NCBI GenBank assembly: GCA_902539445.1
Contig: CACBIY010000001.1
Span: 62,001 to 126,000, forward strand
From: an uncultured Pelagibacteraceae bacterium
Lineage (GTDB): Bacteria > Pseudomonadota > Alphaproteobacteria > Pelagibacterales > Pelagibacteraceae
DNA: 64,000 nt
Direction of reading: 5' to 3'
Below, one piece after another: positions 1 to 64,000 of the stretch. Within the stretch, counting starts at the first letter, position 1; every line of letters starts with the position of its first letter. The translations under genes and the position numbers were made by a program. A model generated the notes under the pieces. That model made no database searches and had not been told where the DNA came from. It worked only from the letters and a program-made list of their open reading frames with translations.

Positions 1-262
1 TGTAATTGAGGTTATTTCAAAAGGTGCAGCCCAATCTTGGCAAATGGAAAATAGATATAAAACAATGATTGATGATAAGTTTGATTTTGGTTTTGCAGTG
101 GATTGGATGAGAAAAGACTTAAAGATTGCAATGGAAGAAGCTAAAAATAATGGATCATTGTTACCTGTTACTGAGCTCGTTGATAAATATTATGGTGAAG
201 TACAAGGCATGGGTGGTAATCGTTGGGATACTTCAAGCTTAATAAAAAGATTTAGAAAGTAA
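1..262 (+). CDS. 3-hydroxyisobutyrate dehydrogenase-family NAD(P) oxidoreductase, C-terminal part
   Basis: The reading frame is open from base 2, so the gene begins before the window and only about 86 C-terminal residues are visible. They contain the family's GAAQSWQMENR segment near the N-terminal edge, followed by an all-helical region with FAVDWMRKDLKIAMEEA, typical of the C-terminal domain of beta-hydroxyacid dehydrogenases (3-hydroxyisobutyrate dehydrogenase, tartronate semialdehyde reductase). The Rossmann domain and catalytic Lys region lie outside, so the substrate cannot be assigned. The next gene starts 3 bases after the stop, suggesting co-transcription. Confidence 0.75.
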   Translation, partial: VIEVISKGAAQSWQMENRYKTMIDDKFDFGFAVDWMRKDLKIAMEEAKNNGSLLPVTELVDKYYGEVQGMGGNRWDTSSLIKRFRK

Positions 263-265
263 AGT

Positions 266-865
266 ATGCAACCAGCATACTATGAAAACCTGAAAGAAAT
301 TCAAAATAAGTATTGGTCTATGTTAGATGATGCTGTGACTAACAGAGGTTCACCATTTAGAATTCCTGTTTTTATATGTGCTCACCAAGATGAAGTGGAC
401 GGAAGAATTGTTGTTTTACGTAAATCAGATAAAGCAAATAATCTATTACAATTTCATACTGATTTAAGATCCCCAAAAGTAAATATCCTTAAAAAAAATA
501 AAAATGCCTCTTTGGTTTTCTATGATAAAGAGGAAAAGATACAATTAAGAGTAAAAGTAGAATGTGAAGTAAATAATCAAAATTTTACAACTGAAGAATC
601 ATGGAAAAAAACTCAACATATAAGCAGACGTTGTTATTTAACTGATAACCCTCCAGGAACTGTATCAGAAAATCCAACTTCTGGTATGATATCTAAATTA
701 GAAGATTTTGATTACTCTATGGAGCAAAGTGAGGAAGGTTATAAAAACTTTACAGTTATAAAATGTAAAATTAAATCTATTGAATGGCTTTATCTTGCTG
801 CCAAAGGTCATCGAAGAGCAAAGTTTAACTTGGAAACTAATAAAAATGAATGGTTAATTCCATAA
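266..865 (+). CDS. Pyridoxamine 5'-phosphate oxidase-like flavin-binding protein
   Basis: A 199-residue protein with the split-barrel flavin-binding layout of PNPOx-like proteins: an N-terminal helix (1-25), strands around RGSPFRIPVFICA (residues 27-39), a segment GRIVVLRKSD (about 46-55) that normally carries flavin phosphate contacts, and QFHTDLRSPKV (61-71), which resembles the T-D-RS-K signature of the fold. It ends with WLYLAAKGHRRAKF. True PdxH has a longer, better conserved C-terminus, so I read this as a general PNPOx-like reductase or oxidase rather than the B6 enzyme. The substrate is unknown. Confidence 0.65.
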   Translation: MQPAYYENLKEIQNKYWSMLDDAVTNRGSPFRIPVFICAHQDEVDGRIVVLRKSDKANNLLQFHTDLRSPKVNILKKNKNASLVFYDKEEKIQLRVKVECEVNNQNFTTEESWKKTQHISRRCYLTDNPPGTVSENPTSGMISKLEDFDYSMEQSEEGYKNFTVIKCKIKSIEWLYLAAKGHRRAKFNLETNKNEWLIP

Positions 866-870
866 ATGTA

Positions 871-1131
871 ATGATAGATTTTATTATTAAATACATAGGT
901 TTTTTTGCAGCTTTTTGCACTACATTCGCTTTTTTACCTCAAGCTATAAAAGTTTATAAAACAAAAAGTACAAAAGATATTTCTCTTTATATGTTTTTAA
1001 TATTTACCATTGGAGTTTTATCTTGGCTTATATATGGATTAATAATAAACGACTTGCCAGTAATTTTAGCTAATGCCGTTACACTAATTTTGAGTTTTTT
1101 TATATTGATTTACAAATTAAAATTTAAGTAA
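871..1131 (+). CDS. SemiSWEET / PQ-loop sugar transporter-like protein
   Basis: A small three-helix membrane protein. The first helix carries the PQ-loop signature (TFAFLPQAIKVYKTKSTKDIS), and two more hydrophobic segments follow around residues 39-58 and 65-84. Family members are 85-95 residues and dimerise to form a bidirectional sugar pore. I chose the ATG at 871 (86 residues), just after the upstream stop. An in-frame ATG at 850 would add seven polar residues and overlap the preceding gene by 16 bases. The sugar substrate cannot be read from sequence. It ends 2 bases before the convergent carbonic anhydrase-like gene. Confidence 0.75.
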   Translation: MIDFIIKYIGFFAAFCTTFAFLPQAIKVYKTKSTKDISLYMFLIFTIGVLSWLIYGLIINDLPVILANAVTLILSFFILIYKLKFK

Positions 1132-1133
1132 TT

Positions 1134-1646
1134 CTAAAAAATTGATTTAGAATATCTTTTCCAATTATCTTGATAATGTTTTGTGTTTTCAATAATAGCT
1201 TTTTTTTCATCTTCAGTAATTTCTCTTACAACTTTTCCAGGTGAACCAATCACTAATGAGTTATCTGGAATTTCTTTATTTTCTGTAATTAATGCTTTTG
1301 CTCCAATAAGGCAGTTGTTTCCAATTTTTGCATTATTTAAAATTACTGCTCCAATTCCAATCAAACTATTGTCCCCTATTGTACAGCCGTGAAGCATAAC
1401 CATATGTCCAACGGTAACATTCTTTCCAACTTTTAATGGATAACCTGGATCTGTATGTAAAACACTTCCATCTTGAATATTAGATCCTTCACCAATATGA
1501 ATATTTTCTACATCACCTCTTAAAGTTGCATTAAACCAGATACTAGAATTTTTTTCTAAAGTTACATCACCTATTACAGTTGCATTAGGTGCTACCCAAT
1601 TTTCGCCAGAGTTTTTAGGTTTTTTATCTTTTAAATCGTAAAACAT
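1134..1646 (-). CDS. Gamma-carbonic anhydrase family protein
   Basis: A 170-residue left-handed beta-helix protein built of hexapeptide repeats (for example [36 protein letters not shown]) with a short C-terminal helix. The three histidines that bind the metal in this family are present at residues 64 (SVLHTD), 81 and 86 (GHMVMLHG). Such trimeric proteins (YrdA/PaaY/Cam-like) may hydrate CO2, and some are acyl-CoA thioesterases or of unknown activity. Length and motifs are complete. It stands alone between convergent and divergent neighbours. Confidence 0.85.
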
Positions 1647-1666
1647 AATCTATATATTATTACATT

Positions 1667-2221
1667 ATGCCCATACAAACTCCAATATGTGATTTTGGTC
1701 AAAAAGCTCATGACTTTAAGCTTAAATCAACAGAGGGTAAAATTCTTTCCTTAGCAGATATCAAAGGTGAAAAAGGAACTTTAATAATGTTTATCTGTAA
1801 TCACTGCCCATATGTAAAAGCAGTAACGAAAGACATTGTTGAAGATTGTAAAAAATTAAAAGATGTCGGTATCAATTCAGTAGCTATTTGCGCTAATGAT
1901 GCTGAAAATTATCCTGAAGACTCATTTGAAAACATGATAAAATTTTCAAAAGAAAACCAATTTTGTTTCCCTTATTTAGTTGATGAAACTCAAGAAATTG
2001 CAAAAACTTATAATGCAGTATGTACTCCAGATTTTTTTGGATATAACAAAGATTTAGAACTTCAATATAGAGGAAGAGTGAGAGAACTAAAAAAATTGAT
2101 ACCGGTAAGAGATGGGGACAGTGATCTATTAAAAGCAATGATACAAATTGCTGAAACTAATAGAGGACCTGAAAACCAAATTCCGAGTGCTGGATGTGGT
2201 ATTAAGTGGAAAACTAATTAA
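1667..2221 (+). CDS. Thioredoxin-fold redoxin (AhpC/TSA-like) with CxxC
   Basis: A 184-residue soluble protein with an AhpC/TSA-type N-terminus (DFGQKAHDFKLKSTEGK) and the thioredoxin-like active site C44-NH-C47-P in MFICNHCPYVK. This CNHCPYVK version marks a family of 'thioredoxin family / redoxin' proteins common in Proteobacteria. It probably acts as a cytoplasmic thiol oxidoreductase or peroxiredoxin-like enzyme, since no signal peptide is visible. Its stop overlaps the ATG of the following glycosyltransferase by one base, so translation of the two is probably coupled. The biological partner is unknown. Confidence 0.8.
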   Translation: MPIQTPICDFGQKAHDFKLKSTEGKILSLADIKGEKGTLIMFICNHCPYVKAVTKDIVEDCKKLKDVGINSVAICANDAENYPEDSFENMIKFSKENQFCFPYLVDETQEIAKTYNAVCTPDFFGYNKDLELQYRGRVRELKKLIPVRDGDSDLLKAMIQIAETNRGPENQIPSAGCGIKWKTN

Positions 2222-3303
2222 TGTATATTATTGTTACAAGAACTTTTCCACCAGAATTGGGTGGAATGCAAAGTTTGATGTGGGGTTTATCCCGTGAAAT
2301 GTCGAAAAATTTTATGATTAAAGTTTTTGCAGATTATTATGAAAATCATAAAAATTTTGATGAACAAGCAAGTTTTTCGATTGAAAGAGTTGGTGGAATA
2401 AAATTTTTAAGAAAAATAAGAAAAGCTCAATTAATAAATGAATTTTTAAAAGAAAATAAAGTTGAGGGTATCATTGCTGATCACTGGAAAAGTTTAGAAT
2501 TAATTAAAACTAATAAAAAAAAGTATTGTTTAATTCATGGTAAAGAAATCAACCATCCTGTAGGAAGTTCATTAAATAAAAGAGTTATAAAAGTTCTTAA
2601 TAATGTAACAAAAGTAATTGCGAATTCTGAATATACTAAGAATTTAGCAATTAAAAATGGTGTAGACCAAGAAAGAATTATAGTAATAAATCCTGGAGCT
2701 GATCCAGTTCAAGAATTAAATAAAAAATCTCTTGAGAAAGTTGAAAGTTTATTAAAAGTCAAAACACCAAGACTAATTACGGTTTCTAGATTTGATAAAA
2801 GAAAAAATCATGAAAAAGTAATTATGGCATTAAGGAATTTAAAACAACTATACCCTGATATTGTTTATATTTGTATTGGTTATGGTGATGAAGAGGAGAA
2901 TATAAAAAAATTAGTTGAAGAATTAGATCTAACTTCACAAGTAATGTTTTTTAAAGATATAAGTTCTGATTTAAAAAATGCTTTAGTAGCTAAATCCAAT
3001 ATCTTTGTCATGCCATCTATTATACATAAGACTTCTGTAGAAGGTTTTGGGATAGCTTATATAGAAGCTGCACAATATGGAGTTCCTTCATTAGGAGGAA
3101 AAGATGGTGGTGCATCCGATGCAATTGACCACGATAGAACTGGATTAATTTGTGATGGGAACAATCTAGATGACATTTATTCATCATTGAATTCAATGAT
3201 TGAAAATAAAAAATATATTGAATTTGGAAAAAATGCCAAAGAATATGTTTCAAAATTTCAATGGGACAAAACCATTGAAGAATACAAAAAAATTATTAAT
3301 TAA
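2221..3303 (+). CDS. Glycosyltransferase family 4 (GT-B, retaining)
   Basis: A 360-residue GT-B glycosyltransferase. The N-terminal domain starts with RTFPPELGGMQSLMWGL, the glycine-rich acceptor-side loop of GT4 enzymes. The C-terminal domain holds RFDKRKNHEKVI (nucleotide-sugar binding region) and the EX7E signature (EGFGIAYIEAAQYGVPSLGG) followed by GGASDAI. No membrane segments are seen, so it is probably peripheral to the inner membrane and transfers a sugar during LPS-core or surface glycan assembly. It converges on a GT9 gene with a 4-base TTAA overlap, which supports a small LPS neighbourhood. Confidence 0.85.
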   Translation: MYIIVTRTFPPELGGMQSLMWGLSREMSKNFMIKVFADYYENHKNFDEQASFSIERVGGIKFLRKIRKAQLINEFLKENKVEGIIADHWKSLELIKTNKKKYCLIHGKEINHPVGSSLNKRVIKVLNNVTKVIANSEYTKNLAIKNGVDQERIIVINPGADPVQELNKKSLEKVESLLKVKTPRLITVSRFDKRKNHEKVIMALRNLKQLYPDIVYICIGYGDEEENIKKLVEELDLTSQVMFFKDISSDLKNALVAKSNIFVMPSIIHKTSVEGFGIAYIEAAQYGVPSLGGKDGGASDAIDHDRTGLICDGNNLDDIYSSLNSMIENKKYIEFGKNAKEYVSKFQWDKTIEEYKKIIN

Positions 3304-4241
3304 TTTAAAGAATTAATTAATCTTTCAAAAACTTTTTCTGCGCTTAAATTGTTTAAGTCTGTTACTTCAATTGCTTTAAAATTTTCTCTTTCAATGCTAA
3401 CTTTGTAAGCAGTAGTATGTTTTCCAAATAAAGTTAAACCTTTAGCTCCAACATGAGCTGCGATATGAGCTGGTCCTGTATCATTAGCAATAATAAAAGA
3501 GCTATCCTTGATCAAAGAAGTTAATTGAGAAATATCAAGTGCTTTTCCATTATCTAATAAAACTTCAGCATTTATTTCTTTTGCATCATTTATCTCTGAG
3601 GGGCCTGGAGCTATAACAATTTTATATTCGTTACCAAATTTATCTAAAATAAGTTTTATAAGATCATTATAATAAGGCCATTTCTTGATATGTAAGTGAG
3701 GCGAGCAAAAAGGAAATAATAAAATAAATTTATCTAATTCAAAGTTATTTTTAATTTCATTAATATCAGAACAAGCCCAACTAAAATCTGGATTTAGCGT
3801 ATAAGATGTTTTTAACCCTGAGGTTTGTAATTGGTGATTGAATCTGTCTAAAACTGAATGTTTATCAAATTCCTTTTTATCTATTACTTCTGGTAAAGTT
3901 GTAATTGAGCTAGACCATGTTTCTTTTTTTGCTTTAGGAAAAAGAATATTTTTATAAAAATTTGTTCTTGAGGAATTTTGAAGATCGAAAACTTTTGAAA
4001 AACTATGTTTCTTAAGTTCTCTCATTAAGAAATATAAGTATATCAAATTATATCTTGGTAACCTTTTATCTAGAATTACTTCATGAATAAATGGATTTTT
4101 TTTAAAAACTTCTAAATAAGCTTTTGTAGTTAGTAAATAAATTCGATCATTTTTATGATTTTCAGATATGTCTTGAATTGCACCACTTGCTTGAGCTATA
4201 TCTCCTAATGATCCGTGTTTAATAATTAAAATATTAGACAT
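3300..4241 (-). CDS. Glycosyltransferase family 9 (heptosyltransferase-like)
   Basis: A 313-residue protein with the GT9 layout: N-terminal KHGSLGDIAQASGAI, where the GSLGD loop corresponds to the ADP-heptose transferase motif, and C-terminal SFIIANDTGPAHIAAHVGAKGLTLFG, whose D-TGP-H element is the family's hallmark near the catalytic and nucleotide-binding site. Family members add heptose (or another sugar) to lipid A-core. Which sugar is used here cannot be told. It is tail-to-tail with the GT4 gene and divergent from the DUF6165-like gene, forming a compact LPS-core set. Confidence 0.85.
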   Translation of the reverse strand: MSNILIIKHGSLGDIAQASGAIQDISENHKNDRIYLLTTKAYLEVFKKNPFIHEVILDKRLPRYNLIYLYFLMRELKKHSFSKVFDLQNSSRTNFYKNILFPKAKKETWSSSITTLPEVIDKKEFDKHSVLDRFNHQLQTSGLKTSYTLNPDFSWACSDINEIKNNFELDKFILLFPFCSPHLHIKKWPYYNDLIKLILDKFGNEYKIVIAPGPSEINDAKEINAEVLLDNGKALDISQLTSLIKDSSFIIANDTGPAHIAAHVGAKGLTLFGKHTTAYKVSIERENFKAIEVTDLNNLSAEKVFERLINSLN

Positions 4242-4273
4242 ATTTATAACAAGATAGCACAGTATTAAATTTT

Positions 4274-4663
4274 ATGAATAAAATTATAGTAGAGGTCTCG
4301 ATAGGTGAACTTTTAGATAAAATTTCAATTTTAGAAATCAAACAAGGAAAAATTAAAGATTCGGAAAAACTAAAATTTATTAATAATGAACACTCTATAT
4401 TAAAAGATCAGTTGGATAGGAATGTAAAATCTGATGATAAACTTAATAATCTTTATCAATCCTTAAAAGAAATTAATTCTAAACTATGGGTTATTGAGGA
4501 TGATAAAAGACAATGTGAAAAAGAAAAAGATTTTGGCGAAAAATTTATTAAACTTTCAAGAGACGTCCATTTTCTTAATGATGATCGAGCAAAAATAAAA
4601 TTAGAAATTAATAATCACACTGGTTCAGTCATAAAAGAGATAAAAGAATACACTAGTTACTAA
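4274..4663 (+). CDS. DUF6165-like coiled-coil protein
   Basis: A 129-residue soluble, highly charged, mostly helical protein beginning VEVSIGELLDKISILEIKQGKI, which matches my memory of the start of the DUF6165 family. The middle is likely a coiled coil (about 25-70), and there is a conserved-looking KLWVIEDDKRQCEK segment. No enzymatic motif is visible. DUF6165 genes often sit near LPS-core or heptosyltransferase genes, and that is the case here, so a role in surface polysaccharide handling is possible but only inferred. It precedes the M24 gene by 9 bases. Confidence 0.6.
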   Translation: MNKIIVEVSIGELLDKISILEIKQGKIKDSEKLKFINNEHSILKDQLDRNVKSDDKLNNLYQSLKEINSKLWVIEDDKRQCEKEKDFGEKFIKLSRDVHFLNDDRAKIKLEINNHTGSVIKEIKEYTSY

Positions 4664-4672
4664 ATCATTCTA

Positions 4673-5824
4673 ATGGCGCTTCATTTTTCAAAAAAGGAAT
4701 TTTCTAGCAGAAAAAGTAAAGTTTTAAATTCGATGAAAGAGCAAAACCTTGATGCTCTTTTGATGTTTAGACAAGAGTCGATGTATTGGTTAACTGGATA
4801 CGATACTTTTGGTTATGTTTTTTTTCAGACACTGGTTTTAGATAAAAGCGGAAATATAATACTGCTCACTAGAGCTCCTGATTTAAGACAAGCTCAAAAT
4901 ACATCCAACATAGAAGATATTAGGATATGGGTTGATAAAGATGGATCAAATCCAACTGATGATCTTAAAGCTATTTTAAATGAATTAAATCTTAAAGGAA
5001 AAAAGTTAGGAATTGAATATGAAGCTTATGGCTTAACTGGTCGTAACGCTCTTCGATTAAACAAATCTTTAGAAAATTATTGTTCTCTTGAAGATAAATC
5101 AGACTTAATAACAAAATTACGAGTTGTAAAATCTAATGAAGAAATTGTTTATATTAAAAAGGCTGCAGAGCTTGCTGATAAAGCTTTAGACGAAGTGTGG
5201 AAACACGCGAAAGCTGGAGTAAGCGAATCTAAGATATTAGCAGAAATGAACAGAGTTATATTTGAAGGTGGTGGAGATTATCCTGCAAATGAATTTATAA
5301 TTGGTTCTGGTAAGAATGCACTTCTTTGTCGCTATCAAGCAGAAAAACAAATTTTAAATAAACAAGATCAATTAACTATTGAATGGGCTGGTACTTATAG
5401 GCATTACCACTCTGCAATGTTTAGAACTATTCCTATTGGTAAAGCAGATCCTAAACATCATAAAATGCATGAGGCTTGTATTGAAGCTCTTAAAAATTGC
5501 GAAAGTAAATTAAAACCTGGGAACAAGGTTGGAGAAGTTTTTGATATTCATGCAAAAACGTTTGATGATTTTGGTTACAATAAAGCTCGAATGAACGCTT
5601 GTGGTTATTCATTAGGAAATACTTTTTCTCCAAACTGGATGGATTGGCCAATGCTATATACAAATAATCCTTATGTAATTCAGCCTGGAAATATTTTTTT
5701 TATGCATATGATATTAATGGACTCTGAAAGTCAATTGGCCATGAACCTGGGTGAAACTTATTTAGTTACTGAAAATGGTAATGAGAGATTAGGTAAACAA
5801 AAGTTAGATTTAGTAGTACTTTAA
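4673..5824 (+). CDS. Creatinase-like M24 family hydrolase lacking most metal ligands
   Basis: A 383-residue two-domain protein: N-terminal creatinase domain (about 8-150, with MYWLTGYDTFGY) and a C-terminal 'pita-bread' domain (about 158-375). In metallo-aminopeptidases five ligands (D, D, H, E, E) hold two metals. Here the first Asp is E237 (EWAGTYRHYHSAMFRT), the second falls on A248 or M249, the His of GHGxG is Y312 (CGYSLGNTF), and the fourth ligand falls on H345 (FFMHMIL). Only the last Glu (E361, LGETYLVTENG) remains. This pattern fits metal-independent creatinase or ectoine-hydrolase (DoeA)-type enzymes that cleave small C-N bonds. It converges with an amino acid ABC permease gene (4-base overlap). 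Confidence 0.75.
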   Translation: MALHFSKKEFSSRKSKVLNSMKEQNLDALLMFRQESMYWLTGYDTFGYVFFQTLVLDKSGNIILLTRAPDLRQAQNTSNIEDIRIWVDKDGSNPTDDLKAILNELNLKGKKLGIEYEAYGLTGRNALRLNKSLENYCSLEDKSDLITKLRVVKSNEEIVYIKKAAELADKALDEVWKHAKAGVSESKILAEMNRVIFEGGGDYPANEFIIGSGKNALLCRYQAEKQILNKQDQLTIEWAGTYRHYHSAMFRTIPIGKADPKHHKMHEACIEALKNCESKLKPGNKVGEVFDIHAKTFDDFGYNKARMNACGYSLGNTFSPNWMDWPMLYTNNPYVIQPGNIFFMHMILMDSESQLAMNLGETYLVTENGNERLGKQKLDLVVL

Positions 5825-6498
5825 TTAAAACTATATTTTTTCTCTAAAAATTTAATAACGTTGTGAATTATAAAAGTCATAAATAGATAAATTCCACCAG
5901 CAACTATAAATACTTCAATTGGTTTAAAAGTTGTTGAAATAATATATTTTGCAACACCTGTAAGGTCCATTATGGTGACTGTGCTCGCTAAAGAAGTTCC
6001 TTTCATCATCAGGATAATTTCATTTCCATAAGCTGGTAAAGATTGTCTGATCGCGATAGGTATCTGAATTTTATAAAAAATTATTTTATTTGAAATTCCC
6101 AAACTTTTACCTGCCTCTATTATTCCAGGTTTAATTGTTTGAAATGCTGATCTTAATATCTCTGAAGTGTAAGCACCCGTGTTTAGAGCAAACGCAATAA
6201 TTGCACACCAATATGGTTCCTTTAAGATTACCCATAAAACTGTCGATCTTAAATATTCAATCTGACCTAATCCAAAATAAATAATGAATATTTGAACCAA
6301 AAGTGGAGTACCTCTAAACACATAAGAATATCCATAAGCAAATCTATTTATAAATATATTTTTATTTAATCTTAGAATTGCAAAAAATAAGCCAATGAAT
6401 AATCCAATTATTAAAGAAACTGAAAGAAGTTTTAAAGTTATTAAAGCAGCATTAAGTAACTTTGGGAAACTATTAATCATCAATTCAAGATCCATCAA
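5821..6498 (-). CDS. Polar amino acid ABC transporter permease (HisM/OccM type)
   Basis: A 225-residue inner-membrane permease with about five hydrophobic helices and the His/Glu/Arg/opine-type signature. RGTPLLVQIFIIYFGLGQ occurs around residue 62, and the EAA loop EAGKSLGISNKIIFYKIQIPIAIRQSLPAYGNE (contact site for the ATPase) around 128-160. It overlaps the second permease upstream by 4 bases (translational coupling). Together with the binding protein at 7233-8060 it would form an importer of basic or opine-like amino acids. No ATP-binding subunit gene is adjacent in this window. Confidence 0.85.
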   Translation of the reverse strand: MMDLELMINSFPKLLNAALITLKLLSVSLIIGLFIGLFFAILRLNKNIFINRFAYGYSYVFRGTPLLVQIFIIYFGLGQIEYLRSTVLWVILKEPYWCAIIAFALNTGAYTSEILRSAFQTIKPGIIEAGKSLGISNKIIFYKIQIPIAIRQSLPAYGNEIILMMKGTSLASTVTIMDLTGVAKYIISTTFKPIEVFIVAGGIYLFMTFIIHNVIKFLEKKYSFN

Positions 6499-7187
6499 TA
6501 CCCCCTACTATATTTAACTTCTAATCTGTTGATCAATTTCATGCTCACAAAAGTAAGTAATAAATACAAAACTGCAGCAAATGAATAAAAGAATAATGGA
6601 TCTCTCGTTGATCCTGCAGCAATATAAGATTGTCTCATGATTTCAACTAAACCTGTAACTGAAATTAGAGAAGTGTCTTTGAGCGTTATTTGCCAAACAT
6701 TACTTAGATTTGGAATAGCTAATCTTAATGTTTGGGGTAAAATAATTTTAAAAAATTTTCCAAATTTATTTAAACCTAATACATTAGCAGCTTCGAACTG
6801 GCCTTTATCGATCGATTGAATGGCTCCTCTAAAAACCTCTGTTGAATAGGCACCAGAAATTATTCCAATAGCAAATGCACCTGTGATAAATGCATTTATT
6901 TCAATATATTCATTATAACCAAATATTGATGCAACAAACATGACTGCGCCAGTTCCACCAAAAAAGAAAAGGTAAATTACTAATAATTCTGGAACACCTC
7001 TTATTATAGTTGTGTAAGAATTGGCAATAAAATTTAAAAACTTATTCTTAGATAATTTTAATGGAGTAAAGATTAAAGCAAAAAGAAAACCTATAAACAT
7101 TGCTGTTATTGAAACAGCTATTGTCATTAGGGTTGCATAAAATAATTCATCACCCCAACCAGTATCTCCAAATGCTAGAAGTTCCAT
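6495..7187 (-). CDS. Polar amino acid ABC transporter permease (HisQ/OccQ type)
   Basis: A 230-residue permease, partner of the gene at 5821-6498. It has the family's RGVPELLVIYLFFFGGTGAV segment (about residues 63-82) and the EAA loop EAANVLGLNKFGKFFKIILPQTLRLAIPNLSN (about 132-163). Five to six hydrophobic helices are visible. HisQ and HisM type subunits form the heterodimeric channel of histidine, lysine/arginine/ornithine and octopine/nopaline importers. It is expressed after the binding-protein gene, from which it is separated by a hairpin. The neighbouring M24 protein might process the imported compound (inference). Confidence 0.85.
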   Translation of the reverse strand: MELLAFGDTGWGDELFYATLMTIAVSITAMFIGFLFALIFTPLKLSKNKFLNFIANSYTTIIRGVPELLVIYLFFFGGTGAVMFVASIFGYNEYIEINAFITGAFAIGIISGAYSTEVFRGAIQSIDKGQFEAANVLGLNKFGKFFKIILPQTLRLAIPNLSNVWQITLKDTSLISVTGLVEIMRQSYIAAGSTRDPLFFYSFAAVLYLLLTFVSMKLINRLEVKYSRGY

Positions 7188-7194
7188 ACAGATC

Positions 7195-7217
7195 GGCGAC
7201 TATACATTATAGTCGCC
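7195..7217 (-). promoter_or_regulatory. Intercistronic RNA hairpin between binding protein and permease genes
   Basis: Perfect inverted repeat with 10-bp arms (GGCGACTATA / TATAGTCGCC) and a 3-base loop, 15 bases after the stop of the binding-protein gene. No U-run follows on either strand, so it is not a classic terminator. Such hairpins downstream of periplasmic binding protein genes usually protect the upstream mRNA from 3' exonucleases and allow more binding protein than permease to be made. That role is inferred from position. Confidence 0.6.
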
Positions 7218-7232
7218 AAATCTTAAATTTAA

Positions 7233-8060
7233 TTACATAGAAGCGTCGAAACCAAACCACTTTGTAGCAATTCTACTAATGTCTCCGTTTTTTCTCGCTT
7301 TATTGATAGCGGCGTTAAACTTTTTCAAAAGTTCAGTATCATCTTTTCTAATACCTACTCCAACACCGTTTCCAAATGCACCACCAGAGAAAGTTGGTCC
7401 AGTTAGAACAACTGGCTTACCAGATTTTTCTGCATAATCACTGAATGCAACAGCAGCAGCTAATGCAGCATCACATCTTCCTGATGCTAAATCTAGGTTT
7501 ACTTCGTCTTGCGTTTTATAAGTTCTTACATTTACTTTTCCAACATCACCAGAGTCTAAAAAGTTTTGGTGAATTGTAGCAGTTTGTACACAAACAGTTT
7601 TACCTGATAATGCAGCAGTAAGTGTTTTAAGATCTTTTTTTGCTGCAGCATTTGGTTTTGTAAGATTTATCCCAGCAGATGTATCTAAACCTTCTAGACT
7701 AGATCCTTTCATGACTGCTAAAGATGCAACCTCATCTGCATATCCTTGAGAAAAGCTAATAGCTTTTTGTCTTTCTGCAGTAATTGACATACCTGCCATT
7801 ATTGCATCAAACTTTCTCATGATTAGAGCTGGAATCATTCCATCCCAATCTTGCTCAACTATTACACATTGCTGTCCAATGTATCTACATAGCGTGTAAG
7901 CTAATTCAACTTCGAAACCTATTAACTTACCTGCTTCATTTTTTGAGTTCCATGGAGGATAAGCACCCTCTGTTCCAATTCTTATTTTATCAGCATTTAC
8001 ATTCCCCATTACCAATAGAGAGAGAAAAACTGAAAAAATAGTTTTCTTGAATATATTCAT
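7233..8060 (-). CDS. Periplasmic substrate-binding protein for polar/basic amino acids
   Basis: A 275-residue SBP_bac_3 protein (HisJ, ArgT, OccT, NocT group). The N-terminus MNIFKKTIFSVFLSLLVMGN is a signal peptide, probably cut after VNA before DKIRIGTEG. Typical elements follow: GAYPPWN (about 33-39), LIGFEVELAYTLC (47-59), DGMIPALIMRKFDAIMAGMSIT (73-94, with the domain linker nearby) and GVGVGIRKDD (232-241). A strong Shine-Dalgarno AGGAG lies just upstream. It is the first gene of a leftward operon with both permeases. The ligand may be a basic amino acid or opine-like compound, which sequence alone does not settle. Confidence 0.85.
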   Translation of the reverse strand: MNIFKKTIFSVFLSLLVMGNVNADKIRIGTEGAYPPWNSKNEAGKLIGFEVELAYTLCRYIGQQCVIVEQDWDGMIPALIMRKFDAIMAGMSITAERQKAISFSQGYADEVASLAVMKGSSLEGLDTSAGINLTKPNAAAKKDLKTLTAALSGKTVCVQTATIHQNFLDSGDVGKVNVRTYKTQDEVNLDLASGRCDAALAAAVAFSDYAEKSGKPVVLTGPTFSGGAFGNGVGVGIRKDDTELLKKFNAAINKARKNGDISRIATKWFGFDASM

Positions 8061-8121
8061 TGTTATCTCCTTTAATAAAAAAAATAGTATTTCACAAATT
8101 GTGTATTTTAAAAAGAAAAAA

Positions 8122-9162
8122 TTAATGATTTATCGAAGAAGAAAAATTCCAAGAACAATCAAAACTAGGTATGTAAACTCTGGATAAATTAGTGTTTCCA
8201 AAATGATGATTAAATACATTCAACCAATTTTCAACTTGAAGAGGTTTTTTATCTTGGCTGCCAACCTGAGCAGTAATAACTCCTTTAGGTTTAAGTATTT
8301 TCACTAAAGAGTCCATATTTTTAGCAGCAAGGTCTATACAAAACTGATCATCATTTAAATCAACAAAAATATGATCGTAAGTATCTTCATTTACTGTCTT
8401 TATACTTTCGAACGCATCACCCCATACACATTTTACAGAATTCTTTTCTGTAGATTTTTTTCCTATATCACCAAGATGTTTATTACAAACTTCTACAACT
8501 TCTGGATCTAATTCGTACCAATCTATAAAATTAAACTTTTTTGAAATACATTCTCTTGCAACACCACCATCACCACCACCAATTATTGCTGCTCTTTCAT
8601 TTTTTTTATTTAACTTCAGACCTGCTCCAACAAAAGTTGAACTATATAAATGTTCATCCGAGGCAGTAACTTGTATTTCACCATCAATAAATAAAGATTT
8701 TCCAAATTGTTCTAATTCTAAAATTTCAATGTGTTGACCAACTTTTGATTTAAAATCCTCTAGAACTTCGTTTACAACATATGATTTTTGTAATCCAGGT
8801 GAACTATAGATATCATGGTAAAGAGATCTGGTATCTCTATTAAATTCTTTTTTAACAATTCTTTTATGTTCAAATTCTTTTTTAACAATATCAATTGCTA
8901 CTGATGGACTTATTTTTCCACAGGTAAAAAAATCAAAACTAATTATTCCTTTTTCTGGAAATGTATGAAAGCTGATGTGACTTTCAGCTAATAAAGCTAG
9001 AATTGTAAAGCCCTGAGGTTCAAATTTATATTTAGAAATATTTAGGATAGTTACATCTGCTGCTTTAGCGATTTCATTTATTACTTTTTCAAAAACTGTA
9101 GGATCGTACTCTTTTGTGGTACCTATAATATCTAAAGTAATATGCTCCCCAACTTTAATCAT
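8122..9162 (-). CDS. S-adenosylmethionine decarboxylase - spermidine synthase fusion
   Basis: A single 346-residue protein with two enzymes. Residues 1-110 are a prokaryotic (class 1b, SpeH/SpeD-type) AdoMet decarboxylase: E60-S61-H62 is the self-cleavage site that makes the pyruvoyl group from S61, and H66 and C81 (FFTCGK) match the processing and catalytic residues. Residues 115-340 are an aminopropyltransferase: LFIDGEIQVTASDEHLYSS, the nucleotide-binding IIGGGDGG (193-200), ELDPEVV, and D268 in YDHIFVDLNDD at the catalytic Asp position. It would decarboxylate AdoMet and transfer the aminopropyl group to putrescine, giving spermidine and methylthioadenosine. The usual YHE after DE is YSS here. 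The stop of this gene is far from the next; upstream lie aldolase, mtnA and mtnP, which process the by-product. Confidence 0.88.
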   Translation of the reverse strand: MIKVGEHITLDIIGTTKEYDPTVFEKVINEIAKAADVTILNISKYKFEPQGFTILALLAESHISFHTFPEKGIISFDFFTCGKISPSVAIDIVKKEFEHKRIVKKEFNRDTRSLYHDIYSSPGLQKSYVVNEVLEDFKSKVGQHIEILELEQFGKSLFIDGEIQVTASDEHLYSSTFVGAGLKLNKKNERAAIIGGGDGGVARECISKKFNFIDWYELDPEVVEVCNKHLGDIGKKSTEKNSVKCVWGDAFESIKTVNEDTYDHIFVDLNDDQFCIDLAAKNMDSLVKILKPKGVITAQVGSQDKKPLQVENWLNVFNHHFGNTNLSRVYIPSFDCSWNFSSSINH

Positions 9163-9163
9163 C

Positions 9164-9820
9164 TTACCCTTTTTTATAGTTTTTAGCCTTATCTAAAACT
9201 TTTTTCATTTCTTTAAATGAAAGAATATTAGGTTGTCCTAATTTTAAAGCAATAGTATATTGATGACAAATATTTTCTATCTCTTGTGCGAGTTCAAATG
9301 CATCCTCTAAATTTTTTCCAAAAGCAACCTGTCCGTGATTAGACATTAAACATGCACTTCTATTCTCTAAAGCTTTAATAACATTTTTAGATAATTCTTC
9401 TGTTCCAAAAGTAGCATATTCCGCACATTTAATGTCATCTCCACCTGCAAGAGCTATCATGTAATGAAAGGGTGGAATTGGTTTTCCATGTGCAGATACA
9501 GCCGTTGCGTGTGGAGAATGAGCGTGAACAATGGCATGTGCCTCTTTTTTATTAACATAAATATCTCGATGAAATCTCCATTCAGAGGAAGGTTTGTTAG
9601 CTGAATCGTTTTTTTCCTCTTCATCATTTAAGCCCATAAAAACAATATCTTCAGGTTTAAGTGTTTCATATTTTTTTCCTGAAGGAGTAATTAAATATCC
9701 CTCTTTATAATCCTCTATTCCTCTCAATGATATATTGCCTGACCTAAGAGGTGAAAGATTTGTAGAATTTAATTTTAACGAATATTCAATAATCTGATTT
9801 CTTTGATCTAAATTCTTCAT
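9164..9820 (-). CDS. Class II aldolase/adducin family protein, probable 5-methylthioribulose-1-phosphate aldolase (Ald2-like)
   Basis: A 218-residue class II aldolase fold protein (L-fuculose-phosphate aldolase family). Phosphate-binding segments G28-N-I-S and T45-P-S-G, the catalytic acid E80 in KPSSEWRFH, and the zinc ligands H99-x-H101 (VHAHSPHATA) and H162 (SNHGQVAFG) are all present. The mtnB dehydratase lies in the same superfamily, but the SSEWRFH and AGGDDIKCAEYATFGT segments look like the fuculose-aldolase / Ald2 group. With mtnA and mtnP immediately upstream and no mtnC, mtnD or mtnE here, I favour cleavage of methylthioribulose-1-phosphate to DHAP plus methylthioacetaldehyde. Its start overlaps the mtnA stop by 4 bases. 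Confidence 0.75.
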   Translation of the reverse strand: MKNLDQRNQIIEYSLKLNSTNLSPLRSGNISLRGIEDYKEGYLITPSGKKYETLKPEDIVFMGLNDEEEKNDSANKPSSEWRFHRDIYVNKKEAHAIVHAHSPHATAVSAHGKPIPPFHYMIALAGGDDIKCAEYATFGTEELSKNVIKALENRSACLMSNHGQVAFGKNLEDAFELAQEIENICHQYTIALKLGQPNILSFKEMKKVLDKAKNYKKG

Positions 9821-10887
9821 TTAAATAATTCTTTAAGTCCTTTTTCTGAAGCTTCACATACACCTTTTTCAGTAATTAATCCTGTAACATATTTTGCTGG
9901 CGTTACATCAAAAGCTAAATTCATAGCTTTACTTTTTTTTGGATAAATTTGTATTTTCTTTATATCTCCTTTTTCATCTAAGCCTTCAACATAAGATAAT
10001 TCATCTGAGTTTCTCTCTTCGATTGGAATATCTTTATGATCTTTTATATTCCAGTCAATTGTTGAACTTGGTAGAGCAACATAAAAAGGAATATTATTAT
10101 CATGAGCTGCTAGTGCTTTAAGATAAGTTCCGACTTTATTACAAACATCTCCATTGGCTAAAGTTCTGTCTGTTCCAACAATACACATGTCAACATCACC
10201 TCTTTGCATTAGTATACCACCTGTATTATCTGCAATAATTGTGTTTTTAATTCCTTCTTCATTTAATTCATATGATGTAAGATTTGCTCCTTGATTTCTT
10301 GGTCTAGTTTCGTCTGCCCACACATGAATGGGAATTCCTTTTTTGTGTGCATGATAAATGGGAGAAGTTGCGGTCCCCCAATTTATTGTTGCAAGCCAAC
10401 CTGCGTTACAATGAGTAAGAATATTTACGGTATCTTTTTTTTTATTATAGATTTTTTCAATAATTTTTAGTCCATTTAATCCTATATTTTCACAGAATTT
10501 AATATCTTCTTCACATATATCTTTTGCTTCATTCAAAGCAATTTCTAAAATCTTATCACTATTAACGCCTGATAATTTATCCATCATTCTATCAACAGCC
10601 CACTTTAAATTTATTGCTGTTGGTCTTGAATTAATTAAATCCTCTGCAGATTTCTTTAAAAATGATTGGTCATTATTCTCAATTATAGCTAAAACCATCC
10701 CATAAGCTGCCGTGGCTCCTATTAGAGGTGCACCCCTTACTTCCATTACTTTAATCGCATTAATTGAGTCCTTAACCGTTTTAAGATCTTTTATTACGAA
10801 TTGGTGTGGAAGTTTTGTCTGATCAATAATCTTTACAACATTATTTTCTAACCAAATAGTACGATATTCTTTTCCCTCTATTCTCAT
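9817..10887 (-). CDS. mtnA: Methylthioribose-1-phosphate isomerase
   Basis: A 356-residue protein of the eIF2B-related aldose-ketose isomerase family, converting 5-methylthioribose-1-phosphate to methylthioribulose-1-phosphate. MEVRGAPLIGATAAYG (48-63) carries the RGA phosphate-binding motif, LTHCNAGWLAT contains the catalytic Cys, and IVGTDRTLANGDVCNKVGT contains the catalytic Asp. Length is typical. It overlaps mtnP upstream and the aldolase downstream by 4 bases each, so the three are translationally coupled and act in sequence on methylthioadenosine. Confidence 0.93.
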   Translation of the reverse strand: MRIEGKEYRTIWLENNVVKIIDQTKLPHQFVIKDLKTVKDSINAIKVMEVRGAPLIGATAAYGMVLAIIENNDQSFLKKSAEDLINSRPTAINLKWAVDRMMDKLSGVNSDKILEIALNEAKDICEEDIKFCENIGLNGLKIIEKIYNKKKDTVNILTHCNAGWLATINWGTATSPIYHAHKKGIPIHVWADETRPRNQGANLTSYELNEEGIKNTIIADNTGGILMQRGDVDMCIVGTDRTLANGDVCNKVGTYLKALAAHDNNIPFYVALPSSTIDWNIKDHKDIPIEERNSDELSYVEGLDEKGDIKKIQIYPKKSKAMNLAFDVTPAKYVTGLITEKGVCEASEKGLKELFK

Positions 10888-11753
10888 TGATTTAAAACTC
10901 TACCAGCAACAGTTTTAAGTTTTTCTATTGTCTTTTTTGTTCTTTTTTCAGGTGCTGTTATAATTGATACATCCAAACAATTATTAGTTGGATCATTAAG
11001 ATCAATGTGATCTTCGAAATTTTCTATTAAATTTTTAATCATATTTTTTGCTTTAGCAGCATTACCTAATAAAACTTTTACAACTTGTTGAACATCAACG
11101 TTTTCATGATCTGGATGCCAACAATCATAGTCTGTGACCATAGATACAGATGCATATCTTATCTCTGCTTCTCGAGCTAATTTTGCCTCTGGCATATTAG
11201 TCATACCAATTACATCCGCTTTCCAAGATCTATATAAATTTGACTCTGCTAAGGTCGAAAATTGAGGTCCTTCCATTACAACGTATATTCCATTTCTTTG
11301 ATAATCAATTTTTTCCTTCTTAATTGCTTCCTCACACGCATTCATCAAACCACTTGAGGTTGGATGAGCCATAGAAACGTGAGCGACAATTTCATCTTCG
11401 AAAAATGTTTTTTCTCTTGCAAATGTTCTGTCAATAAATTGATCAACAATAACAAACTTTCCTGGAGGCAAATCTTTTTTTAAAGATCCAACTGCTGATA
11501 CTGATACAATGTCAGTTACACCTAGCTGTTTAAGAGCATCAATATTTGCTCTGAAGTTTATTTTAGAGGGAGAAATAAAATGACCTCTACCATGTCTTGG
11601 TAAAAAATAAACTTCTTTATTGTTATAATTAGTTTTTAAAATCTGGTCGGACGGTTTACCCCAGGGGGTTTTTAAATCAATTAATTCTCTATTCGTAAAT
11701 TCTTCAACATCGTAAAGACCACTACCACCAATTATTGCTAACTTATTTAACAT
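10884..11753 (-). CDS. mtnP: 5'-methylthioadenosine phosphorylase
   Basis: A 289-residue PNP/MTAP-family phosphorylase. GGSGLYD at the N-terminus is the phosphate loop. RHGRGH (54-59), INFRANI, VSAVGSLKKDLPPGKFVIVDQFIDRT and EGPQFSTLAE are typical of MTAP, and NMPEAKLAREAEIRYASVSMVTDYDCW is the base- and ribose-binding region. It phosphorolyses methylthioadenosine, the by-product of spermidine synthase, to adenine and methylthioribose-1-phosphate. Adenine can be recovered by the apt gene at 14891. It is the first gene of the leftward four-gene polyamine/MTA unit. Confidence 0.93.
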   Translation of the reverse strand: MLNKLAIIGGSGLYDVEEFTNRELIDLKTPWGKPSDQILKTNYNNKEVYFLPRHGRGHFISPSKINFRANIDALKQLGVTDIVSVSAVGSLKKDLPPGKFVIVDQFIDRTFAREKTFFEDEIVAHVSMAHPTSSGLMNACEEAIKKEKIDYQRNGIYVVMEGPQFSTLAESNLYRSWKADVIGMTNMPEAKLAREAEIRYASVSMVTDYDCWHPDHENVDVQQVVKVLLGNAAKAKNMIKNLIENFEDHIDLNDPTNNCLDVSIITAPEKRTKKTIEKLKTVAGRVLNQ

Positions 11754-11799
11754 GATATAATTAATTTAATTTAATATATTATAGTAGCAATATTAAATC

Positions 11800-13227
11800 A
11801 TGAAAACAAATTCCTTTAAACATGAAACTTTATTTGTAACTTTAATCATTTTATTTGGATTGTTGATAAGAGGTTTCAACATAAATTTTAATGATTTTTG
11901 GTCAGATGAAATGGTAAGTTTTTATTTATCAAATCCACATTTAGATTTTTTTGAAACTATAAAGCTTGTCTTTGCTTCAAACTTAACAGTTACTTATGAA
12001 ATCATATTAAAATTTTTTCATAAAATTTTTGGATATAATTTAGAGTATTCAAGATATTTGAGCTTATTTTTAAGCATTATTTCAATTTTTTATTTTTACA
12101 AATTAATCAAAACTAATAAAACTTATAAAAGTGCAATTCTGGGAATTATTTTATTAACAATTAACATTTATCATATTCGATATAGTATTGAGCTACGCTC
12201 TTATACACTGACATTTTTATTAACTATAATTTTACTTAATCTTATTTTTTATAAAGGAAAAATTAGAGAGTTTAAAAATTTTTTTAGTTATCTATTAGTT
12301 TTTATAGTTTCTCTTTTAATGCTTTTTAGTCATGCCTATTCAATTATCGTAATAATATCTTTGAATTTTTATATTTTCTTGCTATGGATAATTAAAAAGA
12401 ATTTTACAAAAAATAATTCTTTATTATTTTTATCTACCTCAATTTCATCTCTTTTATTTATTTTAATTTACCTGAACAATATTTCGCATACACCTTCTTG
12501 GATACCTGGATTTAAAGCTTCTTTTTTCACTAATTATTATTTTTCCTCTTTTTTTGGTTCGAGGATTTTAGGATTATTACATTTAATAATCTTACTCTAT
12601 TTGATTTTAAGTCAATTAAATAAGATTTTAAGTAAATTTGATATAGAACTATTTCTTATTATTTTTTTATTCTTAACATACTTAATTCCAATTACTTACA
12701 GCTTTGTTTTTGAGCCAATACTAATAGATAGATATATATTTTTTGTTTTAATACCAATATTATATTTAATCAGCAGTTTGAGTTTGGATTTTGAAAATGA
12801 ATATAAAAAATATGTTCTTATTTTTTTATTAGTAGCTCCAAGTTTTTTAAATCATTTTACAGAAAATACTTTTAAACAATTCTATACAAACATTTATCCA
12901 TCAAAACCTGAGGTTAGAAAATCTTTGGAATATATTGTTAAAAATGACAATCCAAATTATTCATTTGTATACGTTGAAAACAACCCTATTAACATTAATT
13001 TTGTATATGAAAATTATCTTAAAAAGTATTCTGAAAAAATTGATAAAGATTTAATTTATATTGACTATGATAATAATTCTGAATTACCAGATAATGTATG
13101 GTTAATTTATTTCACTGACATAACAAATGAGAAATTCGTTAAACCAAATAAGCTAAATAACTATAAAGTTAAATCAAATATAATATTTAATCATTTAGAA
13201 CTATACCAATTAAAAAAAATTAATTAG
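11800..13227 (+). CDS. GT39-like polytopic glycosyltransferase (ArnT/PMT superfamily)
   Basis: A 475-residue membrane protein with roughly ten to twelve hydrophobic helices. The first luminal/periplasmic loop carries NFNDFWSDEMVSFYL, where the Asp-Glu pair (DE) is the catalytic/metal motif position of GT-C enzymes (PMT, ArnT, 'glycosyltransferase family 39'). The C-terminal 110 residues are polar and probably periplasmic. These enzymes use polyprenyl-phosphate sugars to glycosylate lipids or proteins in the periplasm. A GT2 gene of the polyprenyl-phosphate sugar synthase type lies directly convergent, so the two may form a donor-transferase pair (inference). Confidence 0.75.
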   Translation: MKTNSFKHETLFVTLIILFGLLIRGFNINFNDFWSDEMVSFYLSNPHLDFFETIKLVFASNLTVTYEIILKFFHKIFGYNLEYSRYLSLFLSIISIFYFYKLIKTNKTYKSAILGIILLTINIYHIRYSIELRSYTLTFLLTIILLNLIFYKGKIREFKNFFSYLLVFIVSLLMLFSHAYSIIVIISLNFYIFLLWIIKKNFTKNNSLLFLSTSISSLLFILIYLNNISHTPSWIPGFKASFFTNYYFSSFFGSRILGLLHLIILLYLILSQLNKILSKFDIELFLIIFLFLTYLIPITYSFVFEPILIDRYIFFVLIPILYLISSLSLDFENEYKKYVLIFLLVAPSFLNHFTENTFKQFYTNIYPSKPEVRKSLEYIVKNDNPNYSFVYVENNPININFVYENYLKKYSEKIDKDLIYIDYDNNSELPDNVWLIYFTDITNEKFVKPNKLNNYKVKSNIIFNHLELYQLKKIN

Positions 13228-14006
13228 AAAGTTTTTTCCTTAATTTTAAAAGAAAAACTTTTTTTACTATTAAAGGTTCGTAAAAATTTGACAATACAAA
13301 ATGAAAATAACCCTATTAAAGATCCAAATCTAAATGGGTAAAAGTGATAATTTTCAATCATATCAAACCATAAAACAAATAATTTTTTAATATCGTAATT
13401 ACTTTTTCCCTCAAATCTTTCTTGGTGATTTACCTTTATGTTAGTTATATTTTTAGCTTCTTTTAAAATTAAACTATCAATAAATGGTATCTTTGGATTA
13501 TGATCAATAAATCTATCTTTTACATCACTTCTTATTCCTTTCATTGAAGAAGTATAAATTTTAAATGGTTTATTAAAAATAAAGCTTGAAAAAAAATTGT
13601 TTAGTGTGCTGACTAATATTTTCCAATAAACATGTTTTCTTTTTAAATAAAGGGTGTAACAAGCATCATATAAATCTAATTGCTCGTAAATAGCTATTAA
13701 ACTTTCAGGTGGATGTTGTAAATCATCATCCATAATTATTATCTTATTTCCTATTGAGTGCTTTAACCCTACAAAAACAGCTCCATGTTGTCCCACATTA
13801 TTATTTAAATCTATTCCTTTTACAAAATCAAACTCTCTTGAAATTTTTTTAATCACAACCCAGCTATTATCTTTACTAGAATCATTTACTAAAATTATCT
13901 CATAATCTTTTTCAAATTTATTAGATACGTTAGAATTAATCTCAGTTATAAGTTTCTCTAAAATTTTAGAGCTATTATAAACTGGTATTATTATAGACAA
14001 CTTCAT
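13224..14006 (-). CDS. Family 2 glycosyltransferase, polyprenyl-phosphate sugar synthase-like
   Basis: A 260-residue GT-A enzyme: SIIIPVYNSSKILEKLI at the start, ILVNDSSKDNSW (nucleotide binding), IMDDDLQHPPE (metal-binding DxD region) and HQERFEGKSNYDIKKL (acceptor loop), all like DPM1/ArnC/GtrB. Related bacterial enzymes normally end with two membrane helices (about 310-330 residues). Here there is only one hydrophobic stretch (FGSLIGLFSFCIVKFL) followed by a short basic tail, so the C-terminus is shorter than usual, and the gene ends inside the 4-base overlap with the convergent GT39. Probably charges undecaprenyl phosphate with a sugar. Confidence 0.8.
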   Translation of the reverse strand: MKLSIIIPVYNSSKILEKLITEINSNVSNKFEKDYEIILVNDSSKDNSWVVIKKISREFDFVKGIDLNNNVGQHGAVFVGLKHSIGNKIIIMDDDLQHPPESLIAIYEQLDLYDACYTLYLKRKHVYWKILVSTLNNFFSSFIFNKPFKIYTSSMKGIRSDVKDRFIDHNPKIPFIDSLILKEAKNITNIKVNHQERFEGKSNYDIKKLFVLWFDMIENYHFYPFRFGSLIGLFSFCIVKFLRTFNSKKSFSFKIKEKTF

Positions 14007-14053
14007 CTCAAATATTATAAGTTAATGATAATTAATTTTTTAAAACACATTAA

Positions 14054-14863
14054 TTGAAAAAAAAAATTTTAATTTTTGGCAAAAATAGTTTCATTGGAAC
14101 TAATTTATATACATTTTTAAAAAATAAACATATTGTAAAAATTAAAAGCTTTAATTCTAAATCCTTAAAAAATCTCAATAAATTTGATTATATAATTAAT
14201 TGTTCAATTAATAAAAATTATGTAAAAAAAGTCTATTCTATAAATAATGATATTGATTTAAAAATAGTAAAAAAACTTAATAAAGATACCAATTTTATTT
14301 TCTTTAGTTCAAGAAAAATTTATAAACCTAAGGCTAATATATATGAGAACTCAAAAATAAAGTGTTCAAATAATTATGAAAAAAATAAATACATAACTGA
14401 AAAAAAAATTTTAAAGATTAAGGGAAATAAAAATATTATTTTAAGAATTTCCAATATAATTGGTTTTAAAAAATATAACCCTAGAAAAATTCATAATACA
14501 TATCTAGATTATTTGATTAGCAAAGTTGAAAAAGGAGAATTAATTTTGAATAAAAATGAGTTCAAAGATTTTATTGATATAAATACGTTCTCTAGGATAA
14601 TTAATTCTATCATCAAAAAAAGAGTATTTGGAACTTTTAATGTTTCAATGGGAAAAAAGGTTTACTTGAAAGAATTAAATAATTGGCTTTTAGATTCTAT
14701 TAAAAATAAAAAAAAATATAAAATTATTAAGCTTAATAATAACAAAAAAAATCAATCCTTTTATTTAAATAATTCTAAGCTTAAAAAAAAAATAGACATG
14801 AATATTAATATCACCCAACTTAAAAAAGAATGTATAAAATTGAGTAAAAAATTGTTTAATTAA
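14054..14863 (+). CDS. NAD-dependent epimerase/dehydratase-like SDR protein
   Basis: A 269-residue extended-SDR-like protein starting with TTG. KILIFGKNSFIGTNLYTFL replaces the usual GxxGxxG with GKNSFIG, FIFFSSRKIY corresponds to the catalytic Ser region, and YEKNKYITEK supplies YxxxK. It is diverged and extraordinarily Lys/Asn/Ile-rich (runs of AAA codons), more AT-biased than the housekeeping genes nearby. A role in nucleotide-sugar reduction or epimerisation (for example RmlD-like) is plausible because rmlB and rmlA lie 1.5 kb downstream, but similarity to RmlD is too weak to call. Possible horizontally acquired surface-glycan gene. Confidence 0.6.
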   Translation: MKKKILIFGKNSFIGTNLYTFLKNKHIVKIKSFNSKSLKNLNKFDYIINCSINKNYVKKVYSINNDIDLKIVKKLNKDTNFIFFSSRKIYKPKANIYENSKIKCSNNYEKNKYITEKKILKIKGNKNIILRISNIIGFKKYNPRKIHNTYLDYLISKVEKGELILNKNEFKDFIDINTFSRIINSIIKKRVFGTFNVSMGKKVYLKELNNWLLDSIKNKKKYKIIKLNNNKKNQSFYLNNSKLKKKIDMNINITQLKKECIKLSKKLFN

Positions 14864-14890
14864 AAAATAAATATTATTAAGATTAAATTT

Positions 14891-15418
14891 ATGGAACTGA
14901 AAAAATATATAAGATCAATACCTGACTATCCAAAAAAAGGTATACTTTTTCGAGATATCACAACTTTAATAAAAAATGAAAATGCTTTTAAAGAGAGTAT
15001 TGATCAAATTATTCAAAGATCAAAGAAGTTTAATTTTACAAAGATTGCTGCTATTGAGTCGAGAGGTTTCGTATTTGCTTCTGCAGTTTCCTATATATTA
15101 AATAAACCATTTATTTTGTTGCGAAAAAAAAACAAGTTACCGTCAGATGTATACTCTGTTGACTTTGAGTTAGAATATGGATCAGCAACAATTGAGGTGC
15201 ATAAAGACTCTATAGATAAAGGTGATAAAGTTTTAATTATAGATGATTTAATCGCTACTGGTGGAACAGCTGAGGCGGCAGCTAAATTAATTAAAATTTC
15301 AAAAGGGGAAGTTGCTGGTTTTATTTTTGTAATAAATTTATTTGATCTTAAAGGTTCTGATAATTTAATTTCCAAAAACTATAAAGTAGAAAACTTGATA
15401 GAATTTCCCGGTCATTAA
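14891..15418 (+). CDS. apt: Adenine phosphoribosyltransferase
   Basis: A 175-residue type I phosphoribosyltransferase. The start ELKKYIRSIPDYPKKGILFRDITTLI is diagnostic of Apt, AIESRGFVFASAV is the pyrophosphate-binding loop, and VLIIDDLIATGGTAEAAAKL is the PRPP motif. It converts adenine plus PRPP to AMP, and would recycle the adenine released by MtnP encoded nearby. It sits inside the surface-glycan region without functional link to its flanks and shares a TTAA stop overlap with the convergent GT2. Confidence 0.95.
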   Translation: MELKKYIRSIPDYPKKGILFRDITTLIKNENAFKESIDQIIQRSKKFNFTKIAAIESRGFVFASAVSYILNKPFILLRKKNKLPSDVYSVDFELEYGSATIEVHKDSIDKGDKVLIIDDLIATGGTAEAAAKLIKISKGEVAGFIFVINLFDLKGSDNLISKNYKVENLIEFPGH

Positions 15419-16305
15419 TAATCAATTTTAGGTCTGTAAAAAGATTTTTTTCCTATAACTGCATTTACAAATCCCAATACTCTAAATAAGTATATTTCTT
15501 TTTTTTTTTTATTTAAAAAAAAATAAAAAAGCATTTTTAAAGTTGCTGATATAAATATTGGAAGCACTTTTATATATGCTTTTAAAAAACCATAGTGTTT
15601 TTTATTATAATAAAATTTTGACCAAACCCAATGCCAATTTCTTGATAATTCTATTTCATATTTATATTTTTCATTAACCCCTTTTGCGCCAAGATGTTTA
15701 ATTTTCGATTTTGGTACGATATAAATGTCCTCATTATTTTCGATTACTCTTTTACATAAATCATCGTTTTCTAAATAAAGAAAAATATTTTCATCAAAAA
15801 ATTTTTTATCTCTAAAATTTTTTAATCTTTTTAATCTTGAAATATTTAATAGCATCGCAAATCCATCAACACTCTCTACTTTAAAAGGTTCATCTTTTTT
15901 ATTTATATAATTATCCTCTTTATTTATCTTATAGTTTGGATAATTTTCTTCTTCCATAATTGGAGAAATTATAGAAAATGCATTAATTTTATTAGAAGCA
16001 AGTATGATTTCATCAATTGTATCGTTTCTTAATACAACATCAGGATTAAGAATAAATCCATAATCGGTATCAATTGCACTTAATCCATAATTATTACCTG
16101 CACCCATGCCAATATTATTCTCAGATAATATGCAACGAACATTGTTATATTTTTTTTCAATTTCATCTTTAAAAGTTTTATTGTTTGAATTATCAACTAC
16201 AATAATTTTGACATCTTTTGGTATAGAGCTAATACAGTCATGAATCACATTTTCACTCATAAAGCTTACAATAATTACTGTTAAATTTTGCCTAGATATT
16301 GACAT
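15415..16305 (-). CDS. Family 2 glycosyltransferase (rhamnosyltransferase-like)
   Basis: A GT-A glycosyltransferase of about 296 residues. I chose the ATG at 16305 (MSISRQNLTVIIVSFMSE) because it lies just before the domain's first strand; the longest frame reaches 16467 but would overlap the divergent rmlB start at 16364 and adds an unrelated hydrophobic stretch. IIVVDNSNN, ENNIGMGAGNNYGLSA and YGFILNPDVVLR match WbbL/RfbF-type rhamnosyltransferases, and ENDDLCKRV is the acceptor Asp region. One hydrophobic segment near the C-terminus could anchor it. With rmlB/rmlA next door a dTDP-deoxyhexose donor is likely (inference). Confidence 0.8.
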   Translation of the reverse strand: MSISRQNLTVIIVSFMSENVIHDCISSIPKDVKIIVVDNSNNKTFKDEIEKKYNNVRCILSENNIGMGAGNNYGLSAIDTDYGFILNPDVVLRNDTIDEIILASNKINAFSIISPIMEEENYPNYKINKEDNYINKKDEPFKVESVDGFAMLLNISRLKRLKNFRDKKFFDENIFLYLENDDLCKRVIENNEDIYIVPKSKIKHLGAKGVNEKYKYEIELSRNWHWVWSKFYYNKKHYGFLKAYIKVLPIFISATLKMLFYFFLNKKKKEIYLFRVLGFVNAVIGKKSFYRPKIDY

Positions 16306-16363
16306 ATGATCGGTGTAATCAACTATACTAATACTTTTTGCTAATGTAAAAATAAAATAATCA

Positions 16364-17374
16364 ATGAAAAAAATAATTGTAACTGGCGGGTTAGGATTTA
16401 TAGGAAGTAATTTAATTGAGTTATTAATAAAAAAAAAATATTTTATTATAAATATTGATAAAGTCACTTATTCATCAAATTTCTATAATGTTAGAAAATT
16501 AAAATCCCTTAAAAACTATAAGTTTATCAAATGCAGCATAGGAGATAAAAAATTCCATAAAATATTAAATAAATATAAGCCTGCCTGCATTTTTAATCTT
16601 GCTGCTGAAACTCATGTAGATAGATCTATAGATAATCCAGCTAACTTTATTAATAGTAATATTGTTGATGTATATAATTTATTAGAGTGTTTTAAAAAAT
16701 TTGCTAGAAAACATAAGTGTAAACTAGTTCATATTTCTACTGATGAAGTTTATGGTGATATTTTAAAAGGCCGTTCAAATGAAAATTTTCCTTATAATCC
16801 TAGTTCACCATACGCGGCGAGCAAAGCAGCCTCAGATCACTTGGTCAGATCATATGTTAGAACTTATAAAATTCCAGCTATAATAACCAATTGCTCAAAT
16901 AATTATGGCCCAAAACAACATCCTGAAAAATTAATACCAAAATTAATTTACAACATTTTAAATAACAAACCCTTGCCAATTTATGGAAAAGGTACAAATT
17001 CAAGAGAATGGATTTATGTAAAAGATCATTGTGAAGCTCTAATAAAAGTATTTTTAAAAGGTAAAATTGGAGAATTTTATAATATTGGTTCAAATAAAAA
17101 TTTGAATAATTTACAAGTATGTTCACAACTTTTAGCTATTTCAAAAAAGTTAGTAAAAGTTGGAAAAAATGTGAAAATAAATTTTGTTAAAGATCGTCCA
17201 GGGCATGATATTAGGTATGCTTTAAACAGCAATAAAATTATTAAAAAGCTTGGTTGGAAACCAAAAGTTAATTTTCAGGAAGGGATTAAGTTAACATTTG
17301 AGTGGTATAATAAAAATAAAAGTTACTACAAAAATTTGTCAAGAAGAGATATTGTAAAAAGATTGGGAAGATGA
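16364..17374 (+). CDS. rfbB: dTDP-glucose 4,6-dehydratase
   Basis: A 336-residue extended SDR. GGLGFIGSNLIELL is the NAD-binding glycine motif, NLAAETHVDRSIDNP and HISTDEVYGD hold the catalytic T-D-E, and YAASKAASDHLVRSY holds YxxxK. NCSNNYGPKQHPEKLIP and WIYVKDHCEAL are typical RmlB elements. It makes dTDP-4-keto-6-deoxyglucose, the branch point to rhamnose and other deoxy sugars of surface glycans. It overlaps rmlA by 4 bases. rmlC and a convincing rmlD are not in the window. Confidence 0.93.
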   Translation: MKKIIVTGGLGFIGSNLIELLIKKKYFIINIDKVTYSSNFYNVRKLKSLKNYKFIKCSIGDKKFHKILNKYKPACIFNLAAETHVDRSIDNPANFINSNIVDVYNLLECFKKFARKHKCKLVHISTDEVYGDILKGRSNENFPYNPSSPYAASKAASDHLVRSYVRTYKIPAIITNCSNNYGPKQHPEKLIPKLIYNILNNKPLPIYGKGTNSREWIYVKDHCEALIKVFLKGKIGEFYNIGSNKNLNNLQVCSQLLAISKKLVKVGKNVKINFVKDRPGHDIRYALNSNKIIKKLGWKPKVNFQEGIKLTFEWYNKNKSYYKNLSRRDIVKRLGR

Positions 17375-18243
17375 TGATAAAAAAAGGAATTATTTTAGCT
17401 GGTGGAAAAGGTACCAGAATGAGCCCTTTAACTAAAGCAGTTAACAAGCAACTTCTTCCAATTTATGATAAACCTTTAATTTTTTATCCTTTATCAATCT
17501 TAATGCTTGCAGGAATAAAAGATATTTTAATTATTGTTAATAAAGGACAATTATATCAATATAAAAAACTTATTCCAAATGGAGATAATTTGGGAATAAA
17601 AATAACTTATCTTGAACAAGATAAACCAAGGGGGTTACCTGACGCGTTTGTAATTGGTGAAAAATTTATTGGCAAGGATAACGTTGCAATGATCTTAGGA
17701 GACAACTTTTTTTATGGTCAAAATCTTACCTCAAAACTTAAAGAGAGTACTAAAATAAAAAAAGGTGCGAGAGTTGTACTACATAAAGTTCAGCACCCAG
17801 AATCATTTGGGGTGGCAAAAGTAGATAAAAAAAATAAAATTTTATTAATTAAAGAGAAACCCAAAAAATTCTTATCAGACTTAGCCATAACAGGATTATA
17901 TTTTTTTGACAATAAAGTAATCGAATTAGCAAAAAAACTAAAGCCTTCAAAAAGAGGTGAGGTAGAAATTGTTGATTTGTTAAATTTTTATAAATCTAAA
18001 AAACAATTGAGTGCAGATATAATAGGAAGAGGTGGAGCCTGGTTAGATACAGGTTCAATAGAGGATTTTTACAAAACATCAGCGTTTGTATCTGCTATTG
18101 AAAATAGACAAGGATTTAAAATTGCATGTCTTGAAGAAATTGCTTTAAATAATAGATGGATTTCAAAAAAACAAATAATGAAAGCAATTAATTTTTACGG
18201 AAATTGTGAATATTCAAATTATTTAAGAAAACTTATTAAGTAG
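17371..18243 (+). CDS. rfbA: Glucose-1-phosphate thymidylyltransferase
   Basis: A 290-residue nucleotidyltransferase. GIILAGGKGTRMSPLTKAVN is the nucleotide-binding loop with the catalytic Arg and Lys region, QLLPIYDKPLIFYPLS follows, ILGDNFFYG holds the metal-binding Asp, and IKEKPKKF and GGAWLDTGS are typical. It joins glucose-1-phosphate and dTTP to give dTDP-glucose, the substrate of the upstream RmlB. Its TAG stop directly abuts the 3' CCA end of the convergent tRNA-Met gene. Confidence 0.93.
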   Translation: MMIKKGIILAGGKGTRMSPLTKAVNKQLLPIYDKPLIFYPLSILMLAGIKDILIIVNKGQLYQYKKLIPNGDNLGIKITYLEQDKPRGLPDAFVIGEKFIGKDNVAMILGDNFFYGQNLTSKLKESTKIKKGARVVLHKVQHPESFGVAKVDKKNKILLIKEKPKKFLSDLAITGLYFFDNKVIELAKKLKPSKRGEVEIVDLLNFYKSKKQLSADIIGRGGAWLDTGSIEDFYKTSAFVSAIENRQGFKIACLEEIALNNRWISKKQIMKAINFYGNCEYSNYLRKLIK

Positions 18244-18320
18244 TGGTAGCGGGAAGTGGGATCGAACCACTGACCTCGGGCTTATGAGTCCCGCGCTCTA
18301 ACCAACTGAGCTACCCCGCC
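18244..18320 (-). tRNA. tRNA-Met (CAT), elongator type
   Basis: A 77-nt cloverleaf on the minus strand: acceptor GGCGGGG pairs with TCCCGCT (G1-U72 and G7-U66 wobbles), D stem GCTC/GAGC, anticodon arm CGGGA-CTCATAA-GCCCG with anticodon CAT, T arm AGTGG-TTCGATC-CCACT, discriminator A, and an encoded CCA. The C1-A72 mismatch of initiator tRNA is absent, so this is the elongator Met tRNA, although a lysidine-modified Ile tRNA cannot be fully excluded. Base pair 31-39 of the anticodon stem is an A-G mismatch. Confidence 0.93.
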
Positions 18321-18411
18321 TTTTATCATTGTTGATTTATAATATTAATAAAATTTGATTCAATAATAATTAATCACTAAATTTATGCGGATTTTAAGAA
18401 ATTATTAAATT

Positions 18412-18621
18412 TTAGCTGAAAACTATTAGCCCAAATAAAATCAAACCTGTAGAGGCTGCTGCCGAAAAATAGAACTTTTTTTTGATCTCTTGTTTTTTAT
18501 CTGACTTCACTCTGTTTAAAAGAACATTTATATCTGTACTTCTAGAAGTAGTTTGGAGAGTGTCAGAAACTGTATATTTTGAAGTAAGTTTTTGTTTAAG
18601 AGAATTAGTTAGATTTTTCAT
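18412..18621 (-). CDS. Small single-span membrane protein with DINVL motif (paralogue 1)
   Basis: A 69-residue unrecognised protein: a basic, Ser/Thr-rich N-terminal half, the motif RSTDINVLLNRVKSD, a KKKQEIKKK-like basic patch and a C-terminal hydrophobic helix (about 50-69). Its last 44 residues align without gaps to the neighbour at 18664-18894. The topology suggests an inner-membrane tail-anchored protein with a cytoplasmic N-terminus. No function can be assigned. A tandem duplication is the simplest origin of the pair. Confidence 0.6.
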   Translation of the reverse strand: MKNLTNSLKQKLTSKYTVSDTLQTTSRSTDINVLLNRVKSDKKQEIKKKFYFSAAASTGLILFGLIVFS

Positions 18622-18663
18622 TTGGCGTAATTAATCATCCTTTATGTTTTTTAGCAAATAAAA

Positions 18664-18894
18664 TTATAAAGACAGAAATATTCCAATTGAACCTAACAGC
18701 AAAACACAAAATGAAAAAATAAATAAGTTTTTTCTAAACTCCTTACCTTGTTGTGCCTCTAATTTTGACTTCAGAACATTGATATCAACTCTTCCAGAAC
18801 TAATTTTCTTTGGATTTAAAGGCTTTTCAGAGACATTAATATCATTTGGGGTCTCGATATTATCAGTGTTTTCCGTAAAGCCTTTAGAAGTCAT
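18664..18894 (-). CDS. Small single-span membrane protein with DINVL motif (paralogue 2)
   Basis: A 76-residue protein: an acidic/Asn-rich N-terminus with NDINVSEK, then RVDINVLKSKLEAQQGKEFRK and a C-terminal hydrophobic helix (about 55-76). It shares the DINVL motif, the following charged amphipathic segment and the tail helix with the protein at 18412-18621, 42 bases downstream, with which it is probably co-transcribed. I do not recognise the family. Conservation of two copies suggests a real, perhaps lineage-specific, membrane function. Confidence 0.6.
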   Translation of the reverse strand: MTSKGFTENTDNIETPNDINVSEKPLNPKKISSGRVDINVLKSKLEAQQGKEFRKNLFIFSFCVLLLGSIGIFLSL

Positions 18895-18950
18895 AAATCT
18901 ATTAAACCATAATTTAAAAAAAAAACAATTTTCTTAGAAGTTCAAAGTGG

Positions 18951-18967
18951 GTCAATAATAAATTGAC
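18951..18967. promoter_or_regulatory. Inverted repeat upstream of the double-winged-helix regulator gene
   Basis: GTCAAT-(5)-ATTGAC, a perfect 6-bp inverted repeat, lies about 40 bases upstream of the ATG at 19008 and between divergently transcribed genes. The right arm overlaps a TTGACA hexamer that could serve as a -35 element. Its position suits an operator, possibly for the downstream regulator itself. Only the repeat is seen; binding is inferred. Confidence 0.35.
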
Positions 18968-19007
18968 ACATGTCCAATTTGGGTCTTAACTGCCCATTTT
19001 ATAATTT

Positions 19008-19985
19008 ATGAGCATTCAAGAAATAGATTTTTCAAAAACTCTACGTGATGATCAAGTATATGAGTCTATTATGTCTCACTATTCTACTCTAAGCAAAAAT
19101 TGGATATCTCACCAATGGAATTGGATGAATAGTGTTTATGCATCATTTAATGATCATTACAAATACATGATAGTAATTTCTTTGGTTGAAAAAACTCTTC
19201 AATTTTATGATCAAATGAATATTCAATATTCTTATGAAGAATATTATTCGAAATCATATATACAAATCGAAAAATTTAGTATCACTGAACTTTGTGAAAA
19301 ATTAGATTTACCAAAAGAAACAGTTAGAAGAAAAGTTTTAGAACTTGAAAAAGAAGGAGTTATAACACGTAATAAAAAAAAGATCATTATTGATAGGAAA
19401 GCATTTCCTTTTGTCAAACCTGATAACCAAATTAAATTTTCATCAAAATATATTCTCTTAGTCTCACAAGCTTTAAATAAAGATAAAGTTTATTCAAAAA
19501 AACTAGATCAAAAAACTATTGAAAATATGATAAAAAAAAAATTTTCACTATCATGGAGATGGTTTTACAGAATGCAGATACCTTTAATTATAGGATATCA
19601 TAAATTTTTTCAAGATTTGACTACTTTTCATATTTGGGGGACAGTTTGCATGAATCAGGTTTTAAATGTTTCAAGCCAATTAAATTCAGATAATGAAAAA
19701 CCTTCATTAGATTACTTTGCTACTAATAATATTCTCATAGAAAATCTCGGCACAAATACTGGTATAAGTGCAATGTCAATTTCTGATATGACAAAGATTC
19801 CTCGAGCAACAATAATTAGAAAGTGTAAATATTTAATTAAAGAAGATTTGATAAAGTTAAATGAAAAAAAACAATATGTACTAACTTCTATGAATTTTAG
19901 AAAAATTTTACCTTATCAAACAGAAATTTTTAAGTACAAAGCTAAATTTATTCGTAAAGTTTTAAATCTTCTTGTAATTTCTTAA
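19008..19985 (+). CDS. Putative transcriptional regulator with two winged-helix motifs
   Basis: A 325-residue soluble protein. Two separated helix-turn-helix segments with wing-like continuations are visible: FSITELCEKLDLPKETVRRK (about 91-110, then LELEKEGVITR) and SISDMTKIPRATIIRKCKYL (about 264-283, then IKEDLIKLNEKKQYVLT). Both look like IclR/MarR/Crp-type wHTH units in which a dipped recognition helix precedes a beta-wing. The middle (110-260) is aromatic-rich and might bind a ligand or dimerise. I do not recognise a named family. It is followed 40 bases later by the BASS transporter, which it might regulate. Confidence 0.6.
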   Translation: MSIQEIDFSKTLRDDQVYESIMSHYSTLSKNWISHQWNWMNSVYASFNDHYKYMIVISLVEKTLQFYDQMNIQYSYEEYYSKSYIQIEKFSITELCEKLDLPKETVRRKVLELEKEGVITRNKKKIIIDRKAFPFVKPDNQIKFSSKYILLVSQALNKDKVYSKKLDQKTIENMIKKKFSLSWRWFYRMQIPLIIGYHKFFQDLTTFHIWGTVCMNQVLNVSSQLNSDNEKPSLDYFATNNILIENLGTNTGISAMSISDMTKIPRATIIRKCKYLIKEDLIKLNEKKQYVLTSMNFRKILPYQTEIFKYKAKFIRKVLNLLVIS

Positions 19986-20025
19986 ATCTCTAATAAGTTG
20001 TTCTCGAGTATTACACAGAGGGGTC

Positions 20026-20877
20026 ATGGGTATAGTAACAACAATAGCGCCATTTGCGCTAGCACTTATAATGTTAGGGCTTGGTGCTTCATTAACAGTA
20101 AGAGATTTCACTAGAGTTTTTCAGCATCCAAAAGAGTTTTTTGTTGGTTTAATTTGTCAATTAATTGTTCTTCCAATTGTAGGTTATATATTAATAATTA
20201 TTTTAAAAACTCCGGTAGAGTTGGCATTAGGGGTAATGCTGATTGCAGCTGCACCTGGTGGAGTAACATCAAATGTACTAACTAAATTTGCAGGTGGTGA
20301 TGTTGCACTTTCTATATCTCTTACAGCTTTTACCAGTTTAATAAGTATTGTATCAGTTCCTTATATTGTTTTTTTATCAATTGATTTATTTGATATTACT
20401 TATGTTGAAAAAGAAGTTTCAATGCTTGGTATATCATTGAAAATGTTTTTTGTAGTTACTGTACCTGTAATAATTGGAATGATCATTAGAAAATTTTTTA
20501 GTGATTTTATAGAAAATAATATGAAAATTATTGAGAGAATATCTATAGGATTATTTTCTATTGTTTTTATTGCTATATATATTCAGGAATGGGATAGTAT
20601 TATAATGTTCCTCACTACAGCAGGAACTATTGCTTTAGTTCTAAATATTTCCATGATGATTATAGGTTTCTATGTTGCTAAATTTTTTGCATCAGGTGTT
20701 GCTCAACAAAGATGTATATCTCTTGAATGTGGATTACAGAATGGAACTTTGGCTGTTTTTGTAGGAACGCAGTTGTTTGGACAAAATATGACTTATATGG
20801 TTCCAACCGCAGCATATGCTCTGATAATGATGACGACCTCTGTTCTTTTTGTATTTTTCTTAAGAAGAAAAACTTAA
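20026..20877 (+). CDS. Bile acid:sodium symporter (BASS) family transporter
   Basis: A 283-residue protein with nine to ten hydrophobic helices. MLGLGASLTVRDFTRVFQHPKEFFVGLICQ at the start and MLIAAAPGGVTSNVLTKFAGGDVALSISLTAF (about 75-106) match the BASS/ASBT family, including the conserved APGG-SN segment of the sodium site, and ECGLQNGTLAVFVGTQLF (about 228-245) is the second crossover helix. Bacterial members move organic anions such as keto acids, pantothenate or sulfonated compounds with sodium. The substrate is unknown here. A GAGGGG ribosome site precedes the ATG. It converges on the DMGDH-like gene with a 4-base TTAA overlap. Confidence 0.85.
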   Translation: MGIVTTIAPFALALIMLGLGASLTVRDFTRVFQHPKEFFVGLICQLIVLPIVGYILIIILKTPVELALGVMLIAAAPGGVTSNVLTKFAGGDVALSISLTAFTSLISIVSVPYIVFLSIDLFDITYVEKEVSMLGISLKMFFVVTVPVIIGMIIRKFFSDFIENNMKIIERISIGLFSIVFIAIYIQEWDSIIMFLTTAGTIALVLNISMMIIGFYVAKFFASGVAQQRCISLECGLQNGTLAVFVGTQLFGQNMTYMVPTAAYALIMMTTSVLFVFFLRRKT

Positions 20878-23318
20878 TTATTTTTAAAATTAGTTTGTTT
20901 TAAAGGTTTGTTAATTATTTCAATAGGATATTTTTTTTTCTCTACTTCAATAAATAAATCTTTTTTGTGAAGTTCATTATTTGAAATATCGTTATTGATA
21001 TAACCAAATGTTAAATTTTTCCTAAAATTAAAAGAATAATTACCAGATGTTGATCTACCTATAATTTTACTTTCTAAATAAATAGGCTCATCATGAAGCA
21101 ATAATGGCTCACCTGGTTTGCTATTTTTTAAAGTAAACATTGCAAATCTACTTTTAATTTTTTCCTTTTTAATTTTTTCTAATGCTTTTTTGCCAATAAA
21201 TTCATCCTCCTTTTTAGAGCTTATTGTGAAAGATAAACCTGCTTGATATTGATTTTCTTCTGGTGAAATGTCGTGTCCCCAATGTAAAAATCCACTTTCC
21301 ATTCGCATAATATCCATGGCATGCATACCACAATTTGAGAGGTTAAAATCCTTACCATTATTAATAAGTAATTCATAAATTTTTTTAGCGTCTTTCAATT
21401 TAACATATAATTCGTAACCTAATTCTCCAACATATGACAATCTTTGAGTCCAAATTTTAATTCCTTCAATAGTGATATATTTTGCTGTACTAAATCTAAA
21501 ATTATCATTTTCAAAATTATCTTTTGAAATTGATTTCATTAAAGCTCTACTTTTTGGTCCAAAAACTCCAAAAACACAATAATCATCAGTAACGTCTTTT
21601 AACTCAACATCTTTTGCAAGGTGTTTATTTATATGAAATTTATCTCTTTCTCGTGTAGCTGCAGAGCTTATTATTCTAAAGTGATCTTTTTCAATACAAA
21701 CGACCGTTAAATCTGTTTCAATTCCACCATCAGAGTTCAACATATGTGTATAAACACATTTTCCAGCCTCATTTTTAATATTAGCTGTGCAAATTTTTTG
21801 TAATTCTTTATGTGCATCATCAGATTTTATCTCAAATTTTGAAAAAGGGGTTAAATCAAATAATCCAACATTTTTAATAGTATTATTTGTTTCATATTCT
21901 GCTGAAGGGTACCAATTTTGGTAGTTATAACTGTATTCATATTCCGTTTTTTCTCCATCTAAAGCAAACCACATTGGTCTTTCGTATCCACCAGAAACAC
22001 CAAAACACGCACCAAAACTTTTTAATTCATCATGATATGGAAGTGTTTTTATATTCCTAGAGGTTTTATGTTGTTTGAACGGCCAATGCATTCCATATAA
22101 ATCTCCTAACGACTCTGTAATTCTTTTTTTAATAAAACCCAAGTCAGAGTGAAATTTTTGAAATCTTTTTATGTCATAACAGAAAATATCTTCATTTATA
22201 TGTCCATTAATCAACCATTCAGCTGCAACTTTACCAACACCCCCGCCACTTCCAATTCCAATACTATTTAAACCACAGCATACAAAGAAGTTTTTTACCT
22301 CGGGTACTTCTCCAAGCAATGTATTTGTATCTGGAGTAAATGACTCTGGACCTGAAAAAAATTTTCTAATTCCTGCTGTTTCTAAAACTGGAAATCTTTT
22401 AATTGCTGTAGCTAAATAAGGCTCAAAATGCTCAAAATTTTCTTGAAATTCTCCAAAGGAAAAATCTTCTGGAACTTTATTAATTTTATCCCATGCTGGG
22501 ATTGATTGAGACTCAAAAATTCCAACTAATATTTTTCCAGCATCTTCTTTTATATACGTTCTATTATCAAAATCTCTTATCACTGGTAAGGTTTTAGAAA
22601 GATTTTCAATCGGCTCAGTGATAATATAGAAGTGTTCTGCTGGATAAAGAGGAATGCTTACTCCAGCTTTTTCCCCAATTTGGCGGGACCACATTCCTGA
22701 TGCTAAAACTATATACTCACAATCAATTTTTTGACCATTTACTTTTACACCAGAAATTTTTCCATTTTTAGTTATGATATCATCAACGGGAGATTTTTCA
22801 AAAATCTTTACTCCTTCCATTTTTGCTGCTTTTGCTAACATATGTGTTACTCCAGATGGATCTGCAGCACCATCACCTGGCATCAAAATCCCTCCTAAAA
22901 CTTCATCAGTATTTACAATTGGATAATTTTTTTTAATTTGTTCTTTATCTAAAATTCTAACATCAACATCAAACAGTTGTGCGGTTGTTGCTTGTCTTTG
23001 AAGCTCTTGCCATCTACCTTTATTCTCAGCAATTGAAAGTGCACCGTTTAATCTTAATCCTGCTGAATGATCAACTTTCTTTTCAAGTTCTTTATAAAGA
23101 TCCAAAGTATATTTTCTAATTTTGGTAATTGCTGCTGAGGGACCTAATTGACTTACTAATCCAGCTGCATGCCAAGTCGTGCCTGATGTTAACTGATCTC
23201 TTTCTAAAAGGATAGTATCTTTCCAGCCAAATTTAGCTAAATGGTAAGCGACTGAACAACCAACTACTCCACCTCCGATAACAACAACTTTGGTGCTACT
23301 GGGAAGTTTTTTTTCCAT
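20874..23318 (-). CDS. Dimethylglycine dehydrogenase-like FAD oxidoreductase with GcvT domain
   Basis: An 814-residue two-part enzyme. Residues 1-370 are a DAO-type FAD domain: VVVIGGGVVGCSVAYHLAKFG is the dinucleotide motif and SGTTWHAAGLVSQ holds the His that, in mammalian DMGDH and SARDH, carries FAD covalently. Residues about 425-805 are an aminomethyltransferase (GcvT-like, folate-binding) domain with LTVVCIEKDHFRII, SYVGELGYELYV and MDIMRMESGFLHWGHDI. It would demethylate an N-methylated amine and hand the C1 unit to tetrahydrofolate. Dimethylglycine (made by BhmT, also in this window) is the conservative substrate; its place beside Ald and the Tpa-like gene also allows a methylated taurine. 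Confidence 0.8.
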   Translation of the reverse strand: MEKKLPSSTKVVVIGGGVVGCSVAYHLAKFGWKDTILLERDQLTSGTTWHAAGLVSQLGPSAAITKIRKYTLDLYKELEKKVDHSAGLRLNGALSIAENKGRWQELQRQATTAQLFDVDVRILDKEQIKKNYPIVNTDEVLGGILMPGDGAADPSGVTHMLAKAAKMEGVKIFEKSPVDDIITKNGKISGVKVNGQKIDCEYIVLASGMWSRQIGEKAGVSIPLYPAEHFYIITEPIENLSKTLPVIRDFDNRTYIKEDAGKILVGIFESQSIPAWDKINKVPEDFSFGEFQENFEHFEPYLATAIKRFPVLETAGIRKFFSGPESFTPDTNTLLGEVPEVKNFFVCCGLNSIGIGSGGGVGKVAAEWLINGHINEDIFCYDIKRFQKFHSDLGFIKKRITESLGDLYGMHWPFKQHKTSRNIKTLPYHDELKSFGACFGVSGGYERPMWFALDGEKTEYEYSYNYQNWYPSAEYETNNTIKNVGLFDLTPFSKFEIKSDDAHKELQKICTANIKNEAGKCVYTHMLNSDGGIETDLTVVCIEKDHFRIISSAATRERDKFHINKHLAKDVELKDVTDDYCVFGVFGPKSRALMKSISKDNFENDNFRFSTAKYITIEGIKIWTQRLSYVGELGYELYVKLKDAKKIYELLINNGKDFNLSNCGMHAMDIMRMESGFLHWGHDISPEENQYQAGLSFTISSKKEDEFIGKKALEKIKKEKIKSRFAMFTLKNSKPGEPLLLHDEPIYLESKIIGRSTSGNYSFNFRKNLTFGYINNDISNNELHKKDLFIEVEKKKYPIEIINKPLKQTNFKNN

Positions 23319-23322
23319 TTAA

Positions 23323-24441
23323 TTAGTTTTTGATTGCATCTCCTGGGTTAACATATTCATGTCCAAATACATCTGCAACAGCTTTATAAGTCACATGACC
23401 CTTGTGAACATTTAATCCTGCTAAAAAGTTTTTATCTTCACTAAGAGCTTTTTGATAACCTCTATTGGCTAATTTGACTAAATAAGGAAGTGTTGCTTTG
23501 TTTAATGCAATAGTTGATGTTCTAGGAACCCCTCCTGGCATGTTAGCCACACAATAATGAACAACATTATCAACTATAAAAGTTGGATCATTAAAAGTTG
23601 TTGGTTTACTTGTTTCTACACAACCACCTTGATCAATTGCAACGTCAACAATAACTGAGCCTCTTTTCATTAATTTTAACATATCTTTAGTGACTAATTT
23701 AGGCGCCTCTGCTCCAGGAATTAAAACTCCTCCTACTATTAAATCTGCTTCAGCTACTAACTTTTTTAAATCTATCTTATCACTTTGTTCTGGAATAATT
23801 TTATCACCAAACATTTCAACTAATTGTTTTAGTCTAGCTTCTGATTTATCTACAACATGAACTTTTGCTTTCATGCCAGTTGCTATAGTTGCAGCATTTT
23901 CTCCTACAACACCTCCACCTAAAATTAAAACGTTAGCTGGTTCACCACCAGGAGCTCCACCCAATAATACTCCTCTACCTTTTTGGTTTTTTTCTAAACA
24001 ATGTGCTCCAGCTTGAACTGACATACGTCCTGCTACAGCACTCATTGGTGCAAGTAAAGGAAGCCTTCCATTATCATCAGTAATGGTTTCATAAGCTATA
24101 TTAATACTTTTTGATTTTACCAAACCCTCTGTCAATTCTTTTGCAGCGGCCAGATGTAAATAAGTGTATACGATTTGATTTTCTTTAATCATTTCAACCT
24201 CAACTTTTTGAGGTTCTTTAACTTTAACAATTATTTCAGCGTCATTAAAAATATCAGTGGCTTTTTCAATAATTTTAGCTCCAGCATTTTTGTACTGATC
24301 ATTGTCGAAACCTGCTTCAAAGCCTCCATTGTTTTCTACTAATACTTCATGTCCCTCAGAGACAAGAGTTTTTACACTATCTGGTGTTAGGCCTATTCTA
24401 TTTTCTTGAGGTTTAATTTCTTTAGGTACGCCAATTCTCAT
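23323..24441 (-). CDS. ald: Alanine dehydrogenase
   Basis: A 372-residue protein matching Ald along its length: MRIGVPKEIKPQENRIGLTP, YTYLHLAAAKELT, APMSAVAGRMSVQAGAHCLE, and the NAD-binding VLILGGGVVGENAATIATGM. DVAIDQGGCVETSKPT and NMPGGVPRTSTIALN are also diagnostic. It oxidatively deaminates L-alanine to pyruvate and ammonium. Eight bases separate it from the upstream aminotransferase gene. Such pairs recycle the alanine formed by pyruvate-dependent transaminases (as in taurine catabolism), returning pyruvate and releasing ammonium as usable nitrogen. Confidence 0.95.
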   Translation of the reverse strand: MRIGVPKEIKPQENRIGLTPDSVKTLVSEGHEVLVENNGGFEAGFDNDQYKNAGAKIIEKATDIFNDAEIIVKVKEPQKVEVEMIKENQIVYTYLHLAAAKELTEGLVKSKSINIAYETITDDNGRLPLLAPMSAVAGRMSVQAGAHCLEKNQKGRGVLLGGAPGGEPANVLILGGGVVGENAATIATGMKAKVHVVDKSEARLKQLVEMFGDKIIPEQSDKIDLKKLVAEADLIVGGVLIPGAEAPKLVTKDMLKLMKRGSVIVDVAIDQGGCVETSKPTTFNDPTFIVDNVVHYCVANMPGGVPRTSTIALNKATLPYLVKLANRGYQKALSEDKNFLAGLNVHKGHVTYKAVADVFGHEYVNPGDAIKN

Positions 24442-24449
24442 TAACGAAT

Positions 24450-25796
24450 TTAATTCTTTTTACTTTTTGCGTAATTAGTTATTCCGGTTCTTAATTTTTC
24501 AATAATTTCATCAATATGTTTTTTTTCACAAATAAACATCGGTGCTATGATTAAACAATCACCTGTAGCTTTGAAATTTACTCCAGCATCATAACAATGT
24601 TTAAAAGTAGCTAGGCCTGCTTTACCAGGTCTACCATCAGTTTTAATATCTATACCGCCCATCATTCCATAACCTCTAATGTTATCCACTACATCAATGT
24701 CTTTTAGTGAAAATAATCCTTCTTGGAAGTAAGGAGCTAGTTCTTTTGCTCTATTGAAAATATCTTCTTTTTCAAAAATATCTTGAACAGCTAATGCTGC
24801 TGCAACAGAAACTGGTATTCCTGAATAAGTATAACCATGAAATAATTCTATCGCACCTTTTGGAGAATTATCCATAACCGCATCATAAATCTCTTCTTTA
24901 CAAGCAACCACACCAAATGGAACTATCCCATTAGTTGTTGCTTTAGCCATAGTCATTATGTCAGGTGTTACACCAAACTCTTGAGCTCCAAAAGCTGAAC
25001 CAGTTCTTCCCCATCCAGTAATAACTTCATCAAAAATCAAAAGAATTTTATGTTTATCACAAAGTTCTCTTAATCTTTGTAAATATCCAACTGGTGGAAC
25101 TAAAGTTCCTGTTGATCCAGCAATTGGTTCAACAATACAAGCTGCAATATTTTCTGAACCAAAATTAGTACAAATTCTTTCTAAGTCATTTGCAATTTCA
25201 GCACCTGTTTCAGGTTGACCTGATATAAATTTATGTTCATCTAAATGTGTATGTCTCATATGAACAACACCTGGCATCAAAACACTTGCATAAGCTTTGA
25301 CATTATTAATCATACCACCTACTGATGTTGCTCCAATATTCATCCCATGATAAGCGCGTTCTCTTCCAACAAATCTAAATCTTTGTCCTTCACCTCTTGC
25401 TTTATGGTAAGCAATACTAATTTTGATCGCTGTTTCAACTGCAGTAGATCCACAGATTGTATAAAATATTTTATTTAAATTTCCTGGTGTATGTTTTGAA
25501 ATTCTTGTAGCTAATTCAAAAGATCCGCCAAATCCTTGTTGGAAGGGTTGACAATAATCTAAAGTTTGTAATTGATTTGTTATTGCCTCAATAATTTCTT
25601 TTCTACCATGTCCTAAAGGATTGCAGAATAATCCTGAGCTAGCATCAATTTGAGTTTTACCTTGGTGATTTTTTAAATATACACCTTTTGCCTCCACTAT
25701 AAGTTTTGGATTTTCTTTAAAATCTTTATTAGATGTAAATGGCATCCAATGTTCATTTAAAGAATTAGGTACAGATGTTCTTTTTTCTGAGCTCAT
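24450..25796 (-). CDS. Class III aminotransferase, probable taurine:pyruvate aminotransferase (Tpa-like)
   Basis: A 448-residue PLP enzyme. IDASSGLFCNPLGHGRKEI, IFYTICGSTAVETAIKIS and ERAYHGMNIGATSVGGM are typical of omega-amino acid transaminases, and LLIFDEVITGWGRTG and MTMAKATTNGIVPFGVV hold the PLP Asp and Lys. The family includes taurine:pyruvate, beta-alanine:pyruvate and related enzymes, which sequence does not distinguish sharply. Divergent tauABC and the adjacent ald gene point strongly to taurine, giving sulfoacetaldehyde and alanine. A 144-base divergent promoter region separates it from the tauA-like gene. Confidence 0.78.
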   Translation of the reverse strand: MSSEKRTSVPNSLNEHWMPFTSNKDFKENPKLIVEAKGVYLKNHQGKTQIDASSGLFCNPLGHGRKEIIEAITNQLQTLDYCQPFQQGFGGSFELATRISKHTPGNLNKIFYTICGSTAVETAIKISIAYHKARGEGQRFRFVGRERAYHGMNIGATSVGGMINNVKAYASVLMPGVVHMRHTHLDEHKFISGQPETGAEIANDLERICTNFGSENIAACIVEPIAGSTGTLVPPVGYLQRLRELCDKHKILLIFDEVITGWGRTGSAFGAQEFGVTPDIMTMAKATTNGIVPFGVVACKEEIYDAVMDNSPKGAIELFHGYTYSGIPVSVAAALAVQDIFEKEDIFNRAKELAPYFQEGLFSLKDIDVVDNIRGYGMMGGIDIKTDGRPGKAGLATFKHCYDAGVNFKATGDCLIIAPMFICEKKHIDEIIEKLRTGITNYAKSKKN

Positions 25797-25839
25797 ATTA
25801 AAATTTTATAATTGGTTAATTAATGAATCCTTAGACTAA

Positions 25840-25886
25840 TTAAGTCCAATAAACCACCAAAATAATTGTCACAACTTTAAGTTGTG
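25840..25886. promoter_or_regulatory. Operator-like palindromes in the divergent tpa/tauA control region
   Basis: Between the divergent aminotransferase and tauA-like genes lies a perfect palindrome CACAACTT-T-AAGTTGTG (25870-25886). About 20 bases before it, the minus strand reads TTGGACTTAA (25840-25849), which resembles one half-repeat (CTGGACYTAA) reported for the taurine regulator TauR in other Alphaproteobacteria. Only one clear half-site is present, so the TauR link is weak. The palindrome is placed to control both operons. Confidence 0.45.
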
Positions 25887-25972
25887 TAACTAGAATGAGC
25901 ATTTTTTTGTTTTACATATAGGTCAATTTAATCTTAAAATTGAAACATATAAATAAACAAGGAAGAGGAAAA

Positions 25973-26914
25973 ATGAAAAAAATAATTAGTTTTATTCTTG
26001 GATGTTTTGTAGCTCTTAATCTTTCAATTTCAGTTGCTAATTCTGCAGCTAATGAAGTTAGAGTTGCATACTTCTTAGAGTGGCCAAGCCCAAATCTAGA
26101 GGATATGATGAAGAAAAACTTCGCTAAAGCTCTAGGGGTTCCTGTTAAGTGGACAAACTTTACTAACGGTGGTGCAATGACTGATGCTATGTTAGCGGGA
26201 GATATTGATATCTCTTACTCTCAAGGTTTAGTTCCATTCATTAATGCTGTTAAATCAAAAGCTCCTATCAAACTTGTAGATATTGCTATGGAATACGGAA
26301 TGGGTGGTACAACATGTGTAACATCTAATGCTTCAGGTATTACAAAAGCTAACGCTACAGAACTTGAAGGTAAAAAAGTTGCTGTTCCACTAGGTACAAT
26401 GGCTGAATACGTTTTTGATGAAAGTATGAAAGTTGTTGGTGCGGACAGAAAAAAAATGGATATCATTCAAATGGACCCTGAAGAAGGTGCTGCTGCTTTA
26501 GTAAGTGGTGATGTTGTAATGGCATGTTTATTTGGTGGTAACTCAATTAAAGCTGCAACTGCAGTTGGATCTAGATTACTTACAGTTCAAGAAGCTAGAG
26601 ACGCAGGTATCTTAGGTATTGATATCACTTCAGTAACTACTAAGTTTATGAAGGAAAATCCAGGTATGCTAAGAACTTTTATTGAAGTAACTCATGAGGC
26701 TAATGCGAGATATAGAGCTGGTAAAAGCGATATGAACTCAATGTCAAAAGCTTCTGAAATGAAAGTTGCTGATATGAAAGAAACTTTAAGTGGCTTTAAA
26801 TTTCTAACACCTGAGGAAACTAAACAATCTATGGAAAGTGGAAATCTTGATGCATTCTTAAAAGGAATGGGAACACCAAGAGGAAACGTAGATACTAGTT
26901 TCTTACCTTTATAA
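25973..26914 (+). CDS. tauA: Taurine-type ABC transporter substrate-binding protein
   Basis: A 313-residue periplasmic protein. I start it at the ATG at 25973, which follows GGAAGAGG (ribosome site) and begins a clean signal peptide (KKIISFILGCFVALNLSIS), cut near ANSA before NEVRVAYFLEWPSPN. An in-frame ATG at 25940 would add a polar leader. NGGAMTDAMLAGDIDISYSQG and LEGKKVAVPLGTMAEYVFDE are typical of the TauA/SsuA-like family (NMT1/PhnD fold). It delivers taurine or a similar sulfonate to the TauBC importer. A strong terminator hairpin follows, suggesting higher expression than tauBC. Confidence 0.85.
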   Translation: MKKIISFILGCFVALNLSISVANSAANEVRVAYFLEWPSPNLEDMMKKNFAKALGVPVKWTNFTNGGAMTDAMLAGDIDISYSQGLVPFINAVKSKAPIKLVDIAMEYGMGGTTCVTSNASGITKANATELEGKKVAVPLGTMAEYVFDESMKVVGADRKKMDIIQMDPEEGAAALVSGDVVMACLFGGNSIKAATAVGSRLLTVQEARDAGILGIDITSVTTKFMKENPGMLRTFIEVTHEANARYRAGKSDMNSMSKASEMKVADMKETLSGFKFLTPEETKQSMESGNLDAFLKGMGTPRGNVDTSFLPL

Positions 26915-26937
26915 TCTAAGGGTAATTTAAATTTTAA

Positions 26938-26974
26938 TAGGCGCCAATTGTAATAAATTGGTGCCTATTTTTTT
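26938..26974 (+). terminator. Rho-independent terminator / attenuator between tauA and tauB
   Basis: A 12-bp stem (TAGGCGCCAATT paired with AATTGGTGCCTA, one G-U pair) with a 6-base loop, followed directly by a run of seven T. It stands 24 bases after the tauA stop and 29 before tauB. It should stop most transcripts after the binding protein gene and let a fraction through to the ATPase and permease. Confidence 0.85.
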
Positions 26975-27002
26975 ATTAAAAATTCAAATATAAAGTCTCT
27001 TT

Positions 27003-27800
27003 ATGAGTGATTTAGTTTCACAAAATCTAAACATGATTTTTAAAACTCCTAAAGGAGAAACTGTTCACGCATTAAAAGATTTAAATTTTACTCTCAAAAA
27101 AGGAGAGCTTCTCACAGTTCTTGGGCCGTCTGGTTGTGGAAAGACCACATTGCTTAACATTACTGCAGGATTTATTAGACCAACTTCAGGAAGTATTACT
27201 CTTAATAATAAAGAAATAGATGGACCAGGAGTTGAACGGGGAATGGTTTTTCAGCAAGGTGCTTTATTTGAATGGCTAACAGTTGCTGAGAATGTGAACT
27301 TTGGATTAAGAATGAAAAAAGAAGATCCAATTGAAACGCAGAAAAAAGTTGATGAATGGTTAGAGATTGTTGGATTAAAAGGTTTTGGAAACACCCCAAC
27401 TTATCAATTATCTGGAGGAATGCAGCAGAGAGTTGCCCTTGCAAGATGTCTAATCAACAACCCAGATTTGATTTTAATGGATGAACCACTAGGAGCTCTT
27501 GATGCTCTCACGAGAGAAAAAATGCAGTCTCTAGTTTTAAAAATTTGGAAAGAAACAGGCAAAACAATTGTTCTAATTACTCATTCAGTTGAAGAGGCTT
27601 TGCTTCTTGGAGAAAGACTATATGTAATGGCTCCAAGACCAGGAAGAATACATAAAGAATATAATCTGCCATTCGCTTCAATGGGATTAAAAGAAGATTT
27701 AAGAGAAATTAAAAAAAATAAAGAGTTTTCTCAAAAACGAGAAGAAATCCTTGAAATGATCTGGAACATGGAAGAGGAAATTATGGGGAAAGATAATTAA
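27003..27800 (+). CDS. tauB: Taurine-type ABC transporter ATP-binding protein
   Basis: A 265-residue ABC ATPase. LGPSGCGKTTLLN is Walker A, FQQGALFEWLTVAENVNFGL is the Q-loop, LSGGMQQRVALARCL is the signature, LILMDEPLGALD is Walker B and VLITHSVEEALLLG is the H-loop. The GVERGMVFQQGALFEWLT segment and the C-terminal RPGRIHKEYNLPFA are typical of TauB/SsuB ATPases for nitrate/sulfonate/taurine uptake. Its stop is directly followed by the tauC start codon. Confidence 0.9.
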   Translation: MSDLVSQNLNMIFKTPKGETVHALKDLNFTLKKGELLTVLGPSGCGKTTLLNITAGFIRPTSGSITLNNKEIDGPGVERGMVFQQGALFEWLTVAENVNFGLRMKKEDPIETQKKVDEWLEIVGLKGFGNTPTYQLSGGMQQRVALARCLINNPDLILMDEPLGALDALTREKMQSLVLKIWKETGKTIVLITHSVEEALLLGERLYVMAPRPGRIHKEYNLPFASMGLKEDLREIKKNKEFSQKREEILEMIWNMEEEIMGKDN

Positions 27801-29726
27801 ATGTTAACTCAGATAATAACTTTTCTAATATTCTTCGCTGTAATCGGCTGTATTCTTTATGGAAGAAGATTAATAAGGACTGAAAAAGTAGATGCTGTAT
27901 TTGGAAATCCAGAAAGAGCACTAGGGGGTACTCACTGGGTAATTGTTGGAAGTAGTTTTTTACTTTTAATTTGGCTCTATTACTCATGGGATATTGCAAA
28001 AGGATTTTACCCAAAATCTGCCAACGAACTATGCCAAGTTGCAAAAGTTAATGACTCTTTACTTGGATTAAAATATCAATTTCCAATTGAGGAAAGAGAA
28101 TTCAAAAGCACTTCACAAATCAAAAAAGAGAATAAAAATTTAAAATTAATTCAAAATGAGATTCAAAATTCTGAGGAACTAAATAGCCAACAAAAAACGA
28201 TACTAATTAGTTATATAAGTAAAACTAATCAACTTATTCCATTACTTACAAATGAGGATTTGTTAGAGATTGAGACTCAACAAAAAATAGATGATATCAC
28301 TGGAAAAATAAATCTATTAACTGAAAATTTCCAAAAATCTGATTATCCATTTGAAACAGAACAAGAGTTAAATGAAAGACTGAAAGCGGTTGATGAGGAA
28401 GGTGGTTGGGGTATAACTAAAGTAGATGCAGGCTCAGGTTCTATTGAAAATACATTAGAAGTGCCTTTAGTGCCTGCGACGTATAGAGGTTTAAAATTTC
28501 ACACTGCCGCTCAAGAATTAAATTTAATCAGTGATGAATTTTTTAAGTTAAGAAATCATAATCCTCAATTTAAAAATAAGATTAAAGAGCTTAAAGAGGA
28601 AATTAAATCTTATAGAAAAAGTCTAAGTGATAGTGAGGAAGTGGCTTCAACATACGCAAAAAATATTGTTAAGATCGCTAGAAGAATAGAATTTGCAAGT
28701 ATCTATCCTCCAAACGCACTAGATAAGATGCAGTCAGCAATTGTTAAATTTGATAATGCTCAAAAAAAAGAACAAGGTGGATTAAGATTAATTGATATTT
28801 TCTTATTTCCTGCAGGAACTATCGTTGCTAGTGGTCCAAGTTGTTCAGAACAGGGATCAGGTAGATGGTTACCTAAGCCATCCGATACCTTTAATAAATT
28901 TATATTAATGTCAAAACCCAGTGTCGGTTATAAAGATATCCCTCTATTGTGGATACAAATGGTTGATGTGAGCAAAATGATTGGCTTTATTTTGCCAGAC
29001 TGGATTGCAGATATTTTACCAGGTGAGTATCCTGTTCATAGTAAAGATGGAATAGTAAAACAAAACTTCAAAGGTGGAGTTTTAAAAATTGTAACTGGTG
29101 ATTTTAATTTATTTAAAGTGCCTGTACCGTATGGACATATTTGGGATTCTTTTTTAAGAGTTTTTCTTGGTTTAGTTTTTGGCATATTAATTGGTGTCCC
29201 TCTTGGTCTATTTATGGGTTTAAATAGATTTGCAAAAGGTTTTTTTGATCCTTTGATTGAGCTTTATAGACCTGTCCCTCCTCTTGCATGGGCTCCACTT
29301 ATAATTTCGGTTTTAGGAATTGATAATACTGGAAAAGTTTTCTTACTATTTATGGTTTCTTTATCTATAATGATTATTTCTGCAAGAGCAGGTGCATCGG
29401 GAACGCAATTATCAAAAATCCATGCAGCTCACTCATTAGGAGCATCAAAAAGACAAATATTAAGACATGTTATTTTTCCAAACTCATTACCTGAGATACT
29501 CACTGGTATAAGAGTTGCAGTGGGTATGTGTTGGGGAACCTTGGTAGCTGCTGAATTTTTAGCTGGTACAACCGGTATTGGTTTTGTTGAAAATGTAGCC
29601 AAGAAGTATTTTCAATATGAAGTGATTTGGATAACAATTTTTATCATGGGAATGCTTGGATTGTTATTTGATATAACACTTAGAAAAATAATTGATAAAA
29701 CAATTCCATGGCGTGGAAAAGGTTAA
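27801..29726 (+). CDS. tauC: Taurine-type ABC transporter permease with long N-terminal extension
   Basis: A 641-residue protein. Only the last 200 residues (about 440-641) form the normal permease: VPVPYGHIWDSFLRVFLGL, GVPLGLFMG, YRPVPPLAWAPLII and the EAA loop AAHSLGASKRQILRHVIFPNSLPEIL. Ordinary TauC/SsuC are about 250-300 residues. The extra 430 residues comprise two hydrophobic helices (about 4-22 and 47-66), then a highly charged, helical, probably coiled-coil region (about 75-320) and a link containing SGPSCSEQGSGRWLPKPSDTFN. The extension is likely periplasmic between membrane spans and could contact the binding protein; this is inference. No frameshift is seen. Confidence 0.82.
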   Translation: MLTQIITFLIFFAVIGCILYGRRLIRTEKVDAVFGNPERALGGTHWVIVGSSFLLLIWLYYSWDIAKGFYPKSANELCQVAKVNDSLLGLKYQFPIEEREFKSTSQIKKENKNLKLIQNEIQNSEELNSQQKTILISYISKTNQLIPLLTNEDLLEIETQQKIDDITGKINLLTENFQKSDYPFETEQELNERLKAVDEEGGWGITKVDAGSGSIENTLEVPLVPATYRGLKFHTAAQELNLISDEFFKLRNHNPQFKNKIKELKEEIKSYRKSLSDSEEVASTYAKNIVKIARRIEFASIYPPNALDKMQSAIVKFDNAQKKEQGGLRLIDIFLFPAGTIVASGPSCSEQGSGRWLPKPSDTFNKFILMSKPSVGYKDIPLLWIQMVDVSKMIGFILPDWIADILPGEYPVHSKDGIVKQNFKGGVLKIVTGDFNLFKVPVPYGHIWDSFLRVFLGLVFGILIGVPLGLFMGLNRFAKGFFDPLIELYRPVPPLAWAPLIISVLGIDNTGKVFLLFMVSLSIMIISARAGASGTQLSKIHAAHSLGASKRQILRHVIFPNSLPEILTGIRVAVGMCWGTLVAAEFLAGTTGIGFVENVAKKYFQYEVIWITIFIMGMLGLLFDITLRKIIDKTIPWRGKG

Positions 29727-29727
29727 G

Positions 29728-30732
29728 TTGAGAGCTCCAATACTAAAAAAAGAAGTTATCAAAATATTTAAAAAATATGGTCTAAGTCAAGACCACGCCA
29801 AGATTTCTGCTAATGCTTTGATCAACGCAGAGCTTGTCGGTGCTTTCGGTCATGGTATCTCAAGATTAAAAATGTATTGTGATCGAATATCAAAAAAAGT
29901 AATTAATCCAAAACCGAAAATAAAGATTAAAAAGATATCACAATCAATTTCACTTATTGATGCCGATAATAGTATAGGGTTTGTTGCAGCTGATATAGCT
30001 ATTAAAAAGGCTATTTCAAATGCCAAAAAAAACGGAATAGGTTTAGTTGCTGTTAGAAACAGTGGTCATTATGGTCTCTCTGGTTATTACGCAGAGCAAG
30101 CCGTAAAAAAAAATCTGGTTACCATGATTTATACCAACGGTCCACCAGCTGTGGCTCCGCATGGTGCTTTTAAAAGTTTATTTGGTACTAATCCAGTTTG
30201 TTTCGGAACTCCTAGCGGCTCAAAAATACCTTTTATTTTTGACTCATCAATCTCCATGATCAATAGAGGAAAGATTAGATTTGCATCAAAAAATAATCAG
30301 AAACTACCATTAGGTGTTGCTTTAGATAAGTTTGGTAAACCAACAATCGATGCGAACAAAGCTCTTAAAGGTGTTCAGTTACCTATTGCAGGATTTAGAG
30401 GTTCAGGATTAGCATGGATGGTTGATATATTGAGTGGTGTTTTAACTGGTGGCAATCATGCTGGTAGAGTTAAGGATCCTTTTGAAGATTTTACTGGACC
30501 ACAAAATATAGGGCATTTATTTATCACATTTAAAACAAATTTATTTGTAAAAGATTATAATCAAAGAATTAAAGATAATATCAAAAGAGTAAAACGACTA
30601 CCTAAAGTTAAAGGAATAAAAGAAATAATGTATCCAGGGCAAAATAAATATAAAAGATATAAAATGAATTTAAAAAAAGAAATTAAAATGTCTAAAATTA
30701 TTAAAAAAGAATTTGAAATTCTAAAAAACTAA
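29728..30732 (+). CDS. Malate/L-lactate dehydrogenase-family oxidoreductase, possible (R)-sulfolactate dehydrogenase (ComC-like)
   Basis: An Ldh2/MDH2-family NAD(P) oxidoreductase of about 334 residues. I favour the TTG at 29728 (LRAPILKKEVIKIFKKYGLS), just behind the tauC stop and GGAAAAGG; a TTG at 29692 would overlap tauC by 35 bases. HGISRLKMYCDRI, NSGHYGLSGYYAEQAVKKNL, NGPPAVAPHGAFKSLFGTNP and FRGSGLAWMVDILSGVLTGG are family hallmarks, including the catalytic His of NSGHYG. The family covers sulfolactate, ureidoglycolate and lactate/malate dehydrogenases. Location between tauC and pta/hpsN-like genes favours oxidation of sulfolactate to sulfopyruvate. Confidence 0.7.
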   Translation: MRAPILKKEVIKIFKKYGLSQDHAKISANALINAELVGAFGHGISRLKMYCDRISKKVINPKPKIKIKKISQSISLIDADNSIGFVAADIAIKKAISNAKKNGIGLVAVRNSGHYGLSGYYAEQAVKKNLVTMIYTNGPPAVAPHGAFKSLFGTNPVCFGTPSGSKIPFIFDSSISMINRGKIRFASKNNQKLPLGVALDKFGKPTIDANKALKGVQLPIAGFRGSGLAWMVDILSGVLTGGNHAGRVKDPFEDFTGPQNIGHLFITFKTNLFVKDYNQRIKDNIKRVKRLPKVKGIKEIMYPGQNKYKRYKMNLKKEIKMSKIIKKEFEILKN

Positions 30733-30734
30733 TT

Positions 30735-31646
30735 ATGCTTTCAAATAAAGAAATTATTGTTCCAAATAATCTATTAAATGCTGCTCTAAAAAATAAAGGA
30801 GTGAAAGCTGGAATTGTTAATGCTGGGAAACCATTACCAATGTTATCTGTTCAAGATGCAGTCAAAGAAAATTTAATTGATCCGATTTTTATAGGAGATA
30901 AAAAAGAAATTTTAAAGTGTGCAGAAGATTTAAAGTGGGATATTTCCAAATATGAAATTATTAATGAACCAGTTGAAAATAGTACCGCAGGTATAGCTGC
31001 AAAACTCGCTAGTGAAGGAAAAATAAGGATTATAGTCAAAGGACATATACATACAGATATTTTAATGAAAGAGGTTTTAAAAAGAGAATATAACTTGTTG
31101 GGAAAAACAAGGTTAAGTCATATCTGGCATATGACGTTAGAAAAAGACGATAAACCTCTTATAATTACTGATGGTGCTTTAAATGTGTTACCAAATGTAA
31201 AAACCAAAATACATATCTTAAAAAATGTAATTAATTTTTCTCATAGAATTGGAATTGAAAGACCAAAAATTGCAATATTATCAGCCACGGAAGAAGTTTT
31301 AGATAGTGTTCCAAGTTCAAAAGAAGCTGAAGAAATTACAAATCTTGCAAAAAAAGAAAATTTAAATGCTGATGTATTTGGGCCTTTGGCTTTTGATAAT
31401 AGTATATCAAAAAAATCTGCAACTATTAAAGGTATTAAAAATGATGTTGCAGGAATTGCTGATGTTTTATTAGTGCCCAGTGTTGAGACAGGTAATGCAT
31501 TGGTAAAGATGTTAATATATTTTAGTGGTGCATGTGCTGCAGGAGTAGTTGTAGGTGGTAAAGTGCCTGTGGTAATTACTAGCCGCTCCGATGAAGCACC
31601 TGCTAGACTAGCATCAATAGCTGCAGCTGTTGTTGCACTAGATTAA
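30735..31646 (+). CDS. Phosphate acetyl/butyryl transferase family protein
   Basis: A 303-residue PTA_PTB domain protein without the long N-terminal part of E. coli Pta. KIRIIVKGHIHTDILMKEVL, GKTRLSHIWHMTLEKDDKPLIITDGALNV and ADVLLVPSVETGNALVKMLIYFSG are characteristic. It transfers acetyl (or butyryl) between phosphate and CoA. In taurine and DHPS breakdown the enzyme Xsc yields acetyl phosphate, which a Pta must convert to acetyl-CoA, and this fits its place two bases after the sulfolactate-dehydrogenase-like gene. Xsc itself is not in the window. Confidence 0.8.
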   Translation: MLSNKEIIVPNNLLNAALKNKGVKAGIVNAGKPLPMLSVQDAVKENLIDPIFIGDKKEILKCAEDLKWDISKYEIINEPVENSTAGIAAKLASEGKIRIIVKGHIHTDILMKEVLKREYNLLGKTRLSHIWHMTLEKDDKPLIITDGALNVLPNVKTKIHILKNVINFSHRIGIERPKIAILSATEEVLDSVPSSKEAEEITNLAKKENLNADVFGPLAFDNSISKKSATIKGIKNDVAGIADVLLVPSVETGNALVKMLIYFSGACAAGVVVGGKVPVVITSRSDEAPARLASIAAAVVALD

Positions 31647-31708
31647 ATGTTTGATTGCAATAAAATTAAATTTGTCTTAAATAATTCATCAATAATAAAA
31701 ATGTATTA

Positions 31709-32995
31709 ATGGCTATTACTTATTTAAAAAAGTCTCCAAAAACTTCGTCCACTGACGATAATAAGACAACCGGAATAGTTCAAGATTTATTAAAAAATAT
31801 CGAAACAACAAAAGAACAAGGCTGCATCGATTTAACTAAAAAATTCGATAAGTATGATGGGGACATCATAGTATCAAAAGATAAAATTGAAGAAATTAAA
31901 AAAACTTTAGATCAAAAAACCAAAGATGATATTCAATTTTCATTTGAAAGAGTTAGAAAATTTGCTGAAGCACAACTTAAAAATTATGGACAAGATTTTG
32001 AGGTAGAACTTTCTGATGGTTTGTATGCAGGACAAAAATTAGTGCCTGTTAATACAGCAGGTTGCTACATCCCGGGTGGAAGATACGCTCATATTGCATC
32101 TGCTGTAATGAGTGTAACTACAGCAAAAGTTGCTGGAGTAAAAAATATTATTGCATGTAGTCCTCCTAAAGAGGGTGTTGGTGCCCACCCTACTATTGTA
32201 TACACAGCTGATCTTTGCGGTGCAGATGTTATTTTAAATTTAGGAGGAGTTCCTGCAATTGCAGCAATGACCAATGGATTATTCAAAAATCCCCCAGCAG
32301 ATATAATTGTAGGTCCAGGAAATCAATTTGTGGCTGAGGCTAAAAGAATTTTGTATGGAAAAGTTGGTATTGATTTGTTTGCAGGACCAACTGAAATTGG
32401 AATTATAGCTGATGCTAAAGCTGATCCAGAAATTGTTGCGGTAGATTTAGTAGGACAAGCTGAGCATGGATATAACTCACCATGTTGGCTTTATACAACT
32501 AGTAAAGAATTAGCTGAAAAAGTAATGAAAAGAGTTCCAGAATTGATTGCAGAACTTCCAGAAGTTCCAAGAACAAGTGCTGAAGCAGCGTGGAGAGATT
32601 ATGGTGAAGTAATTCTTTGTGACACTGATGAAGAAATAGTGAAAATTAGTGACGAATATGCACCTGAACATTTAGAAGTACAGACCGAAAACTTAGAATG
32701 GTTTCATGAAAGATTAACAAATTATGGTTCGTTGTTTGTGGGTGAAGAAACAACTGTTGCTTACGGCGATAAATGTTCTGGTACAAATCATATTTTACCA
32801 ACTAAAGGTGCTGGAAGATATACTGGTGGATTATTTGTTGGAAAATTTATTAAAACTTTAAGCTTTCAAAGAATGACAAAAGAATCTACTAAATTGGTAG
32901 GTGCTGCTGCAGCTAGAATTTCTAGATATGAGGGGATGGAAGCTCATGCGAGAACAGGAGATGTAAGACTTAGAAAATATGGTTTTTCTAATTAA
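31709..32995 (+). CDS. hpsN: HisD-fold dehydrogenase, probable sulfopropanediol 3-dehydrogenase (HpsN-like)
   Basis: A 428-residue member of the histidinol dehydrogenase family. AGCYIPGGRYAHIASAVMSV, GPGNQFVAEAKRILYGKVGIDLFAGPTE, DLVGQAEHGYNSPCWL, YAPEHLEVQ and SYGD-type ending GDKCSGTNHILPTKGAGRYTGGL preserve the zinc and NAD framework. Several stretches (GGRYAHIASA, AEHGYNSP, ETTVAYGDK, the SFQRMT region in place of histidinol-contacting residues) resemble HpsN of marine Alphaproteobacteria rather than biosynthetic HisD. HpsN oxidises (R)-DHPS to (R)-sulfolactate with two NAD. No other his genes are adjacent and the gene lies with sulfonate genes, supporting this. Confidence 0.78.
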   Translation: MAITYLKKSPKTSSTDDNKTTGIVQDLLKNIETTKEQGCIDLTKKFDKYDGDIIVSKDKIEEIKKTLDQKTKDDIQFSFERVRKFAEAQLKNYGQDFEVELSDGLYAGQKLVPVNTAGCYIPGGRYAHIASAVMSVTTAKVAGVKNIIACSPPKEGVGAHPTIVYTADLCGADVILNLGGVPAIAAMTNGLFKNPPADIIVGPGNQFVAEAKRILYGKVGIDLFAGPTEIGIIADAKADPEIVAVDLVGQAEHGYNSPCWLYTTSKELAEKVMKRVPELIAELPEVPRTSAEAAWRDYGEVILCDTDEEIVKISDEYAPEHLEVQTENLEWFHERLTNYGSLFVGEETTVAYGDKCSGTNHILPTKGAGRYTGGLFVGKFIKTLSFQRMTKESTKLVGAAAARISRYEGMEAHARTGDVRLRKYGFSN

Positions 32996-33450
32996 TTCTC
33001 TGGTACAAAAATTAAACACAATCCATTATTACAAAATCTTTTTCCAGTAGCAGTAGGTCCATCTAGAAAAACATGACCATGATGTGCACCACAGTTTGCA
33101 CAATGATATTCAATTCTTTTCATTCCAAAAGAATAATCAATCTTAGTTTTAAAAGCTCCTGGCAAAGCCTCAGAAAAAGAAGGCCAACCTGTTCCACTAT
33201 CGAATTTTGCTTTTGAAGAAAATAACTTTGCTCCACAATTCGCACAAAGATAAAAACCATCTCTTTTTTCTTCAAGTAATTTACTGGTAAAGGGTCTCTC
33301 AGTGCCCTCATTAAACATTATATCTTTTTGGGCTTTAGTCAGATCAGGATTTATAATTTTTTTTGTAGCTGATTTTAAGAATTGATAAGGTAATGATACA
33401 AAAAGTATAGAGAGTCCAAATAATTTTAAAATTTTTCTTCTTAAAAGCAT
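32992..33450 (-). CDS. msrB: Peptide-methionine (R)-S-oxide reductase, exported or membrane-anchored
   Basis: A 152-residue MsrB. The first 28 residues (basic LLRRKILK then a hydrophobic stretch to LKSA) form a signal peptide or anchor, so the enzyme probably repairs oxidised methionine in the periplasm. Zinc-binding pairs C69xxC72 (YLCANCGAKLF) and C117xxC120 (YHCANCGAHHGHVF) are present, as are SGTGWPSF and the catalytic C140 in KRFCNNGLC. A further Cys (C145) follows. It shares a TTAA stop overlap with the convergent hpsN-like gene. The periplasmic electron donor could be the CcdA system at 42606 (inference). Confidence 0.9.
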   Translation of the reverse strand: MLLRRKILKLFGLSILFVSLPYQFLKSATKKIINPDLTKAQKDIMFNEGTERPFTSKLLEEKRDGFYLCANCGAKLFSSKAKFDSGTGWPSFSEALPGAFKTKIDYSFGMKRIEYHCANCGAHHGHVFLDGPTATGKRFCNNGLCLIFVPEN

Positions 33451-33518
33451 ATTAAATAAGATTAGTTTGAAATTGAGATTTTAACATGTGCTATAGTTGT
33501 CGCTGAAAATACTTTTAA

Positions 33519-34136
33519 TCAAAGAAAATATGCCGTTTCTTTAATTACATAAATTGTGAGCAAAGACATGAAGCTGATAATGAATCCATTAATATATTTC
33601 CATGTTTTATCACTTTGAGCATATCTTGAAAAATATACTGATGAATAACCAAGTAAAAAGAAAAATATGAAAGATGCTATAGAAGCCCCTATACCAAAAT
33701 AGATTTTTTCATCAAATAAAAAATTTTTTGAGAAATTTCCTAAAAAGAAAACTGTATCGGAATAAACATGAGCATTTAGGTAAGTGAAACCAAGTGTCTT
33801 TAATATAATCTTAGCACTAGTAATCTCTTTTTTTTCAATATTGAAATTAGCACTAACACCAAAAGATTTAATTTTTGAATATATGAAATAGATTAAAAAA
33901 ATTATTAAACAGATGTTTAAAGTTAGCTCTACAAAGATATTAAAATATTGATGAAAAAAGTGGAATAAAAGAATGCCTGTAAATATTAAAATTAGGTCTG
34001 AACAAGAACAAATTAAACAGACTAAAAAAACATACTGTTTTTTAAGCCCTTGTTCTATTACAAAGATATTTTGAGCACCAATCGCTAGGATTAAACTAAG
34101 CCCGGTAATAAAACCTAATACCAGGTATTCCATCAA
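33519..34136 (-). CDS. LysE/ArgO-family amino acid exporter
   Basis: A 205-residue membrane protein with six hydrophobic helices. The start LVLGFITGLSLILAIGAQNIFVIEQGLKKQYVFLVCLICS, with the GAQN motif, is diagnostic of the LysE/ArgO (YggA) family, and TLGFTYLNAHVYSDTVFFLG is the conserved central segment. Family members export lysine or arginine to prevent toxic accumulation. No LysG-type regulator is beside it. Eight bases separate it from the upstream VOC gene. Confidence 0.85.
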   Translation of the reverse strand: MMEYLVLGFITGLSLILAIGAQNIFVIEQGLKKQYVFLVCLICSCSDLILIFTGILLFHFFHQYFNIFVELTLNICLIIFLIYFIYSKIKSFGVSANFNIEKKEITSAKIILKTLGFTYLNAHVYSDTVFFLGNFSKNFLFDEKIYFGIGASIASFIFFFLLGYSSVYFSRYAQSDKTWKYINGFIISFMSLLTIYVIKETAYFL

Positions 34137-34144
34137 AACTAAAA

Positions 34145-34555
34145 TTATTCTGGATTAGCTGTTAAAGTTTTAATCTCTAGAATATTTTCGTTAGGATCTT
34201 TTACAAAAAATGTTTCTTGCTCGTATTTTGTTCCTTTAAATCTAAGATAAGGCTCATCGTAGTACTTTGCACCTTTTTCTTTCAATCTATTTTTTAAAGT
34301 ATCAAAATCTTTTCTTGATAAATGAACTCCAAAGTGAGGAACAGAAACGTTGCCCATATCTACATCGTGTCTCTCGTTATCTAGTTTATGTTCACTTGCA
34401 TGGAGAGTTAATTCATTTCCCCAAAAGTCAACATCAGCCCACTCTTGTGCTGAATTATCAAGTCGGCACCCCAAAGTTTCACTATAAAACTTTTTTGCTG
34501 TTTCTAGATCTCCACATGGGATTGCTAGATGAAAACAATTAGTATTTTTGTACAT
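34145..34555 (-). CDS. VOC-family (glyoxalase/dioxygenase superfamily) protein
   Basis: A 136-residue vicinal-oxygen-chelate protein: NCFHLAIPCGDLETAKKFYSETLGC is the first beta-alpha-beta unit, and PHFGVHLSRKDFDTLKNRLKEKG with TFFVKDPNENILEIK is the second. Likely metal ligands H9, H75 and E128 are retained. A Shine-Dalgarno AAAGGAG precedes the ATG. The exact substrate is unknown; family members open or isomerise small oxygenated compounds. Confidence 0.8.
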   Translation of the reverse strand: MYKNTNCFHLAIPCGDLETAKKFYSETLGCRLDNSAQEWADVDFWGNELTLHASEHKLDNERHDVDMGNVSVPHFGVHLSRKDFDTLKNRLKEKGAKYYDEPYLRFKGTKYEQETFFVKDPNENILEIKTLTANPE

Positions 34556-34627
34556 TATTTCTCCTTTAAATACTGTTTAAAGGCACTATATAGACATTAA
34601 TTATTTTTATCAAGCTGACAAAATTAT

Positions 34628-35197
34628 ATGAATGACTTTTTACAATCTATAATAGACAGAGATCCTGCGGCAAAATCTAAGTTAAGTCTTATATTAACTT
34701 ACCCAGGGGTTAAGGCTATTTTTTTTCATAAAATTGCAAATTTTTTTGCAATAGCAAAATTTGATTTAGTTGCAAGAATCATTTCTCAATTTTCAAGATT
34801 TTTAACAGGAATAGAAATTCATCCAAAGGCAAAGATTGGAAAAAATTTATTTATTGATCACGGTATGGGAGTTGTAATCGGTGAGACATCTGAGATTGGA
34901 AACAATGTTACTATTTATCATAATGTTACATTAGGTGGAATCGCTCCAAGTATAAACACTAATGATCAAAGAAATACTAAAAGACATCCAACTTTAGAAG
35001 ATAATGTTGTTGTTGGATCTGGTGCTCAAATTTTAGGACCAATAACAGTTGGTAAAAATTCCTTAATAGGTGCAAACGCGGTGGTTACTAAAAATGTTCC
35101 TGAAAAATCAATAATGGTAGGAATTCCAGCTACAAGAGTTGGTGATGCTACAAAAGGATTTCAACCTTACGCTGTTACTGATAAAGATAAAGATTAA
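34628..35197 (+). CDS. cysE: Serine O-acetyltransferase
   Basis: A 189-residue short-form CysE (EpsC/SrpH type). An N-terminal helical part ([28 protein letters not shown]) precedes a hexapeptide left-handed helix: [58 protein letters not shown]75-H76 and H110-like histidines are at active-site positions. It acetylates serine with acetyl-CoA for cysteine synthesis. Its stop overlaps the cysK start by one base. Confidence 0.93.
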
Positions 35198-36198
35198 TGT
35201 CACAAATTAAAAATAACTTTATTGAGTCAGTTGGTAATACTCCTTTAATAAAATTAAAAGCAGCCTCAGAAATCACTGGATGTAATATTTATGGAAAAGC
35301 GGAGTATCTAAATCCAGGTGGATCCGTTAAAGATAGAGCTGCTCTTGCGCTAATAAAAGATGCACAAGAAAAGAAATTAATTTCAGAAGGTGGGATTGTT
35401 GTTGAAGGTACTGCGGGTAATACTGGGATTGGTTTATGTCTTTTAGGAAATTCCTTAGGTTATAAGACAATTATTGTAATGAATGACAACCAAACCCAAG
35501 AAAAAAAAGATACTTTAAAAAATATTGGTGCAGATCTTAGACTAGTTCCACCTAAGCCATACAAAGATGATGGTAACTATGTAAAAGTTGCGGGTCGTCT
35601 TGCTGAAGAATTAAAAAGTACAAATAACAAGGGTGTGGTTTGGGCAAACCAATTTGATAACACTGCCAATGCAAAAGGTCATTACGAAACGACTGGACCA
35701 GAAATTTGGGAACAAACTGATGGTAAAGTAGATGGCTTTGTCTGCGCATCAGGAACAGGAGGCACCATCGGTGGTGTAAGTAAATTTCTAAAAGAAAAAA
35801 ATAAGAATATAAAAATTTATTTGTCAGATCCAACAGGCTCTGCACTCTATAATCACATTATGAATGGTGAACTTAAAGCAGAGGGTGGATCAATAACCGA
35901 AGGTATTGGTTCAAGTAGAATAACTAAAAACTTTGCTGAAGCTAAAATTGATGGTGCTTTTTCAATCAGTGATCAAGAGTCTTTACCCGTGCTTTATGAT
36001 TTAATACAGCATGAGGGGTTAAGTTTAGGAACTAGTTGTGGAGTAAATATTGCAGGTGCAATTAGATTAGGAAAAGAGCTAGGTCCAGGAAAAACAATTG
36101 TGACAATTCTCTGTGATAGATCAGATAAATACAACTCAAAGATGTTTAATAAATCTTTTTTAAAGGAAAAAAACCTCCCTATTCCTAGCTGGTTATAA
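35197..36198 (+). CDS. cysK: Cysteine synthase A (O-acetylserine sulfhydrylase)
   Basis: A 333-residue fold-type II PLP enzyme. NPGGSVKDRAALALIKDA has the PLP Lys, VEGTAGNTGIGLCLLG is the substrate/PLP Asn-loop, SGTGGTIGGVSKFLKE is the phosphate-binding loop and GTSCGVNIAGAIRL closes the active site. It combines O-acetylserine with sulfide. The coupled cysE-cysK pair forms a complete two-step cysteine module, and could also use sulfide derived from sulfonate sulfur. A terminator hairpin follows 16 bases after the stop. Confidence 0.93.
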   Translation: MSQIKNNFIESVGNTPLIKLKAASEITGCNIYGKAEYLNPGGSVKDRAALALIKDAQEKKLISEGGIVVEGTAGNTGIGLCLLGNSLGYKTIIVMNDNQTQEKKDTLKNIGADLRLVPPKPYKDDGNYVKVAGRLAEELKSTNNKGVVWANQFDNTANAKGHYETTGPEIWEQTDGKVDGFVCASGTGGTIGGVSKFLKEKNKNIKIYLSDPTGSALYNHIMNGELKAEGGSITEGIGSSRITKNFAEAKIDGAFSISDQESLPVLYDLIQHEGLSLGTSCGVNIAGAIRLGKELGPGKTIVTILCDRSDKYNSKMFNKSFLKEKNLPIPSWL

Positions 36199-36213
36199 TA
36201 ACGCATACCAGGC

Positions 36214-36238
36214 ATGTAACAAAACAGTTACATTTTTA
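36214..36238 (+). terminator. Rho-independent terminator after cysK
   Basis: ATGTAAC-(6)-GTTACAT forms a 7-bp stem followed by TTTT at the end of the second arm and an AT-rich tail. It separates the cysEK unit from the small-protein cluster starting at 36267, so the latter probably has its own promoter close by or is weakly read through. Confidence 0.7.
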
Positions 36239-36266
36239 TATTAATATTATTTAACGTCGGGAGATT

Positions 36267-36638
36267 ATGAAAAAAATTATTATAGTTTTATCTTTTTTCA
36301 TCTTTACATCTGCTAATGCAGGAATGAGTGACAAAGATAAATCAAAAGCGTGGGATTGTATCGGTATTTACATGGCTAACTACTTTCTTCCATCGGGTGA
36401 AAAATTTGAGTACGGAATGAAAGAAAAGTCTATTTCAACTGTGAAAGTTTTAAAAACCTACGCTCTTGAAATAGGTATTCCAGAAAAAGACTGGGATGTT
36501 GGAGTAAACAAAGCAGTAGATAAACATTATGGCTCAAAATACGACAAAGCTAAAACTGACAAATGTCATACGTTTGTTGAAGCTTTAGTTCCTAATGGAG
36601 CTGAAAGAGTAAAAAAAGTAGTTCAAACTTTATACTAA
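36267..36638 (+). CDS. Small exported protein, first gene of the small-protein cluster
   Basis: A 123-residue protein with a clear signal peptide (MKKIIIVLSFFIFTSANA, cleavage before GMSDKDK). The mature part, about 105 residues, is helical with two cysteines (C29, in WDCIGIY, and C106 in DKCHTF) that could form one disulfide in the periplasm. SDKDKSKAWDCIGIYMANYF and a C-terminal amphipathic helix are visible. A GGGAG ribosome site precedes the ATG. I do not recognise a family. It is the only clearly secreted member at the head of an eleven-gene run. Confidence 0.7.
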   Translation: MKKIIIVLSFFIFTSANAGMSDKDKSKAWDCIGIYMANYFLPSGEKFEYGMKEKSISTVKVLKTYALEIGIPEKDWDVGVNKAVDKHYGSKYDKAKTDKCHTFVEALVPNGAERVKKVVQTLY

Positions 36639-36648
36639 GGAGATAGAT

Positions 36649-36933
36649 ATGGAAAAAGAAATGTTAGTAGTTGCTAAACTAAAAGAAGGTATGTTTGAAA
36701 AATTCATGGGTTTTATGCAATCACCTGAGGGTTTGGCAGAAAGAGCAAAAGTTGCAGTAGTGGAAAAAACAATTGGAACAGTAACACCAGATAAAAGCAC
36801 TGTTATGTTTAAAATTTTTTGTACTGATGAAGCAGCTCTATATAAATTTATAGAAGGAACTGAAGTATCAAAACCTATTATGTCAGCAGTATTAGATAGT
36901 TACTCAGTTTATCACTTAACTAAAGCAAAATAA
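36649..36933 (+). CDS. Small alpha/beta (dimeric-barrel-like) protein A
   Basis: A 94-residue soluble protein, no Cys-rich or catalytic motif recognised apart from one Cys. The pattern strand (MLVVAKLKEG), helix (MFEKFMGFMQSPEGLAERAKV), strand (EKTIGTVTPDKSTVMFKIFC), helix (DEAALYKFIEGTEVSKPIMSAVL), strand (SYSVYHLTK) is that of dimeric alpha-beta barrel (ferredoxin-like) proteins. AGGAGATAGAT lies just upstream. Ten bases follow the previous stop. Function unknown; the fold often binds small ligands or haem. Confidence 0.6.
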   Translation: MEKEMLVVAKLKEGMFEKFMGFMQSPEGLAERAKVAVVEKTIGTVTPDKSTVMFKIFCTDEAALYKFIEGTEVSKPIMSAVLDSYSVYHLTKAK

Positions 36934-36946
36934 TTGAAAGGAAAAA

Positions 36947-37234
36947 ATGAAAAACTATATGGTAACTCACACTTTCAAATCAAAAGAGATGAAAGCTAAA
37001 TTTAGTGAAACAGTAGCTTCAATGAAAATGGAAGATATTGTTAAATCAATGACAAGCGATAAAGCAGCATGTCAAATGACTTGGAACACTCCAGGTGATA
37101 CAATGCAAATGTTTTGCTGGTGGAAAGCAAACAGTGAAGCAGATATTAATAATCAATTAGGTCAAATGAATGATTTCTTTGAGCCTCATAAATTTACTGA
37201 GTGTACTGACCAAGTGATGGACTATAACGCTTAA
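36947..37234 (+). CDS. Small alpha/beta (dimeric-barrel-like) protein B
   Basis: A 95-residue soluble protein with beta-alpha-beta-beta-alpha-beta order: strand KNYMVTHTFKS, helix MKAKFSETVASMKMEDIVKSM, strands AACQMTWN and MQMFCWWKA, helix SEADINNQLGQMNDFF, strand ECTDQVMDY. This is the same overall architecture as protein A at 36649, and the two may be ancient paralogues. Three cysteines are present. GGAAAAA precedes the start, with 13 bases since the previous stop. No named family recognised. Confidence 0.6.
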   Translation: MKNYMVTHTFKSKEMKAKFSETVASMKMEDIVKSMTSDKAACQMTWNTPGDTMQMFCWWKANSEADINNQLGQMNDFFEPHKFTECTDQVMDYNA

Positions 37235-37245
37235 AAGAGAAATTT

Positions 37246-37560
37246 ATGAAAGCAATCTATACAAGAACCATTGGTGTTTACGATGATAAACTTGATGAAG
37301 CTATGGAAATCTCTAAAGGTTTGGCAAAAGTTAGAAAAAAACATTATCCAGATCATGAAGTTTACTTTTCATTTCAAATTGGTGGTAACCCAAGGACGGT
37401 AAGAGAAACACTTGTGGGCGAGCAGTTTACTGATAAAGCATTTGAAAATGATACAAACATGTCAGCTGATCCTGAATTCATTGAACTTCAGAAAAAAATG
37501 AAGGGTGTTTTTAAAGAGGGTACAATTCAGGATGAAATGAGAATGGTTTTTAACGATTAG
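37246..37560 (+). CDS. Small alpha/beta (dimeric-barrel-like) protein C
   Basis: A 104-residue soluble protein: strand AIYTRTIGVYD, helix KLDEAMEISKGLAKVRKKHYP, strand EVYFSFQIGGNPRTVRETLVG, helix DKAFENDTNMSADPEFIELQKKMK, strand TIQDEMRMVFND. The first half resembles NIPSNAP or ABM-like single domains. It contains no cysteines. It follows protein B by 11 bases and precedes the membrane protein by 8, so it belongs to the same transcript. No activity can be named. Confidence 0.6.
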   Translation: MKAIYTRTIGVYDDKLDEAMEISKGLAKVRKKHYPDHEVYFSFQIGGNPRTVRETLVGEQFTDKAFENDTNMSADPEFIELQKKMKGVFKEGTIQDEMRMVFND

Positions 37561-37568
37561 GAGAAAAA

Positions 37569-37985
37569 ATGTTAGAAAAATTTAATGGGATATTTTATTT
37601 AATAATTTATTTAGTTCACTTTATTGGAGTTGGTGTTTACGCATTTCAAACTATTTTTGGCACTAAAAGCTTCATGGAAAGATTTGGTATAGATCCAAGT
37701 GGAGCAATAATGATTAGAATGGCAGGAGCATTTATGCTCGCTGTATTTTTAATGTCAATCTATGTAGGTTTTATAAGACCTGGGGGTTTGGAAAACACAT
37801 GGGGATTCTTAAATTTAGTTTTTATAAATAACCTATGTATTTTTTTATGTAATTTTTATTCTATTAAAATAAATAAAACAGGTGTGAATGAAAAAACTAC
37901 AAACGAGGGTGTTATTGCACCGTTTGTATTTACAATTATGAGTGCAATTTTATGCTACGGTTTAGCTGATAAAATTTACACTTAA
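37569..37985 (+). CDS. Four-helix membrane protein of the small-protein cluster
   Basis: A 138-residue integral membrane protein with four hydrophobic segments (about 8-28, 44-66, 78-97, 115-134) and short loops; the last loop (KINKTGVNEKTTNEG) is polar. A GGAG ribosome site lies 6 bases before the ATG. I do not recognise a family, though the size resembles small DoxX-like or DUF-type membrane proteins. Its stop overlaps the next ATG by one base, showing translational coupling with the DUF1330 gene. Confidence 0.6.
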   Translation: MLEKFNGIFYLIIYLVHFIGVGVYAFQTIFGTKSFMERFGIDPSGAIMIRMAGAFMLAVFLMSIYVGFIRPGGLENTWGFLNLVFINNLCIFLCNFYSIKINKTGVNEKTTNEGVIAPFVFTIMSAILCYGLADKIYT

Positions 37986-38272
37986 TGTCTGGGTTTGCAA
38001 TATTCAACATAGAGGTAAAAAAACCTGAGGAATATAAAGAGTACGTAGAAAAAGTGAAACCGATTGCTGAAAAATTTGGTGGAGAATATATTGTTAGAGG
38101 TGGTGAAACAAAAGTATTAGAAGGAACTTGGGCATATCCTAGAACAGTTGTTATTAAATTTCCAAGTTATGACAAAGCTTTAGAGTGGTATAACTCTGAT
38201 GAATACAAACCAATTAAACAAATCCGTTTAGAAAACTCGATTGGTAACGGAATAATAATTAAAGGAGTATAA
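37985..38272 (+). CDS. DUF1330 domain protein
   Basis: A 95-residue protein spanning one DUF1330 (dimeric alpha-beta barrel) domain: FAIFNIEVKKPEEYKEYVEKV, GGEYIVRGGETKVLEGTWAYPRTVVIKFPSYDKALEWYNSDEYKPIKQIR. The RGGE, PRTVVIKFPS and WYNSDEY-PI segments are the family signature. DUF1330 proteins are widespread in Alphaproteobacteria with no established activity. It is the best recognisable of the four barrel-like proteins in this run and suggests the others share a fold. Confidence 0.85.
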   Translation: MSGFAIFNIEVKKPEEYKEYVEKVKPIAEKFGGEYIVRGGETKVLEGTWAYPRTVVIKFPSYDKALEWYNSDEYKPIKQIRLENSIGNGIIIKGV

Positions 38273-38273
38273 A

Positions 38274-38594
38274 ATGTCGATATTAAAAAGATATACTGAT
38301 GCAATAGATAAAAAAGATGAGGCAACTATGAATGAACTTTTGCATGATGATTTTAAATTCACGATGCATAAATCTGGAAATTCTTTAGGAAAAGCTGATG
38401 TTATAAAATGGGCAATGAGTGGAGATATCAATCAAGATAAAACTAGGGTTGTATATGAAAATGATGAAGTGGGTGTACACCATTCTTTTGTTACATTTAA
38501 TGACGGAAATGTTGAAGCTGTAATGGCGGTTTATAGATATAAAGACGGAAAAATTGTTAGTTTAGAAACTGGCGCTACTCCAATGTCTAAGTAA
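38274..38594 (+). CDS. NTF2/SnoaL-like small protein
   Basis: A 106-residue soluble protein with the NTF2/SnoaL layout: an N-terminal helix LKRYTDAIDKKDEATMNELLHDDFKFTMHKSG, then helix KADVIKWAMSG and antiparallel strands (TRVVYENDEVGVHHSFVTFNDGNVEAVMAVYRYKDGKIVSLETG). The family includes ketosteroid-isomerase-like enzymes and ligand-binding proteins. Putative pocket Asp and His residues exist but catalysis cannot be asserted. It sits one base after the DUF1330 stop. Confidence 0.75.
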   Translation: MSILKRYTDAIDKKDEATMNELLHDDFKFTMHKSGNSLGKADVIKWAMSGDINQDKTRVVYENDEVGVHHSFVTFNDGNVEAVMAVYRYKDGKIVSLETGATPMSK

Positions 38595-39143
38595 GTGAAA
38601 AAAATTTCATTCATTTTTATTTTTTTCTTATTTTCATCGTCTTTATTGGCTGACGATAATAAAAAAGAAATTGATAAATTATTTGTTCAATTAAAAAGTG
38701 CTTTAAACTTTGAAAATTCAAAAAAAATAGAGGATAAAATTTGGGATCTTTGGACTACTCATCCAACTAAAAATAATTTAACAAAGTTATTAGCTGATGG
38801 TTCATCTGCAATGATGGAGAATAAACTTGATGCTGCATATGATAAATTTACTGAAGTCATTAAACTTGATCCTAATTGGGCAGAAGCTTGGAATAAAAGA
38901 GCAACGGTATTATATTTAATGGGTAAATACGAGCTATCACAAGCTGATATTGACAAAGTGCTTTTGATAGAAAAAAGACATTTCGGTGCACTAACAGGCC
39001 AAGGTTTAGTTCAAACAGCTTTAAAAAACTACGAAAAAGCTATTGATAGTTACATTGAAGCTCATAAAGTTCATCCGTTTTTGAAGTCTCCTATGATTAT
39101 GATGGAAAAGCTTCAAATCGAATTGCAGAAACAAAGTATTTAA
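38595..39143 (+). CDS. Exported TPR-repeat protein
   Basis: A 182-residue protein starting with GTG directly after the preceding stop. KKISFIFIFFLFSSSLLA is a signal peptide, with cleavage before DDNKKEI. About three tetratricopeptide units follow (roughly 70-103, 104-137, 138-171), for example AYDKFTEVIKLDPNWAEAWNKRATVLYLMGKYELSQADIDKVLLIEKR. TPR proteins mediate protein-protein contacts; here the protein would act in the periplasm or be lipidless in the envelope. Similar short exported TPR proteins occur widely in Alphaproteobacteria. Confidence 0.75.
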   Translation: MKKISFIFIFFLFSSSLLADDNKKEIDKLFVQLKSALNFENSKKIEDKIWDLWTTHPTKNNLTKLLADGSSAMMENKLDAAYDKFTEVIKLDPNWAEAWNKRATVLYLMGKYELSQADIDKVLLIEKRHFGALTGQGLVQTALKNYEKAIDSYIEAHKVHPFLKSPMIMMEKLQIELQKQSI

Positions 39144-39145
39144 AA

Positions 39146-39367
39146 ATGTTTCCAAAAAAATATTCTAACCTTTTATTTATATTAGTTATGGGATTTGGGA
39201 TGAGTCTTTTAATGACACTAATAATTACTTATATAAATACTGGAATGGATAATGAGTATGTCGACCGTTTTTTTAAAGCATGGTCAGTAAGTCTTCCAAT
39301 TGCAATAATTGCTGCTCTTCTTGTAGGTCCCCCGATTAAAAAATTTGTAGATAAAATTACCAAATAA
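39146..39367 (+). CDS. DUF2798 small membrane protein
   Basis: A 73-residue protein with two hydrophobic helices (about 8-30 and 47-62) and the family pattern LLFILVMGFGMSLLMTLIITYIN, FKAWSVSLPIAIIAALLVGPPIKKFV. The closing GP--KFV element is typical of DUF2798. No function is established. It lies 2 bases after the TPR gene and 15 before the SMR-like pair. Confidence 0.8.
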   Translation: MFPKKYSNLLFILVMGFGMSLLMTLIITYINTGMDNEYVDRFFKAWSVSLPIAIIAALLVGPPIKKFVDKITK

Positions 39368-39382
39368 GAATATCTTTTATTT

Positions 39383-39718
39383 GTGAGTAACGTTATAGCT
39401 TTTCTAATTCTTATACTTGCTGTCATATTAGGTACTGCAGCAAATAGTTTTGCAAAAAGTGCAAATGGTTTCACATTGTTAGTTCCTAGTTTAATTACTG
39501 CAATCACAATAATTGGTTGCATGTTTACTCTTTCAATAGTGATGAAAACTATACCTGTTGGTATTACCTACGCATCTTTTGCTGGTTTATGTATCGTGGC
39601 GACTTCGATTGTTGGAATATATAAATTCAATCAAGTACCTGATCTATTCACAATCATTGGTTTGATATTAATTATATCAGGAGTCTTAATTGTTAATCTG
39701 CTGGGTAAAACAGGATAA
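39383..39718 (+). CDS. SMR-like four-helix transporter homologue 1, lacking the essential Glu
   Basis: A 111-residue protein starting with GTG and having four hydrophobic helices. It aligns without gaps to EmrE-type SMR proteins: AVILGTAANSFAKSANGFT matches the first-helix region, IPVGITYASFAGLCIV the third, and the end IIGLILIISGVLIVNLLGKTG the fourth. The membrane-embedded Glu14 of SMR exporters is Gly here, and Trp63 is Phe. It therefore probably does not couple proton exchange as EmrE does. It is followed 3 bases later by a second homologue, suggesting a heterodimer (ArnEF- or MdtIJ-like arrangement). Confidence 0.75.
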   Translation: MSNVIAFLILILAVILGTAANSFAKSANGFTLLVPSLITAITIIGCMFTLSIVMKTIPVGITYASFAGLCIVATSIVGIYKFNQVPDLFTIIGLILIISGVLIVNLLGKTG

Positions 39719-39721
39719 TTT

Positions 39722-40057
39722 ATGGCAAATTTATCTGGTTATATCTTTTTAGCTTTAGCAATACTTCTTGGAATAACTTCAAATGGTTTTTTAAAATCAA
39801 CTAATGGATTTACAATAATTGGGCCAACTATTTTTTGTATCATATCTATAGTTGCTTGTATTTTTTGTTTATCTAAAGCAATGAATATTATTCCAGTTGG
39901 TTTTACATATGCAACATATGGAGGTTTAACGATTACTGCAGTAACACTATTTGGTGTTTTTAAATATCAGCAAATTCCAAACTTGTATGGGATTATTGGA
40001 ATAAGTTTAATAATTATTGGTGTAATTCTTTTAAATACTTTGGGTAAAACTAGCTAG
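39722..40057 (+). CDS. SMR-like four-helix transporter homologue 2, lacking the essential Glu
   Basis: A 111-residue partner of the preceding SMR-like protein, about half identical by eye. ALAILLGITSNGFLKSTNGFT aligns with the first helix of EmrE, again with Gly at the Glu14 position; IPVGFTYATYGGLTIT carries Tyr at the Trp63 position; and it ends GIIGISLIIIGVILLNTLGKTS. Both members lacking Glu14 argues against multidrug export and is compatible with lipid-carrier or other small-substrate roles. The 3' end overlaps the convergent hisN-like gene by 8 bases. Confidence 0.75.
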   Translation: MANLSGYIFLALAILLGITSNGFLKSTNGFTIIGPTIFCIISIVACIFCLSKAMNIIPVGFTYATYGGLTITAVTLFGVFKYQQIPNLYGIIGISLIIIGVILLNTLGKTS

Positions 40058-40853
40058 AAACTGGTTTTAAAATTTTAAGCATTTTTTTATGTAAATTATT
40101 ATTAGATGAGCAAATAATATTTCCAGCTTTCTTGGCATCATCATTTTTCCAAGTCGAGACAATCCCTTTTGCAGCCTCAATAATTGGTATTAAGGCATGA
40201 ATATCCCAAATTTTATTTCCACATTGAATAACAACATCAAGTTTACCCTCAGCAAAATGAGAATAACTTAAAGCATCCGAGCATGGAAATTGCATTCTTT
40301 TTAAAATTTGAGGAATTTTTTTTTGTTTATTTAATGACAGACTGCCGTGAAAAGCTGCTGACAATTTCATTTTAGAATAAGTTGCTTTTTGGTTTACAAG
40401 TATTTTCTTTTTCTTTCCATTTTCTGAAACATACGCAGAATTAAATGAGGTATTAAAATAAAACTTTTTAAGAATTGGAAAATTTGCAAGACCTACGACT
40501 GGGTTACCTTTATAATTTAAAGATATCAAATTACTCCAAGTTGGATTTCCTATCACAAATGATCGAGTTCCATCTATGGGATCTATAACCCATGAATAAT
40601 CACTTTTAGTTTTTTTATAGCCAAATTCTTCACCTATAATTTGGTGATTTGGAAACCTTTTTTTAATCTCATTTCTAATGAATCGTTCAAAAGCCTTGTC
40701 AGCAGTTGTTACAGGGTCATAACCGCTTCTAAGTTTATTCGATACTTTAAAGGGTTTATTTAATTTAGAGTAATAAAATCTAGTTAATTTCTTAGCTAAA
40801 CTTTCAATGAACTTAGAATAAAGTTTATAATCTGATGATTTTAAAATTTGCAC
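40050..40853 (-). CDS. Inositol monophosphatase family protein, probable histidinol-phosphatase
   Basis: A 267-residue metal-dependent phosphatase starting with GTG. IIGEEFG (metal Glu pair), VIDPIDGTRSFVIGNPTW (DPIDGT signature) and WDIHALIPIIEAAKGIVSTW (WD-A-P-EAAGG region) are all present. The VTTADKAFERFIRNEI start and NPTWSNLISL resemble HisN-type histidinol-phosphate phosphatases of Alphaproteobacteria, so histidine biosynthesis is likely, although inositol or fructose bisphosphate phosphatase activity cannot be excluded. It stands alone. Confidence 0.8.
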   Translation of the reverse strand: MQILKSSDYKLYSKFIESLAKKLTRFYYSKLNKPFKVSNKLRSGYDPVTTADKAFERFIRNEIKKRFPNHQIIGEEFGYKKTKSDYSWVIDPIDGTRSFVIGNPTWSNLISLNYKGNPVVGLANFPILKKFYFNTSFNSAYVSENGKKKKILVNQKATYSKMKLSAAFHGSLSLNKQKKIPQILKRMQFPCSDALSYSHFAEGKLDVVIQCGNKIWDIHALIPIIEAAKGIVSTWKNDDAKKAGNIICSSNNNLHKKMLKILKPVSS

Positions 40854-40918
40854 AACGCTCTAATACTATTTTATTACTATTGATTAAAGCAAAATTTTAA
40901 ATAATGATTTAAAAATAC

Positions 40919-42019
40919 ATGAAATTAGAGTTAAAAGATAACAAATTATTTTTTGAAAATAAGGGTCATAAAAAAGAGATCCACCCATTTTGGCTTAGAG
41001 AAAGAGTTAACGGAGAAAAATTTGTTGATAAGTCTACTCAACAAAGATTATTTGACCCAACTCAATTATCAGAAAACATTCAAATCAAAGATTTAAGCTT
41101 AAATAGTAATTTTTTAGAAATTAAATTCAATGACGGGGCTTCAACAAAAATTGCTATAGTTGATATTTTTAAAGAATTTTCAAATATTAATGATGTGAAA
41201 CAAATTGAAAAAATAAAGTGGGACTCTTCATTTAGAGATCAAAATACTTTCAAATTCAAAGAAAATTTATTTGAAACAGATGAAATGTACAAAGCCTTGA
41301 TTAATTTTTATCAATATGGCTTTGTAATTTTTAAAAATGTGCCAACAAAAAATAATTTTATTATAAACTTTGCAAATTCTATAGGAAGTGTGAGACGCAC
41401 AAACTTTGGTGAATTCTTTAATGTAAAATCAAAACCAAATCCAAATGACTTAGCTTACACCTCTTTGCCTTTGGCTCCTCATACTGATAATCCATATAGA
41501 AATCCTGTGCCATGTATTCAAATGCTTCATTGTATAGAAAATGAGGTTACGGGCGGTTTATCAACTCTAGTTGATGGATATACTGTTTCTGAGAAACTTA
41601 AAAAAGATTTTCCAGAATATTATAAAATTTTAACGGAGGTAAAAATACGTTTTCAATTTATTGATGAAAGTGTGATTTTAGAAGATTGGGCTGAAATGAT
41701 TCAGTTGGATGAAAACGGTAATTTTAAACAAGTACGTTTTAGTCCAAGATTAGATTTTGTCCCATTAATTGACAAAGAAAAATTAGATTTATTTTATTCT
41801 GCAAGAAAAAAAATATCTGAACTCTATAATTCAGAAAATTATAGAATAGAATTTAAACTACTCCCAGGGGATTTGTTAATGATGGATAACTATAGATTAT
41901 TGCATGGCAGAACCACTTATGATGCTAATGAAGGAAATCGTTTTCTTCAGGGATGTTATATTGATTATGATAGTACCGAAGGAAGACTTAAACATTTAAA
42001 AAGAAAATTTAATTATTAG
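40919..42019 (+). CDS. Gamma-butyrobetaine hydroxylase-like 2-oxoglutarate/Fe(II) dioxygenase
   Basis: A 366-residue TauD/GBBH-family enzyme. The N-terminal domain (1-100) has IHPFWLRERVNGEKFVDKST, where the usual 'WLRDNC-C' zinc cysteines are missing. The catalytic double-stranded helix has H188-x-D190 (LAPHTDNPYRNPVP) and H329 (RLLHGRTTY) as iron ligands, with R341 (GNRF) as probable 2-oxoglutarate contact. GBBH makes carnitine; relatives hydroxylate trimethyllysine or other quaternary amines. Substrate is inferred as a betaine-like compound. It overlaps the convergent reductase gene by 4 bases (TTAG). Confidence 0.75.
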   Translation: MKLELKDNKLFFENKGHKKEIHPFWLRERVNGEKFVDKSTQQRLFDPTQLSENIQIKDLSLNSNFLEIKFNDGASTKIAIVDIFKEFSNINDVKQIEKIKWDSSFRDQNTFKFKENLFETDEMYKALINFYQYGFVIFKNVPTKNNFIINFANSIGSVRRTNFGEFFNVKSKPNPNDLAYTSLPLAPHTDNPYRNPVPCIQMLHCIENEVTGGLSTLVDGYTVSEKLKKDFPEYYKILTEVKIRFQFIDESVILEDWAEMIQLDENGNFKQVRFSPRLDFVPLIDKEKLDLFYSARKKISELYNSENYRIEFKLLPGDLLMMDNYRLLHGRTTYDANEGNRFLQGCYIDYDSTEGRLKHLKRKFNY

Positions 42020-42597
42020 GATAAATTTTCTATCTGTTTCTCAGCCTCTTTTATTGATTTTTCATAATCTAGGGACATTTGATCGGCACTTACTACCTCT
42101 ACCTTTTCTATGCCAAAAAAATTTAAAATAAACTTCAACCAAGGAGTTAGAAAATCCTCATTGCTATTTAGCTTTGTCCCACCCGAAGTAATTACTAGAT
42201 AAGCTTTCTTATTTTTTAGTAACCCTTCCCTTCTTCCATTGGGTTTAAATCTAAAGGTTTCCCCTACTCTTGCTGCAAGATCCGACCAGGCTTTTAAAGT
42301 TGCTGGAGGTCCATAATTATAAATTGGAGCAGAAATGATTATAATATCACTCTCTTTTAATTCTTTTACAAGTGTATCTGAAAGTTTGAACATTTTTTTA
42401 TGTGTCTCTGTTTGATCTTTTGGATCTATTTTCATCCCTGACTCTGTTAAATTGGACACAAAAACCATTTCATCATTTAGATCTCTATAAATAACTTCAT
42501 CATCAGGTTTTTTTATTTTATCTAAAAGTTTTTTTGCTAAAGCTCTTGAAGTTGAACCATCTTTTCTAGCACTAGAATCTATTTGATAAATTTTCAT
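42016..42597 (-). CDS. FMN-dependent NADH-azoreductase / flavodoxin-fold quinone reductase
   Basis: A 193-residue flavodoxin-like protein: IDSSARKDGSTSRALAKKLL is the FMN phosphate loop, IIISAPIYNYGPPATLKAWSD contains the PMYNFxxP-type flavin site, and VITSGGTKLNSNEDFLTPWLKFILNFFG matches the AzoR family. It probably reduces quinones or other electrophiles using NADH. It precedes ccdA on the minus strand in order of transcription after it, 8 bases apart. Physiological substrate unknown. Confidence 0.8.
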   Translation of the reverse strand: MKIYQIDSSARKDGSTSRALAKKLLDKIKKPDDEVIYRDLNDEMVFVSNLTESGMKIDPKDQTETHKKMFKLSDTLVKELKESDIIIISAPIYNYGPPATLKAWSDLAARVGETFRFKPNGRREGLLKNKKAYLVITSGGTKLNSNEDFLTPWLKFILNFFGIEKVEVVSADQMSLDYEKSIKEAEKQIENLS

Positions 42598-42605
42598 AAT
42601 TTAAT

Positions 42606-43313
42606 TTACCCAAAATTTTGTAAGAATGGAAAAATATTTAATAAATAATATCCCAAGGCTTGCAATTGATTAGTTAATATCAAAATACCAGTAATTAGTA
42701 GAATTATTCCACCTATTTTTGATACTAAATTAATATTCTTTCTAAAATTTTTTGAAAAGATCAGGAACCTTTGTATTAAATAACCTGATAAAATAAACGG
42801 AATAGCTAATCCAATAGAATAAAAAGATAACAATAATATTCCTTGGCTTAAACTTTCCTCAGTTGCAGCTAAAACTAAAATAGATCCTAAAATAGGTCCA
42901 ATACATGGTGTCCAACCAAATGCAAATGCCATTCCTATTAATATTGGGCTAAATACACTTTTGTTAATATTTGTTTGAATTCTCTTTTCATAATTTAAAA
43001 ATTTTAAATTTATTATTCCAATTATATGAAGTGATAAGATTATTATAACTAGTCCTGCGGCTATTCTTAATTCATAAGAATTCTCCAGAAAAATTTGTCC
43101 AAGAAAAGTTGAAGCTGCTCCAAAAGTTATAAAGACTAAAGAAAAGCCAACTGTAAATAGAATAATTGGAAATAAATTGATGTTCTTTTTATCAACAAGT
43201 TCATCTATAGAACTTCCAGAAATATAAGAAATATAACCAGGTATGAGTGGTAAAACACATGGTGATAAAAAACTTATCAATCCAGCTCCAAATGCAATAA
43301 TTAATTCAATCAT
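42606..43313 (-). CDS. ccdA: CcdA-type thiol:disulfide transmembrane protein
   Basis: A 235-residue protein with six hydrophobic helices. The conserved redox cysteines are in FLSPCVLPLIPGYISYISG (C18) and FGWTPCIGPILGSILVL (C134 region). CcdA carries reducing equivalents from cytoplasmic thioredoxin to the periplasm for cytochrome c maturation and for periplasmic thiol enzymes. The exported MsrB in this window could be a client (inference). It overlaps the upstream FAH-family gene by one base. Confidence 0.88.
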   Translation of the reverse strand: MIELIIAFGAGLISFLSPCVLPLIPGYISYISGSSIDELVDKKNINLFPIILFTVGFSLVFITFGAASTFLGQIFLENSYELRIAAGLVIIILSLHIIGIINLKFLNYEKRIQTNINKSVFSPILIGMAFAFGWTPCIGPILGSILVLAATEESLSQGILLLSFYSIGLAIPFILSGYLIQRFLIFSKNFRKNINLVSKIGGIILLITGILILTNQLQALGYYLLNIFPFLQNFG

Positions 43314-44158
43314 TACTTTTCTTTAACAACTTTCAATTTTTGTTCCCCAAGATTGTCTACTTTTAAAATCATTTCATCACCATCTTTTAAATAATCTGGT
43401 GGATTCATTCCCATCCCCACTCCCGCAGGTGTACCTGTTGTGATAATGTCACCTGGCATTAAAGTTATAAATTGACTGATATGTGAAATCAAAAAATTAA
43501 AATTAAATATCATTAGACTAGTATTTCCTGTTTGTCTTCTTTTTCCATTAAGATCTAAAGATAAATTTAAATTAAATAGATTATCAATTTCATCCTTTGT
43601 TACCAAATACGGACCCAATGGACCAAAAGTGTCTCCAGATTTACCTTTTACCCATTGACCGCCTCTATCTTTTTGCCATTCCCTCTCACTTATATCATTA
43701 CAGATACAATAACCTAGTACATGTTTCTGAGCTTCATCCTCTTTAACGTATTTGGCTTTACTTCCAATAATAATTGCAATTTCAACTTCGTGATCTAAAG
43801 AATTTGAATTTTTTGGTATTACAATATTATCATTTGGTCCGACAATGCAATTTGGAGATTTATTAAAAACAATTGGCTCTTTTGGAGCATCAGAATTTGT
43901 TTCCTCAGCATGAGCCTTATAATTTAAACCTATTGCGATAAAATTTGCTGGTTTTATTACACATGGTCCAATTCTTTTGGTGCTTTCAATCAATGGAAGA
44001 GAATTTAAATCTAGCTTTTTTATTTTATCTAAATTTTCAAAATTCAAATTCTCTGGTGTAAAATCTTTTAAAATATTTGATAAATTTCGAAAATTATTTT
44101 GATTGTCAATAATTGCAGGTATTTCATTACCATGCTCACCAACCCTTAAAAGTTTCAT
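43313..44158 (-). CDS. Fumarylacetoacetate hydrolase family protein
   Basis: A 281-residue FAH-family protein from the ATG at 44158 (MKLLRVGEHGNEIP; a TTG one codon earlier is possible). IGLNYKAHAEETN, DHEVEIAIIIGSKAKYV and CNDISEREWQKDRGGQWVKGKSGDTFGPLGPYLVT carry the E-E-D metal ligands, and ITTGTPAGVGMGMNPPDYLKDGD closes the domain. Members hydrolyse or hydrate beta-keto acids (2-hydroxyhepta-dienedioate, fumarylpyruvate, acylpyruvates). It is directly downstream of an aldehyde dehydrogenase gene, so both may serve one catabolic route, unidentified here. Confidence 0.85.
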   Translation of the reverse strand: MKLLRVGEHGNEIPAIIDNQNNFRNLSNILKDFTPENLNFENLDKIKKLDLNSLPLIESTKRIGPCVIKPANFIAIGLNYKAHAEETNSDAPKEPIVFNKSPNCIVGPNDNIVIPKNSNSLDHEVEIAIIIGSKAKYVKEDEAQKHVLGYCICNDISEREWQKDRGGQWVKGKSGDTFGPLGPYLVTKDEIDNLFNLNLSLDLNGKRRQTGNTSLMIFNFNFLISHISQFITLMPGDIITTGTPAGVGMGMNPPDYLKDGDEMILKVDNLGEQKLKVVKEK

Positions 44159-44161
44159 CAA

Positions 44162-45604
44162 TTAACCTTTAATTCCAAGATGAGTATATTTAATGTTTAG
44201 ATAATCTTTTATTGCCATTGACCCACCTTCACGTCCATAACCACTTTGTTTAATTCCTCCAAAAGGTGCTTCAGCAATAGCTACCATAGGTGTGTTAACA
44301 GCGACTGAACCTGTCTCTAATTGTTCTGATGCAAGATGTGCTGTCTCCATTGAGTTGGTACATACATAACTACATAAACCAAGCTCATGATTATTAGCTC
44401 TTTTAATTACATCATCGAAAGATTTAAATGATAACATTGGTACCAATGGCCCAAAAGGCTCTTGTTTCATTATCGTAAAATCATCTTTTACATCATCAAA
44501 TATTGTAGGTTCATAATAAAAACCTTTATTAAACCCAGAGGGTCTTTTTCCACCAAGTAAAACTTTTGCACCTTCTTCTTTAGTTTTTTCAACTAATTCC
44601 TCTATTTCGTTTAGCCTCTTTTTTGTGGTTAATGGACCCAATTGAGTTGAGGGATCCATACCGTCACCTATTTTCAATTTTTTTGTTTTCTCAATAAATA
44701 AATTTACAAATTCGTCCTTTTTTCTTTCGTGAATATAAAATCTGTTTGGCGATATACAAACTTGACCATTGTTTCTAAATTTAGCAGCAATTGCCATATC
44801 AGCTGCTTTTTTTACATCAGCATCATCAAATACAATAAAAGGCGAATGACCTGACAACTCCATTGTTACTCTTTGAACTTTATCTGCAGCTTGTTTCAAT
44901 ATTAGCTTTCCAACTCTCGATGACCCGGTTATAGAAATTTTTTTAACTATATCTGAAGCTATCAATTGTTGAGCGATACTTGGTGGATCACCTGATAAAA
45001 GATTCACTACGCCAGGTGGGACACCACATTCTCTACATATATCAACCATCTCCATTACAATTCCTGGAGTTATTACATCGGGTTTAACTATAACAGAACA
45101 GCCAGCCGCTAATGCAGTTGAAATTTTTCTAGCAGATAATACTGCAGGAAAATTCCAAGGTGTTAATGCTGCAACAACACCAACTGGTTGATAGTAAACA
45201 TGTACTCTTGTATCCTCAAATCTACTTTCAACAGTTTGTCCATAAATTCTTTTTGTTTCTTCGGCATTCCATTCAAAAATATCTGCAGCACCTCCTACTT
45301 CACCTTTAGCTTCTGCGAAAGGTTTTCCAACTTCTAATGTCATCCATTTAGCAAGCACATCTTGTTTCTCTCTCATTTTGTCTGCTATTCTTCTGATGAT
45401 GTAAGATCTTTGCCAAGGAGCAGTTTTTTTCCAGACTTCTAATCCTTTTGCAGCAGACTTTAATGCTCTATCAACATCCTCAGGCGTAGCTTTAGAGGCT
45501 TTTCCCAAAACTTCCTCATTTGCTGGATTAATTACTTCGTAAGTTCCTCCATCTGATGATTTTTGCCATTTACCATCGATAAATTGTCCAAATTTTTCGT
45601 ACAT
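44162..45604 (-). CDS. NAD-dependent aldehyde dehydrogenase (succinate-semialdehyde-dehydrogenase-like)
   Basis: A 480-residue ALDH. ALTPWNFPAVLSARKISTALAAGCSVIVKP (N-binding), GSSRVGKLI, MELSGHSPFIVFDDAD (catalytic Glu) and NNGQVCISPNRFYIHE (catalytic Cys) are in order, and EQLETGSVAVNTPMVAIAEAPFGGIKQSGYGREGG is a typical C-terminus. GabD/SSADH-like features (FRNNGQVC, PFGPL) are seen, but substrates vary within the family. It is transcribed toward the FAH-family gene, 3 bases away. A 100-base region separates it from the divergent GYD gene. Confidence 0.85.
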   Translation of the reverse strand: MYEKFGQFIDGKWQKSSDGGTYEVINPANEEVLGKASKATPEDVDRALKSAAKGLEVWKKTAPWQRSYIIRRIADKMREKQDVLAKWMTLEVGKPFAEAKGEVGGAADIFEWNAEETKRIYGQTVESRFEDTRVHVYYQPVGVVAALTPWNFPAVLSARKISTALAAGCSVIVKPDVITPGIVMEMVDICRECGVPPGVVNLLSGDPPSIAQQLIASDIVKKISITGSSRVGKLILKQAADKVQRVTMELSGHSPFIVFDDADVKKAADMAIAAKFRNNGQVCISPNRFYIHERKKDEFVNLFIEKTKKLKIGDGMDPSTQLGPLTTKKRLNEIEELVEKTKEEGAKVLLGGKRPSGFNKGFYYEPTIFDDVKDDFTIMKQEPFGPLVPMLSFKSFDDVIKRANNHELGLCSYVCTNSMETAHLASEQLETGSVAVNTPMVAIAEAPFGGIKQSGYGREGGSMAIKDYLNIKYTHLGIKG

Positions 45605-45705
45605 AAATTCAATTTAGCATTACTATAAGTTGTGTCTACTATGTAATTTTTACACATTAATTATCTCTGATTAGATGATACTCTTATTAAAAAAAGGAGT
45701 TCAAG

Positions 45706-46023
45706 ATGAAAGCATATATAATGGGTAATTACACTGAAAAAGCTTTTCAGGGTTTTTTAAAAGATCCAACAAGTGATAGAAAAGCTGTTGTAGAACAATT
45801 AACAAAAGCTATGGGTGGAACAATGCATAGCATGGATATCGTTAGAGGTTCTTATGATTTTGTAGTTGTTACTGACGTTCCAAGTTTTGATGATTTTGCA
45901 GCAATTAAATTGGTTGTTGAAGCATCTGGAGCTGTAAGAAATTTGACAATGCTTGAGGCAATTGATTTTACAAAAGCTACAACAAAAGCTAGTAAAATTG
46001 GTTACAAAGCCCCAGGTCAATAA
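45706..46023 (+). CDS. GYD-domain protein
   Basis: A 105-residue protein of the GYD family (ferredoxin-like fold): YIMGNYTEKAFQGFLKDPTSDRKAVVEQLTKAMGG, DIVRGSYDFVVVTDVPSFDDFAAIKLVVEASGAVRNLTMLEAI. The 'GsYDfvvv-d-pd' element gives the name. Function is unknown; no catalytic residues are evident. AGGAG lies 8 bases before the ATG, and a strong terminator follows, so it is probably a short well-expressed monocistronic gene. Confidence 0.85.
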   Translation: MKAYIMGNYTEKAFQGFLKDPTSDRKAVVEQLTKAMGGTMHSMDIVRGSYDFVVVTDVPSFDDFAAIKLVVEASGAVRNLTMLEAIDFTKATTKASKIGYKAPGQ

Positions 46024-46031
46024 TTTTTTGG

Positions 46032-46074
46032 TATAACTTCCGGCTGCGGGCTGGAAGTTATATTAATTTTTTTT
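46032..46074 (+). terminator. Rho-independent terminator after the GYD gene
   Basis: TATAACTTCC pairs with GGAAGTTATA (10 bp, extended inward by GGC/GCT with one G-U) and is followed by TTAATTTTTTTTT. It is the only clear terminator between convergent protein genes in this window and extends into the 3' end of the facing thioesterase gene. Confidence 0.85.
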
Positions 46075-46536
46075 TAATTTTGAGGAAAATTTAAGATTTT
46101 CGTTATTAAATTTTGAAGAATGTTTTTGGATATAATCATCCATAATTTTTACTTTTTCATCTTCAAACTCAGATACTTTTCTACTATTTAGGTCAACATA
46201 TAAAGCGAGAACTTCTATAGTTGATGCGAGAAACTTTTTATCTTTATGAACCATTTCCATTTTATATTGCAGTCTTTTTTTGTCGTGATCAAAATAAACT
46301 AAATTGACGTCAACCTCATCATCAACTTTGAGCTCTTGATTGTAGGTAATATTTGACTCTACTATCATAGTGCTTTTGCCAGTTGTTTTTGCTGAGTGCT
46401 CTCCCATTTTGAATATATTGTTTAAAGTATCTGCTCCATATTTATCAAAGATCAAAAGATAATATGATACGTTCATATGATCATTATAATCGATCCAATC
46501 TTTAATGATTTTTTGAGAACTTAAGTAAACAGACAT
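46063..46536 (-). CDS. Hot-dog-fold thioesterase (CdhC/YbgC-like)
   Basis: A 157-residue hot-dog protein. KDWIDYNDHMNVSYYLLIFD is the active-site segment (Asp in the DYNGHMN-type motif), followed by the long helix with DKYGADTLNNIF and strands STMIVESNITYNQELKVDDEVDVNLVYFD. The sequence resembles betainyl-CoA thioesterase (CdhC) and YbgC-like acyl-CoA thioesterases. A link to the GBBH-like gene 4 kb away via carnitine metabolism is tempting but unsupported by adjacency. Confidence 0.75.
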   Translation of the reverse strand: MSVYLSSQKIIKDWIDYNDHMNVSYYLLIFDKYGADTLNNIFKMGEHSAKTTGKSTMIVESNITYNQELKVDDEVDVNLVYFDHDKKRLQYKMEMVHKDKKFLASTIEVLALYVDLNSRKVSEFEDEKVKIMDDYIQKHSSKFNNENLKFSSKLKKN

Positions 46537-46553
46537 AAAAAATTAATGAATAA

Positions 46554-46907
46554 TTAATTTTTCTTTGGGTCGTTATCCACAACCAGACAAATCTCAGATT
46601 TTGTCAAAAATCTTTTTCCAGTACCATTATCTAATGAAAACATTCCACCAATACCATTAACGGCATCTATTGTTAAATCAGTATGTTTCCATTTTTCATA
46701 TTGGTCATCGTTCATGTAAAAAGGCACTCCACCAATTTCTCCAAGCTTTACATCGCTAGAACCAACCATATACTCATTTCTAGGATAACACATTGGTGCA
46801 CTTCCATCACAACATCCACCGGACTGGTGAAATAATAACTCTTCACCATGTTGAGCTTTAAGCTCTTCAATCAATTTTAGTGCTGAACTTGTTGCTTTTA
46901 CTTTCAT
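46554..46907 (-). CDS. DUF779 protein, partner of aldehyde dehydrogenase
   Basis: A 117-residue protein. I start it at the ATG at 46907 (MKVKATSSALKLIEEL), because an upstream in-frame start at 46940 lies inside a terminator hairpin. HGEELLFHQSGGCCDGSAPMCYP is the DUF779 signature with three cysteines, and GIGGMFSLDNGTGKRFLTKSEIC closes the domain. DUF779 genes accompany acetaldehyde/alcohol-linked aldehyde dehydrogenases in many bacteria, and that is the case here. Activity is unknown; a metal- or redox-related accessory role is inferred from the cysteines. Confidence 0.8.
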   Translation of the reverse strand: MKVKATSSALKLIEELKAQHGEELLFHQSGGCCDGSAPMCYPRNEYMVGSSDVKLGEIGGVPFYMNDDQYEKWKHTDLTIDAVNGIGGMFSLDNGTGKRFLTKSEICLVVDNDPKKN

Positions 46908-46940
46908 AAAAAATATGGCCCGTGATTCCTCACGGGCCAT
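46908..46940 (-). terminator. Rho-independent terminator between the ALDH and DUF779 genes
   Basis: On the minus strand ATGGCCCGTGA pairs with TCACGGGCCAT (11 bp, 4-base loop), followed by an A and six T. It follows the aldehyde dehydrogenase by 17 bases and ends at the DUF779 start codon, so DUF779 expression would require read-through or another start point. No Shine-Dalgarno is visible between hairpin and ATG. Confidence 0.8.
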
Positions 46941-46957
46941 TATATATTAGATTGTTT

Positions 46958-48697
46958 TTAAAAGAAGCCTAATTTCTTCTCACTGTAAGACACGTGAAGA
47001 TTCTTCACTTGTCTGTAGTGGTTAAGCATCATTTTATGTGTTTCTCTTCCGATACCAGATTGTTTGTATCCACCGAATGCAGCATGTGCAGGATAAGCGT
47101 GGTAACAGTTAGTCCATACTCTACCAGCTTGTATTTCTCTACCCATTCTGTAAGCGATATTTCCATTTCTAGTCCAAACACCAGCACCTAAACCATAAAG
47201 AGTATCATTAGCAATTTGTAATGCTTCTGCTTCATCTTTAAATTTAGTTACTGATACAACTGGTCCAAAAATTTCTTCTTGGAAGATACGCATTGAGTTA
47301 TTACCCTCAAAAATAGTTGGTTCAATGTAGTTTCCTTTTTCTAAACCACTATTGATTTTTGCAACATTTCCACCACATAGAACTTTGGCACCTTCTTTCT
47401 TACCTAAATCTAGATAAGATTTGATTTTTTCCATTTGTTCTAATGATGCTTGTGCTCCAATCATTGTTTCCATTTTCAAAGGATTGTCTTGTTTTACAGC
47501 TTTTGTTCTAGCAATAGCCTTTTCCATAAACTTATCATAGATAGACTCTTGAACTAGTACTCTGCTTGGACAAGTACAAACTTCACCTTGGTTTAATGTG
47601 AACATTGCAAAACCTTCTAAACATTTATCTAAGAAGTCATCATCTTTTGCCATGACATCCTCAAAGAAAATGTTAGGAGATTTTCCACCCAGCTCTAACG
47701 TAATTGGTATTAAGTTTTGAGATGCATATTGCATAATCAATCTACCAGTTGTTGTTTCACCAGTGAAAGCAATCTTTTTGATTCTTTTTGATGATGCTAG
47801 TGGTTTTCCAGCCTCTAAACCAAAGCCACTTACTACGTTAACTACTCCTGGAGGTAATAAATCTCCAATTAATTCCATAAGTAACATGATTGATGCTGGT
47901 GTTTGCTCAGCTGGTTTTAGCACTACACAGTTTCCTGCTGCTAAAGCTGGAGCAAGTTTCCAAGTTGCCATTAGTAATGGAAAGTTCCATGGTATAATTT
48001 GTCCAACTACACCTAGTGGTTCAGGAATGTGATAAGAATATTCACTGTTACTGATTTCAGCAACTGAACCTTCCTCTGCTCTGATTACTCCAGCAAAATA
48101 TCTCCAATGATCTATTACTAGTGGTAAATCAGCAGCCATACATTCTCTAATTGGCTTACCATTATCTAAACATTCAGCTGTTGCTAATACATTAAGATTT
48201 TTCTCAATGACATCTGCAATTTTAAGAAGAATGTTTGATCTTTCCGTAATTGAAGTTTTACCCCAAGTTGGGAAAGCTGCGTGAGCTGCATCTAATGCTG
48301 CATCTACGTCTTTTTCATTTGATCGTGCAACTGAACAGATTACTTCATTTGAAATCGGAGATGTATTATCAAAATACTTTCCAGATTTTGGCTCTACAAA
48401 CTTACCGTTAATGTAGTTCCCGTATTTTGCTTTAAACGGGAATTTTACTTTCAAATGAGAAGTATCTAATACAGATGACACTTTCATAGCTTCTGCACTC
48501 ATTTTTTTTACTCCTCTTGTTTTTTTTTTTGATTTAAGCTTATTATTTTTTCTAGATATTTTAGAACGCTTCTTAGTCGCAGACTTTTTTGTCCTAACTT
48601 TTTTTTTCGTTCTTATTTTTTTTCTAGAAGATTTAACCAATTTAGTTTTTTTTCTATTGGTTTTTGGCTTAGCTTTTTTCTTTCTTTTAGTAGCCAT
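46958..48697 (-). CDS. Aldehyde dehydrogenase (AldB/ExaC-type) with lysine-rich N-terminal extension
   Basis: The open frame encodes 579 residues from ATG 48697. The first 65 ([20 protein letters not shown] onward) contain about 36 Lys/Arg and no Asp or Glu, like a histone H1-type tail. An internal ATG at 48502 ([13 protein letters not shown]) has a near-ideal ribosome site and would give a normal 514-residue ALDH; either or both starts may be used. The enzyme part has [46 protein letters not shown] (catalytic Glu) and [15 protein letters not shown] (catalytic Cys in the C-T-C form typical of acetaldehyde dehydrogenases), ending [17 protein letters not shown]779 follows, as expected for this subfamily. 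Confidence 0.87.
48500..48517 (-). promoter_or_regulatory. Internal ribosome binding site and ATG of the ALDH gene
   Basis: On the minus strand AGAGGAG is followed 8 bases later by ATG (MSAEAMKV). This is one of the strongest Shine-Dalgarno matches in the window, and it sits inside the frame encoding the Lys-rich extension (TRGVKK). It supports initiation at 48502 for the standard ALDH. Confidence 0.7.
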
Positions 48698-48850
48698 AAC
48701 CAATTAAACTCGTAAATGAGGGTAGTGTCTATTTTTATAAAATTTTATTTACTACTTATAATTGAATAAAATACTATATGTTGTATTTATAGAAAATTAA
48801 TTAATATTTGTAGATATAATTAATAAAGATTTTTAATTAAAATTAAGTAT

Positions 48851-48907
48851 AAAGGTTTTGCCGATTTGATCCTATTGCGGGCATTAACTGCTAAAACGGA
48901 AATCCCA
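48851..48907 (+). promoter_or_regulatory. SAM-II/SAM-V-class riboswitch aptamer candidate
   Basis: In the leader of the bhmT-like gene, GCC (48860-48862) pairs with GGC (48880-48882) around a loop containing GATTTGATCCTATTGC, followed by ATTAACTGCTAAAACGG. The loop core (GATTT..CC.TATTGC) and the GCTAAAA-GG tail match the conserved core of SAM-II and the related SAM-V aptamers, with TCC (48870-48872) able to pair with GGA (48898-48900) as the pseudoknot. SAM-V has been described in Pelagibacter upstream of methionine-cycle genes including bhmT. Which of the two classes this is cannot be settled by eye. Confidence 0.75.
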
Positions 48908-48916
48908 TAATAATCA

Positions 48917-48984
48917 ATCTGCAGGTATTTGAACTATATTGTGCGCCTTGCATAAAGCTAAAGCACTAAAAAAGTGTGGATTTT
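48917..48984 (+). promoter_or_regulatory. Second, diverged SAM-aptamer-like pseudoknot next to the bhmT start
   Basis: TGCAGG (48920-48925) pairs with CTTGCA (48947-48952) around a loop with ATTTGAACTATATTG, resembling the SAM-II/V loop, and is followed by TAAAGCTAAAGCAC. GTGC in the loop (48941-48944) can pair with GCAC (48963-48966). The same GCAC-T can instead pair with AGTG(T) at 48973-48977, next to the likely ribosome site. That gives two exclusive structures at the start codon. Support is by eye only. Confidence 0.4.
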
Positions 48985-49893
48985 ATGGATTTAAATTTTT
49001 TCAAACAAACAAGAATTTTAGATGGTGGTATGGGCCAGGAATTACTTGCGAGAGGTATGGAGCCTAATGGAACTTTGTGGAGTGCGAATGCGTTACTTCA
49101 TGAAAAATATCATCAGTTATTATTGGATACACATTTAGACTTTATCAAGTCTGGTGCTGAGGTAATTGTAACGACTACATTCACAACTAGAAAGATAAGA
49201 TTAAAAGATAATAATGTTGAAGATAAATACGAGTATTTAAATATTAAAGCAGGTGAGATAGCTCAAAAAGCAAAAAAACAATATCCTAAAACTCTTGTTG
49301 CTGGTGGATTGCCGCCTCAATATTTAACTTACGAGGCTGATACAAGATCAGAAAAAGAAATAAAGGATAATTTTTATAGTCAAGCAAAGCTATTAAACCC
49401 GTATATTGATTTTTTTTATTTTGATGTTTTAAGCAGTGTAAGAGAATTTAAAATTGCTATAGAAAGTATTAAAGAATTTAATAAACCATATTTAATTGGA
49501 GCTCATATATCAGAGGGTACAAATTTACCAAGTGGCGAAAAAATTTCTGAAATTATTAACAAAATTAATCATGAAAAATTACTAGGAATAATTTTATCAT
49601 GTATTTCTCCAGAAAATTATGATTTAAATCTTAAAGAAATAAAAAGTTTAAATATTCCATTTGGTTTCAAACTAAATGGTTTTGTTAAAACTAATCCAAA
49701 ACCAAATTATACTGGAGCATACAATAAAAGCAAAACAGGAAATCCAAATGAATTTCTTGGGGTAAGAAAAGATTTAACTCCAGAAAAAATGCTAGAATTT
49801 GCAAAAAAATTCAAAGATGTAGGAGCTACAATAATTGGTGGTTGTTGTGAAACTACACCTTTGCATATTAAAGCTTTTTCAAAGCTTAAGTAG
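48985..49893 (+). CDS. bhmT: Betaine-homocysteine S-methyltransferase-like protein
   Basis: A 302-residue TIM-barrel homocysteine methyltransferase from the ATG at 48985 (MDLNFFKQTRILDGGMGQEL); a GTG at 48976 would overlap the leader pairing. The zinc site is C206 (ILSCISPENY) and C287-C288 (GGCCETTPLHI). HEKYHQLLLDTHLDFIKSGAEVIVTTTFTT is the family's N-terminal signature. It methylates homocysteine to methionine, most likely with glycine betaine, producing dimethylglycine, which the DMGDH-like enzyme in this window could oxidise. The leader carries SAM-riboswitch-like elements. Its end overlaps the convergent transporter gene by 8 bases. Confidence 0.85.
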   Translation: MDLNFFKQTRILDGGMGQELLARGMEPNGTLWSANALLHEKYHQLLLDTHLDFIKSGAEVIVTTTFTTRKIRLKDNNVEDKYEYLNIKAGEIAQKAKKQYPKTLVAGGLPPQYLTYEADTRSEKEIKDNFYSQAKLLNPYIDFFYFDVLSSVREFKIAIESIKEFNKPYLIGAHISEGTNLPSGEKISEIINKINHEKLLGIILSCISPENYDLNLKEIKSLNIPFGFKLNGFVKTNPKPNYTGAYNKSKTGNPNEFLGVRKDLTPEKMLEFAKKFKDVGATIIGGCCETTPLHIKAFSKLK

Positions 49894-50773
49894 TTTTTTT
49901 GTAATCAGCTTTTCTTACAAAATAAATTCCAACTGAAACAGCTATAAGAGAAATTAATACTTTTGTGGTAATTAATTCTTTTAAAAATATATAACTTAAA
50001 ATTGTTCCAAAAATTGGAATTAAGTATGATACTTGTGATTGGAAAATTAATCCATTATTTACTAAGATTCTAAATCTTAATAACCAAGCTATACCCGTTG
50101 AAACAAGACCTAAATATATTACTGACACCGTTGAGTCTAATCTTGGTGTTAGGTTCCAAGGCTGTTCTATAAAACTGACGAGTGGTATCAAAATAATTGT
50201 AGCCCAAATTAATATAGATCCTGTTACATTTTCATTTTTTTTCTTACTAATTTTTAAAGTTAGAACACCACCAATTACATAACAAGTTGAGCCCAAAAGA
50301 ATTAATAGAGCAGATAGAAAATTATTTTCATCGATCAATAAATTATCTGAAAATAAATAAAGTATTCCAGAAAACCCTATTAAAATTCCAAATGTTTTAA
50401 TAAAATTAAACTTTTCATTTGTTGTATAAAAATGGCCTAGAACAGTTGAACTTAAAGGTGTAGTTGACATTAAAATTGCTGCTAAGTTACTTTGAACTGA
50501 TTGAACTCCATAAGCAATCAAATAAAAAGGTGCTACTAAATTTATAAACCCAATCATAGCAAACCAATACCAATCTTTTGAGAATGCTTCTATTTTTATA
50601 TTTTTATAATAACAAAGTAATAAAACTGGAATAGCTCCAAAAAAAACTCTTAAAAATGCGATGGTAACTGGACCATATGAGTATGTTGCAATTTTAATAT
50701 TAAAAAAAGCAGAAGCCCAAATTAATGCAAGCAAAATTAATAAAAGATAATCTGTAATTTTAGCTTGTCTCAT
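49886..50773 (-). CDS. EamA/DMT-family transporter
   Basis: A 295-residue protein with ten hydrophobic helices in two EamA repeats. The first begins LLILLALIWASAFFNIKIATYSYGPVTIAFLRVFFGAIPVLLL and the second LLILLGSTCYVIGGVLTLKISKK, with PLSSTVLGHFYTTNEKF and PIFGTILSYIFLKELITT as the typical Pro-containing helix ends. DMT transporters export amino acids, metabolites or toxic compounds; the substrate is unknown. It overlaps the upstream ybaK gene by 4 bases. Confidence 0.85.
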   Translation of the reverse strand: MRQAKITDYLLLILLALIWASAFFNIKIATYSYGPVTIAFLRVFFGAIPVLLLCYYKNIKIEAFSKDWYWFAMIGFINLVAPFYLIAYGVQSVQSNLAAILMSTTPLSSTVLGHFYTTNEKFNFIKTFGILIGFSGILYLFSDNLLIDENNFLSALLILLGSTCYVIGGVLTLKISKKKNENVTGSILIWATIILIPLVSFIEQPWNLTPRLDSTVSVIYLGLVSTGIAWLLRFRILVNNGLIFQSQVSYLIPIFGTILSYIFLKELITTKVLISLIAVSVGIYFVRKADYKKTT

Positions 50774-51249
50774 TCGGTAATCTCTTCAGTAATTCCATTT
50801 GTAATTTTTTTTAAATTTGTAAAATCTATTTTAAATACACAGTTTGGATGACCAGCAGCAGCAAACAACAAATCAAATCTACTTAAAGATTTATCTATTA
50901 AAATTTCAATTTTTTTTAAATGACCAATGGGTGAAACTCCTCCAATTGTATAACCTGTAATATTTTTTACATCTTCAGCTGAAGCCATAGATGCATCCTT
51001 TATTTTAAGTGCCTTCTTAATCCTGTTTAATGACGCCCTTTTATCACCTGCAATTAAGCATAAGGTATAACTATTCTCAGTTTTAAAGAGTAAACTTTTT
51101 ACAATTGCTCCTACCTCACAACCTAAAGATGAAGCTGCCTCAAGGGCAGTCCTGGCAGAGGTTTCTAAAACAATTATATTTTGAGATTCATCAAAATCTT
51201 TGAGGATTTTTTCAACTCTTTGAACTGGCTCTTTGTCTAATAAACTCAT
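50770..51249 (-). CDS. YbaK/EbsC-family aminoacyl-tRNA deacylase
   Basis: A 159-residue YbaK domain. TSARTALEAASSLGCEVGAIVKSLLFKTENSYTLCLIAGDKRASL contains the catalytic Lys (IVKSL), and GYTIGGVSPIGHL is the GxxPxGH loop. Family members hydrolyse mischarged aminoacyl-tRNA (Cys-tRNA-Pro, Ala-tRNA-Pro) in trans. It is the first gene of a two-gene leftward unit with the DMT transporter, a combination seen elsewhere but without a clear functional link. Confidence 0.85.
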   Translation of the reverse strand: MSLLDKEPVQRVEKILKDFDESQNIIVLETSARTALEAASSLGCEVGAIVKSLLFKTENSYTLCLIAGDKRASLNRIKKALKIKDASMASAEDVKNITGYTIGGVSPIGHLKKIEILIDKSLSRFDLLFAAAGHPNCVFKIDFTNLKKITNGITEEITE

Positions 51250-51390
51250 TATTCAACTTTTAATTGTTAGTCAATTTGCACATTACCTATTAAACTTATG
51301 TAAAAAATGCATAGGTGATATCAATTAAAAGAGCATTATCTATCAGTCTTTTTTTGTTATTACAACGTCCAGAATTATAAAGGAGAGATT

Positions 51391-52797
51391 ATGAGTTCAA
51401 GTGATGTATTAAAGACTATTAAAGATAAAGATATTGAATACGTAGACCTAAGATTTACAGATCCTAGAGGTAAACTTCAACATGTAACGATGGATGCCAA
51501 AATGGTGGATGAAGATATGTTGAATGAAGGAATTTTTTTTGACGGTTCTTCTATAGCTGGCTGGAAAGCTATTAATGAATCTGACATGATCCTTAAGCCA
51601 GATAATTCTAGAGCGATCGTAGATCCATTCACATCTCATAATACATTAAATCTTTTTTGCGATGTTTTAGATGCAATTAAAAAGGATCCTTATGAAAGAG
51701 ATCCTAGAGGAACAGCTAAAAAAGCTGAGGCTTACTTAAAAAGTTCAGGAATTGGAGATAAAGCATTTTTTGGTCCTGAAGCTGAATTTTTTGTTTTTGA
51801 TGACGTAAGATTCAAAAATGACATGAATGAAACCGGATTTAAAATAGATAGTAAGGAAGGTCCTTACAATTCAGGAAGAGAATACGAAAACGGTAACATG
51901 GGTCACAGACCAGGAATTAAGGGTGGTTATTTCCCTGTTCCGCCTGTTGATAGTGAACAAGATATGAGGAGTGAATATCTAAAAGCTATGAAGGAAATGG
52001 GAATTAAAGTTGAAAAACATCACCATGAAGTTGCACCTAGTCAACACGAACTTGGAATGTATTTTGGAACTCTTGTAGATCAAGCGGATAACTTACAGCT
52101 ATATAAATACGCTGTTCACATGGTTTCTAACTCATTTGGTAAGACTGCTACTTTTATGCCCAAACCAGTTAAAGGTGACAATGGTTCAGGTATGCACGTT
52201 CACCAATCGATTTGGAAAGGTGATACTGCATTATTTTCTGGTGATAAATATGCGGGCTTATCTGATACAGCATTACACTATATAGGTGGAATTTTAAAAC
52301 ATGCAAAAGCAATAAATGCTTTTTCTAATGCTACGACGAATAGTTACAAAAGACTAATTCCAGGATTTGAAGCTCCAGTTTTATTAGCTTATTCAGCTAG
52401 AAACAGATCAGCATCTTGCAGAATTCCAATAACTTTAAGTAAAAAAGCAGCTAGATGTGAAATTAGATTTGGTGATGCTGCTGGTAATCCATATTTAACT
52501 TTCTCTGCAATGTTAATGGCTGGTTTAGATGGAATTAAGAATAAAATTGATCCAGGTAAATCATTTGATAAAGATCTTTATGCTTTATCAGAAGATGAAG
52601 TTAAGAAAATTCCAACTGTTTGTGGATCTTTAAGAGAAGCAATGGAAAGTCTTGATAAAGACAGAGATTTCTTAAAACAAGGTAATGTATTTACTGATGA
52701 TCAAATAGATGCTTATATTGCATTGAAGTTTGAAGAAATACACAATTTTGAACACACACCTCATCCTATAGAGTTTGAGATGTATTACAGTTGTTAA
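51391..52797 (+). CDS. glnA: Glutamine synthetase type I
   Basis: A 468-residue [23 protein letters not shown] and [16 protein letters not shown] open the N-terminal beta-grasp; [13 protein letters not shown] (metal Glu), [26 protein letters not shown] (ATP/metal His), [25 protein letters not shown] and [24 protein letters not shown] are all present. [11 protein letters not shown] keeps a Tyr where adenylylation occurs in enteric GS. It makes glutamine from glutamate, ATP and ammonium. AAAGGAGAG precedes the ATG. No NtrC or glnB gene is adjacent, and I found no clear sigma-54 promoter. Confidence 0.97.
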
Positions 52798-52800
52798 TTT

Positions 52801-52971
52801 TTACTGTCTGGTTTTAGCAATTTTGTTTTTGCCAGAACCTTTTTTAACAATGTAATCAAGTGTTCCATTTGCTCCAGTATCAACAGACTTTATAAGAGAT
52901 CTTAAAAAAGTTTTTCTCTTTTTTTTTCTGTCCTCGCTGTTTTGCAAATTTCTGATTTCAAAGACGTTCAT
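52801..52971 (-). CDS. Small basic protein, 56 residues
   Basis: A short open frame, ATG at 52971 and TAA at 52801, encoding MNVFEIRNLQNSEDRKKKRK and continuing with TFLRSLIKSVDTGANGTLDYI, then a basic tail ending KTRQ. It fills almost exactly the space between glnA (3 bases) and the suf operon. Composition is coding-like (no shadowing gene opposite, a clear charge pattern). I do not recognise a family; the basic character would suit nucleic-acid or ribosome binding, which is speculative. Confidence 0.55.
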   Translation of the reverse strand: MNVFEIRNLQNSEDRKKKRKTFLRSLIKSVDTGANGTLDYIVKKGSGKNKIAKTRQ

Positions 52972-53027
52972 AGGTAGATATTATCAATCTATGCGTTTAT
53001 TGCAACTCTGGTATGTTCAAAATGGGA

Positions 53028-53360
53028 TTATACTTTAAAGGACTCTCCGCAGCCACAACGCTCGGTTTCATTGGGATTATTGAAGACAAATGATGATGAA
53101 AAATCCTCCTTTTTATAATCCATCTCAGTGCCTAGAAGATACATCACTGCAGCCGAATCAATATAAACTTTTACTCCTTTATCCTCGATCAACTCATCAT
53201 TAGGATTTACCTCTTTTGAATATTCCATTACGTATGACATACCTGCACAACCACCTGATTTTACAGAAACTCTTACACCTATCGCATTTTTTTCAGCGTT
53301 AGACATTATTTCTTTAATTCTTAAAGCTGCATTATCACTTAATTTAATAATAGGGTTCAT
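53028..53360 (-). CDS. A-type iron-sulfur carrier (SufA/IscA/ErpA family)
   Basis: A 110-residue HesB/IscA-like protein. KSGGCAGMSYVMEY supplies the first Cys (C38) and ERCGCGESF the C102-x-C104 pair; all three ligands are present. A-type proteins take a cluster from SufBCD and deliver it to apo-enzymes. It is the last gene of the leftward suf operon, overlapping sufT by one base. Confidence 0.9.
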   Translation of the reverse strand: MNPIIKLSDNAALRIKEIMSNAEKNAIGVRVSVKSGGCAGMSYVMEYSKEVNPNDELIEDKGVKVYIDSAAVMYLLGTEMDYKKEDFSSSFVFNNPNETERCGCGESFKV

Positions 53361-53656
53361 TATAAGTTTAACTCCAATTTCGCTGCATCTGACATCATAT
53401 CTTTATTCCAAGGAGGATCCCAAACCAATTCAAGATTTACATCATCTATTCCCTCTACTTGCATTGCACCCTCTTTTACCTCTTTCGGTAAACTTTCTGC
53501 AACGGGACAATTCGGTGTAGTTAATGTCATCTTAATTTCAGCCTTACGACCATTTACCTGTATATCATAAATTAAACCAAGTTCATATATGTTCACTGGT
53601 AATTCAGGATCATAAATTTTTCTAATTTCCTCAATTATTTTGTTTTTTACATCCAT
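53360..53656 (-). CDS. sufT: SUF-system maturation protein SufT (MIP18/DUF59)
   Basis: A 98-residue DUF59 protein: KIIEEIRKIYDPELPVNIYELGLIYDIQVNG with the conserved D-PE and LGLIY, and MTLTTPNCPVAESLPKEV with the single conserved Cys (TPNCP). SufT/MIP18 proteins assist transfer of Fe-S clusters. It lies 2 bases after the sufU-like gene. Confidence 0.9.
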   Translation of the reverse strand: MDVKNKIIEEIRKIYDPELPVNIYELGLIYDIQVNGRKAEIKMTLTTPNCPVAESLPKEVKEGAMQVEGIDDVNLELVWDPPWNKDMMSDAAKLELNL

Positions 53657-53658
53657 AA

Positions 53659-54123
53659 TTAATTTTCTGTGGTTATTTCTTTCCCATCATTTTCCATTGC
53701 AGATACTAAAGTGTGCCATGACAGGGTAGCACATTTAACTCTCATTGGATATTGTTTAACACCTGATAAACACATCAATTTCGTTTTATCGTCCTCTTTT
53801 AAAATATTATTTTTAAGTTCAGGATTTTCTTTAATCATTCCTAAAAAATCCTCAATTATTTCCTTAGCTTCATTATCACTTTTGCCTTTAATCAAATCAG
53901 TCATTATTGAAGCTGATGCCATTGATATTGCACATCCACTTCCTTCGAAAGAAATATCCTCTACTTTTCTTTGGTCATTTAATTTAAGATATACATGTAC
54001 ATTATCTCCACACAATGGATTATTGCCTTTTGCATCTTTATTAAAGTTATCTGTTTTCCCTAAATTTCGAGGGTTCTTACCATGTTCTAAAATTATTTCT
54101 TGATATAATTCTTTTAAGTTCAT
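53659..54123 (-). CDS. sufU: SufU/NifU-like sulfur-transfer or scaffold protein
   Basis: A 154-residue IscU-fold protein. The three Cys are in NPLCGDNVHVYL (with the following Asp), GSGCAISMASASIMTDL and CLSGVKQYPMRVKCATLSW. The GSGCAIS-SAS segment and the insertion before the last Cys resemble SufU rather than IscU. In SUF systems SufU receives sulfur from SufS through its zinc site. It overlaps sufS by 4 bases. Confidence 0.85.
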   Translation of the reverse strand: MNLKELYQEIILEHGKNPRNLGKTDNFNKDAKGNNPLCGDNVHVYLKLNDQRKVEDISFEGSGCAISMASASIMTDLIKGKSDNEAKEIIEDFLGMIKENPELKNNILKEDDKTKLMCLSGVKQYPMRVKCATLSWHTLVSAMENDGKEITTEN

Positions 54124-55340
54124 TTTAAATCAAAAATTTTTTTACAATTATTAATACCTTCATTTAGTTTATCTAAATCGTCTTTAGTATTGTAAACTCC
54201 TAATGATGCTCGTGCACTTGCGGGTATACCTAATTTGTCATGAAGTATTTGACAACAATGATGACCCGCTCTTATAGCAACTCCAGTTTCATCCAGAATA
54301 GTTGCAATGTCATGTGGATGAACTCCTTCTACCGTAAAAGATAGAACTCCACCTCGTTTTTTTGGATTTCCAATTAGTTTCACAGAATTATTCTTTTTTA
54401 AAATTTCTTGACCGTATTCTATTAATTCTTTTTCATGTTTAATAATATTATCAATTCCAATACTTTCTAAAAATTTTATTGATTGATCAAACGCGATGAC
54501 TTGAGCTGTAGCCATTGTTCCAGCTTCATACTTATTTGGAAGTTCGCCATAAGAAATTCTATCTTTTTTAACTTCATTTATCATTCCTCCACCTCCTTGG
54601 TACGGTGGAAGTTGCTCTAACCATTTCTTTTTTCCATACAAAACTCCAAGTCCTGTCGGGCCATACATTTTGTGACATGATATTGCATAAAAATCACAAT
54701 CCAGATCTTGCATATCTAATTTTAAATGTGGTCCTCCCTGACATCCGTCTACTACAACAACTATGCCCTTAGAATGTGCTAATTGGGTTATCTCTTTAAT
54801 TGGTAAAACTGCACCAGTGACATTGGATAAATGAGTTATTGCTATTACTTTAGTTTTATCTGTAATTTCTTTTTCTATATTTTCGATTGGAATATCTCCG
54901 TCTTCATTTATCTCTGCAAACTTTATTTTTATATTTTTAGATTTTCTTAAAAAATGCCATGGGACATAATTTGAATGATGTTCTAGCTCTGTGATTAAAA
55001 TTTCGTCATTTGGCTCCAAGATCGCTTGACCTAAAGTGTTAGCGACCAAATTTAAAGCCTCTGTAGCACCTTTAGTAAATACAATTTCATTTTTATCTTT
55101 CGCATTTATATATTTTTGAACAGAAGTTCTTGTATTTTCATATAAATTAGTAGCTGCAACAGCTAAATAATGTATGCTTCTACCTACATTTGAAAACTGT
55201 TTAGAGTAAAAATCATTTATTCTATCTAAAACTACCTTAGGTTTTTGAGATGAATTAGCGCTATCTAGGTAAACTAAATCGTTGTTCTGAATTTTTTCAT
55301 CAAAAATCGGAAACTCTTTTCTAATATTATTTATGTTCAT
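54120..55340 (-). CDS. sufS: Cysteine desulfurase SufS
   Basis: A 406-residue class V aminotransferase fold enzyme. VYLDSANSSQKPKVV, FTKGATEALNLVANT, ELEHHSNYVPWHFL, HLSNVTGAVLPI, CHKMYGPTGLGVLYGK (PLP Lys) and AIRAGHHCCQILHDKLGI (catalytic Cys loop) are all in place. It releases sulfur from cysteine as a persulfide. Four-base overlaps with sufD upstream and sufU downstream show tight coupling. Confidence 0.93.
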   Translation of the reverse strand: MNINNIRKEFPIFDEKIQNNDLVYLDSANSSQKPKVVLDRINDFYSKQFSNVGRSIHYLAVAATNLYENTRTSVQKYINAKDKNEIVFTKGATEALNLVANTLGQAILEPNDEILITELEHHSNYVPWHFLRKSKNIKIKFAEINEDGDIPIENIEKEITDKTKVIAITHLSNVTGAVLPIKEITQLAHSKGIVVVVDGCQGGPHLKLDMQDLDCDFYAISCHKMYGPTGLGVLYGKKKWLEQLPPYQGGGGMINEVKKDRISYGELPNKYEAGTMATAQVIAFDQSIKFLESIGIDNIIKHEKELIEYGQEILKKNNSVKLIGNPKKRGGVLSFTVEGVHPHDIATILDETGVAIRAGHHCCQILHDKLGIPASARASLGVYNTKDDLDKLNEGINNCKKIFDLK

Positions 55341-56584
55341 TGTTTTAATCCAATAATATTTGTAATTAAGTTTTTAATTTCTAAGTCTGTAATCTTTTCA
55401 ACAACATCCATTAAAAACCCATTTATAAGAAGTTCTTTTGACTGTTGATAATTCAAACCACGGGACATTAAGTAAAAAATTGAATTTTCATCTAAGCTAC
55501 CAGATGCTGATCCGTGAGAACATTTTACATCATCAGCATAAATTTCTAATTCTGGTTTTGCATTAAACTCTGATGTCTCATCAAGCAGTATTGCTTTACT
55601 CAATTGATATCCATCAGTTTTTTGAGCTTTTGAGTTTACAAATATTCTTCCTTGATATGCAGATTTTGTATTTTTTCCAAGAACACTTTTAATAAGCTGA
55701 TAACTTTTTGTATTTTCCACTAGATGATTTATTGTAGTTCTAATTTCGTGTTGTTGATTTTCCTTTAAGGAAAAAATACCATTAATAAATGCTGATGAAT
55801 ACTCACCATTTAAGTTACAATTAATCTCATTTTTAAAATAATCTGAACCAGCAGATAATATAAATGTTTCTGAAACACTGTTATTGTCCTGTTCAATATT
55901 GTTAAAAGAGTATTTCAAATTATTATTAATAAATTTATCAATTTTATAGTTTTTAAGTATTGAGTCTTTTTCTAAATTGAAGTTGTAAAAAATATTAATA
56001 AAGTTTTTTGCTGTGTTATTAGAAAAATAATCAATAAGCTTTAAACAACTATTTTCACCTAATTCAAAATCTAATCTCAAATTGATATTAGTTGACTTAA
56101 TTTCATTATTTATTGAATGATAAATTATCAAAGGTTTTTTTAGAGAATAGTTTTTTTTAATTAAAATTTTAAAAACTTTATCAGTAAATGCACTATTCAA
56201 ATCAATTAATGAATTTTCATAATCAAATGATATATCTTTTTTAGTTTCATCAATTATTTCAATTTTATTTTGGTCTTCAAAGTTAAAATCAATCTTTTCG
56301 ATCCTTCCATTTATAAAAATAATTTTATTATGCTCCAAACCATCAATAAAAATTGATGGATCAATTTTATTAGATTGTGAATAATCATTGAAACAACTTA
56401 AATTGCTAATATTCTTTTTAATGATCTGGCTAATATCTAAAAATTTCCAATCTTCTTGCTTTCTATTTGGAAAACCCTTTTTTATGAAATTATTTAAAAA
56501 ATTTTTTTTAAACTGAATTTCTTCATTAGAAAATTTTGAAGTTTTTACTAATTTATCGAAGTCTGACTGTAATTGCTCACTCAT
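55337..56584 (-). CDS. sufD: SufD Fe-S assembly scaffold subunit
   Basis: A 415-residue protein, AT-rich and diverged in the N-terminal half but with the SufB/SufD C-terminal beta-helix and ending: GRIFVNSKAQKTDGYQLSKAILLDETSEFNAKPELEIYADDVKCSHGSASGSLDENSIFYLMSRGLNYQQSKELLINGF. It lacks the catalytic Cys/Glu features of SufB, as expected. It combines with SufB and SufC in the scaffold. It overlaps sufS by 4 bases. Confidence 0.9.
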   Translation of the reverse strand: MSEQLQSDFDKLVKTSKFSNEEIQFKKNFLNNFIKKGFPNRKQEDWKFLDISQIIKKNISNLSCFNDYSQSNKIDPSIFIDGLEHNKIIFINGRIEKIDFNFEDQNKIEIIDETKKDISFDYENSLIDLNSAFTDKVFKILIKKNYSLKKPLIIYHSINNEIKSTNINLRLDFELGENSCLKLIDYFSNNTAKNFINIFYNFNLEKDSILKNYKIDKFINNNLKYSFNNIEQDNNSVSETFILSAGSDYFKNEINCNLNGEYSSAFINGIFSLKENQQHEIRTTINHLVENTKSYQLIKSVLGKNTKSAYQGRIFVNSKAQKTDGYQLSKAILLDETSEFNAKPELEIYADDVKCSHGSASGSLDENSIFYLMSRGLNYQQSKELLINGFLMDVVEKITDLEIKNLITNIIGLKQ

Positions 56585-57319
56585 TTAATTAAAACTTTCA
56601 TACCCTTTTTTTTCTAATTCGATTGCTAATTCTGGACCACCAGATCTTATTATCTTTCCATTCATTAAAACGTGAACAAAATCAGGTTTAATGTAATCTA
56701 ATAATCTTTGATAATGGGTTATTATTAAAAAAGAATTATCCTTATTTCTTAAAGTATTAACTCCATCTGCTACTATTTTAAGCGCATCTATGTCTAGGCC
56801 TGAGTCTGTCTCATCTAAAATGGATAGTTTTGGGGCTAACATAGACATTTGCAGAATCTCATTTTTCTTTTTTTCTCCACCTGAAAATCCAACATTTAAT
56901 TGTCTATTTAGTTTTTCTTCGTCAAATTTTAATTCTTTAGCTTTCTCTTTAACAAGTTTTAAAAATTCAATTGCATCTAATTCTTTTTCACCTCTTGCTT
57001 TTCTAATTGCATTTAAAGATGTTTTTAAAAAGATATTTGTATTAACACCTGGAATTTCTAATGGGTATTGGAAAGCCAAAAATATTCCTTTGTGCGCTCT
57101 TTCTTCGGTTTCAAGATCAAACAAATTTTTATTTTCAAATAGGATTTCGCCTGATACCTGGTAACCTTTTTTTCCTGACAAAATGTTAGATAATGTACTT
57201 TTTCCTGATCCGTTTGGACCCATAATTGCGTGAACTTCGCCAGGATTTATATTCAACGAAAAACCCTTTAAAATTGATTTATTTTCAACATTTGCGTTTA
57301 AATTACTTATTTTAAGCAT
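56585..57319 (-). CDS. sufC: SufC ABC-type ATPase
   Basis: A 244-residue ABC ATPase: IMGPNGSGKSTLSNILSGKKGY (Walker A), FLAFQYPLEIPGVN (Q-loop), NVGFSGGEKKKNEILQM (signature with Phe-Ser-Gly-Gly), LSILDETDSGLDIDAL (Walker B) and IITHYQRLL (H-loop). SufC drives conformational change of the SufBC2D scaffold. One base of overlap with sufB, none with sufD. Confidence 0.95.
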   Translation of the reverse strand: MLKISNLNANVENKSILKGFSLNINPGEVHAIMGPNGSGKSTLSNILSGKKGYQVSGEILFENKNLFDLETEERAHKGIFLAFQYPLEIPGVNTNIFLKTSLNAIRKARGEKELDAIEFLKLVKEKAKELKFDEEKLNRQLNVGFSGGEKKKNEILQMSMLAPKLSILDETDSGLDIDALKIVADGVNTLRNKDNSFLIITHYQRLLDYIKPDFVHVLMNGKIIRSGGPELAIELEKKGYESFN

Positions 57320-58761
57320 TAACCAACACTCCCCTCTAAGCTAATACCCACAAGTTTCTGGGCCTCAACTGCAAACTCCATTGGTAATTGTTGTAATACC
57401 TCCTTACAAAAACCATTAACAATTAATCCCACAGCTTCCTCAGCGTTAAGTCCTCTTTGTTGGCAATAATGTAATTGTTCTTCACTTATTTTTGATGTCG
57501 TAGCTTCATGTGCAATGTTTGAGTCAAAATTTTTATTTTTTATATACGGAACTGTATGTGCACCACATTTATTTCCCATTAATAATGAGTCACATTGTGT
57601 ATAGTTACTAGAATTTTTAGCTTTTGAATTAATATCTACTAAACCTCTATAAGTCATATCAGAAAATCCAGCACTTATACCTTTTGAAATAATTTTACTT
57701 TTAGTATTTTTTCCTAAATGAATCATCTTTGTTCCAGTATCTGCTTTTTGATGATTGTTGGTAATTGCTATTGAATAAAATTCACCAATTGAATTATCAC
57801 CTTTTAATATACAGCTTGGATATTTCCAAGTTATAGCAGAACCTGTTTCAACTTGTGTCCAAGAAATCTTGGAATTTTTTCCCTTACATAATCCTCTTTT
57901 AGTCACAAAATTATAAATTCCTCCTTTGCCATTTTCATCTCCTGGATACCAATTTTGTACAGTTGAATATTTTATTTCTGCATCGTCTAAAGCAATCAAT
58001 TCAACATTCGCTGCATGTAATTGGTTTTCATCTCTCATGGGAGCAGTACATCCTTCGAGGTAACTAACATAACTTCCTTTATCAGCGATAATTAATGTCC
58101 TTTCAAACTGTCCTGTCTCTGATGCATTAATTCTGAAATAAGTTGATAGTTCCATAGGACACTTAACACCCTCGGGAATATAGACGAATGATCCATCTGT
58201 AAAAACAGCAGAGTTTAGTGTGGCAAAAAAATGATCAGTCACTGGTATAACTGTACCTAAATATTTTTTTACAAGATCAGGGTGTTTTTGAATTGCCTCT
58301 GACATTGAACAAAAAATTATTCCATGTTTGGTCAGCTCACCTTTAAAAGTAGTAGCAACTGAAACAGAGTCAAATACGGCATCTACAGCGATTCCATTTA
58401 ATCTTGCTTGCTCTTGTAATGGAATTCCAAGTTTTTTATATGTCTCTAAAAGTTTGGGATCAAGCTCATCTAAACTTTTTGGCTTATCCTTCATGCTTTT
58501 TGGTGCTGAATAGTAATATAAATCTTGGTAATCAATTTTTGGGTATTTTGGTTTTTGCCAGTTAGGCTCTTTTAAAAGTTTTAATCGCTCAAAAGCCTTT
58601 AATCTAAAGTCTAACATCCATTTTGGTTCTTTTTTAATATTAGAAATAAACTTGATCACATCCTCATTTAAACCTTTTGGAGCTTTAATATTTTCAATAT
58701 CAGTAGTAAAACCGTATTTATAATCTTTTAATTTTTCTATATCTTTTTCTCTAGTATCCAT
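57319..58761 (-). CDS. sufB: SufB Fe-S assembly scaffold subunit
   Basis: A 480-residue Suf[116 protein letters not shown] and [37 protein letters not shown] include the Cys at the scaffold site. It follows the Rrf2 regulator gene by one base and is the first structural gene. Confidence 0.96.
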
Positions 58762-58762
58762 T

Positions 58763-59188
58763 TTAAATTCTTCTCTCAGTGTTATCTTGAATAAGATCTT
58801 CTAAACTCTTTTTTTCAAAAAAATCGTTAATATGATTTTCAAGCTCATCCCATAAATTATGGGTTAAACATTTGGTAGATTTACCGTTACAGCCTTTTTT
58901 AGACTCTTTTTTACATTGAACAGTTTTAACTTTTTCATCAACAGCATCAAAAATATTTGTAAGTTTGATCTCTTTAGCTTTTTTACTTAAAACATAGCCA
59001 CCTTGATTTCCTCTAACACTTTGAACAATCTCCTTTTTTCTAAGTTTAGAAAAAATTTGCTCTAAGTAATCAAGCGAAATACCTTGTCTAAGCGAGATGT
59101 CTCTTAGAGATACTGGGTTAATATTGTTAAATCTTGCCAGATCCACTAATGCCATTACCGCATATCTGCCTTTAGATGTTAATTTCAT
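58763..59188 (-). CDS. iscR: Rrf2/IscR-type Fe-S-responsive regulator
   Basis: A 141-residue Rrf2 protein: [20 protein letters not shown] and [49 protein letters not shown] form the winged-helix. Three cysteines in [19 protein letters not shown] (spacing 7 and 6, wider than the enteric 5 and 5) are at the cluster-binding position. It likely senses Fe-S status and represses the suf operon, of which it is the first gene. A palindromic site overlaps the operon promoter. Confidence 0.92.
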
Positions 59189-59209
59189 AAAACCTTTATT
59201 TTACAAGGG

Positions 59210-59237
59210 TATATATAAACCCGACTAAAATAGTCAA
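59210..59237 (-). promoter_or_regulatory. suf operon promoter with overlapping palindromic operator
   Basis: Read on the minus strand, TTGACT (59232-59237) and TATATA (59210-59215) are separated by 16 bases, a near-consensus sigma-70 promoter. GACTATTTTAGTC (59223-59235, arms of 5 bp with a 3-base spacer) overlaps the -35. This layout fits autorepression by the Rrf2 protein encoded first in the operon, 22 bases downstream. Confidence 0.7.
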
Positions 59238-59323
59238 GTATCTGACAGAAAAAAACACTAACATTTTGTCACGTACATGTGTTAAACGTAATTTTTTTTT
59301 GAGAATAATTATCAATATCAATT

Positions 59324-59980
59324 ATGGATAATAAAATTTTAGAAATTTTCATACCTGGTCCTGCAGGGAGACTCGAGGCAAAATATTTTAAAAGTAAAAA
59401 AAGTACTTCACCTATTGCTTTAGTATTACAACCCCATCCTCAATATGGAGGAACAATGAATAATAAAGTTGTTGTAGAAACTTTTCATGCTTTTATGGAT
59501 AATGATTTTTCTGTATGTCGAGTTAACTTTAGAGGTGTTGGTAAAAGTGACGGAGAATTTGATAATGGACAAGGAGAGCTAGCAGATGCTGCAGCTGCAC
59601 TAGATTGGTTAGAAAGAGAAAATTTTGACAATTCACAATGTTGGGTATCAGGATTTTCTTTTGGTTCTTTAATTGCAATGCAGTTGTTAATGAGAAGACC
59701 TGAGATAAATAGATTTATTGCAATTTCACCACAGCCAAATGTTTATGATTTTTCGTTTTTATCACCTTGTCCATCATCTGGATTAATGGTTTATGGAAAA
59801 AAAGATGAATTAGTGCCTTTTGAATTTATTAAAGATTTAGATAATAAACTTAGCGCACAAAAAGGAATAAAAGTAGAATTTCAAACTATATCTGAAGCAA
59901 ATCATTTTTTTACAAAAAGTGAGCCTGAATTAAATAAATGTTTGAATAAGTATATTAAAAAAGAAACTGCGCTTTATTAA
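59324..59980 (+). CDS. Alpha/beta hydrolase
   Basis: A 218-residue alpha/beta hydrolase of the small 'dienelactone-hydrolase-like/KANL3-Tex30' type: LVLQPHPQYGGTMNNKVV (oxyanion region), CRVNFRGVGKSDGEFDNG, nucleophile elbow GFSFGSLIA (Ser110 region), acid in MVYGKKDELVP and His in EANHFF. No signal peptide or lid domain. Substrate unknown. It is divergent from the suf operon (136 bases) and overlaps the convergent anmK by 4 bases (TTAA). Confidence 0.8.
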   Translation: MDNKILEIFIPGPAGRLEAKYFKSKKSTSPIALVLQPHPQYGGTMNNKVVVETFHAFMDNDFSVCRVNFRGVGKSDGEFDNGQGELADAAAALDWLERENFDNSQCWVSGFSFGSLIAMQLLMRRPEINRFIAISPQPNVYDFSFLSPCPSSGLMVYGKKDELVPFEFIKDLDNKLSAQKGIKVEFQTISEANHFFTKSEPELNKCLNKYIKKETALY

Positions 59981-61122
59981 AAGTTTTGTAAAATATCACC
60001 ACCTGAAATAGCTGTTTTACTTCTTGTAGTACTTGGAAATGAGATTGGTAATTTTAAATATGATCTTATAGCTAGATAGGCAAAGGCTTGGGACTCGATA
60101 AAATTACCATCAAAATTATAATCATCTATATCTTTTATATTTATATTCTTGTTTACCAAATAATTTTCAATCGATTGCATCAAAGATTTATTTTTTCTCC
60201 CTCCTCCACAAATTATATAATGATATGGATTAATGCTATTTTGTTTATTAATTTTTCTCAAACCGTCAGCAATTAAATATGCAGTAAATTTTGTTAAAGT
60301 CGCACACCCGTCCTCAAATGACAAACCTTTTACAAATGATGTATCGAAATCTTTTACATCCAAAGAAGTTTCGTAAGATTTAAATTCAAAGTTATCTATT
60401 GCTTGATTTAAAATTAGATCATCAACTTTTCCAATATTTGCATAATTTCCATCTTTATCAAATTTTAAATCTTTATTATTTCTTACCCAATCATCTATCA
60501 AACAATTTCCTGGGCCCACATCATAAGCAAAAAATTTTATTGAATTATTTATATCTTCTTTGATTTGAGTGATATTTGTAATTCCTCCGATATTAATTAT
60601 GTTTATTGGTAATTTAAGTTTAAAATTTTTTTGGATAATTTTTGAAATCAAATTATGAAATATTGGTGTAAGTGGAGCCCCTTGACCTCCATGATTTAAA
60701 TCATTTTGTCTAAAATTGTTGATTACAATTTTTTTAAATAAACTAGATAAAAGTCTTCCATCTCCTAACTGTTTTGAAATTTGAATTTTTGGATTATGGA
60801 AGACTGTTTGGCCATGAAAACCTATTAAATCAATATCTTCATTAATCTCTCCAATCACTTGATTTATTAAGTGGCTGTTGAATAATGTAAATTTTTTTTC
60901 TACTTCATTGATCTCTATAGAATGAGTTTTTAAGTCTGTAAAATTGCTAATTTTATCTCTTAAACTAATTAATTGCTTGTAAAGTCCATCATCAAACTCT
61001 TTATAAGTATCATAAATACTGGAAAATTGATCGTAACCATCAGATTTTATTACAGACAAATCCACTCCATCCATTGATGTACCGCTCATCAAACCTATTG
61101 AGGTAAATATCTTTTGTTTCAT
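59977..61122 (-). CDS. anmK: Anhydro-N-acetylmuramic acid kinase
   Basis: A 381-residue AnmK: GLMSGTSMDGVDLSVIKSDG (N-terminal signature), IGFHGQTVFHNP, VVINNFRQNDLNHGGQGAPLTPIFHNLI, INIGGITNITQI, DVGPGNCLIDDWVR and ICGGGRKNKSLMQSI. It phosphorylates anhydroMurNAc from peptidoglycan recycling to MurNAc-6-phosphate. It lies back-to-back with tyrS, an arrangement common in Alphaproteobacteria and Gammaproteobacteria, with only 47 bases between the divergent start codons. Confidence 0.95.
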   Translation of the reverse strand: MKQKIFTSIGLMSGTSMDGVDLSVIKSDGYDQFSSIYDTYKEFDDGLYKQLISLRDKISNFTDLKTHSIEINEVEKKFTLFNSHLINQVIGEINEDIDLIGFHGQTVFHNPKIQISKQLGDGRLLSSLFKKIVINNFRQNDLNHGGQGAPLTPIFHNLISKIIQKNFKLKLPINIINIGGITNITQIKEDINNSIKFFAYDVGPGNCLIDDWVRNNKDLKFDKDGNYANIGKVDDLILNQAIDNFEFKSYETSLDVKDFDTSFVKGLSFEDGCATLTKFTAYLIADGLRKINKQNSINPYHYIICGGGRKNKSLMQSIENYLVNKNINIKDIDDYNFDGNFIESQAFAYLAIRSYLKLPISFPSTTRSKTAISGGDILQNF

Positions 61123-61169
61123 TATTATTTTTTTTTAACAAAATTTGTATATTGTAGAATTATACGCTT

Positions 61170-62399
61170 ATGAATAAATTTTTAAAAGAATTTAAAGACA
61201 GAGGCTACTTTTATCAATGTACTGATGAAAATGAGTTATCTTCATTATTGGATAAAAAAAAGATTAAAGCCTACATTGGTTTTGATTGTACAGCTGAAAG
61301 TTTACATGTTGGCAGTCTCCTACAAATTATGTGTTTACGAATGCTCCAGAAACATGGACACCAACCAATTGTATTATTAGGTGGAGGAACCACAAGAATT
61401 GGAGACCCTTCCGGCAAAGATAAAACAAGAAAAATTTTAAGTGAAGATGAAATTGAAAAAAATTCTAAAAATATTGAGAGAATTTTAAAAAAATTTTTAG
61501 ATACAAGTGATAAAAATATTAAACCAATATTCGTAAATAACTATGATTGGCTCAAAGGTTTAAATTACATCTCTTTTTTGAGAGATATTGGAAAACATTT
61601 TACAATAAATAAAATGTTAACGTTTGAAAGTGTAAAAACAAGGTTGGATAGAGAACAATCTCTGAGTTACATGGAATTTAATTATATGATTTTACAAGCT
61701 TACGATTTTTTAGAACTTAATAAAAAAGAAAATTGTGCATTGCAAATCGGTGGATCTGATCAATGGGGTAATATTATTAATGGCGTAGATTTGATTAAAA
61801 GACATTCTAATCAACAAACATATGGTTTAACTACTCCTTTAATCACATTAGCGACAGGTGCTAAAATGGGAAAAACTGAAAATGGAGCAATATGGTTGGA
61901 TGAAAAATTTTTGTCACCATACGATTATTGGCAATTTTGGAGAAATATAGATGATAGAGATGTGTCGAAATTCATGAAATTTTTCACAGATTTAAGTATT
62001 GATGAAATAGAGAAAATTAAAGAAAAAAATATTAATGAACAAAAAATTGTTTTAGCAAATCAAACCACTTCTATGCTTCATGGTGAACAAGAAGCGAAAA
62101 AAAGTGAAGAAACAGCAAAAAAAACTTTTTCGGAAAATTCAATGGGTTCTGCATTACCTTCTGTTTCAATTAAAAAAGATCAATTGAATGATAAGTTAAG
62201 TATTGTTGATTTAATAATTCTTTCCAAGTTAGAAAAATCTAAAAGTGAGATAAGAAGATTGATTAAAGGTAGTGGTGTTAGAATTAACAATCAAATTATT
62301 AATGATGAGAAACTAATAATCAGTGAAAAATTATTTGAAGATAATACAATTAAACTCTCCTTGGGTAAGAAAAGACATATCAAAGTTGAAATAAACTAA
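61170..62399 (+). CDS. tyrS: Tyrosyl-tRNA synthetase
   Basis: A 409-residue class I synthetase: AYIGFDCTAESLHVGSLLQIMCLR holds the HIGH-type motif (HVGS), YMILQAYDFLEL and LQIGGSDQWGNIINGVDLI bind tyrosine, and GAKMGKTENGAIWLD is the KMSKS loop as KMGKT. The C-terminal S4 domain (about 345-409, SKLEKSKSEIRRLIKGSGVRINNQ) binds tRNA. It joins the neighbouring AsmA-like gene tail to tail with a 4-base CTAA overlap. Confidence 0.96.
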   Translation: MNKFLKEFKDRGYFYQCTDENELSSLLDKKKIKAYIGFDCTAESLHVGSLLQIMCLRMLQKHGHQPIVLLGGGTTRIGDPSGKDKTRKILSEDEIEKNSKNIERILKKFLDTSDKNIKPIFVNNYDWLKGLNYISFLRDIGKHFTINKMLTFESVKTRLDREQSLSYMEFNYMILQAYDFLELNKKENCALQIGGSDQWGNIINGVDLIKRHSNQQTYGLTTPLITLATGAKMGKTENGAIWLDEKFLSPYDYWQFWRNIDDRDVSKFMKFFTDLSIDEIEKIKEKNINEQKIVLANQTTSMLHGEQEAKKSEETAKKTFSENSMGSALPSVSIKKDQLNDKLSIVDLIILSKLEKSKSEIRRLIKGSGVRINNQIINDEKLIISEKLFEDNTIKLSLGKKRHIKVEIN

Positions 62400-64000
62400 T
62401 TTTTTTTTATTTTTTCAAGAGTTCTTGTAATGAATCTTGGTGTAAGAGTTTTCACAGGGTTTACAGTTGTTTTTAATTTGTTTGGGGGACCTTTTATCTT
62501 AAAACTCACACCAAAAACACCTTCTCCAACTTTTTTTCCTACTAGAATATCTCCAAGAAGAGGAATTGAGGATATAGTTCTATTAATTGTTGTTGCTGGA
62601 ACCATAGTTCCTCTTAGACTAATCAAATCATCACTTTCAATATATCCTTCCATCAATAAAGAAATAGCGGGACCGATGGCATATAACTCTTCTATTCTCA
62701 TAAAATCATTCTTATTGGAAAATTTCATTTCAAAATCTGTAAATCTTATTCCCTCGCCAGTTAATAAGTCAGCGATACCTTGAAGAGATGCTAATGTTAA
62801 CAATTTTGCTAAAGCTGGTACTTCTTGTACTTTAAAATTATCAATTATTAATTTTGAATTAGAAACATCGTTTTGTTTAATAGAATAAAAATCTAAGTTA
62901 CCTTCCTCAAAACCTTTAATAAATTTGTACCTATTGACAAAAGGCTTAGCTAAATCAGAATAAAGAGTTGTAACTTTCTCATTTGAAGTAGATCTAATAG
63001 TTAAATTAATCCTCTGATTATCGGAAAAATCTCCAGCTAAATTGGCATCAGTTACTTCATTATTGTTGAATGTTAAATATCCACCTAAATCTTCTATTGG
63101 ATGATCTTTGTCAAGAAATGCCTCTTCTATATTTATATTTAGTTTAAAATTTTTAGAAAAAATTTTTTTGCTCTTCGGATTTTTATCATCTTTCAATAAA
63201 TCATCTATAATTTTTCTGGCATTAAAACTATTAGATTTTAATAAATAATCTTTATCTCTTTTTTTGATTGATAAATCATTTTTTAATAAGTCATTATCAA
63301 AATAACTTAAATCTACATCACTAATAGATTTAATTTTATATTTCTTCGATAATAATAAGTTTTGAATTTCAAATTTATTATTTTTTTCTTTTATTGAGAT
63401 ATTCCTAAAATTAATTTCATTTGATAAAAGATTTTTAACTCCAAGAATAACTATTTTTAATTTATTATCTTGATTTTTTTCATAATTCAAAAAATTCAGA
63501 TGAAATGGGTTTTTCTTGATTTCTAATGAAGTATCAAATTTTAAGTTTTTTTTTGATTTAGAAAAATTATACTTAATATTATCTTTTTCTTTTTGGATTA
63601 AAATATTTCCATTACCGATGATACTTAGTAAATTTTCTTTATATTCAATTTGTATTTGGTGATCTGACAACTCAATTATGTCTTTTAATTCTGGAAAAAA
63701 CTCTTTCAAATTTTTTGAACTTACAACTTTGGAATTTTTTAAATTCACTAAGGAGTCAATCTTAAAATCATCTATCTTGTATTTATTATTAATTTTAAAT
63801 GAAAAAGTATTAGATAAATCAAACTCGGCTGATTTGATTTTTAGATTATAAAAATCGATATTTAATAATTGATTAATCTTTTTATTATCTAAAACTAAAT
63901 TTTTACTATTATTTTTGCCTGAAACTAAAAATTTATTTTTTTGTTTTTTGATATTTAATTCTGGAAAGGTCAAATCATTATTATCATATGATAAATTTAT
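62396..64000 (-). CDS. AsmA-like/DUF3971 inner-membrane-associated protein, C-terminal part
   Basis: The frame is open to the right edge, so the N-terminus lies outside; about 534 residues are visible. They are beta-rich with many repeated strand patterns, and end with the AsmA-like C-terminal region: DNFKVQEVPALAKLLTLASLQGIADLLTGEGIRFTDFEMKFS, SLRGTMVPATTINRTISSIPLLGDILVGKKVGEGVFGVSFKIKGP. YhdP/TamB/AsmA-type proteins bridge inner and outer membranes for lipid transport. An apparent TTG at 63973 is an arbitrary frame limit, not a start. Transcribed toward tyrS with a CTAA stop overlap. Confidence 0.82.
   Translation of the reverse strand: MNLSYDNNDLTFPELNIKKQKNKFLVSGKNNSKNLVLDNKKINQLLNIDFYNLKIKSAEFDLSNTFSFKINNKYKIDDFKIDSLVNLKNSKVVSSKNLKEFFPELKDIIELSDHQIQIEYKENLLSIIGNGNILIQKEKDNIKYNFSKSKKNLKFDTSLEIKKNPFHLNFLNYEKNQDNKLKIVILGVKNLLSNEINFRNISIKEKNNKFEIQNLLLSKKYKIKSISDVDLSYFDNDLLKNDLSIKKRDKDYLLKSNSFNARKIIDDLLKDDKNPKSKKIFSKNFKLNINIEEAFLDKDHPIEDLGGYLTFNNNEVTDANLAGDFSDNQRINLTIRSTSNEKVTTLYSDLAKPFVNRYKFIKGFEEGNLDFYSIKQNDVSNSKLIIDNFKVQEVPALAKLLTLASLQGIADLLTGEGIRFTDFEMKFSNKNDFMRIEELYAIGPAISLLMEGYIESDDLISLRGTMVPATTINRTISSIPLLGDILVGKKVGEGVFGVSFKIKGPPNKLKTTVNPVKTLTPRFITRTLEKIKKN

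Follow-up and report, generated by a model that had tools for sequence, protein, structure and literature searches.

A predicted compact SAM-II-like aptamer precedes SAM-V, with no terminator between them, in an mmuM leader of the Pelagibacteraceae

What controls the methionine gene that begins at position 48985 of the stretch of DNA analyzed here, 64,000 nucleotides from an uncultured Pelagibacteraceae bacterium (the window)? SAR11 is one of the ocean's most abundant bacterial groups and depends on regulated methionine synthesis. An earlier reading (the sequence-only reading) had placed two SAM-aptamer-like pseudoknots in tandem ahead of this gene. The region was scanned with Rfam; two genome collections supplied relatives, covariance models were made for the upstream element (element 1), and leaders were compared across the SAR11 family, HTCC1062 included. 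The leader does contain a tandem of two pseudoknot-type elements, spanning roughly 48858 to 48979 on the forward strand, on which all features described below lie. Both aptamers are present, conserved, and covarying, the linker between them holds no terminator, and its complementarity to the upstream aptamer has been kept. Taken as a whole, the leader appears to be a terminator-less fusion of a compact SAM-II with SAM-V, an arrangement that is widespread in SAR11 and has apparently been overlooked.

The gene itself (48985..49893) is predicted to encode a homocysteine S-methyltransferase of 302 aa (PF02574, 178.6 bits). The sequence-only reading had called it bhmT. Since the protein shares 79.6% identity with the HTCC1062 mmuM product over 230 aa and 25.9% with the HTCC1062 bhmT product over 116 aa, we name the gene mmuM and regard it, by this comparison, as an mmuM ortholog. 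The HTCC1062 gene in this comparison is the one preceded by the SAM-V riboswitch at 732787-732850, which is listed as mmuM in PMC2704228.

The downstream element (element 2, 48914..48979) has every predicted feature of an ordinary SAM-V riboswitch aptamer, matching RF01826 at 69.6 bits (E 1.6e-11; gathering cutoff 41). P1 would form between AGGU (48923..48926) and GCCU (48945-48948), possibly extended by GC 48921-48922 with GC 48950-48951, and P2 between GUGC (48941..48944) and GCAC (48963-48966). Both helices covary in relatives, P1 as AGGC/GCCT and AGGT/ACCT and P2 as GTGC/GCAC, GTAC/GTAC, and GTGT/ACAC, and the SAM-contacting residues known from the metY crystal structure (U8, U9, A18, U20, G21, U47, A48, and A50; PMC6061858) are all present. 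As in that metY riboswitch, the aptamer lies beside the ribosome-binding site; the window leader differs in that a second aptamer sits 20-odd nt upstream, and the solved 53-nt metY construct (PMC6061858) lacks the compact element that precedes the metY SAM-V in HTCC1062. One further SAM-V occurs in the window's genome, before metY. The tandem that the sequence-only reading described is therefore real in both its parts, but the strengths that it assigned to them are reversed: the element that it considered the weaker (48920-48966) is a full RF01826 match at 69.6 bits, with covariation in P1 and P2, whereas element 1 receives 9-13 bits from Rfam.

Two details near the start codon deserve mention. 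The ribosome-binding region reads GUGUGG (48974..48979) and is mostly GUGAGG in relatives; the GTGTGG form was seen once among the mmuM leaders counted, and GTGAGG is found in the 97% identical G045 (L073). The window's form is either a weakened ribosome-binding site of this strain or a sequencing error. The competing pairing beside the start codon that had been pointed out earlier does exist in the window (CACU 48964-48967 with AGUG 48973-48976), but metY leaders do not have it and some mmuM leaders break it, so it is probably incidental, and we have rejected this hairpin as a switch.

Element 1 (48858..48901) is predicted to be a compact, SAM-II-like aptamer folded as an H-type pseudoknot, an assignment that draws on a leave-out covariance model, covariation, SAM contacts, and conservation. 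Rfam gives it 13.1 bits as SAM-V, 11.7 as the long-loop SAM-II (RF01726, cutoff 44), and 9.4 as SAM_alpha (RF00521, cutoff 36). Because neither RF01726 nor RF00521 matches above its gathering score, we call the element SAM-II-like, or a compact SAM-II variant, and not a member of the Rfam SAM-II families. The failure of Rfam is not decisive, since the SAM-II of HTCC1062 bhmT, which binds SAM according to the literature, scores 15.5 and 13.1 bits and is also below cutoff. A weak match to Alpha_RBS (10.9 bits, far under cutoff) was considered and set aside. Model R2, which was trained on metY leaders and sister-genus elements only, with no mmuM leader, found element 1 at 64.4 bits (E 9.3e-17), and the next-best site in the window scored 12.9 bits. 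Genome-wide, the metY leader was the sole other strong match to the leave-out model (60 bits), followed by a SAM_alpha-like site on contig 4 (24.5).

In the predicted fold of element 1, P1 pairs GCC (48860..48862) with GGC (48880..48882; 100% of cells paired) and may be extended by a U-A pair (48859/48883); P2a pairs UCC (48870..48872) with GGA (48898-48900; 93% of cells paired), and the inner P2 pairs GC (48877..48878) with GC (48890-48891). The 3′ strand of P2 and the triplex, GCUAAAACGGA (48890..48900), can be mapped onto the numbering of PMC6061858, such that U48892, A48893, and A48895 are the equivalents of the SAM-V contacts U47, A48, and A50. All eight SAM-contact equivalents are present in the window, and in 69 distinct elements they are invariant except for A18 (67/69). 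The sequence-only reading had judged this element (48860-48900) to be close to the SAM-II/SAM-V core; its equivalents of the SAM contacts are all kept, and by Rfam score (9.4-13.1 bits) it stays below cutoff.

Across 70 distinct aligned sequences, all three P1 pairs change on both sides (G-C to A-U and C-G to U-A), a level of compensation that none of 500 shuffles reached, and one pair of P2a does so in 5 rows, where U-A is replaced by A-U or C-G. The inner P2 is compatible with pairing and silent on covariation because it is invariant. Most measures exceed all 500 shuffles as well as slid versions of the structure, and the support for P1 persists in the leave-out alignment. Since the shuffles leave relatedness in place, we describe this covariation as strong rather than formal. 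Among 35 mmuM leaders, element 1 is also the most conserved segment, with a mean pairwise identity of 0.92; SAM-V follows with 0.86, the downstream part with 0.83, the linker with 0.71, and the upstream part with 0.53.

The P1 of SAM-II is typically about 5-7 bp. A long P1 of this type is not present in element 1, which differs from the metX-type aptamer in having 3 bp (4 with the outer U-A), a P1-P2 loop of 6-7 nt, and Rfam scores well under cutoff. By eye, however, L1 (48863-48879, GAUUU...AUUGC) and the 3′ strand (48890-48900, GCUAAAA.GG) align without gaps, and with the same contacts, to what we take to be the sequence of the metX SAM-II aptamer (RF00521, RF01726; 2QWY). Judged by these comparisons, element 1 is a real, if compact, relative of SAM-II.

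The short P1 may be related to the position of element 1 on the transcript. Among relatives, the usual arrangement is a -10 hexamer whose end lies 2-4 nt upstream of element 1 and a TTGATT or TTTACA 16-18 nt further up, so the RNA probably starts at element 1 or beside it, and a start at this point would explain a P1 so short. The candidate -10 box of the window, TATAAA (48848..48853), lies 4 nt before element 1 and is weak; no good -35 was seen in the window, and the promoter scan was silent on TATAAA. If transcription started at G48860, the RNA would be missing bases 48858-48859, the ones that would reach into SAM-V P1.

The two aptamers are joined by a linker of approximately 21 nt (48902..48922). 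We found no terminator-like site within 48700-49050 and have dismissed a terminator between the window's two aptamers; among the compact leaders of relatives, a U-run between the aptamers occurs in 0 of 90. A candidate anti-aptamer segment, AUCAAUCUGCA (48913..48923), overlaps the 5′ strand of SAM-V P1 and is an interrupted complement of UGCCGAUUUGAU (48859-48870), which forms the 5′ strand of element 1. The duplex between the window's linker and that strand is predicted at -7.8 kcal/mol, as against -3.7 for shuffled linkers, and the helix occurs in the predicted minimum-energy fold of the window. The linkers of metY leaders run ...AAUCGGU right before SAM-V P1, opposite GCCGAUUU, and their duplexes with element 1 average -11.4 kcal/mol versus -3.5 when shuffled (p<=0.05 in 84/84). 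Those of mmuM leaders pair less well, through other sequence (AAUCAAUC.GCA, AUCAAAUAAGCA) and in an interrupted helix, at -7.7 versus -3.0 kcal/mol (p<=0.05 in 77%). Minimum-energy folds that contain at least 6 bases of the linker helix are predicted for 93% of metY leaders and 49% of mmuM leaders, compared with 19% for shuffled linkers, and in many of these folds the helix takes at least one base of SAM-V P1. The energy of the whole-leader fold is unremarkable (z -0.77).

A linker end of the UCGG type accompanies element 1 in 60 of the 90 compact leaders, versus 1 of the 18 remaining SAM-V leaders. Element 1 is nearly constant, so the linker helix offers few independent covariations; one is provided by L049, in which CCGA has become CUGA and the linker has UUAG for UCGG (C-G to U-A), and several leaders show G-C versus G-U forms. 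Since the strand that enters this helix also carries two uridines equivalent to SAM contacts, the helix and the bound aptamer should be mutually exclusive. The complementarity of the linker suggests a switch: SAM bound at the upstream aptamer would free the strand beside SAM-V.

We judge the chances to be about even that the leader acts as a coupled two-sensor SAM riboswitch, in which the mRNA begins with a compact SAM-II and the SAM-V after it, on binding SAM, conceals the ribosome-binding site. When SAM is lacking, element 1 would have its 5′ strand, GCCGAUUUGAU, including the two SAM-contacting uridines, paired with the 3′ portion of the linker and the first bases of SAM-V P1; element 1 would then be unfolded, SAM-V partly restrained, and the ribosome-binding site open, leaving translation on. 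With SAM present, element 1 would close its short P1 and P2 triplex around the ligand and release the linker, whereupon SAM-V could fold around a second SAM, shut the ribosome-binding site, and block translation. SAM-V alone has been modelled as closing the ribosome-binding site when it binds SAM (PMC6061858). What we infer in this scheme is that element 1 binds SAM, in what order the steps occur, that the response is cooperative, and that translation is the one output.

The main rival, which we consider unlikely but by no means negligible, is that the leader holds two uncoupled switches. There is precedent, as the published SAM-II/SAM-V tandem works at two levels (PMC9481103), and element 1 also exists in places without SAM-V. 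The mmuM linkers also pair with their own start-codon region at -4.1 kcal/mol, compared with -2.2 for shuffled linkers and -1.6 for metY starts; in metY leaders, however, such anti-start complementarity is weak (-2.7 versus -2.1), and an intrinsic terminator is absent. Two uncoupled switches would also leave unexplained why UCGG directly borders the SAM-V P1 and goes together with element 1.

It is improbable, in our estimation, that element 1, though folded like SAM-II, fails to sense SAM within the full leader (being silenced by the linker, responsive to a related ligand, or merely a 5′ structural cap) and that SAM-V exerts all of the SAM control. The idea deserves attention because the linker of the HTCC1062 bhmT tandem keeps the SAM-II domain from binding SAM in vitro (PMC11508383), and element 1 might for the same reason be inactive in the full RNA. 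On the other hand, the equivalents of the SAM contacts have all been kept, and nearly all of the target genes belong to methionine synthesis.

Might the leader simply be another copy of the published tandem, complete with terminator? We regard this as very improbable. The published SAM-II/SAM-V tandem is the HTCC1062 bhmT leader (PMC2704228, PMC5069961, PMC11508383); 149 tandems of this type have been counted, and in the original 120 SAM-II was always ahead of a terminator (PMC9481103, a 2022 review). The window leader has the aptamers in the same order, SAM-II type first and SAM-V second, and likewise precedes a methionine gene (PMC2704228, PMC5069961, PMC9481103, PMC11508383). The bhmT tandem, however, is a 177-nt RNA with a canonical SAM-II, a P1 of the GCGCU type, and a terminator hairpin followed by a U-run, whereas the window leader has a compact SAM-II with a P1 of 3-4 bp, a short linker complementary to the first aptamer, no terminator, and mmuM downstream (metY in relatives) rather than bhmT; HTCC1062 contains both kinds. 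With a compact SAM-II as its first aptamer and no terminator separating this from SAM-V, the window leader is not the published arrangement, and we have rejected this reading. The sequence-only reading had likened a bhmT leader here to a tandem described for another methionine gene; the published tandem precedes bhmT itself, and the window leader differs from it. Its broader proposal of a double SAM control, with the second copy acting at translation, fits the evidence, even though the aptamer strengths, the gene name, and the likeness to the published tandem were wrong. Glycine and guanidine-II switches also have two ligand sites that seemingly feed one expression platform (PMC9481103); they are two copies of one class, whereas the window leader would combine two different classes.

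Finally, that element 1 is a chance match or a decayed SAM-V duplicate, and that SAM-V alone matters, is scarcely credible and was rejected: Rfam recognizes just one aptamer, SAM-V, above cutoff, but element 1 is better conserved than SAM-V, shows compensatory changes, has matches in 10/10 genera of the family sampled (by a profile that also reaches longer SAM-II forms), and occurs alone.

Comparison of leaders in other genomes bears out the tandem, which recurs before metY and mmuM. Among 108 SAM-V leaders examined, 90 contain the compact element (70 metY, 20 mmuM), 10 a canonical SAM-II, and 8 neither by pattern, although in L110, one of these 8, the pattern missed a compact element. Eight of the 10 canonical SAM-II leaders precede bhmT, one precedes metY, and one is without a gene assignment; a poly-U run separates the aptamers in 8 of the 10, all 8 before bhmT. 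In HTCC1062, metY (49 bits) and mmuM (63 bits) are each preceded by the compact element and bhmT by the canonical SAM-II with its terminator, one genome thus holding both kinds of tandem. The literature on this strain lists metY and mmuM as SAM-V, and SAM-II for bhmT and metX only (PMC2704228, PMC5069961). To judge by PMC2704228 and PMC5069961, which give metY and mmuM as SAM-V only, the compact element looks overlooked in HTCC1062.

Nor is element 1 merely a part of SAM-V, since it is found by itself as well, ahead of mmuM in L036, L052, and L253 and, among sister genera, ahead of metX, metW, and metY (gene names by protein inspection). A wider profile, which also reaches longer SAM-II forms, has matches in 10/10 genera of the family sampled and in 125 of 148 genomes; outside the Pelagibacterales, element 1 has two weak matches in 192 genomes of the class, one of them to a form with a longer P1 that precedes a gene of seemingly unrelated function. 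The exact core pattern is missing from viral contigs, and we have set aside a phage origin or spread.

Returning to the coupled two-sensor switch, we suggest tentatively, with a confidence somewhat short of even, that metY and mmuM of SAR11 are controlled by a riboswitch of two aptamer classes, compact SAM-II and SAM-V, in which folding is coupled through a shared strand and two SAM molecules yield one translational output, and that even in HTCC1062 its upstream half went unnoticed. Should the compact aptamer prove real, the existing models of the metY and mmuM riboswitches, together with the affinities measured on the basis of SAM-V, cover half of the switch, and the known minimum of the SAM-II fold would extend to a P1 of 3 bp. 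If the larger proposal is true, these leaders would offer a natural case of two aptamer classes serving one ligand and one output.

Several individual leaders show further features. In the bhmT leaders L146, L165, L123, L182, L183, L191, and L127, the GGAG at the end of SAM-V is part of a long hairpin or adjoins one (in L146, GGAGAAAAGAGCTT...AAGCTCTTTTTCTCC), one arm of which, UUCUCCAA, could instead be paired to UUGGAGA, a second ribosome-binding site immediately upstream of bhmT. The bhmT reading frame, where located, starts 72-76 nt past SAM-V, and the hairpin is missing in L202 and L205; the hairpin looks like a relay switch rather than a means of direct blocking. Upstream of mmuM in L023, L025, L028, and other SAR11 loci, a SAM aptamer is not visible, and a different AT-rich conserved leader is found. 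A decayed SAM-V stands behind the compact element in L018, directly upstream of mmuM, and the linker of L253, GATCAAAT, is complementary to the AUUUGAUC of its aptamer. At L261:1505 (G394, from another family of the class), a form with a longer P1 (AAAUCG.../CGAUUU) and the same core precedes a 379-aa membrane-like protein that is unlike methionine genes. In L241 and L243-L249, from other genera, a lone compact SAM-II precedes metX/metW-like genes, with the start codon about 10-30 nt on, and several of these have a small hairpin after the aptamer; in L245 the gene is metY and is more distant. This arrangement is possibly a translational platform.
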